Translations under genes and position numbers: made by a program | The notes under the pieces: generated by a model | Told to the model about the DNA's origin: nothing | The model's input: only the letters and a program-made list of their open reading frames with translations | Database searches by the model: none | Shown here: one piece after another, positions 1-23,502 of the stretch | How positions within the stretch are numbered: position 1 is the first letter of the stretch | Layout of the letters: every line of letters starts with the position of its first letter | Source: a virus | IMG/VR virus record: IMGVR_UViG_3300042556_000768 | Coordinates: 1-23,502 of that record | Length of the DNA stretch: 23,502 nt | Reading direction: 5' to 3' (one strand)

Positions 1-1
1 T

Positions 2-2467
2 TTAATAGGAGCAACAACAAATTATGGATTTAGAGGCAGGATAGCAAGTGGTACAAATCGTTGGAATCTATATATGGATGGTACTGCTAATAATCATATC
101 GCAGGTTCATTAGGTATTGGTACTACAAGTTTTGTTTTTGGTGGTGGAACTTACAACTTAAACTTAACTAAAAATATAACAGGTACAGTTGTAGCAGGTG
201 CAATGAATATAGGTAGTATAGTTAATTCGGATGTTACAAGTGCAGCTATTGGATTAAATGTTCAAGTTACAACTGCTGCTGCTGCATTCACTTTAAATCA
301 GTTAAGACATATAAGTGTAAACCAAACTACTTTAGGTGCAGGTTCATCAGTTTCAAATCAATATGGTGTTTATGTAGACCAAATAACTAATGGTTCAAGT
401 AACTTTGGATTCTTTGGTAATATACCTGCAGGAACAAATAGATGGAACATCTATATGGATGGTTCAGCTAATAACTATATGGCAGGTTCATTGGGAATAG
501 GTAGTACTTTATTAACAGGATATAATTTAAGAATTACTAAAAACTTAACAGGTGCTACAAGTACACATTCTGTAATGGTTGATGGTGCAATTCAAACAGA
601 TTCTACAAACTATGGTGCAGGATTTCGTTCATCTGTATCTTTAGCTGCAAGTGCTACAACAACAAGTTTGATTCATTATCTTGTTATTCAAGGTTCATTT
701 GGAGCAAGTAGTTCTGCAACAAATCAAATGGGATATTGGGTTGAAAACCTTACAGGTGCTACTAACAATTACGGATTTTATGGTAATATAGTTGCAGGTG
801 CTAATAGATGGAATTTGTATATGAATGGTACTGCTAATAACCATTTAGGAGGCTCATTAGGCATAGGTACTACAAGTTTGACAGGAATTAATTTAAGAAT
901 AAGCAAAACAATTACAGGTGCTACAACTGCTTATGGTATATTACAACAAGGTATAGTTCAAAGTGATGTAACTACAACTGCTTTTGGTTATTATAACGAA
1001 ATAGGCACACAAGCCGCTGCTTTTACTTTAACTAATTATAGACACTTTTTTGCTACTGCAAGTACAATTGGTGCAGGTTCAGCGGTAACGAATCAAGTTG
1101 GTTTCTTTGCATCTGCAACATTAACAGGTGGAACTAATAACTATGGCTTTCAAGGTTCAATACCTGCAGGTACTAATAGATGGAATATCTATATGGATGG
1201 AACTGCTGCTAATTATTTAGCAGGAGTATTAAACATAGGAACAACTACATTATCGGGATTCACTTTAGATGTAAATGGTACTGCAAGGGTTACAGGTAAT
1301 GTGGGAATTGGAACAACTTCTATTAATGCAAGATTAGAATCTGCATTATCAACATCAAATGGAGTGTCAGTAAGTTTAAGAATAACAAATTCATCTGCTG
1401 CTTCTGCAAGTCCAGGTCAAGGCGTACAAATGGATTTTGTAAATGATAATGGATTTAATGCATCAGTTTCTTCAAGTGCGATTAGGAGTATAACTACAAG
1501 CACTGCTAATGGTGGTGCAGATTTATTATTTTTAAATTATAATGGTTCTGCTCTTACTGAGTATATGAGAATTTCAAGACTTGGTAGTGTGGGTATTGGT
1601 ACAACATCTTTAACAGGATTTAATTTATCTGTAGCAAAAAATATTACAGGTGGTTCAACCTCTTATGGTATTTCTTCTAGTGGTGCAGTACAATCAGATG
1701 TAACAGGACAAGCTAATTATTTTATATCATCTGCATCAACTGCTGCAACAACATTTACGCTTCCAAATTTATATCATTATAGAACATTTCAAGGTACGTT
1801 TGGTGCAGGTTCAACAGTTACTAATCAATTTGGATATTTGGCAGATAGTTCATTAACAGGAGCAACCAATAACTATGGATTCTACGGCAATATCCCAAGT
1901 GGCACTAACAGATGGAACTTGTATATGGCAGGAACGGCTGCTAACTTTTTATCGGGAGTATTAAACATAGGTACGACAACTTTATCAGGATATAAACTTG
2001 ATGTTAATGGTACTGCAAGATTTGCAGGTAATAGTGTTTTTTTTCAAAATACAGCAGGAGCAGCAGGCACAGGATATGCAATGGAATTTGCAACAAATTC
2101 TTTAATACCTAGAGTTGATTTTGTTGTAAATGGCGCATACGTTGGGCAATTTTCAGCATTAGGTACTGATATGCGTTTTGTAAATACTACAACAGGGAAT
2201 TTATTATTTATTACAAGTGCCAATCAAGAAAGAGCAAGAATAACAAGTGGAGGTTCTTTTGGTATTGGTACAGGTTCATCAATAAACGCTTCTGCTAAAG
2301 TACAAGTAGATTCAACTACTCAAGGCTTCTTACCACCAAGAATGACTGCTGCTCAAAGGGCTGCAATAGCATCACCAGCAACAGGCTTAATAGTATATCA
2401 AACTGATGGTACTGAAGGTGTGTATGTGTATAGTGGTGGTACTTGGAAATCTCTAACAATGGTATAA
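2..2467 (+). CDS. Repeat-built phage tail fibre protein (5' end outside window)
   Basis: The reading frame is open from the first bases of the window, so the gene starts upstream. The visible 821 or so codons encode a low-complexity, Gly/Thr/Asn/Ser-rich protein made of repeats of about 122-127 residues. Each carries a core like NNYGFYGNIPAGTNRWN followed by LYMDGTANN and a GIGTTSLTG step. One unit is double length and contains an inserted module with the fibre phrase MRISRLGSVGIGTTS. The C-terminus (GFLPPRMTAAQRAAI, then VYSGGTWKSL) is of a kind common at the ends of Bacteroidota phage and surface fibre proteins. This composition and the position before the lysis cassette support a receptor-binding or side tail fibre. 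The host receptor cannot be inferred. A methionine at 74 is only an internal codon, because the repeat continues upstream of it. Confidence 0.85.
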   Translation, partial: LIGATTNYGFRGRIASGTNRWNLYMDGTANNHIAGSLGIGTTSFVFGGGTYNLNLTKNITGTVVAGAMNIGSIVNSDVTSAAIGLNVQVTTAAAAFTLNQLRHISVNQTTLGAGSSVSNQYGVYVDQITNGSSNFGFFGNIPAGTNRWNIYMDGSANNYMAGSLGIGSTLLTGYNLRITKNLTGATSTHSVMVDGAIQTDSTNYGAGFRSSVSLAASATTTSLIHYLVIQGSFGASSSATNQMGYWVENLTGATNNYGFYGNIVAGANRWNLYMNGTANNHLGGSLGIGTTSLTGINLRISKTITGATTAYGILQQGIVQSDVTTTAFGYYNEIGTQAAAFTLTNYRHFFATASTIGAGSAVTNQVGFFASATLTGGTNNYGFQGSIPAGTNRWNIYMDGTAANYLAGVLNIGTTTLSGFTLDVNGTARVTGNVGIGTTSINARLESALSTSNGVSVSLRITNSSAASASPGQGVQMDFVNDNGFNASVSSSAIRSITTSTANGGADLLFLNYNGSALTEYMRISRLGSVGIGTTSLTGFNLSVAKNITGGSTSYGISSSGAVQSDVTGQANYFISSASTAATTFTLPNLYHYRTFQGTFGAGSTVTNQFGYLADSSLTGATNNYGFYGNIPSGTNRWNLYMAGTAANFLSGVLNIGTTTLSGYKLDVNGTARFAGNSVFFQNTAGAAGTGYAMEFATNSLIPRVDFVVNGAYVGQFSALGTDMRFVNTTTGNLLFITSANQERARITSGGSFGIGTGSSINASAKVQVDSTTQGFLPPRMTAAQRAAIASPATGLIVYQTDGTEGVYVYSGGTWKSLTMV
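62..1915 (+). repeat. In-frame coding repeats in tail fibre
   Basis: The tryptophan codon of the NRWN core lies at 62, 443, 809, 1181 and 1913. The intervals are 381, 366, 372 and 732 bases, all multiples of three, and the last is exactly twice 366. The nucleotide copies are diverged, but the protein core is well kept. This is consistent with repeated fibre-shaft segments that expanded in whole modules. The double-length unit holds a different module in the middle, between about 1300 and 1620. Confidence 0.85.
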
Positions 2468-2481
2468 TAAAACAATATAAT

Positions 2482-2796
2482 ATGGCAACTTTTCAATGGG
2501 TAATCCCACAAGATTCAATGGTAACAGCTAAGGCGATAGACAATTTAACAGATGTTGTTATTCAAGTAAACGCTTATAGAATGATTACAGATGGTAATAC
2601 ATCTACTCAAATCCCTGTATGCGTAGGCTTAACACCTCCAACAGAAGGATTTATTCCTTATGAAGACCTTACGCAAGAAATTGTAGAAGGTTGGTTAGAT
2701 GCAGGAACAGATGTACAAGCTTTGGATGCTGAACTAGATATTCAATTGGATAACATAATCAATCCAAAAACAGTAATTTTGCCTAACCCTTTTTAA
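2482..2796 (+). CDS. Small tail-associated protein, DUF7936-like
   Basis: This is a 104-residue acidic protein starting MATFQW. The ATG at 2482 is preferred over an in-frame ATG at 2443, which lies inside the preceding fibre gene. The start at 2482 sits 14 bases after that gene's stop with an A/T-rich leader. Visible phrases are FIPYEDLTQEIVEGWLDAG in the middle and DNIINPK with a proline-rich tail at the end. Small proteins with this layout (MATYxW start, F-PY-DLT--VLGW centre, INPP-V end) recur beside tail-fibre genes in many phages, and I recall them as DUF7936. Function is unknown. The context, sandwiched between two fibre genes, suggests a tail-tip or fibre-associated role. The family match is from memory and not checked. 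Confidence 0.65.
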   Translation: MATFQWVIPQDSMVTAKAIDNLTDVVIQVNAYRMITDGNTSTQIPVCVGLTPPTEGFIPYEDLTQEIVEGWLDAGTDVQALDAELDIQLDNIINPKTVILPNPF

Positions 2797-2806
2797 ATAA
2801 TAAATA

Positions 2807-4060
2807 ATGGCAATAGCTAATATAACAGGTAATATTTTAACAGATAGTGGTATATCTACAAGTAGCTTATTGCCTCTTAGTGGTGGTACTATTACAGGAT
2901 TTTTAACTTCATCAAAATCAATTACAACTGGTGAAAATGGGCAAATAAGTATTATACCTTCTACAAATACAAGTGCTGCTTTTTTACAAGTAACAAATTC
3001 TGATGGAACTACATATTTTGGTAAAAACAACAATAGTGGTTCTTATTTAGGTAGTTCACCAAATGCTACATTAGTTTATAGTACAGGTTCTTCACCAATA
3101 ATGTTATACACTAATGGCAATATGATTATGACACTAACAGGTGGTACTCCAAGTGTTGGTGGTAATGTATTAATAAATACTACATCAGATAATGGTGCAA
3201 AACTACAAGTAAGTGGTACTGCTACATTCTCAAGTAGTGTAAATACAGGTGGGAATATTATTTCAACAGTAAGTAATACAAATACTAAACTTTCTTTAAT
3301 AAGAACAGGCACGATTCCAAATAACTTTGATTTTGAAGTTCAAGATAATCAATCAAGAATAAGATGGTATAATTCAGCTAATGATAGAGATTTATTTTTT
3401 GATTCAGATATTGCAGGTACTACAAGAATGATTATTAAAGGTTCAAATGGCAACGTTGGAATCGGAACGAGTAGTCCAACGGCTTTATTACATTTAGGGG
3501 TTGCAAATGCAGCAGTAGATGGAACGAAAGGTGTAAAAATAACAAATCCTGCTGGTACAACAGTGATGCTTGAGTGTGGAGTTAGTAGTGATTCTTTTGT
3601 AGGAACAACAAGTGCAAGTGATTTTAGTATAAGAACAAGCAATTCCGAACGAATGAGAATCACATCGGCTGGTATTATAAATACAACATCAAGATTAAAT
3701 GTTAATGGTGCAGGTGATAATTCATTATTTAGTCTTATTAATAATGGAACAACATATACTCTTGGATTTAGTCCTAATGCAAGTGCAAGTACAAGTACAA
3801 CATTAACAATAACAACTGCTACAACTACTTGGATTTACAATGGTACAGGTACGGCAAGTTGGACATTACCTAATCCAAGTGGAACAAATCAAATGTTTTG
3901 GATTAAAAATGCAGGTACAGGTGTACTTACTTTAAATGCTTTTAGTGGTACTAATATTATAAATAATTCCGCAACAGCTGTATCAAGCATAACAATAGCA
4001 GTAGGCGCAACTGCATTAATACAACAAGATGGAAACGTTAGGTCTTATCAATTACAATAA
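2807..4060 (+). CDS. Second tail fibre / fibre-like structural protein
   Basis: This 417-residue protein is rich in Ser, Thr, Gly and Asn with no signal peptide or membrane segment. It carries fibre hallmarks: NVGIGTSSPTALLHL near residue 220 and SERMRITSAG near 285, both common in Bacteroidota phage fibres. The C-terminal half has a beta-rich pattern (TWIYNGTGTASWTLPNPSG, then WIKNAGTGVLTL) ending in VRSYQLQ. The gene starts 10 bases after the preceding stop. It shares the TSAG/GIGT vocabulary of the upstream fibre but lacks its NRWN repeat. Likely a fibre tip or an alternative adhesin. Long antisense open frames across it are by-products of biased codon use. Confidence 0.75.
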   Translation: MAIANITGNILTDSGISTSSLLPLSGGTITGFLTSSKSITTGENGQISIIPSTNTSAAFLQVTNSDGTTYFGKNNNSGSYLGSSPNATLVYSTGSSPIMLYTNGNMIMTLTGGTPSVGGNVLINTTSDNGAKLQVSGTATFSSSVNTGGNIISTVSNTNTKLSLIRTGTIPNNFDFEVQDNQSRIRWYNSANDRDLFFDSDIAGTTRMIIKGSNGNVGIGTSSPTALLHLGVANAAVDGTKGVKITNPAGTTVMLECGVSSDSFVGTTSASDFSIRTSNSERMRITSAGIINTTSRLNVNGAGDNSLFSLINNGTTYTLGFSPNASASTSTTLTITTATTTWIYNGTGTASWTLPNPSGTNQMFWIKNAGTGVLTLNAFSGTNIINNSATAVSSITIAVGATALIQQDGNVRSYQLQ

Positions 4061-4072
4061 AAAAAATATAAA

Positions 4073-4402
4073 ATGAAAACAATTAATCCACTAACCATAT
4101 GGATAAATGGAGAGTCAAAACAAGCAACTGTGTTATATTCTCAAGTTAATTCAGACAATCTTGTAGACAATGCAACTTTTTACTATCAATTATTTGAACA
4201 AGTAGACATTAATATATCTCCTTTAGTAAATGGAACTGTTGATATGAATGGTGCTGATTATGTTAGTTACAATAGTGCTACTGATGCTAATGTTTATGCT
4301 TGGGATTGGTTAGCTGCTAAACTTAACTTAACAATCACAGGTGATTATGTGCCTCCTGTACCAGAGCCAATTGTTGAAGAAGCTATTGAAACTGCTGAAT
4401 AA
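4073..4402 (+). CDS. Small phage protein of tail region, unknown function
   Basis: This 109-residue acidic protein starts MKTINPLTIWINGE and ends in a Pro/Glu-rich tail (PPVPEPIVEEAIETAE). The centre contains YYQLFEQ and AWDWLAAKLNL. There is no signal peptide or transmembrane stretch. It follows the second fibre gene by 12 bases, and its TAA stop shares one base with the ATG of the next gene (TAATG), so translation is probably coupled. Placement suggests a fibre accessory or chaperone-like protein, but the sequence does not show it directly. I do not recognise a named family with confidence. Confidence 0.6.
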   Translation: MKTINPLTIWINGESKQATVLYSQVNSDNLVDNATFYYQLFEQVDINISPLVNGTVDMNGADYVSYNSATDANVYAWDWLAAKLNLTITGDYVPPVPEPIVEEAIETAE

Positions 4403-4986
4403 TGAAGCATATTAAGGACTATTTAATCATTATCCTTTGTTTCTTTGCTATGGTGTGGCTATATGAGTCATGCCATAGCTCAAGTGCTGTTATAGAGTCT
4501 GTAAAGACCGATACTGTGTATCAAACAAAAGTGTCCACCAGGTGGAAACAAGGAAAAGATATTCCTTATGTTATAATAGCTACAGATACCGTACATGATT
4601 CTGTACGTTATTTGGTACATGATACTGTACGCATAGTAAACGATTACATGCGTATATATGCGTATTCTGACACCATTAAGGTAGATTCTAATACCTTTGT
4701 CATCAACGACACTATAAGCCAAAATAAGATCCAATCAAGGGGATTTGAGGCTAAAATAACCGAAAAAACCATACTTACCACCATTACTAAGGCAGCTAAA
4801 GCTAAGAATACCCTTTATTTGGGCTTTAGAGGCGATTTAAGCGAGTCTAATGGCTTAGAAGTACTAAGTCCTGGAATCATGCTTAATGCCAAAAATAAGG
4901 CTCTAATAGGTCTTAATGTAAATATTAATAAAAACTTTAATATAGGCTACTCAGGTAGTGTATATTTTAAAATAGGTAAAAAGTAA
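4402..4986 (+). CDS. Membrane-anchored periplasmic protein, DUF6808-like (candidate spanin)
   Basis: This 194-residue protein has an N-terminal membrane segment (about residues 7-23, IIILCFFAMVWL), followed by a stretch with repeated DTV phrases (TDTVYQTKV, TDTVHDSV, VHDTVRIV), then a C-terminal half rich in glycine and beta-like alternation ending YFKIGKK. The cysteine at residue 24 follows LYES, which is not a good lipobox, so I read it as a signal anchor rather than a lipoprotein. This layout resembles the DUF6808 proteins found next to lysis genes of Bacteroidota phages. A role as inner-membrane spanin or virion-egress factor is inferred from the neighbours (holin-like and peptidase genes downstream) and not proven. 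Confidence 0.55.
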   Translation: MKHIKDYLIIILCFFAMVWLYESCHSSSAVIESVKTDTVYQTKVSTRWKQGKDIPYVIIATDTVHDSVRYLVHDTVRIVNDYMRIYAYSDTIKVDSNTFVINDTISQNKIQSRGFEAKITEKTILTTITKAAKAKNTLYLGFRGDLSESNGLEVLSPGIMLNAKNKALIGLNVNINKNFNIGYSGSVYFKIGKK

Positions 4987-4990
4987 GTAA

Positions 4991-5296
4991 ATGGCAGCTA
5001 AAAAAGACGTTAATGTAAGTGCTAATCCTCTACCGATTAGCTTTTCTCAGTTTAGTAAAGACCCAATCAAAGGAACTATGTTCCTAGTTATAATCGGTAT
5101 AACTGTTCTTTATGTAGACATTAGAGGCAACTTCAACAATCAAATTAACTCTCAGGACGCTAGGATTACTAATCTTGAGTATAAGGATAGCCTAAAGACT
5201 CAGGCTTTAATTGAGTGTAAAACAGCATTAAGTTCTACTACAACTAAGCTTGAAACCTTAGATGCTATGGGAGCTATTAAATCAACAGTTAAATAA
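4991..5296 (+). CDS. Small membrane protein with coiled-coil tail, lysis cassette
   Basis: This 101-residue protein has a soluble N-terminus (residues 1-27), one hydrophobic segment (about 29-46, TMFLVIIGITVLYVDI) and a C-terminal helical stretch with heptad-like spacing (INSQDARITNLEYKDSLKTQ). It begins four bases after the preceding stop, inside the run of secreted and membrane genes before the peptidase. Single-pass proteins with a periplasmic coiled coil in this position are typical of i-spanins, but no family was recognised. A holin or structural role is also possible. Confidence 0.5.
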   Translation: MAAKKDVNVSANPLPISFSQFSKDPIKGTMFLVIIGITVLYVDIRGNFNNQINSQDARITNLEYKDSLKTQALIECKTALSSTTTKLETLDAMGAIKSTVK

Positions 5297-5302
5297 AAGG
5301 CA

Positions 5303-5647
5303 ATGAAATCTATTCTTTTGATATTTGGTTTTCTAACAGTTACAGCAACTACTATAAATGTTACAGCTAAAAAAGAAGATAAGGCAGTAACTGAAGATAA
5401 AGAGTTCGAGCAATTTATGACTGAGTTTAATAGCACAATGACTAAGAACAAAGCTGTTCAAGTTAAAGCTGATCAGGCTAAAGAAGCTATAGTAACTTCT
5501 ACCGTAAGCAAGTTTGCTGAAATTAAGCAAGAGATAACAACACTAAAAACCGAACTAAATGAAGTTAAAGCAACTTTGGATAGTGTTAGCAATGATACTG
5601 CTGTCAGTTTCAAGCTACTCCCAATATCCCACTACAAAAAAGATTAA
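5303..5647 (+). CDS. Secreted coiled-coil protein (lysis cassette, overlaps next gene)
   Basis: This 114-residue protein has a likely signal peptide (MKSILLIFGFLTVTATTINVTA) followed by a charged, alanine- and lysine-rich helical region with heptad character from about residue 30 to 95 (KFAEIKQEITTLKTELNEV). The last 30 codons overlap the next gene in another frame (5559-5647). Overlapping secreted genes of this kind are reminiscent of Rz/Rz1-type two-component spanins. The family itself is not recognised and lambda spanins share no visible sequence similarity. It starts six bases after the preceding stop. Confidence 0.5.
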   Translation: MKSILLIFGFLTVTATTINVTAKKEDKAVTEDKEFEQFMTEFNSTMTKNKAVQVKADQAKEAIVTSTVSKFAEIKQEITTLKTELNEVKATLDSVSNDTAVSFKLLPISHYKKD

Positions 5648-5957
5648 GGGTGATTCTGTTGTTATAATGACCATTGGTCAAGCAGATACCATCAACAAAT
5701 TATATAAGTCCTATAACGATACAATAATCGCTTATAAGGACTCGTTATCACTTAAAAACAATTTATATGTTACAACAAATAGTAAACTACGCAGTAAAGA
5801 AGATTCAGTCAATATTTACAGATTTCATATCCAAAATATTAAATCTAGCTCAACAATTGATCCAGAGTTTAAAGAAAAGTTTGAACAAGAACAAGGTATA
5901 AATAGATTATGGACTTTGCTTTTGTTTGTAGCATTAGCATTAATAAAAATTAAATAA
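5559..5957 (+). CDS. Secreted/anchored coiled-coil protein overlapping upstream gene (candidate spanin partner)
   Basis: This 132-residue protein has a signal peptide (MKLKQLWIVLAMILLSVSSYS, likely cut near SYSQ), a helical middle (INKLYKSYNDTIIAYKDS) and a hydrophobic C-terminal segment (about residues 116-131, LWTLLLFVALALIKIK). Its first 89 bases lie inside the preceding gene in a +1-type shifted frame, so the two proteins share DNA but not sequence. A signal peptide plus a C-terminal anchor fits a periplasm-spanning protein that could bridge membranes during lysis. The function is inferred from architecture and from the neighbouring holin-like and peptidase genes. Confidence 0.5.
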   Translation: MKLKQLWIVLAMILLSVSSYSQYPTTKKIKGDSVVIMTIGQADTINKLYKSYNDTIIAYKDSLSLKNNLYVTTNSKLRSKEDSVNIYRFHIQNIKSSSTIDPEFKEKFEQEQGINRLWTLLLFVALALIKIK

Positions 5958-5958
5958 T

Positions 5959-6174
5959 ATGAAACAGTTTTTCCAAGAAGATAGCGGTAGATTCAGCATG
6001 AAGCGTTTATGTGGATTGTTATGTGTAATTACATTGTGTGTTACTATGTATCACAATAGTTTTAGTGAAGAGCATATAGCTCCAAGTACGATTCTTGTAG
6101 AATCAGTAGCTTTGTTAGCGTTCGGTTGCTTAGGTTTAACCTCAGTAGAGAAAATATTTAAGAAAGATGCCTAA
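5959..6174 (+). CDS. Small two-TM protein, holin candidate
   Basis: This 71-residue protein has two hydrophobic segments, about residues 16-32 (LCGLLCVITLCVTMYH) and 43-60 (TILVESVALLAFGCLGL), a short loop between them, and a lysine-rich end (EKIFKKDA). The size, two-TM topology and position directly before the M15-type peptidase match a class II-like holin, or the small phage membrane proteins often annotated as holins in Bacteroidota phages. It starts one base after the previous stop and overlaps the next tiny membrane ORF by eight bases. No catalytic motif is expected for this role, so the assignment rests on context. Confidence 0.55.
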   Translation: MKQFFQEDSGRFSMKRLCGLLCVITLCVTMYHNSFSEEHIAPSTILVESVALLAFGCLGLTSVEKIFKKDA

Positions 6175-6253
6175 AAGCGAAAAAATAATATTAACGATTG
6201 GCTTCCTATTATGGTTGTCGGGATTAGCATATTTTGTAAATCAAATTATTTAA
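6167..6253 (+). CDS. Tiny single-TM protein (28 aa) between holin candidate and peptidase
   Basis: This short ORF reads MPKSEKIILTIGFLLWLSG and ends NQII. It is a charged N-terminus plus one hydrophobic helix filling most of the protein. Its ATG lies eight bases before the end of the holin candidate and its stop is one base before the ATG of the peptidase, so it fills the gap between them with no wasted DNA. That packing argues for a real gene. It could be an antiholin or second holin subunit. At 28 codons chance is not excluded. Confidence 0.5.
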   Translation: MPKSEKIILTIGFLLWLSGLAYFVNQII

Positions 6254-6254
6254 G

Positions 6255-6740
6255 ATGAAATTAACAGCACATTTTTCACTTATAGAGTTTACTCGTAGTG
6301 AATCAGCAAAAAGACATGGAGTATCTAACGAGCCAACTCCTGAACACATTGAAAACATTAAAGTACTATGTGAAAAAGTATTAGAACCAATCAGAATGAA
6401 GTTTGGTCCTATTACGTTATCTAGTGGTTACAGGTCAAAGATGCTTAATCACTTCATAGGTGGTGCGTTAAAATCAGATCATAGTTTTGGTTGTGCGGCA
6501 GATATAGACCAAGATGGTTCAGGTAGTACATATACAAACAATGATATATTTCACTATATCAAAGACAATCTTAAATTTAAGCAGTTAATAGCAGAGTTTC
6601 CAAAGGATGGTAAATTAGGATGGGTTCATGTAGCTTATGATGCTAATAATCTAAAGCAAGAAATATTGATTGCTAAAGATAAAACAGGCGGAAGAACTAA
6701 CTATGTTACTTATAAGGGTAACGAGAAGTTAGTAAAATAG
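6255..6740 (+). CDS. M15-family zinc peptidase, putative endolysin
   Basis: This 161-residue protein has the D-Ala-D-Ala carboxypeptidase/L-Ala-D-Glu peptidase fold of peptidase family M15. The visible signature is SGYRS at residues 57-61, SDHSFGCAADID at 74-85 (zinc ligands H76 and D83) and WVH at 123-125 (H125 as third ligand). The N-terminus (HFSLIEFTRSESAKRHGVSN, residues 6-25) is a usual opening for the phage M15_3 type. There is no signal peptide, so release would need the holin candidate upstream. The expected role is cleavage of peptidoglycan stem peptides for host lysis. Its place at the end of the lysis cassette agrees. A virion-associated role is a less likely alternative. Confidence 0.85.
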   Translation: MKLTAHFSLIEFTRSESAKRHGVSNEPTPEHIENIKVLCEKVLEPIRMKFGPITLSSGYRSKMLNHFIGGALKSDHSFGCAADIDQDGSGSTYTNNDIFHYIKDNLKFKQLIAEFPKDGKLGWVHVAYDANNLKQEILIAKDKTGGRTNYVTYKGNEKLVK

Positions 6741-6762
6741 ACCAAAACCAAAACCACATATA

Positions 6763-7467
6763 ATGAGCAAGAAAAATGTCCTAGTAATAGGCGACACTCA
6801 TGAACCATTCTGTCATCCTGGATATAAAGCTTTTTGCTATGAAGTAGCGAATAAGTTTCAATGTTCTGAGGTTGTACACATTGGAGATGAAGTTGACAAT
6901 CATGCCATCAGTTATCACGAATCTAAACCTGACGGACATGGAGCAGGTAGAGAAGCAGACTTAGCACAAGCTGCTATGTATAAATGGTACAAACAATTCC
7001 CTAACGTAAAAGTATGTATTGGTAACCACTCAGCCCTTCATAAAAGAAAGGCTCAAACAAGCGGTTTACCAGAACGTTTTATCAAGTCCTATGAACAAGC
7101 TTGGGATGCTCCTAAAGGCTGGAAATGGGCTTTAGAATGGGAAATAGACGGTGTTCTATACACTCATGGTACAGGATCATCAGGACAAGCAGGTGCAATC
7201 AATAGAGCAAGAGATGCTCGACAATCAACAGTAATAGGTCATATACATAGCTTTGGAGGTGTTCTTTATAGTTCATCTGATAAGGATATGATATTCGGTA
7301 TGAATGTAGGCTGTGGTATCGATATTGATGCCTATGCTATGGAGTATTCACGACCTTTCCCCAAAAGACCCACATTAGGTTGTGGAGTTGTTCTAGATGG
7401 CGGAAGAGTTGCTATATTTGTTCCGATGCCTCTAGGCAGTAAGATTATTAGGTTACCTAGAAAGTAA
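6763..7467 (+). CDS. Calcineurin-like metallophosphoesterase
   Basis: This 234-residue protein carries the full metallophosphoesterase motif set: GDTH (10-13), GDEVD (41-45), GNHS (87-90), THG (134-136) and GHIH (159-162). These supply the two-metal site of the calcineurin-like superfamily. The substrate cannot be read from sequence. Family members act on nucleic acids, cyclic nucleotides, nucleotide polyphosphates or proteins. It is the last gene of the rightward late block and is followed by a strong hairpin terminator. Its leader contains repeated CCAAAA, typical of the SD-less starts in this genome. Possible jobs include DNA processing or hydrolysis of a host signalling nucleotide; both are speculation. 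Confidence 0.85.
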   Translation: MSKKNVLVIGDTHEPFCHPGYKAFCYEVANKFQCSEVVHIGDEVDNHAISYHESKPDGHGAGREADLAQAAMYKWYKQFPNVKVCIGNHSALHKRKAQTSGLPERFIKSYEQAWDAPKGWKWALEWEIDGVLYTHGTGSSGQAGAINRARDARQSTVIGHIHSFGGVLYSSSDKDMIFGMNVGCGIDIDAYAMEYSRPFPKRPTLGCGVVLDGGRVAIFVPMPLGSKIIRLPRK

Positions 7468-7489
7468 CTATAGTCTAGTAAATATAAAG

Positions 7490-7536
7490 AAAGTGTGTAT
7501 TGCATTGGTTGTCAATGGGGTATGCACTTTTTATTT
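7490..7536 (+). terminator. Strong hairpin terminator after phosphoesterase gene
   Basis: The outer stem pairs AAAGTGTGTA (7490-7499) with TATGCACTTT (7521-7530), ten pairs including two G-U. An inner stem pairs CATTG (7503-7507) with CAATG (7513-7517) over a five-base loop. The 3' arm runs straight into TTTTTATTT. This closes the tail/lysis transcription unit. Confidence 0.75.
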
Positions 7537-7553
7537 CCATTAGAATTAAATCG

Positions 7554-7561
7554 TAAATTTG
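7554..7561 (+). promoter_or_regulatory. Bacteroidota-type -7 promoter box
   Basis: TAAATTTG matches the Bacteroidota sigma consensus TAnnTTTG exactly. It sits directly after the terminator at 7490-7536 and before two small genes that have their own terminator. No clear TTG is found 19-20 bases upstream, so the -33 element is weak or absent. Confidence 0.45.
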
Positions 7562-7562
7562 T

Positions 7563-7724
7563 ATGAACAGAGAAGTAGACGTTAAGATTAACCAATTAAT
7601 GAAAGAAAAGACTCATTTAGAAGCTAGGCTTGAGTTGATTGTAAAGGAATTACGACTTACTGTACTTAAAAATAGTATCACAAATGTTAATGCACATCAT
7701 ACAACTGACCGAAGAGGAAGATGA
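7563..7724 (+). CDS. Small helical ORF (53 aa), unknown
   Basis: The ORF reads MNREVDVKINQLMKEKTHLE and continues as a charged amphipathic helix up to about residue 35, with a basic end (TTDRRGR). Heptad-like leucine spacing suggests a short coiled coil. It overlaps the next gene by 41 bases in a different frame. The promoter box ends two bases before its ATG, so a transcript from that box would start at or past the ATG. If so, the second in-frame ATG at 7599 (41 residues) would be the real start. I do not recognise the family. Confidence 0.4.
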   Translation: MNREVDVKINQLMKEKTHLEARLELIVKELRLTVLKNSITNVNAHHTTDRRGR

Positions 7725-7956
7725 AAGCTATGATTTCCAGGATAATTCTGAGGAATCGGATGCTTATATCAACATCTATCAGGTGGCGAGTGTAACGGCT
7801 GATGAAGAAAATAGTGATAGGTGTTTTGTATATATGTCCAATGAGGATTACTTCTATGTAAACGAATCTATGGATAGTTTTACTACAAGGTATCAAGCAG
7901 TCCTTTACGGATCAGTATTGACAAAGTTTTATGACACTAGAAATAGTCATAATTAA
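7684..7956 (+). CDS. Acidic small protein, FlbD-like pattern, unknown function
   Basis: This 90-residue acidic protein starts MLMHIIQLTEEEDESYDF; the second ATG at 7690 is an equally good start. The pattern I-x-LT, then YINIYQVASV, then VYMSNEDYFYVNESMDSF resembles the beta-rich FlbD-type arrangement (LT...N..I..V......V.ES...), with an acidic insert after residue 10. The resemblance is a visual impression and may be convergent. The gene lies alone with its small partner in a separate rightward unit between two terminators, opposite the leftward early genes. Strong acidity would also fit a protein that mimics DNA or binds a basic partner, but nothing shows this directly. Confidence 0.55.
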   Translation: MLMHIIQLTEEEDESYDFQDNSEESDAYINIYQVASVTADEENSDRCFVYMSNEDYFYVNESMDSFTTRYQAVLYGSVLTKFYDTRNSHN

Positions 7957-7999
7957 AATAGCTCTCATGTGTGGTGTGTGATTGTGTGTAGTTTTGGTT

Positions 8000-8028
8000 A
8001 ACCCTCAGGTAAAATCTGGGGGTTTTTT
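8000..8028 (+). terminator. Rho-independent terminator, rightward
   Basis: The stem AACCCTCAG (8000-8008) pairs with CTGGGGGTT (8016-8024) over a seven-base loop, with one G-U pair. A T6 run occupies 8023-8028. It ends the small unit at 7563-7956. Confidence 0.85.
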
Positions 8029-8122
8029 ATCGCTCATATAAAGTTCATTTATCGATCATAAAAGGTAGTAAAACTACTACTTTTTGACTTATGTTTTATT
8101 GATATAAGTCAATTTGATACAT

Positions 8123-8153
8123 AAAAAAGACGCTACTAAGAATAGCAGCGTCT
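8123..8153 (-). terminator. Rho-independent terminator, leftward (end of early operon)
   Basis: On the minus strand AGACGCTGCT pairs with AGTAGCGTCT over a six-base loop (ten pairs, one G-U) and is followed by a T6 run. In plus coordinates the arms are 8128-8137 and 8144-8153 and the A-run is 8123-8128. It lies 27 bases past the last leftward gene and faces the rightward terminator at 8000-8028. A weaker GTAGT/ACTAC hairpin flanked by A and T runs lies between them near 8070-8095. Confidence 0.85.
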
Positions 8154-8179
8154 AACTATTAAACTACAAACAAAACATA

Positions 8180-8362
8180 CTACTTTTTGTTATACTGATT
8201 AGCTCCGTAACCGATAGTTACTGCTACAGCTATAACGTATAATGCTCTTTCATACCAAGCCCACATTGTTGGGTTATACTTATTGATAATGAAAGCAAAC
8301 GGTAGATACAAACCTACTAATAAAAGTGATAAGTTGATTAAAATATCTTTATATATTTTCAT
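8180..8362 (-). CDS. Small two-TM protein, unknown
   Basis: This 60-residue protein begins MKIYKDILINLSLLLVGLYL and has two hydrophobic segments, about residues 8-27 and 37-54, joined by a short loop (NKYNPTMWAWYER). It ends in a polar tail (NQYNKK). It is the last gene of the leftward block, 27 bases before the terminator and nine bases after the preceding gene. The topology would suit an inner-membrane protein such as a superinfection-exclusion factor or an early-expressed holin-like protein. No family was recognised. Confidence 0.55.
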   Translation of the reverse strand: MKIYKDILINLSLLLVGLYLPFAFIINKYNPTMWAWYERALYVIAVAVTIGYGANQYNKK

Positions 8363-8371
8363 GTCGATAGA

Positions 8372-8626
8372 TTAAAATGGCAAACTTTTGCCACTTGGTT
8401 TATAATCACCTGCTTTAAATGTATCCATTTCGCAATAGAAATCACTTTGTTCAGGTCCTGCGTTCTTTTTGTCTTTGATAAGGATAGAACACCATCCTTT
8501 GTTAGATGCTGCGAACTCGTTTAGTTTCTTTAAGTCCTCTGGACCGAATGATACTTTTCTGAATGATCCGTAAGCTGATCTAAGTGTGAAACATCTTCCT
8601 AAGAAGTTCTCTTTTTGTGTTGCCAT
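8372..8626 (-). CDS. Small phage protein (84 aa), possibly nucleic-acid related
   Basis: The protein reads MATQKENFLGRCFTLRSAYG, then FGPEDLKKLNEFAASNKGWC and SILIKDKK, ending GDYKPSGKSLPF. Small proteins with a ‘DLxxLxxxxxxxGWxxxxIKxKK’ centre and an ‘FKP’ tail are common in phage early regions beside nuclease and helicase genes. I cannot assign a function. The beta-like centre and lysine clusters would allow a ssDNA-binding or inhibitor role, but this is a guess. The leader ACAAAAATAAC before the ATG is of the A-rich SD-less kind used throughout the block. Confidence 0.55.
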   Translation of the reverse strand: MATQKENFLGRCFTLRSAYGSFRKVSFGPEDLKKLNEFAASNKGWCSILIKDKKNAGPEQSDFYCEMDTFKAGDYKPSGKSLPF

Positions 8627-8647
8627 GTTATTTTTGTTTTGATTATT

Positions 8648-8980
8648 TTATTTGTTATTTGTGCCTTCTACTAGTCTTTTTTGTCTATCTTTTGTACGAG
8701 CATCTTGCCAATGTATTGCTTCTTCAATTTTTGTTATTGTTAAAGCATTTTCTCTGCAAGGAAATGATTCATTTAAACTTTCAAATAAGTATTTTGTGTA
8801 CTTTAATAAATCTAAGGCTTGTACACCATTAACACCTACTTCTCCAATTGGGTCTGATTGAATTGTAAAACTAACTATTGGTGCTATACCTTTAATATCT
8901 TCTTCATTTTGTATAGTAATAAAAGAATTTACTTCTTCATTTACTTGATACTTAGCTAGTGCTTTTGAAACGTGTCGCAT
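8648..8980 (-). CDS. Acb2/Tad1 hairpin-like protein (candidate anti-CBASS/Thoeris sponge)
   Basis: This 110-residue protein has an N-terminal beta-type part (APIVSFTIQSDPIGEVGVNG, residues 33-52), then a helix and the segment FPCRENALTITKIEEAIHWQ followed by RTKDRQKRLVEG. Two features, ‘GPIxEVGVNGxQ’ and ‘CRENAxxITKxEEAxxWxxxRTxDRxxRxVEG’, belong to a phage family widespread in tailed phages. I recall its C-terminal helical hairpin (REkslAxTKLEEAmxWA) as the Acb2/Tad1 hairpin domain, whose studied members bind cyclic oligonucleotides or gcADPR and so block CBASS or Thoeris. Family recall is moderately confident; function in this member is inferred and untested. It sits among early genes, where anti-defence genes are often found. 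Confidence 0.6.
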   Translation of the reverse strand: MRHVSKALAKYQVNEEVNSFITIQNEEDIKGIAPIVSFTIQSDPIGEVGVNGVQALDLLKYTKYLFESLNESFPCRENALTITKIEEAIHWQDARTKDRQKRLVEGTNNK

Positions 8981-8996
8981 ATTTTGATGTTTTGGT

Positions 8997-9200
8997 TTAT
9001 AAACTATTTTTAATTCCTTCTTTGAATTTCTCTAAGTATAATACAGCGTCCATAAGTTCTTGCTGTAAATGCTCAGCCCATTCTTTAGTGTTTAAGTCAG
9101 TTCTGTCTAGATTAGTTCCGTATTTAGTAAAGCCAATGTTAGCTCTATCTTTATACTTCGTAATAACAGACTCGACTATAGTGTCATACTTATTCTCCAT
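8997..9200 (-). CDS. Small MazG-like / nucleotide pyrophosphohydrolase-like phage protein
   Basis: This 67-residue protein reads as a helical ‘KYGTNLDRTDLNTKEWAEHL’ segment followed by QQELMDAVLYLEKFK. The phrase YGTxLDRxDLxxxEWxxHLxxELMDAxxYLEK is common in phages and looks like a minimal MazG/dUTPase-type helical unit, with the acidic residues E44, E48 and D51 as possible metal ligands. Active members hydrolyse nucleoside triphosphates. At this length the protein would need to oligomerise, and enzymatic function is not certain. It overlaps the upstream gene by 11 bases. Confidence 0.6.
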   Translation of the reverse strand: MENKYDTIVESVITKYKDRANIGFTKYGTNLDRTDLNTKEWAEHLQQELMDAVLYLEKFKEGIKNSL

Positions 9201-9402
9201 GCCCTTTGTATTTTCTTACTTGTTCTTTAAGTTGTGCTCTCCATTTGATATCTACTGTGCCATCATTTAAGATGTCTTCTACTAACTTAATAGTTTCAGC
9301 AGTTACAAACTTGCTTTCCTTAGGAACTACAGTAACCTTAACTTCTTTTGTAGTCGTCTTAGATACTTTTTCTGCCTTGTTTTCTAACTCTAAATTTTCC
9401 AT
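9190..9402 (-). CDS. Small charged protein (70 aa), unknown
   Basis: The protein opens MENLELENKAEKVSKTTTKE, then VKVTVVPKESKF, and ends with a helical basic stretch ILNDGTVDIKWRAQLKEQVR and KYKGHGE. The first 30 residues look disordered. It overlaps the MazG-like gene by 11 bases and follows a small basic ORF by 11 bases. I do not recognise it. The ending KYKGHGE is a faint echo of the YRRQGR end of the next upstream ORF, probably by chance. Confidence 0.5.
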   Translation of the reverse strand: MENLELENKAEKVSKTTTKEVKVTVVPKESKFVTAETIKLVEDILNDGTVDIKWRAQLKEQVRKYKGHGE

Positions 9403-9413
9403 AATTGTTGTTT

Positions 9414-9545
9414 TTATCTACCTTGTCTTCGGTATTGTTTTACATTTTTGTCTTTAGGTCCGTTTCTTTTCTTTGCCTTACCCAACCTTCTCTTCCCAAA
9501 ATTGACCTTTTTGGTCATCCCAGATGCTGATTTTGCTTTCGCCAT
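9414..9545 (-). CDS. Small highly basic protein (43 aa) overlapping nuclease gene
   Basis: This short ORF opens MAKAKSASGMTKKVNFGKRR and ends QYRRQGR, with about two fifths Lys or Arg. Its first 68 bases lie inside the VRR-NUC gene in another frame, and it ends 11 bases before the next gene. Short basic proteins ending in YRGQGR or similar recur in phage genomes, which supports a real gene; I know of no function. Nucleic-acid binding is plausible from charge only. An alternative start is the ATG at 9518. Confidence 0.55.
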   Translation of the reverse strand: MAKAKSASGMTKKVNFGKRRLGKAKKRNGPKDKNVKQYRRQGR

Positions 9546-9858
9546 TGTCTAAAAATATTGTTAAATTAATTGTTCCGTCTGATACTTGTTGACATACAAT
9601 AGATGTGCCACCGCACATACCTAAGTGAGTTAAGAACTCTATCTGTGATACACTTAATCTATCACCTATAGCTTTTATCTCACAAGCAATGAACTGACCA
9701 TAGTTCTTATGGTAACCAATGATGTCAGGTAAACCTTTCTTACCAATGAAAGACCTTCCCTTAACTGCTAGGTTATTATTCCTCCATACTTCATAACCTA
9801 AACTATCTAAATATTCTAGCATCATCTTGGTTAAGTCACTTGCTGTTTTGTATGTCAT
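9478..9858 (-). CDS. VRR-NUC domain nuclease
   Basis: This 126-residue single-domain protein has the VRR-NUC type of PD-(D/E)xK nuclease core. Visible are KKGLPDIIGY (residues 40-49, catalytic D45), FIACEIKAIGD (56-66, catalytic E60-x-K62), then a helix with Q72 (LSVSQIEFL) and a terminal GG turn (83-84). Phage VRR-NUC proteins act as structure-specific nucleases in replication or recombination, sometimes as Holliday-junction resolvases. Length matches the family. It lies three genes downstream of the DnaB helicase in the same leftward operon. The 3' end overlaps the small basic ORF. Confidence 0.85.
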   Translation of the reverse strand: MTYKTASDLTKMMLEYLDSLGYEVWRNNNLAVKGRSFIGKKGLPDIIGYHKNYGQFIACEIKAIGDRLSVSQIEFLTHLGMCGGTSIVCQQVSDGTINLTIFLDNGESKISIWDDQKGQFWEEKVG

Positions 9859-9877
9859 ATAAACGAAATTACATCAA

Positions 9878-10249
9878 TTAATCGAAACGTATCATCTCCA
9901 CAGTTGGAACTTTTACATATCTTATGCCCTCGACTATCTTAGTTTTACCCCATTTAAAGTGTCTTCTTGCCTTTATTCTAAGCATCTCAGCTCTTATAAA
10001 GTAGATTCTATCTTTAAGGTCAAAGTTAATAGCAAAGAACTCTACTCTTGTGTCTGCTATGCCACTAGGCTTACCATTATTCTCATATTCAAGCCACATG
10101 AATTTTTGCTTGAGTGCTTTTGGTTGTTGTATAACGAGGATTTTTGTGTTCCTAGCGAACAATAACAATGCCTGGTAAGTGCCATCTTTAGCCTTAGCTT
10201 GTTCTATGTCGAACTTACGAGTATTCTTATAGTTCCTATTTAAGTCCAC
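9878..10249 (-). CDS. Early-region protein (123 aa), unknown
   Basis: This basic 123-residue protein starts MDLNRNYKNTRKFDIEQAKA, then GTYQALLLFARNTKILVIQQ, an alternating beta-type middle (FMWLEYENNGKPSGIADTRV, EFFAINF) and a C-terminal lysine/arginine-rich segment (LRIKARRHFKWGKTKIVEG). A nuclease-like reading was considered, but no complete catalytic set could be placed. It lies between the VRR-NUC gene and a helix-turn-helix gene, overlapping the latter by 14 bases, so it probably belongs to DNA metabolism. Function unknown. Confidence 0.55.
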   Translation of the reverse strand: MDLNRNYKNTRKFDIEQAKAKDGTYQALLLFARNTKILVIQQPKALKQKFMWLEYENNGKPSGIADTRVEFFAINFDLKDRIYFIRAEMLRIKARRHFKWGKTKIVEGIRYVKVPTVEMIRFD

Positions 10250-10445
10250 TTCTCTTAGGTAGTTTTAGTTTCTTAGCGTAAAAGTAAAGTGTTTTAGTTC
10301 CTACGCCTATACCAACTGCTATATCTTTTAAGTCATGAAATCTAGCAGTATCATACCATGCTCTAGTTATGATGCGTTGCTTCATGTTCTCAATGTTAAG
10401 GTCTTCACCTTCTATTACTTCTACCTCGATAAATTTTTGCTTCAT
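10236..10445 (-). CDS. Small helix-turn-helix protein
   Basis: This 69-residue protein has an acidic N-terminus (MKQKFIEVEVIEGEDLNIEN) and a C-terminal helix-turn-helix-like segment: HDLKDIAVGIGVGTKTLYFY (about residues 37-56), then AKKLKLPKR. The pattern ‘L..IA..IGV...TLY.Y.KKLxLPKR’ is of the resolvase/AraC-like HTH kind seen in phage regulators and small DNA-binding proteins. It starts three bases after the DnaB stop. It may regulate early transcription or aid replication. Moderate confidence for DNA binding, none for target. Confidence 0.6.
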   Translation of the reverse strand: MKQKFIEVEVIEGEDLNIENMKQRIITRAWYDTARFHDLKDIAVGIGVGTKTLYFYAKKLKLPKRSGLK

Positions 10446-10448
10446 AGT

Positions 10449-11786
10449 TTATAGTTTATAGTCTTCAAATGTGGTTGTTTCTCCAATAAATCTAACTGCT
10501 AAGTTTCCTGTCTTGCCATGACGATTCTTCTCTACCTTAACAATCACTAGGTCATCTGGATTGTACTCTTTACCACCAATCTCTACAGGCTCTTTCATTT
10601 CGTAATAAGATGGTCTCATTAACATAATTACTATGTCGCTATCTTGTTCAATACTACCTGACTCTCTAAGATCAGACAACATTGGTAGCTTATCAGCCCT
10701 TTCTTCAACCTTTCTAGATAACTGCGATAAAGCAATAATAGGTACTTCCAACTCTTTGGCTAAGGCCTTAAGGCTTCTGCTTATAAAACTTACTTCCTGC
10801 TCTCGGTTTTGGTTTTGTTTGCCTTGTCCACTCATAAGCTGAAGATAGTCTAGGAATATTACCTTAATACCATACTTCTGCTTTAGAATAGTAGCCTTAG
10901 CTCTGAGTTGTGAGATACTGATTCCTCCAGTATCTTCTATGTAGATGGGTGCTGTGATTATCTTATCATCTGTCTTTAAAAGTAGCTTACGTTCATAGTC
11001 ATTCAAATTATTCGTTCTAAGGCGTTTTAAGGGCACTTGACTCGTTATTGACTCTAACCTTTCAACAAGCTGCTCGGAGCTCATTTCAAGGCTAAAAATA
11101 GCCGTAGGAACGTTATTTAGGATAGCTAAGTGGTAAACACTTGAAAGCATCATTGCTGTCTTACCTGCTCCTGGTCTTGCAGCTATAATACATAGGTCAG
11201 GCTTACACCATCCTGCTATCGTTTGGTTTAACTCTTGGAATCCTGTATTAAATCCTAAAAGTTCACCATTACTTGCTAAATCTCTAGCAAAGTTGATCGC
11301 CATAACTACGTCAGTTATGCTTTTTTCGTATAAATTACCATATTCAAGTAAACCTATAAGTTGACTATTTAGGTCAGAAAGTAAATCTATAGATTGACTA
11401 TCGTTGTCTAAACAACTATTCTCAGCTATTTTAAGTGCTTTATAGGCTTCACGCTTCTTATACATCTCAATAACAATCTCAATATGGGTATTAATATGTA
11501 AAGTAGAAGTTACATTATCAGTTAACTTTGATAAGTAGTAAGCACCACCTTCTCTTATTATGTCCTCATCTTGGGAGAGTTTTTGAGCTACAGTAGTAAG
11601 GTCTATAGATATGTTACTATCATACATTTCCTTAATAGCGTTAAAGATTTTTTGGTGCTTTAGATCGTAGAATATGTCAGTTTTTAGATGACCTATAACC
11701 AATGGGATAGTCCTTTTGTCTAAAAGCAATGCCCCAAGTATGTTAGATTCAATATCTAAGGCTTTTGGTAGGTTTATAGCTATCAT
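10449..11786 (-). CDS. dnaB: Replicative DnaB-type DNA helicase
   Basis: This 445-residue protein has the normal DnaB length and layout. The N-terminal helical domain spans about residues 8-105 (DIESNILGALLLD). The RecA-like C-terminal domain has Walker A ARPGAGKT (203-210), SLEMSSEQL (232-240), Walker B VIFLDYLQLM (309-318), the LSQLSRKVEER segment (353-363), DLRESGSIEQDSD (372-384) and the arginine-finger region KVEKNRHGKTG (417-427). It unwinds DNA at the phage replication fork. No polymerase or primase gene is present in this window. It overlaps the upstream gene by four bases (ATGA) and belongs to the leftward operon that starts with the winged-helix gene at 12710. Confidence 0.95.
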   Translation of the reverse strand: MIAINLPKALDIESNILGALLLDKRTIPLVIGHLKTDIFYDLKHQKIFNAIKEMYDSNISIDLTTVAQKLSQDEDIIREGGAYYLSKLTDNVTSTLHINTHIEIVIEMYKKREAYKALKIAENSCLDNDSQSIDLLSDLNSQLIGLLEYGNLYEKSITDVVMAINFARDLASNGELLGFNTGFQELNQTIAGWCKPDLCIIAARPGAGKTAMMLSSVYHLAILNNVPTAIFSLEMSSEQLVERLESITSQVPLKRLRTNNLNDYERKLLLKTDDKIITAPIYIEDTGGISISQLRAKATILKQKYGIKVIFLDYLQLMSGQGKQNQNREQEVSFISRSLKALAKELEVPIIALSQLSRKVEERADKLPMLSDLRESGSIEQDSDIVIMLMRPSYYEMKEPVEIGGKEYNPDDLVIVKVEKNRHGKTGNLAVRFIGETTTFEDYKL

Positions 11787-12067
11787 AAAACTAATTTTTT
11801 CATTACTCTCTTAATAAATTTAATCTCCGCTTCAATCTTTTTTTGTACTCTTAAAATATCTTTATCTAGATGAGTATATCCCATAGAAAATAATTCTTCT
11901 CTAACTCTTTGTAAGTCAGTATATTTAAATTCAAGTTTAAATTGTCTATCTTCTAATTGAAATAGTTTTATCATTAAATCACTTCTATATGAATTATCTA
12001 AATTCACATTGGCAATCATGCCATTTTCTGTAATTTTAATTTTGCCAAGTGTTCCAATTGGTGTCAT
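11783..12067 (-). CDS. Small helical protein between replication initiator and helicase
   Basis: This 94-residue protein has a beta-type start (MTPIGTLGKIKITENGMIAN) and a long charged helical part (KLFQLEDRQFKLEFKYTDLQ, then KKIEAEIKFIKRVMKKLVL). Position between the winged-helix initiator and DnaB, with a four-base ATGA overlap with dnaB and a one-base gap after the initiator, suggests a replication accessory such as a helicase loader or partner. No loader ATPase motif is present, so a lambda P or DnaC analogue can only be suggested by place. Not recognised as a family. Confidence 0.55.
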   Translation of the reverse strand: MTPIGTLGKIKITENGMIANVNLDNSYRSDLMIKLFQLEDRQFKLEFKYTDLQRVREELFSMGYTHLDKDILRVQKKIEAEIKFIKRVMKKLVL

Positions 12068-12068
12068 G

Positions 12069-12710
12069 TTATTTAAGTTTTATTTGTGTAGTTATTTTGT
12101 TTGTAGGTACGTTAGTAGTATTAAATTTGGAACTATTCCTTTTCCAAGTTCTTACAGTAGCCTTCCAATCTTTCATAGGGTTTTTACCTATTAACCAACC
12201 ATTAGATTCATAATGGTCTATAAAATAAGAAGGATCAAGAGTTAAAAAACCTATTTCTTTAGCATATAAGTCTATCTCATTAGCTGTTGGTCTTATAAAC
12301 TTAGTCTTCTTATAATTTAATTTACTATTAATTGTATTAGTATTACTTATAGGGGCACTTTCACCGACTTCGGCATTTATTGAACTCGGTGATTTCTCAT
12401 CTCGGATTGCTGGTGTATCATATACTACATGATTCCATCCAGTAAACCTTCCAAGCTCGTTTATCACCTTTACTGACAAAATATAGTTCTTGGTTTGTAA
12501 TCCCTTAAAAACTCTGTCTAATTGCCCCTTACTGCATCCTAATCGTTCATGTAAGTTAGTTTTATAAACTACCCAATCATGCCTCATGCTTAGTAAGTAA
12601 ATTAATAATCCTCTCTCCTCTAATGTTAATTCGACATTCCTAATAATCTCGTTGTCGATGGCAGTAAACTTTTCAGCAGATCTGCTCTTAACAATCATTC
12701 CTGTATTCAT
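12069..12710 (-). CDS. Winged-helix replication initiator-like protein
   Basis: This 213-residue protein has an N-terminal winged-helix domain: LTLEERGLLIYLLSMRHDWV (residues 28-47), LHERLGCSKGQLDRVFKGLQ (53-72), NYILSVKVINELGRF. This is the fold of phage and plasmid replication proteins that bind the origin. After a Ser/Asn-rich linker (about 115-135), a C-terminal block DLYAKEIGFLTLDPSYFIDH, then YESNGWLIGKNPMKDWKATV with RTWKRN, resembles the C-terminal region of DnaD/DnaT-type replication proteins (helicase loading). It opens the operon leading to dnaB, so an origin-binding initiator and helicase loader is the natural reading. Its start lies directly after the T-run of a hairpin. Confidence 0.75.
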   Translation of the reverse strand: MNTGMIVKSRSAEKFTAIDNEIIRNVELTLEERGLLIYLLSMRHDWVVYKTNLHERLGCSKGQLDRVFKGLQTKNYILSVKVINELGRFTGWNHVVYDTPAIRDEKSPSSINAEVGESAPISNTNTINSKLNYKKTKFIRPTANEIDLYAKEIGFLTLDPSYFIDHYESNGWLIGKNPMKDWKATVRTWKRNSSKFNTTNVPTNKITTQIKLK

Positions 12711-12714
12711 AAAA

Positions 12715-12767
12715 TAAAAAAGCCCTCAGATTTGCGGGAGTCCGTACACCCCCACGCCTCTTCGGGC
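12715..12767 (-). terminator. Terminator or attenuator hairpin in leader of replication operon
   Basis: Read on the minus strand, GCCC-GA-AGA (12767-12759) pairs with TCT-GA-GGGC (12730-12722). The two GA steps can form tandem sheared G-A pairs, and inside is a second GC-rich stem (GCG, bulged T, GGGG with CTCCCGC). A T-run (A7 at 12715-12721 on the plus strand) follows, just before the ATG at 12710. It ends the upstream leftward transcript. Because a promoter box lies upstream at 12810, it could also attenuate the replication operon. Confidence 0.7.
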
Positions 12768-12780
12768 AATAAGTTTTAAC

Positions 12781-12798
12781 TGCAAAGTACGGTTTGCA
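12781..12798. promoter_or_regulatory. Operator-like dyad TGCAAA-N6-TTTGCA
   Basis: Perfect six-base arms TGCAAA (12781-12786) and TTTGCA (12793-12798) with a six-base spacer form an 18-base dyad. It lies five bases downstream of the promoter box at 12803-12810, where the transcript should begin. This position suits a repressor or activator site. The protein that would bind it is unknown. Confidence 0.45.
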
Positions 12799-12802
12799 TT
12801 GA

Positions 12803-12810
12803 CAAATATA
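12803..12810 (-). promoter_or_regulatory. Leftward -7 promoter box for initiator/dnaB operon
   Basis: Minus-strand TATATTTG matches TAnnTTTG exactly. It lies at the end of the preceding gene, 93 bases upstream of the winged-helix gene's ATG. A TTTAG, not TTTG, is found at about the -33 distance. The leader contains the dyad, a seven-codon mini-ORF (12799-12776) and the hairpin at 12715-12767. Confidence 0.5.
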
Positions 12811-13023
12811 CTAATTTGTCTTAACTATCCTAAATATCACATCTCTTTCATTGTGCTTAAATCTACGCTTCAGTAACGGATTAAGTGACTTCTTTATTGC
12901 GTCTTGTGTGATCCTTGTATTCCTTGCTGCATGAGCTAAAGATTTAAACAATACTTCACTTTTGTCGTCAACATAAATCATCCTCACTGGTACTGAGTTC
13001 TCTAATCCTGCAATCTCCATCAT
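12811..13023 (-). CDS. Small NUMOD1-like DNA-binding protein
   Basis: This 70-residue protein has a beta-hairpin start (VRMIYVDDKSEVLFKSLAHA, residues 13-32) followed by an HTH-like segment ARNTRITQDAIKKSLNP (33-49) and a basic end (LKRRFKHNERDVIFRIVK). The pattern ‘xVLFxSLxxAARxxxITxxxIxxxL’ is that of NUMOD1-type helix-turn-helix modules, known from the tails of homing endonucleases and also found alone in phages. It could be a small regulator. Its ATG overlaps the stop of the upstream small membrane ORF (ATGA), giving coupled translation. DNA target unknown. Confidence 0.6.
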   Translation of the reverse strand: MMEIAGLENSVPVRMIYVDDKSEVLFKSLAHAARNTRITQDAIKKSLNPLLKRRFKHNERDVIFRIVKTN

Positions 13024-13136
13024 ATCTTCTTGAATTTACTAATTATGCTTAATGTTACAAATAAAAATATTGCTAGTGGTATTGATATTACTATAAACTT
13101 TACCAACTCGTATAAAAATATTATCGTTTGTTTCAT
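13020..13136 (-). CDS. Tiny membrane protein (38 aa)
   Basis: This short ORF opens MKQTIIFLYELVKFIVISIP and continues LAIFLFVTLSIISKFKKI: a single hydrophobic helix from about residue 12 to 33 with a lysine-rich end. Its stop overlaps the start of the next gene in the arrangement ATGATG/TGA, which supports real coupled translation. A leader CTACAAAC precedes its ATG, like those of other genes here. Function unknown. Confidence 0.5.
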   Translation of the reverse strand: MKQTIIFLYELVKFIVISIPLAIFLFVTLSIISKFKKI

Positions 13137-13153
13137 GTTTGTAGTTTAAAATA

Positions 13154-13212
13154 ACCACCCCAAGTTCCCTAATTACTATCTTGGTTAAAAATATTTAATA
13201 TCTTGAGGTGGT
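13154..13212. repeat. Inverted repeat with long loop between leftward genes
   Basis: ACCACCCCAAG (13154-13164) and CTTGAGGTGGT (13202-13212) pair over 11 bases with one mismatch or G-U, enclosing an AT-rich 37-base loop with further ATATT/AATAT complementarity. It lies in the gap after the gene ending at 13221. A T-rich stretch follows on the plus strand but only TATTTT on the minus. It may be a weak leftward terminator, an RNA processing site or a regulatory hairpin. Confidence 0.5.
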
Positions 13213-13220
13213 CAAAGTTT

Positions 13221-13685
13221 TTATTTCTTTAAGTTAATCTTAAAGGTTGTAGTGCTAATTCTAGGAGCTGGATGTACCATTTCGCCTGATTCAGGATCAA
13301 CCATAGAGGTTGGTAGTGTTCTAAGCATCTTTTCCCTTTCCTTGATAGCAAACTTCATAGACTCTAATTGGTCATTCATCTTGCTCCAAGTATAGTCTTG
13401 GTCATAGATATACTTAACACCTGATTCAAACTTAGCCATCTCGCTTCCTAAGACCTCAGCCTTGCCTCCAGGATACTTACTAAGCTCATCTAATACTAAC
13501 TCCTTTAAATCAGCTCTAATGCCTTCTAAAAGCTGTACAACAGCCTCTGACTTAACCAGTAGTTCTAATGGTGACTCACCTGTTTGTGTAAAGTGATCTA
13601 CTATCTGCGACTTGATTAACTCAATAGCAAATTTGTTAGGCTCAATAGAAGCAAGTTCTACTTTGGGTAATAATGTTAGGTTCAT
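13221..13685 (-). CDS. Helical early protein (154 aa), unknown
   Basis: This 154-residue mostly helical protein begins MNLTLLPKVELASIEPNKFA and contains LLVKSEAVVQLLEGIRADLK (residues 43-62) and YIYDQDYTWSKMNDQLESMK. A loop MVDPESGEMVHPAPRIST (about 128-145) lies near the end. It follows the SSAP-like gene with a one-base gap and is probably cotranscribed. Proteins of this type sit beside recombination genes in Bacteroidota phages, so a role as partner or nuclease regulator is possible. Family not recognised. Confidence 0.55.
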   Translation of the reverse strand: MNLTLLPKVELASIEPNKFAIELIKSQIVDHFTQTGESPLELLVKSEAVVQLLEGIRADLKELVLDELSKYPGGKAEVLGSEMAKFESGVKYIYDQDYTWSKMNDQLESMKFAIKEREKMLRTLPTSMVDPESGEMVHPAPRISTTTFKINLKK

Positions 13686-13686
13686 A

Positions 13687-14364
13687 TTATTTTAAGTTTT
13701 CTTTTTTCAATTTTAATACCTTCATCAATGTTTCATCAGAATCAAATGATTGCTTGTAAGTAAAGTATGTGTCAGTCAATTGCTTAACCTTAGTACACTT
13801 AGCTACTTCCATCATGATCTCTTCTCTTGTAGGCTCGTCTTGTAAGATTTCAGCTACAACCTCTTGTACTGGCTTAGAGGTTTTTTTCGGCTCTTCATGT
13901 ACGAAATCCATCTCTTCAGCAGGTGTAGCCTCGAATCCAGCAGCTTTCATCAACCATGCTAACTGATTACGGAATGCTTTACCAACAGCTCTAGTTTGTG
14001 CCATAGATAAGATTGCATACTCATCAAAGAATTTTTTGCTACCCTCTTTGTTAGAGCATATTGCGATACCTACTGATACCAACTTATTGTCTTGGTACGA
14101 TCTAACTTCGCAAGTAGCCATGTACTTAATTTCTCCTTCCTTAGATAAGTCTTGTACGCTTGTAATGATAGGGAATAACCCTAATGAAGCTCCAGCCATC
14201 TGCCATGCTTCTACATTACAATAATCCTTACCCTTGATGTTAGATACTAAGTGTGCTTCTTTAACGAATCTTTTAAGCTCGTTAGATAAAGAAAGCATAG
14301 AGTCCTTGTTTACCATGTGGTAACTGGGTGCTTGAATTTCGTTGTTAGTTGTTTGCAGTTCCAT
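13687..14364 (-). CDS. Conserved phage protein, possible recombination function
   Basis: This 225-residue protein contains a conserved block YCNVEAWQMAGASLGLFPII (residues 48-67), KYMATCEVRSYQDNKLVSVG, and the diagnostic ILSMAQTRAVGKAFRNQLAW followed by LMKAAGFEATPAEEMDF (about 118-153). The ‘SMAQTRAxxKAxRxxxxxxxxxAGxxATPAEEM’ motif is shared with phage proteins of several lineages, some encoded beside helicases and nucleases. By analogy to ssDNA-annealing proteins with a ‘AQTRA.gRAL’ helix (ERF-like), I suggest recombination or ssDNA binding. That is inference. The C-terminal tail (about 155-225) is variable and acidic. It overlaps the upstream small gene by 20 bases. Confidence 0.6.
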   Translation of the reverse strand: MELQTTNNEIQAPSYHMVNKDSMLSLSNELKRFVKEAHLVSNIKGKDYCNVEAWQMAGASLGLFPIITSVQDLSKEGEIKYMATCEVRSYQDNKLVSVGIAICSNKEGSKKFFDEYAILSMAQTRAVGKAFRNQLAWLMKAAGFEATPAEEMDFVHEEPKKTSKPVQEVVAEILQDEPTREEIMMEVAKCTKVKQLTDTYFTYKQSFDSDETLMKVLKLKKENLK

Positions 14365-14542
14365 GTGTTAATTGATTTTGTTGTGTAAAAAAAGTTGCTT
14401 TTTTGATTGGATATTGTTCCCACATTCTGACCATAGCTTCCATAGTTTCAAAACTTGATTGGCTGTAGTTCATGTTGTGGATAATCTTAGCGACAAAGAT
14501 TTTTTTGTCTACTTCGTTCATGTGTGCGAATGTTGATAGCAT
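14345..14542 (-). CDS. Small protein downstream of DnaA-like gene, unknown
   Basis: The most likely start is the ATG at 14542, ten bases after the DnaA-like gene's stop and preceded by AAAACAAACACT. An earlier in-frame ATG at 14632 would put 30 residues inside the DnaA-like gene. The 65-residue protein reads MLSTFAHMNEVDKKIFVAKI, then SSFETMEAMVRMWEQYP, and ends QLTHGTANN. It is helical, with no membrane segment. It contains a DnaA box in its coding DNA. Function unknown. Confidence 0.5.
   Translation of the reverse strand: MLSTFAHMNEVDKKIFVAKIIHNMNYSQSSFETMEAMVRMWEQYPIKKATFFTQQNQLTHGTANN
14476..14484 (-). promoter_or_regulatory. Perfect DnaA box TTATCCACA
   Basis: The minus strand reads TTATCCACA, the strongest bacterial DnaA box. 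It lies 69 bases beyond the stop of the DnaA domain IV gene, within the next coding region (codons for I-I-H-N). A single copy can occur by chance; no other perfect box was seen in the window. Confidence 0.4.
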
Positions 14543-14552
14543 AGTGTTTGTT

Positions 14553-14927
14553 TTAATAGTTTTCTGAATATAGTTTTGGTATCTTAATCTTACTTCTAAC
14601 TTGTGTGTATTGCTCCATATAGTATGGCACAACTTCTACGTCATTTACAAAGGTGTTTATGCCATGTAGCACTGTAGTCCTATCTCTATGGAAATAAGGA
14701 GCTATTTGGGCGGCTTTTTGCTTGTAGTGTACATGAAGGATATAGAAGCACATATTACGAGCAAGTACTTGAGGTCTATATCTACCTTTCTTAGTGATTA
14801 TCTTAGCATCTAAATTACAAGCTTTAGCTACCTTGTTGACTAAGTTGTTTACGATGTCCTGATCTACAAACAAAGGTTTTTTCTTTAGTAAGTTTTGTCT
14901 TGGTGTTCTAAATTTCGCTGTAATCAT
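14553..14927 (-). CDS. Free-standing DnaA C-terminal (domain IV) protein
   Basis: This 124-residue protein matches the DNA-binding domain IV of chromosomal initiator DnaA. RYRPQVLARNMCFYILHVHY (residues 49-68) corresponds to the RPRQIAMYL helix region. AAQIAPYFHRDRTTVLHGIN (72-91) corresponds to the DnaA signature, with RDRTTVLH in place of RDHTTVLH. There is no AAA+ domain, so it cannot act as an ATP-driven initiator. It would bind DnaA boxes, either to recruit host DnaA, to mark the phage origin, or to compete with host DnaA. It overlaps the upstream small gene by 20 bases and shares its operon with the winged-helix initiator and DnaB. Confidence 0.85.
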   Translation of the reverse strand: MITAKFRTPRQNLLKKKPLFVDQDIVNNLVNKVAKACNLDAKIITKKGRYRPQVLARNMCFYILHVHYKQKAAQIAPYFHRDRTTVLHGINTFVNDVEVVPYYMEQYTQVRSKIKIPKLYSENY

Positions 14928-15108
14928 TGATTTGGTTTTTAAGTAGTTCTAGTTTTTTGTTATAGAAGGTTTTTATTAGCTCGGTCATTTCATAATCATT
15001 GTTCTTAAGTCTTGTTTCAATAACATAACGACTATAGCCTGTAATCTCCATAATCTTTTTCATGTCGCCATACTTAAATAGGCTTTTGTAGTCTGTGATT
15101 TCTTGCAT
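14908..15108 (-). CDS. Small HTH-like protein
   Basis: This 66-residue protein opens MQEITDYKSLFKYGDMKKIM and carries a helix-turn-helix-like stretch MKKIMEITGYSRYVIETRLK (residues 16-35), resembling the first part of a Cro/C1 or MerR-type motif, then a helical tail ending NDYSEI. It overlaps the DnaA-like gene by 20 bases. It may bind DNA as a regulator of the early block. The assignment rests on the helix pattern only. Confidence 0.5.
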   Translation of the reverse strand: MQEITDYKSLFKYGDMKKIMEITGYSRYVIETRLKNNDYEMTELIKTFYNKKLELLKNQINDYSEI

Positions 15109-15112
15109 TTGT

Positions 15113-15343
15113 TTATTTAGTTTTAAAGTGATTGATATGTCTGTCTACTCCTTGAACTGCTGCATCTAAAGAAGCGTAATAACTTGCTCTCCAGTAATAC
15201 CATTTGCCATGTAGGATTTGATTATCCCATGTTATATACATCCCTTTGTAGGTGTATTGTTTTGACATTCTTCCATTACTGTTTACATAGGTAAACTCTT
15301 CTTTGATACCTTTTTTCTTTTGTTCTAGGGTTAGTTTCAACAT
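15113..15343 (-). CDS. Small phage protein (76 aa), unknown
   Basis: This 76-residue protein has a beta-like centre YTYKGMYITWDNQILHGKWY (residues 30-49) and ends DAAVQGVDRHINHF. The ‘Y.G..I.W......YW..SYYASLDAAV.GVD..I’ layout suggests an alpha/beta single domain with an aromatic core. Not recognised. It lies four bases upstream of the HTH-like gene and 11 bases downstream of the next small gene. Leader AAAACCAAAACCA is a clear example of the repeated A-rich starts. Confidence 0.5.
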   Translation of the reverse strand: MLKLTLEQKKKGIKEEFTYVNSNGRMSKQYTYKGMYITWDNQILHGKWYYWRASYYASLDAAVQGVDRHINHFKTK

Positions 15344-15354
15344 TGGTTTTGGTT

Positions 15355-15564
15355 TTATTCCTCTTCTGAGGGTTTTGGATAGATTTTTGTTTCTAGGACT
15401 TCTGATGTTCTGAGTGGTAGACCTTGACTAAGCTTCTCAAAGATGGCATAAGCTACCTCTTTTTTAGTGCTAATCGTTCCACTGATAAATACACCATCTT
15501 GCTTTGTAAAATAGATAGTGTCGTTAAGTAATTGGTCGGTTTCGGCTACGAATTCGAATTTCAT
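15355..15564 (-). CDS. Small phage protein (69 aa), unknown
   Basis: The protein begins MKFEFVAETDQLLNDTIYFT, followed by KQDGVFISGTISTKKEVAYA and a helical LFEKLSQ-type segment, and ends in KPSEEE. It has a beta-hairpin-plus-helix look and no membrane segment. Nothing in it identifies a function. It sits in the middle of the small-gene run, separated from its neighbours by 11-12 bases, and is presumably cotranscribed with them. Confidence 0.5.
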   Translation of the reverse strand: MKFEFVAETDQLLNDTIYFTKQDGVFISGTISTKKEVAYAIFEKLSQGLPLRTSEVLETKIYPKPSEEE

Positions 15565-15576
15565 GTGTTGTATGTT

Positions 15577-15774
15577 TTATTTGTTAAGTTTTTGGTGTCT
15601 AGTAAAATAGGTTTTTGGATCACCTATCTTGACTTGGCTCATATTCTTCTCATATTCTAATGGATGAATACAGGTTTTTGTCTGATGGTTGTAATAGGCT
15701 TGTTCGCCTTTGTCGATGATTGTGCCAGTAATACCGCACTTCATCTGATAACTGAGTGTGATTAATTCGTGCAT
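15577..15774 (-). CDS. Small protein with possible zinc knuckle (65 aa)
   Basis: This 65-residue protein has C13 in MKCGITGTIIDKGEQAYYNH and C35 in TKTCIHPLEYE, with histidines near each (H30, H37). The ‘C.....I.KGE.AYYN...K.C.H..EY’ pattern resembles a degenerate treble-clef or zinc-knuckle in which the second cysteine of each pair is missing. Zinc binding is therefore unlikely or at best incomplete. It is the last gene before the noncoding stretch 15775-16114. Function unknown. Confidence 0.5.
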   Translation of the reverse strand: MHELITLSYQMKCGITGTIIDKGEQAYYNHQTKTCIHPLEYEKNMSQVKIGDPKTYFTRHQKLNK

Positions 15775-15813
15775 GGGTTTTTTGTTTTGGTTGTAGAATG
15801 TAAAATTAGGAAG

Positions 15814-15952
15814 TTTTTGTAAATATTTGAAAGTTTTTTGTTAAAATATTGTTAAAGGTTTGCAAAAGTTTTTGTCCATACAAAAGATTTTTGCCCCAGA
15901 TTTTTGTGGGTTTTTTGGGGAGTTTTTGCATAGGGTTTTTGGCAGATTTTTG
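15814..15952. repeat. Nine TTTTTG copies, helically phased in the right half
   Basis: TTTTTG begins at 15814, 15835, 15869, 15888, 15901, 15912, 15923, 15936 and 15947. The last six are 13, 11, 11, 13 and 11 apart, near one helical turn. Runs of T in phase with the helix usually give intrinsic curvature. Confidence 0.6.
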
Positions 15953-16007
15953 TCTGCAACTGAAAAGTAGTTGCACATTTAACTAGCTTTTGCCGATATG
16001 TAAGGGC

Positions 16008-16046
16008 AAGGCATAGCTAAAAGGCATTTTAAGGCACTTTTAAGGC
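16008..16046. repeat. AAGGC repeat cluster related to terS-terL gap
   Basis: AAGGC occurs at 16008, 16021, 16031 and 16042. The 12-base stretch at 16024-16035 recurs at 19330-19341 and the 11-base stretch at 16042-16052 recurs at 19396-19406, so the two intergenic regions share sequence in the same order. Confidence 0.6.
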
Positions 16047-16114
16047 TTAAATTTAGCTTATCTTATTTGGATAATATAAAGATATCAACCGCAAAGAAAG
16101 TGGCTAAAAACGGC

Positions 16115-16342
16115 TTATTTTGCCAAATATTCCGCCTCTTTTATTTTTGCTATCCTTTGGGCTAATTGGTCGGTATTGTAAGATTGAAACGCAATACCTC
16201 CCCCATATTGCTTATTGTGAAACTTACGCCCTCCTAATTGACGAGATAAAAAAAGAGCTCTTGCGTAAGTGTCAGCTAATTGCAAATAATGAACAACAAA
16301 ACGAGGGTTACCGTTTGTGTCGTTGTTAATATGTGTAAACAT
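16115..16342 (-). CDS. Conserved small Bacteroidota phage/plasmid protein (75 aa)
   Basis: This 75-residue protein carries NDTNGNPRFVVHYLQL (residues 7-22) and GGRKFHNKQYGGGIAFQSYN (37-56). I recall close relatives (NDTNGNPRYVVHF... GGRKYHNKSYGGGIVFQSY) as widespread in Bacteroidota mobile elements and phages, with no assigned function. The conserved basic/aromatic core suggests a small nucleic-acid-associated domain. It lies downstream of the gene at 16410-17303, with a hairpin between them. Confidence 0.65.
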   Translation of the reverse strand: MFTHINNDTNGNPRFVVHYLQLADTYARALFLSRQLGGRKFHNKQYGGGIAFQSYNTDQLAQRIAKIKEAEYLAK

Positions 16343-16362
16343 TATCTTTTGTTTTGGTTAAT

Positions 16363-16384
16363 ATAGCCCCTAAAAAGAGGCTAT
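16363..16384. repeat. Short hairpin between two leftward genes
   Basis: ATAGCC (16363-16368) and GGCTAT (16379-16384) form a perfect six-base inverted repeat around a ten-base loop. No T-run follows on the minus strand, so it is more likely an RNA-processing or stability hairpin than a terminator. Confidence 0.45.
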
Positions 16385-16409
16385 TTCGGCTAATATCAAG
16401 CCTCGTCAG

Positions 16410-17303
16410 TTAACCTAATTCAGGGATCAAATTTTCAACCTCGTCAATACTAATTTTATGGCAACCAACCGATAAAAAGCCGTCTTTAAAGCCGTTATAA
16501 GTAAAGTCGCCAACGTGTTGACCAATTTGCAAAGTGTTATCTTTTAGACGTTGATAAGCCAATAAAAAAACATTTTTAGACATTTTAACGCCTCCGCTTG
16601 TTTCTACTTTGTCCGTTTCTTTGTTATATCTTAAAAAATACTGACCTAAGTTATAAATTGACGAAACTTTAAACGCCCTAAATTCTAAAATGTCGTCTTT
16701 TGCCTTTTCTAGTCGCTTTTGCTCGGCTTTTCTTTGGTTCTCGTCTTTTCTTATTTGCCATGTTTTGAACTCCTCCGAGTTTTGGTATTCAAATATCCAA
16801 TTGGTTAGCTCGTTGTATCTATTTTGTAGGGTTTTATACTCCCATAAAAACGCACTTAAATCAAAAAAAGATACATACTTTTCAAAAATGTCAATTGCAA
16901 TTTTTGCCTGTTCTATGTATCCGTTTTTTAATTTAGTGGCTTTTATTGCCTTTTGTTGAGCCTCTTTTGCATATTCTAAATAGCTTTTTAAATTTTCTAG
17001 ATGTGCTGTCGTTGACGTTTCGATATCATTAAAAAAACTTTGTACCTTGAAAAATTCAACGTTTGCGGGTATTGATCGCCAAACAAGTGTTTGCTGTTTA
17101 CTTGTTGAGTTTGAATAGTGCCTATCATTAAAAAATACGCACTTTTTGCCGTCTTTGTTTGTTACGTGTTGAGCTAGTTTAAAATGATAGCCATACGAAT
17201 AAATACTATCGTACTCAAAAAACATATTTGAGCCTTTACCATGTGTTTGAGTTTGATTTGCCCAAACGTGTGTCAATTCGCTGTTGTTAAATTTTGTTCT
17301 CAT
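16410..17303 (-). CDS. Conserved mobile-element protein, DUF8033-like N-terminus
   Basis: This 297-residue protein starts MRTKFNNSELTHVWANQTQT, then GKGSNMFFEYDSIYSYGYHF. I recall the phrase ‘FNNxELAHxWANQxxxxGKGSxxFFExDxIYSYGxHFxLAxH’ from phage and plasmid proteins annotated DUF8033. The middle (about residues 100-200) is a long charged helix with coiled-coil character (KAEQKRLEKAKDDILEFRAF). The C-terminal part (about 215-297) is beta-rich with VGCHKISIDEVENLI at the end. No catalytic motif was found. Because relatives move with mobile elements, it may act on host or invading nucleic acid, but function is unknown. Confidence 0.6.
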   Translation of the reverse strand: MRTKFNNSELTHVWANQTQTHGKGSNMFFEYDSIYSYGYHFKLAQHVTNKDGKKCVFFNDRHYSNSTSKQQTLVWRSIPANVEFFKVQSFFNDIETSTTAHLENLKSYLEYAKEAQQKAIKATKLKNGYIEQAKIAIDIFEKYVSFFDLSAFLWEYKTLQNRYNELTNWIFEYQNSEEFKTWQIRKDENQRKAEQKRLEKAKDDILEFRAFKVSSIYNLGQYFLRYNKETDKVETSGGVKMSKNVFLLAYQRLKDNTLQIGQHVGDFTYNGFKDGFLSVGCHKISIDEVENLIPELG

Positions 17304-17328
17304 TGTGTTTTGTTTGTAGTGTTATAGA

Positions 17329-17436
17329 TTATTTTTTATAATTGGTTAACTCTTGCCAAATAGTTAAAGCAAGGGTATAAACTAAGATACCGCCAATAAA
17401 TAAGGCGATAAATTCAAATAGGCTAATTGTTTGCAT
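17329..17436 (-). CDS. Tiny membrane protein (35 aa)
   Basis: The ORF opens MQTISLFEFIALFIGGILVY, continues TLALTIWQEL and ends NYKK, one hydrophobic helix over residues 6-26. It starts inside the end of the next upstream tiny gene (14-base overlap) and ends 25 bases before the next gene. Its start CAATGCAAAC is shared with its neighbour. Probably a small inner-membrane early protein; function unknown. Confidence 0.5.
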   Translation of the reverse strand: MQTISLFEFIALFIGGILVYTLALTIWQELTNYKK

Positions 17437-17539
17437 TGTTATCGATTAAAAGGTGAATTAAAAGTTTACCAACGTTTGCCATGAATAAGCTAAATAAAAC
17501 TAATTCAGCTATTAAAAGCATGTTTGAAAGTGTTTGCAT
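17423..17539 (-). CDS. Tiny membrane protein (38 aa)
   Basis: The ORF opens MQTLSNMLLIAELVLFSLFM, then ANVGKLLIHLLIDNNANN. A hydrophobic stretch runs from about residue 7 to 22, and a second amphipathic one from 25 to 32. It overlaps the next tiny membrane ORF by 14 bases. The pair looks like a small membrane two-gene cassette. Function unknown. Confidence 0.5.
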   Translation of the reverse strand: MQTLSNMLLIAELVLFSLFMANVGKLLIHLLIDNNANN

Positions 17540-17557
17540 TGTGTTTAGGTTTAAAGG

Positions 17558-17803
17558 TTAAATATCTTGTTCAATAGTGTTAGAATAATAAACGTCAAGA
17601 AAAAGACTTTTAATACTTGTTTCTTGATAAGCATTAACGCCTGTTTGCTTTTCAATATTAATAGCCAAATCTAAAAGGTCTTTTAATATCATTGCTTTCG
17701 CTTTTGACTCACCTGTATTGGCTTTCCAATCTATAATATTGGACGCAATAGATTGTAGTAATTGAGTTACCTGATAATCATTTTTAAGTGTGATTGTTTG
17801 CAT
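17558..17803 (-). CDS. First gene of leftward operon, small helical protein
   Basis: This 81-residue protein opens MQTITLKNDYQVTQLLQSIA and continues with helical segments (KAKAMILKDLLDLAINIEKQ) and an acidic end (YYSNTIEQDI). It is soluble and helical, without cysteine. It is the first gene after the divergent control region, so it is likely an immediate-early product. Its ATG has the same CAAAC continuation as two tiny genes downstream. Not recognised; an early regulator is possible but not shown. Confidence 0.5.
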   Translation of the reverse strand: MQTITLKNDYQVTQLLQSIASNIIDWKANTGESKAKAMILKDLLDLAINIEKQTGVNAYQETSIKSLFLDVYYSNTIEQDI

Positions 17804-18330
17804 AACTGATTGATTTTTAATTGTTTAAGTGTTTTTGTTATTGTTTTGTGTCTCATTGACAAAACGAATATAGTATTTATATCAATACAAAATGCAAATA
17901 AATATAAATAATTGTAAAAATATTTAAAATAGTTTATTTGGTATTAGTTGAATGGATATACAATTAGTAAGTATTATAGTATCCATTGTTCAATTAATAA
18001 TTTAATATTATATTAATAATATAAGAGTATTATAATAATATAAGTACTTTATAATTTAATTAGTGAGTATGTATTAATATAATACTTTGAGTGAGTTTTA
18101 CTTTTCCCGTTTGAGTGACCTAACAATCATTAAATATTATCCCTAACTTTGACCGACCAAACTAGCCAAAATGATCCGACCAAATAGGGTAGAGCAACAG
18201 CATATAATATATATTATGTTAAGTGACAGACCCCCTACCCTCTTTTTTAGCGTAACCGATAGGGTAGACCCCTTGTGCCCCCCAATATTCTGATATAAAA
18301 CAATGATTTTAACATTTTTAAACATTTGAT
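17804..18330. promoter_or_regulatory. AT-rich divergent control region
   Basis: No gene was seen in these 527 bases, from which the leftward and rightward blocks diverge. The left and middle part is very AT-rich, with dense TAATATAATAAT-type stretches (17990-18085). The right part holds paired repeats: TTTGAGTGA at 18086 and 18110, CCGACCAAA at 18153 and 18176, and ATAGGGTAGA at 18184 and 18259. CTACCCT (18235-18241) is inverted to AGGGTAG (18261-18267). This is the best place for early promoters, operators and possibly the replication origin. Confidence 0.6.
18144..18151 (+). promoter_or_regulatory. Rightward -7 promoter box in control region
   Basis: TAACTTTG matches TAnnTTTG exactly. The CCGACCAAA repeats (18153-18161, 18176-18184) begin right at the expected transcription start, a usual operator place. 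There is no TTG at the expected -33 distance, so strength is uncertain. The leader to the first gene would be about 175 bases. Confidence 0.45.
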
Positions 18331-18552
18331 ATGACTGAACGTAAATTAGACTTGAGATATAAGAATGGAGTTGATAAAGGTGCAATGAGCAGCCTTAATA
18401 TACCTTTTCCAGTAAAAGGAACGCTAAAGGTTGTTGAGGAAGTGCCTGAGAAGCCTAAGCAGTACTTGAGAGCTGAATTAGCTAAGAAGCAGAATAGGAA
18501 GAACCCAAGAACTCTATCTATGTATAGATGCAAACCGAAACCAAAGAAATAA
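18331..18552 (+). CDS. Small basic protein (73 aa) at start of packaging operon
   Basis: This protein opens MTERKLDLRYKNGVDKGAMS and has a proline- and lysine-rich rest ending SMYRCKPKPKK. The net charge is strongly positive. Short, basic, probably disordered; nucleic-acid binding is plausible. The family is not recognised. It lies eight bases upstream of the zinc-ribbon gene and begins the rightward run to terminase. Confidence 0.5.
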   Translation: MTERKLDLRYKNGVDKGAMSSLNIPFPVKGTLKVVEEVPEKPKQYLRAELAKKQNRKNPRTLSMYRCKPKPKK

Positions 18553-18560
18553 CTAAAACT

Positions 18561-18752
18561 ATGAAAGATACTTATGGTAAAAAGGATTACACGTGTAAAT
18601 GTGGTACTGTAACCGAAGGATACGTGTGGTTTAGTCAAGTAAAGGAAACTCAGTTTGAATGCACCAATTGTGGCAAGTGGTTAGGTTATGATAACCTGGA
18701 GAAGAAGGTTACTAGCATTATTTCAATACGCACACCAACAAAGAATAGATAA
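18561..18752 (+). CDS. Small zinc-ribbon protein
   Basis: The protein has 63 residues from the ATG at 18561. An earlier in-frame ATG at 18528 would overlap the preceding gene, and this start sits eight bases after its stop. A C-x-C (C12, C14) and C-x-x-C (C34, C37) set forms a zinc ribbon. Phage zinc ribbons in this place often precede terminase and can bind DNA or the HNH/terminase machinery; that is inference. Its stop is one base from the next ATG. Confidence 0.6.
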   Translation: MKDTYGKKDYTCKCGTVTEGYVWFSQVKETQFECTNCGKWLGYDNLEKKVTSIISIRTPTKNR

Positions 18753-18753
18753 T

Positions 18754-19311
18754 ATGAACGCACAATTCAAAGAAATAGCTAAAGAGGCTTTTATTATCGC
18801 CTATAAGGATAACTTTGGCAATATCACCATATCATGTGAGGCATCTGGAGTCGGTAGAACGCAGTATAAGACTTGGTTGAAGGATGATCCTGAGTTTGCT
18901 AAGAGATTAGCTGAAATCGAGCCTGAGGAGATAATGCTTGACTTTGGCGAACAAAAGCTAATGGAGAGGATTGCTAGGGGTGATACCTTAGCTACCATGT
19001 TCTTACTGAAGACTAGAGGCAAGAGAAGAGGATATATCGAAAAGACTGAGGTTGCTCACGAAGGAGATGTGGTTAAGCAAATTACAGTCAACGTAGTTAA
19101 ACCGAATCAAATTGAAGATATTATGAAACAGATAGACGGAGATGAGCACAAAGCGTTACCTGAAGGTGAGATAATCAACTTTGATACGCAAACAGAGCCA
19201 GGAATGGTCGTACCTGCTTACAAGGCAGGGGAAAGTGATGAAATCCCACTTTATAACCATGATAAAGGCGAATTATTAGATATTAATGAAGATGGTGAGT
19301 ATGAGGAGTAG
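18754..19311 (+). CDS. terS: Terminase small subunit
   Basis: The 185-residue protein has an N-terminal helix-turn-helix (about residues 22-43: GNITISCEASGVGRTQYKTW) followed by LKDDPEFAKRLAEIEPE and helices LMERIARGDTLATMFLLKTR, the pattern of TerS DNA-binding and oligomerisation parts. The ATG at 18754 is chosen over an ATG at 18688 that would lie in the zinc-ribbon gene. The C-terminal third is acidic (DINEDGEYEE). It should recognise the packaging site; a phased array lies just downstream. The gene is followed by the large subunit after 264 bases. Confidence 0.75.
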   Translation: MNAQFKEIAKEAFIIAYKDNFGNITISCEASGVGRTQYKTWLKDDPEFAKRLAEIEPEEIMLDFGEQKLMERIARGDTLATMFLLKTRGKRRGYIEKTEVAHEGDVVKQITVNVVKPNQIEDIMKQIDGDEHKALPEGEIINFDTQTEPGMVVPAYKAGESDEIPLYNHDKGELLDINEDGEYEE

Positions 19312-19575
19312 CTACAATGCCTCTATTTCGCATTTTAAGGCGATTTTACGGCTTTTAACCCTATGTGTAGTACTATGTGTCCACTTTGGAATTGAAAGGC
19401 TTAAATGGGGCTTAAAATAGCAAAGTGAAAAGATGAACTAAAACTCGTAGTGCCTCGTAGCACTCGTAGCATTCGTACTAACTACGACTACTACGAATAG
19501 TACGACCCCTACCTTTCTATAAAACCAAAAGTTTTCTATTAGTAAACTTTATACCTATTTTTTAAAATTTTTCCT
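19312..19575. promoter_or_regulatory. Noncoding terS-terL gap, packaging-site candidate
   Basis: This 264-base gap between the terminase genes is unusual, since these often overlap or abut. The left part shares GCATTTTAAGGC (19330-19341) and AAGGCTTAAAT (19396-19406) with the noncoding stretch at 16021-16052. The right part holds the phased TCGTA/TACGA array (19445-19505). It may hold the pac or cos site or a promoter for terL. Confidence 0.55.
19445..19505. repeat. Phased TCGTA/TACGA array
   Basis: TCGTA begins at 19445, 19455, 19464 and 19473 and its reverse complement TACGA at 19483, 19492 and 19501. The steps are 10, 9, 9, 10, 9, 9. The right-hand copies are also the inverted half: TCGTACTA (19473-19480) pairs with TAGTACGA (19498-19505). 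A protein with repeated DNA-binding units, such as a TerS ring, would be expected to favour such spacing. Confidence 0.75.
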
Positions 19576-20712
19576 ATGAACGTCACCACAAACGTAGTCT
19601 TCGAAATACTGCAAAACTCTACTAAGAGAATTTCCATCATGCAAGGAGGAACGAGATCAGGTAAGACATACAATGTACTTACATGGTTTATCGTAAAACT
19701 GCTTCAAGAGAAAGGAAAGACGCTGACAATATGTCGTAGCTCGTTACCATCCATCAAAGGTTCGGTAATGCGTGACTTTATTGAGATTTTGTCTAAGTAT
19801 GGGCTTTATAGCGAGGAGAAACACAATAAGACCGAAAACATCTACTTTTTGGGTGGGAATGTCGTAGAGTTCGTTTCTACTGACCAACCGCAGAAGATTA
19901 GAGGTCGAAAGCGTAATTATCTATTTATAAACGAGGCGAATGAGGTAAACTACGAATCTTGGATGCAGTTGTCCCTTCGTACAACCGAAAAGATAGTAAT
20001 TGACTATAACCCTTCCGATTACTACTCCTGGATTTACGATAAGGTTGTTCCGAGAGAAGATGCTGACTTTACGATTACGACTTACCTAGACAACCCTTTT
20101 TTAGAAAAAGGCATCATTGAGGAGATTGAGAGGCTTAAAGCAGCCGACCATGAATATTGGCGAGTTTATGGTTTAGGGGAGAGAGCAATATCTCAAGCGA
20201 CCATTTATACGCATTGGAAGCGTAGAAGGAACTTCCCTGATGGCGGAGATACGTTTTACGGACTTGACTTTGGATTTAACAACCAAACAGCCCTTGTTAG
20301 GGTCAAGAACTTTGATGGCGAGTTATTTGTCGACCAATTAATCTACGATACTAAAATGTCAACCGCTTTACTAATCGACAGGATGCGTTCTTTAGGGCTT
20401 GATAGGAACTCGGAGATATTTGCTGACCCTGCTGAACCAAAAACTATTGCGGAGGTGAATAAGGCAGGATTTAACTTGAAGAGTGCTGTGAAGGATGTTT
20501 ATGCAGGAATCAACAAGGTAAAATCATTTCCTTTGCATATCAGGTCGGAGTCTTTAGATTTGCTTGATGAGATTAAAAATTACAAGTGGAAGACCGATGC
20601 GGATGGCAATACACTTGATGAACCTGTGAAGTTTAGAGATCACTTAATGGACTCTATGAGGTATGCCATATACACAAAATATGCGAAACCTAAAAGAGGG
20701 TGGGTTGTATAG
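19576..20712 (+). CDS. terL: Terminase large subunit
   Basis: This 378-residue protein has the ATPase and nuclease domains. Walker A GGTRSGKT is at residues 24-31, Walker B YLFINEAN at 115-122, and the coupling motif DYNPSD at 143-148. The nuclease part has acidic residues at GLDFGF (D231), FADPAEP (D284) and DHLMDSMRY (D359). This is the PBSX/Terminase_3 kind. It is a bit shorter than typical TerL because the N-terminal extension is absent. It drives DNA into the prohead and cuts concatemers. Its leader is T- and A-rich. Confidence 0.95.
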   Translation: MNVTTNVVFEILQNSTKRISIMQGGTRSGKTYNVLTWFIVKLLQEKGKTLTICRSSLPSIKGSVMRDFIEILSKYGLYSEEKHNKTENIYFLGGNVVEFVSTDQPQKIRGRKRNYLFINEANEVNYESWMQLSLRTTEKIVIDYNPSDYYSWIYDKVVPREDADFTITTYLDNPFLEKGIIEEIERLKAADHEYWRVYGLGERAISQATIYTHWKRRRNFPDGGDTFYGLDFGFNNQTALVRVKNFDGELFVDQLIYDTKMSTALLIDRMRSLGLDRNSEIFADPAEPKTIAEVNKAGFNLKSAVKDVYAGINKVKSFPLHIRSESLDLLDEIKNYKWKTDADGNTLDEPVKFRDHLMDSMRYAIYTKYAKPKRGWVV

Positions 20713-20733
20713 CATAAAAATTTGTTACTTTTG
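20704..20733 (+). promoter_or_regulatory. Promoter with -33 TTG and -7 TACTTTTG
   Basis: TACTTTTG (20726-20733) matches TAnnTTTG. A TTG at 20704-20706 lies 19 bases upstream, the usual spacing to the -33 element. The box overlaps the end of terL and precedes the portal gene's start at 20751, so the head genes have their own late promoter. Confidence 0.6.
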
Positions 20734-20750
20734 TAAAAATAATATATAGC

Positions 20751-22154
20751 GTGAATTTAACGGACATACTAAAGGCAGCTAACCCTTTTCAACAGAAGGC
20801 AGCTCCAAAGGTGACTTTTAACAATCCTTTTACTGATTTCGGTGGATTGATTGGCGGAAGAACACTTTATCCAGAATTAGACCAGCAAAAATTTGTACTT
20901 GACTATAAAAACAATAGTGAGGTATATGCTATCATCAAACGTATCTCTAAAACTATTTCTACTGTTCCTTTCTATGTTTATCAAGTAAAGAACAAAAAAG
21001 AATTGAATAGATACAAATCAATGTTAGCGAATGCAACGTCAACCGCAGATATTGCTAAAGCAGAGTTAGTTCGTGTAAAGGCAGTTGCTGAAATTGCTGA
21101 TTCTGATTTAAATAACTTGCTAGAAAAACCAAATGAATATCAATCATTCTCTGAATTTATCGAGAGTGCTGTAGGTTATAAACTAATTACTGGTAACACT
21201 TACATTTGGGCGAATAGATTATCCAATGGTAAGGTTGCAGAACTTGTTACACTCCCATCTCAATACGTTGCCATTATTTCTGATGGTACAATAAATGGGG
21301 TTGAAGGTTATTCTTTTACGCTAGTTGGATGGGATCAATTAGATGCGAAAGACGTAATCCATCTAAAATACTTCAACCCTTACTTTGACACTAATGGACA
21401 ACAGCTTTACGGCTTGAGTCCTTTACAAGCGGCATATAGAACTGTACAGCGTTCTAACGATGCAAAAGATACATCGGTAGGTATGTTACAGAATCAAGGA
21501 CCTAAAGGTATCTTGTCTGCGGATGAATCAAATGATTTCGGACCTGAGGCGGCAGGAAAGCTTAAAGAAGATTTCTACAATCAGTACGGAACAAAAACTC
21601 AAGCTGGTATCTTAAAGAATGCTGGTAAGATTTTGATTGCAGGTGCTAAGTTGAATTGGATTAACATGGGTTTAAGTCCTATTGACTTGCAGTTATTAGA
21701 ATCAGAGAAAGTAACACTTAGAGAACTTTGTAATGTTTATGGAGTGAACTCTGCGTTGTTTAACGATCCTGATAATAAGACTTATAACAACATGAAGGAA
21801 GCTAAGAAGGAAATGTTGACTCAAGTAGTCCTTCCTGAGTTAGTAGCTCTTCGTGATGCGTTTAATAGATTCTTTGCAACTGAAATTGGTCAAGGTTACT
21901 ATATCGATTTTGATTTGACAGTATTCCCAGAGTTACAAGAGGATATGAAAGAGCTTAGTGCTATCCTTTCACAATCTTGGTGGATTACTCCAAACGAAAA
22001 GAGAGCAGCTATGCGTTATGATACTATGGAAGGAGCTGAAATGGATGAAATATTTATCCCAGCAGGTTACTTGCCTATAGATGAGTTGACTATGTTACAA
22101 GACCCTAGAGATGCTCAACAACAAGGAGATTATAATTTGCCACCTGTAAAATAG
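20751..22154 (+). CDS. HK97-type portal protein
   Basis: This 467-residue protein starts with GTG at 20751 and shows the HK97-portal family pattern. It has an N-terminal wing (VYAIIKRISKTISTVPFYVY, about 58-77), the SPLQAAYRTVQRSNDAKDTS segment (about 223-242) followed by GMLQNQGPKGIL, the stem-type DLQLLESEKVTLRELCNVYG (about 312-331), and a C-terminal ILSQSWWITPNEKRAAMRYD. Length is typical. It forms the dodecameric vertex ring through which DNA enters. It stops directly at the ATG of the MuF-like gene. Confidence 0.9.
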   Translation: MNLTDILKAANPFQQKAAPKVTFNNPFTDFGGLIGGRTLYPELDQQKFVLDYKNNSEVYAIIKRISKTISTVPFYVYQVKNKKELNRYKSMLANATSTADIAKAELVRVKAVAEIADSDLNNLLEKPNEYQSFSEFIESAVGYKLITGNTYIWANRLSNGKVAELVTLPSQYVAIISDGTINGVEGYSFTLVGWDQLDAKDVIHLKYFNPYFDTNGQQLYGLSPLQAAYRTVQRSNDAKDTSVGMLQNQGPKGILSADESNDFGPEAAGKLKEDFYNQYGTKTQAGILKNAGKILIAGAKLNWINMGLSPIDLQLLESEKVTLRELCNVYGVNSALFNDPDNKTYNNMKEAKKEMLTQVVLPELVALRDAFNRFFATEIGQGYYIDFDLTVFPELQEDMKELSAILSQSWWITPNEKRAAMRYDTMEGAEMDEIFIPAGYLPIDELTMLQDPRDAQQQGDYNLPPVK

Positions 22155-22994
22155 ATGCCGAAAATACTTTACCCATCACAGCAGTTTGCTTTGCAACAAA
22201 AGATTGCAAGGAAATCAATCAGAGAGTTTCAGCCTAAAATAAAAGCGGCTTTACAATCTGATTTTGATAAAGCTGCTCAAATGGTTGAGGCATTAGGGGT
22301 AGAACAAGCGGCTAATAATCGTGCAGGATTTTTTACTGGCGATAAGATTAATAATATTTTACGAACTTTGTATGAATCAACTGGCGGTTATACTGCTATG
22401 AGATACCAACAGATGTTTGAAACGAATAAGAAAGCGGAAGAGATTGACCTTGACCCTTTAAACATTTTGGATGAGTGGTTAGTATTTATGTTATCTTATT
22501 GGACTGCGATTAGCGGACTAAAGATGCAAGGCATAGAGAATACTACTGAAAACGAAATAGCTCGTATATTCGCTAATGTTATAAAGTTTGGTCGTGAGAA
22601 TGGATTGTCACAAAATGAAGTTAATTCATTGGCAATACAAACTCTAAGAGAAGGGAAGATAAATAACGCAAGGAGTTTACTTATAGCAAGGACTGAAAGC
22701 CATCAGGCATTAAGTACAGGTGCTATAGGTGCGGTTAGGTTAGCAGGTGTTCCAGTATTAAAACAATGGATAGCTGCTGAATATCCAGCTAAGAGTGGTA
22801 AGCCAAGATTATGGCACAGGGATTTAGATAGACAAACGAATCCTGACAACAAAGGTGTAAGAATCCCTGTTAATCAACCATTCCTAGTAAACACTCCTGA
22901 CTATGGACTAATAGAAATGCAATATGCACATGATGCAGCAGGGTTAGCAGTAAATAACTGCAACTGTAGATGCTGCACAGTTTATATAGCTTAA
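22155..22994 (+). CDS. MuF-like minor head protein
   Basis: This 279-residue protein has a helical N-terminal part and a C-terminal part of the phage Mu gpF/SPP1 gp7 type. Visible are ARTESHQALSTGAIGAVRLA (residues 178-197), WHRDLDRQ (220-227) and a cysteine-rich end NCNCRCCTVYIA (268-279). Such proteins sit next to portal, join the head during assembly and may be ejected with DNA. Its ATG abuts the portal stop. The closing CxCRCC is usual for the family. Confidence 0.8.
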   Translation: MPKILYPSQQFALQQKIARKSIREFQPKIKAALQSDFDKAAQMVEALGVEQAANNRAGFFTGDKINNILRTLYESTGGYTAMRYQQMFETNKKAEEIDLDPLNILDEWLVFMLSYWTAISGLKMQGIENTTENEIARIFANVIKFGRENGLSQNEVNSLAIQTLREGKINNARSLLIARTESHQALSTGAIGAVRLAGVPVLKQWIAAEYPAKSGKPRLWHRDLDRQTNPDNKGVRIPVNQPFLVNTPDYGLIEMQYAHDAAGLAVNNCNCRCCTVYIA

Positions 22995-23003
22995 ATAAAA
23001 AAT

Positions 23004-23502
23004 ATGAGTAACTTTTATAACAAGAAAGCGGTAAGTGGTGCTCCAGTAGACATGGAAGATAATGGTAGAATTATCACAGTCTACTATTCTGCGTTTGGTA
23101 ATGTCGACAGCGATGGCGATGTTATTGTACCAGGTGCATTCACTAAAACCCTAAAAGAAAACGGACCTAATGCCAAGAATAGAATCTGGCATTTATTTAA
23201 CCACTCAACTGAAAAGCCAATCGCTAAACCATTCGAGATGATGGAAGATGGATTTGGTTTAAAGGCTAGAGTAAAGATGCCTAATACAACATTAGGTAAC
23301 GATACTTATGAGTTGTATAAAGAAGGTCATATCACAGAACATAGCATCGGATTTCAGACTATCAAGTCACAAGCGAAGTCAGGCTATAACGAAATCAATG
23401 AAATTAAATTGTTTGAGGGTAGTTCAGTATTGTGGGGTGCAAACGCAAATACACCAACAGTAGGAGTGAAGAGTCAAATAAAGTCTGTTCTTGTAGATGA
23501 GA
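23004..23502 (+). CDS. Prohead protease, HK97/S78 type (3' end outside window)
   Basis: The 166 visible residues open MSNFYNKKAVSGAPVDMEDN and carry the phage prohead protease fold. Visible are DSDGDVIVPGAFTKTL (35-50), the catalytic histidine in WHLFNHS (H67), GFGLKARVKM (83-92) and the catalytic serine in ITEHSIGF (S114). It cleaves scaffold and capsid delta domain during head maturation. The order portal, MuF-like, protease implies that scaffold and major capsid follow beyond the window. The leader AAATAAAAAAT before the ATG is A-rich. Confidence 0.9.
   Translation, partial: MSNFYNKKAVSGAPVDMEDNGRIITVYYSAFGNVDSDGDVIVPGAFTKTLKENGPNAKNRIWHLFNHSTEKPIAKPFEMMEDGFGLKARVKMPNTTLGNDTYELYKEGHITEHSIGFQTIKSQAKSGYNEINEIKLFEGSSVLWGANANTPTVGVKSQIKSVLVDE

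Follow-up and report, generated by a model that had tools for sequence, protein, structure and literature searches.

The locus and its repeat array

The window, by which we mean the whole stretch of 23,502 nucleotides that was analyzed, is an IMG/VR virus record. Its plus strand carries the terS-like gene, terL, portal, and head morphogenesis genes, and its minus strand a DnaB-type helicase gene and a DnaD/replication-initiation-like gene (Table 1). The terS-like gene probably starts at the ATG at 18754, which gives a protein of 185 aa matching relatives, and not at 18688; TerS of the relatives starts with MNAQFKEIAKEAF. No DNA similarity to known phages was found, and an Rfam search returned no match. 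The best phage TerL match to the window has 36% identity and belongs to Parabacteroides phages, and the TerL of a second lineage of array-carrying phages (lineage B, see below) is 53% identical to that of Flavobacterium phage 11b. Since these are the nearest TerL proteins, the array-carrying phages probably infect Bacteroidota.

Within the 264-base gap between the terS-like and terL open reading frames (19312-19575), four TCGTA pentamers (starting at 19445, 19455, 19464, and 19473) are followed by three TACGA pentamers (19483, 19492, and 19501), at steps of 10, 9, 9, 10, 9, and 9 bases. In all of this, the original prediction was accurate. The arrangement amounts to a 9-bp direct repeat that is inverted at a 5-bp centre (19478-19482), with one of the 10-bp steps outermost and the other at the turning point. 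Seven pentamers lie within 61 bases, whereas no 61-base stretch had more than three, either in 300 dinucleotide-shuffled versions of the window or in 2000 shuffles of the gap alone; the array is real and far beyond chance. Two further claims did not survive. The pentamers had been proposed to face one side of the helix, but a 9-base step turns each unit by about 50 degrees relative to the preceding one, so that the helical phasing fails and the array drifts by about 240 degrees overall. At 10.5 bp per turn the pentamer starts fall at 0, 343, 291, 240, 223, 171, and 120 degrees (resultant 0.26), i.e., the seven pentamers wind around the helix. The gap had also been called rare, but array-free relatives have terS-terL gaps of about 113 to more than 350 bases, which makes it ordinary in this lineage.

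Table 1. Features at the terminase locus of the window
Feature	Position	Strand	Remarks
terS-like gene	18754..19311	+	PHROG terminase small subunit, E 7.8e-6
Imperfect inverted repeat ATTTTAAGGC ... GGCTTAAAAT	19332..19418 (arms 19332-19358 and 19392-19418)	.	Upstream of the array
Iteron-like array, four TCGTA then three TACGA	19445..19505	.	Geometry shared with arrays of other phages and of Bacteroidota elements
terL gene	19576..20712	+	PHROG terminase large subunit, E 4e-41

Occurrence among phages

Near relatives were defined as the 81 sequences with TerL 90-100% identical (lineage A). The array was present in 16 of them and absent from the other 65, whose gaps hold alternative fillers. One carrier (L005) has a TerS that is 100% identical to that of a non-carrier (L018) and a TerL that is 100% identical to that of another non-carrier (L004), and no fixed amino-acid difference between carriers and non-carriers was found in the TerS and TerL compared. 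A search for a carrier-specific gene gave no convincing case, as the candidates overlapped the array or sat antisense to conserved genes. Because the array comes and goes while the terminase stays unchanged, this comparison of sequences indicates that it is an optional site and not an obligate pac/cos site. Among the carriers, the pentamer positions are invariant and five spacer positions vary, and one array is short by one whole 9-bp unit. Thus, the conserved spacing that was to be sought in relatives was found among the carriers, with length changing in whole units. Several genomes circularise via end repeats of 121-127 bp, a closure that gives no end position.

The inverted repeat upstream of the array is kept by near relatives, carriers and non-carriers alike, and has a partial copy at 16024-16048 (88% over 25 bases). 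No convincing conserved RNA fold was found for this block, which is a better candidate than the array for the phage's own cis-acting site. In L331-L408 the terS-terL gaps are pieced together from interchangeable inverted repeats, whose different half-sites include TGCATGAA, GTTCACG, GTCAAG, TGTCC, and others. The palindrome GTAAAGYTATNACTTGAC was considered as a second cassette shared between lineages and rejected, as it occurs widely and is not confined to terS|terL.

Nearly the same core was found in 12 of 78 sequences of lineage B, unrelated phages whose TerL differs and in which a DUF5681 protein takes the place of terS. In most non-carriers of this lineage, terS and terL abut without a gap (...TATAATG, junction TAATG), and in the carriers the array is a clean insertion exactly at the TAATG junction, with unit counts of 3+3, 3+4, or 3+5. 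A third set of arrays (lineage C) occurs in phages with a TerL about 90% identical to that of the window. The orientation of the centre relative to terL is identical in all three. The phage arrays are 50-70 bases long, and carriers of lineages A and B can occur together in one sample (3300042549, with L020 and L115). Most likely, the array was acquired at terS|terL by at least two unrelated phage lineages.

Arrays in replication modules of Bacteroidota elements

The geometry with the 5-bp centre was searched for in about 85,000 prokaryote species, with one genome per species. The matches lie on 29 contigs, all from Bacteroidota, and in 27 of those a gene for a DUF6371 protein adjoins the array, with an AAA_25 helicase gene on its opposite side in 25 of the 27; in the remaining two, the array is close to where the retrieved sequence stops. 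The arrays sit inside integrative elements. Family searches on L101 and L145 confirmed their integrase- and excisionase-like genes, which were recognized by eye in the others. According to Pfam, the AAA_25 ATPase has a helix-turn-helix at its C terminus; the DUF6371 proteins have a zinc ribbon and are primase-like. In two genome samples drawn around Flavobacterium lacus, DUF6371 was present in 26 of 201 genomes at the level of the family and in 41 of 297 at that of the phylum. A literature search on it turned up a single paper, which was unrelated. Repeats with other half-sites were seen by eye in the same gap at many of the DUF6371 loci of the census. Human fecal phage scaffolds show such repeats too, as does a Bacteroides fragilis element (CP103138.1) that carries a mobilization protein, cfxA, and a related module, and that appears Tn4555-like from its gene content. 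Some of these repeats are loosely periodic, and at some loci a clear array is missing. From its position and architecture, the array of the elements would most likely be best read as replication-origin iterons.

Two contigs may be mentioned here. L101, a 10-kb IMG/VR contig with a tyrosine integrase, the helicase, a TCGTA array, DUF6371, and a TerS-like gene (DUF5681), may be a phage satellite or else part of a prophage. At L143:2719, on the same 27-kb contig as L119 and about 12 kb away from it, there is a second TCGTA array, alongside which no helicase or DUF6371 gene was found. The idea that all DUF6371 elements are satellites with a TerS of their own was weakened, since most of those inspected have no recognisable terS and one is mobilizable.

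Within the DUF6371 census, TCGTA repeats were found in all eight elements whose helicase has a helix of the [ST]E[GSA]x[VI]R type and in none of the 18 others (Fisher 6e-7), the helix and repeat classes having been assigned by eye from the table. Among the TCGTA elements, an Asn following the Arg comes with A at the sixth base (9/9) and a Lys there with C (14/15; Fisher 8e-6), and both Fisher values ignore relatedness among the elements. With this covariation as the main evidence, the element array is most likely read by the helicase's own helix-turn-helix. Exceptions are L140, with TCGTA repeats but a different helix, and the marine phage L150, in which TCGTA-type repeats lie beside a helicase with another C-terminal domain. 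The spacers of the bacterial arrays show a weak overall excess of pairing across the centre (p 0.01-0.04) and none within the sixth-base classes A and C; the lack of covariation inside a class would favour double-stranded half-sites over a hairpin. The pairing of Asn or Lys with A or C offers a candidate recognition code for a widespread, little-described helicase-primase module. As a separate observation, the viral contigs L150 (11397-12611) and L151 have a primase gene, a helicase-like gene, and TGTCGTA repeats directly behind.

Role of the array in the phage

The original interpretation fared differently in its two parts. That the array is a site for a protein with repeated subunits is supported, as the same geometry covaries with the helicase-fused helix-turn-helix in bacterial elements. 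That the protein is the phage's own TerS, and the array its pac/cos site, we now regard as most improbable: the array adjoins terS and repeated sites would fit a TerS ring, but it is missing in most of the near relatives, some of them with identical TerS or TerL, TerS has no fixed difference between carriers and non-carriers, and the bacterial homologues lie in replication modules and not in terminase operons. It is also very unlikely that the array is a packaging site which the phage took over from a phage satellite, such that the satellite's TerS packages the phage. The location of the phage arrays at terS|terL and the TerS-like gene in some DUF6371 elements (DUF5681 in L101; L119:4161-4646, by eye) would agree with such a takeover, but most of the 20 elements inspected have no recognisable terS, the array tracks the helicase helix-turn-helix, and a mobilization protein is encoded by the B. 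fragilis element in which this module occurs.

Two other explanations do not involve packaging, and each is unlikely, if less so. The array might control terL, as an operator or an RNA hairpin that uncouples or represses TerL synthesis and is bound by a host or prophage regulator. Position and centre orientation are shared by unrelated lineages, the insertion parts terS from terL where the two abut in most lineage-B non-carriers, and the window array folds better as RNA than its shuffles (z -3.6); however, inverted repeats fold trivially, the bacterial-array spacers lack covariation across the centre within classes, and close relatives manage without the array. The array might instead be a neutral or selfish cassette, an interchangeable palindrome that accumulates in a hypervariable terS-terL gap with no benefit for the phage. 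Since the gap of the relatives is a patchwork of diverse palindromes, neutral accumulation is possible, and GTAAAGYTATNACTTGAC occurs in more than 120 viral contigs and in many contexts. What speaks against a neutral cassette is that the pentamers of the carriers are invariant, that array length changes by whole 9-bp units, and that both lineages have the array at terS|terL although lineage B had no prior gap there.

The reading that we prefer, tentatively and at a little below an even chance, is that the phage array is a captured iteron array of the AAA_25-DUF6371 type, to which the initiator of an element resident in the same cell binds. The source would be the iteron array between the AAA_25-helix-turn-helix gene and the DUF6371 gene of integrative elements, which at least two unrelated phage lineages would have taken up at the terS|terL junction. 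No DUF6371 was found in 14 phage records, and no matching helix-turn-helix or AAA_25 helicase in the searched phage genomes, several of which are fragments, making this a weak absence. Because the phages examined encode no such proteins, the array probably acts in trans, and its partner would be the initiator of a plasmid, integrative element, or satellite that shares the cell. It may then titrate that initiator as a decoy against a competitor, or the initiator may replicate the phage from the array as a captured origin.

Capture of an element's iterons is supported by the optional presence of the array with identical TerS or TerL, by its occurrence in unrelated lineages, by the element architecture, and by the covariation of helix-turn-helix and repeat. 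Against it, the phage-type sixth base G is matched by no bacterial element found: TCGTAG repeats were seen in none of the approximately 85,000 species with the 5-bp centre, and two samples of about 400 genomes, searched with looser centres, had none either. Also, the exact terS|terL placement in two lineages is left unexplained, as a decoy or captured origin could sit anywhere. The architecture shared by phage and element arrays is well supported by their sequences, and what the array does in the phage, including its binding and benefit, we infer from it. Rather than the start of the phage's own packaging, the array is probably a borrowed docking site whose source was a competing element. The broader proposal, that phages keep captured competitor origins at terS|terL as decoys or borrowed origins and thereby counter interference with a DNA site instead of a protein, is doubtful. 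Nothing on iteron capture by phages was found in the titles and abstracts of the literature. The shared DNA site links phage packaging operons to the replication modules of Bacteroidota elements, and cis-acting DNA may be a means by which phages combat competing elements or exploit them.

Compared with known systems, the phage array resembles the AAA_25-DUF6371 (PG0870-related) arrays in its TCGTA half-site, 9-bp period, inverted second half, and 5-bp centre, as well as in changing copy number by whole units. It differs in lying between terS and terL and not between the helicase and DUF6371 genes, in the lack of a cognate helicase or DUF6371 gene in the phages examined, and in a sixth base that is mostly G, whereas it is A or C in the elements. 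Like pac/cos sites, the array adjoins terminase genes, but unlike them it is optional among phages with identical TerS and has homologues in non-phage replication modules. A further parallel is the satellite PLE, whose RepA binds origin iterons (PMC7145576) and whose origin iterons are cut by the ICP1 nuclease Odn (PMC8263062). There too, an initiator reads the repeat arrays of an element, its DNA-binding domain covarying with the origin, and element origins are targets in the conflict between phage and element (PMC7145576, PMC8263062). PLE RepA, however, is a RepA_N and not an AAA_25-helix-turn-helix protein, and ICP1 encodes an anti-origin protein, whereas here the phage carries a DNA site.
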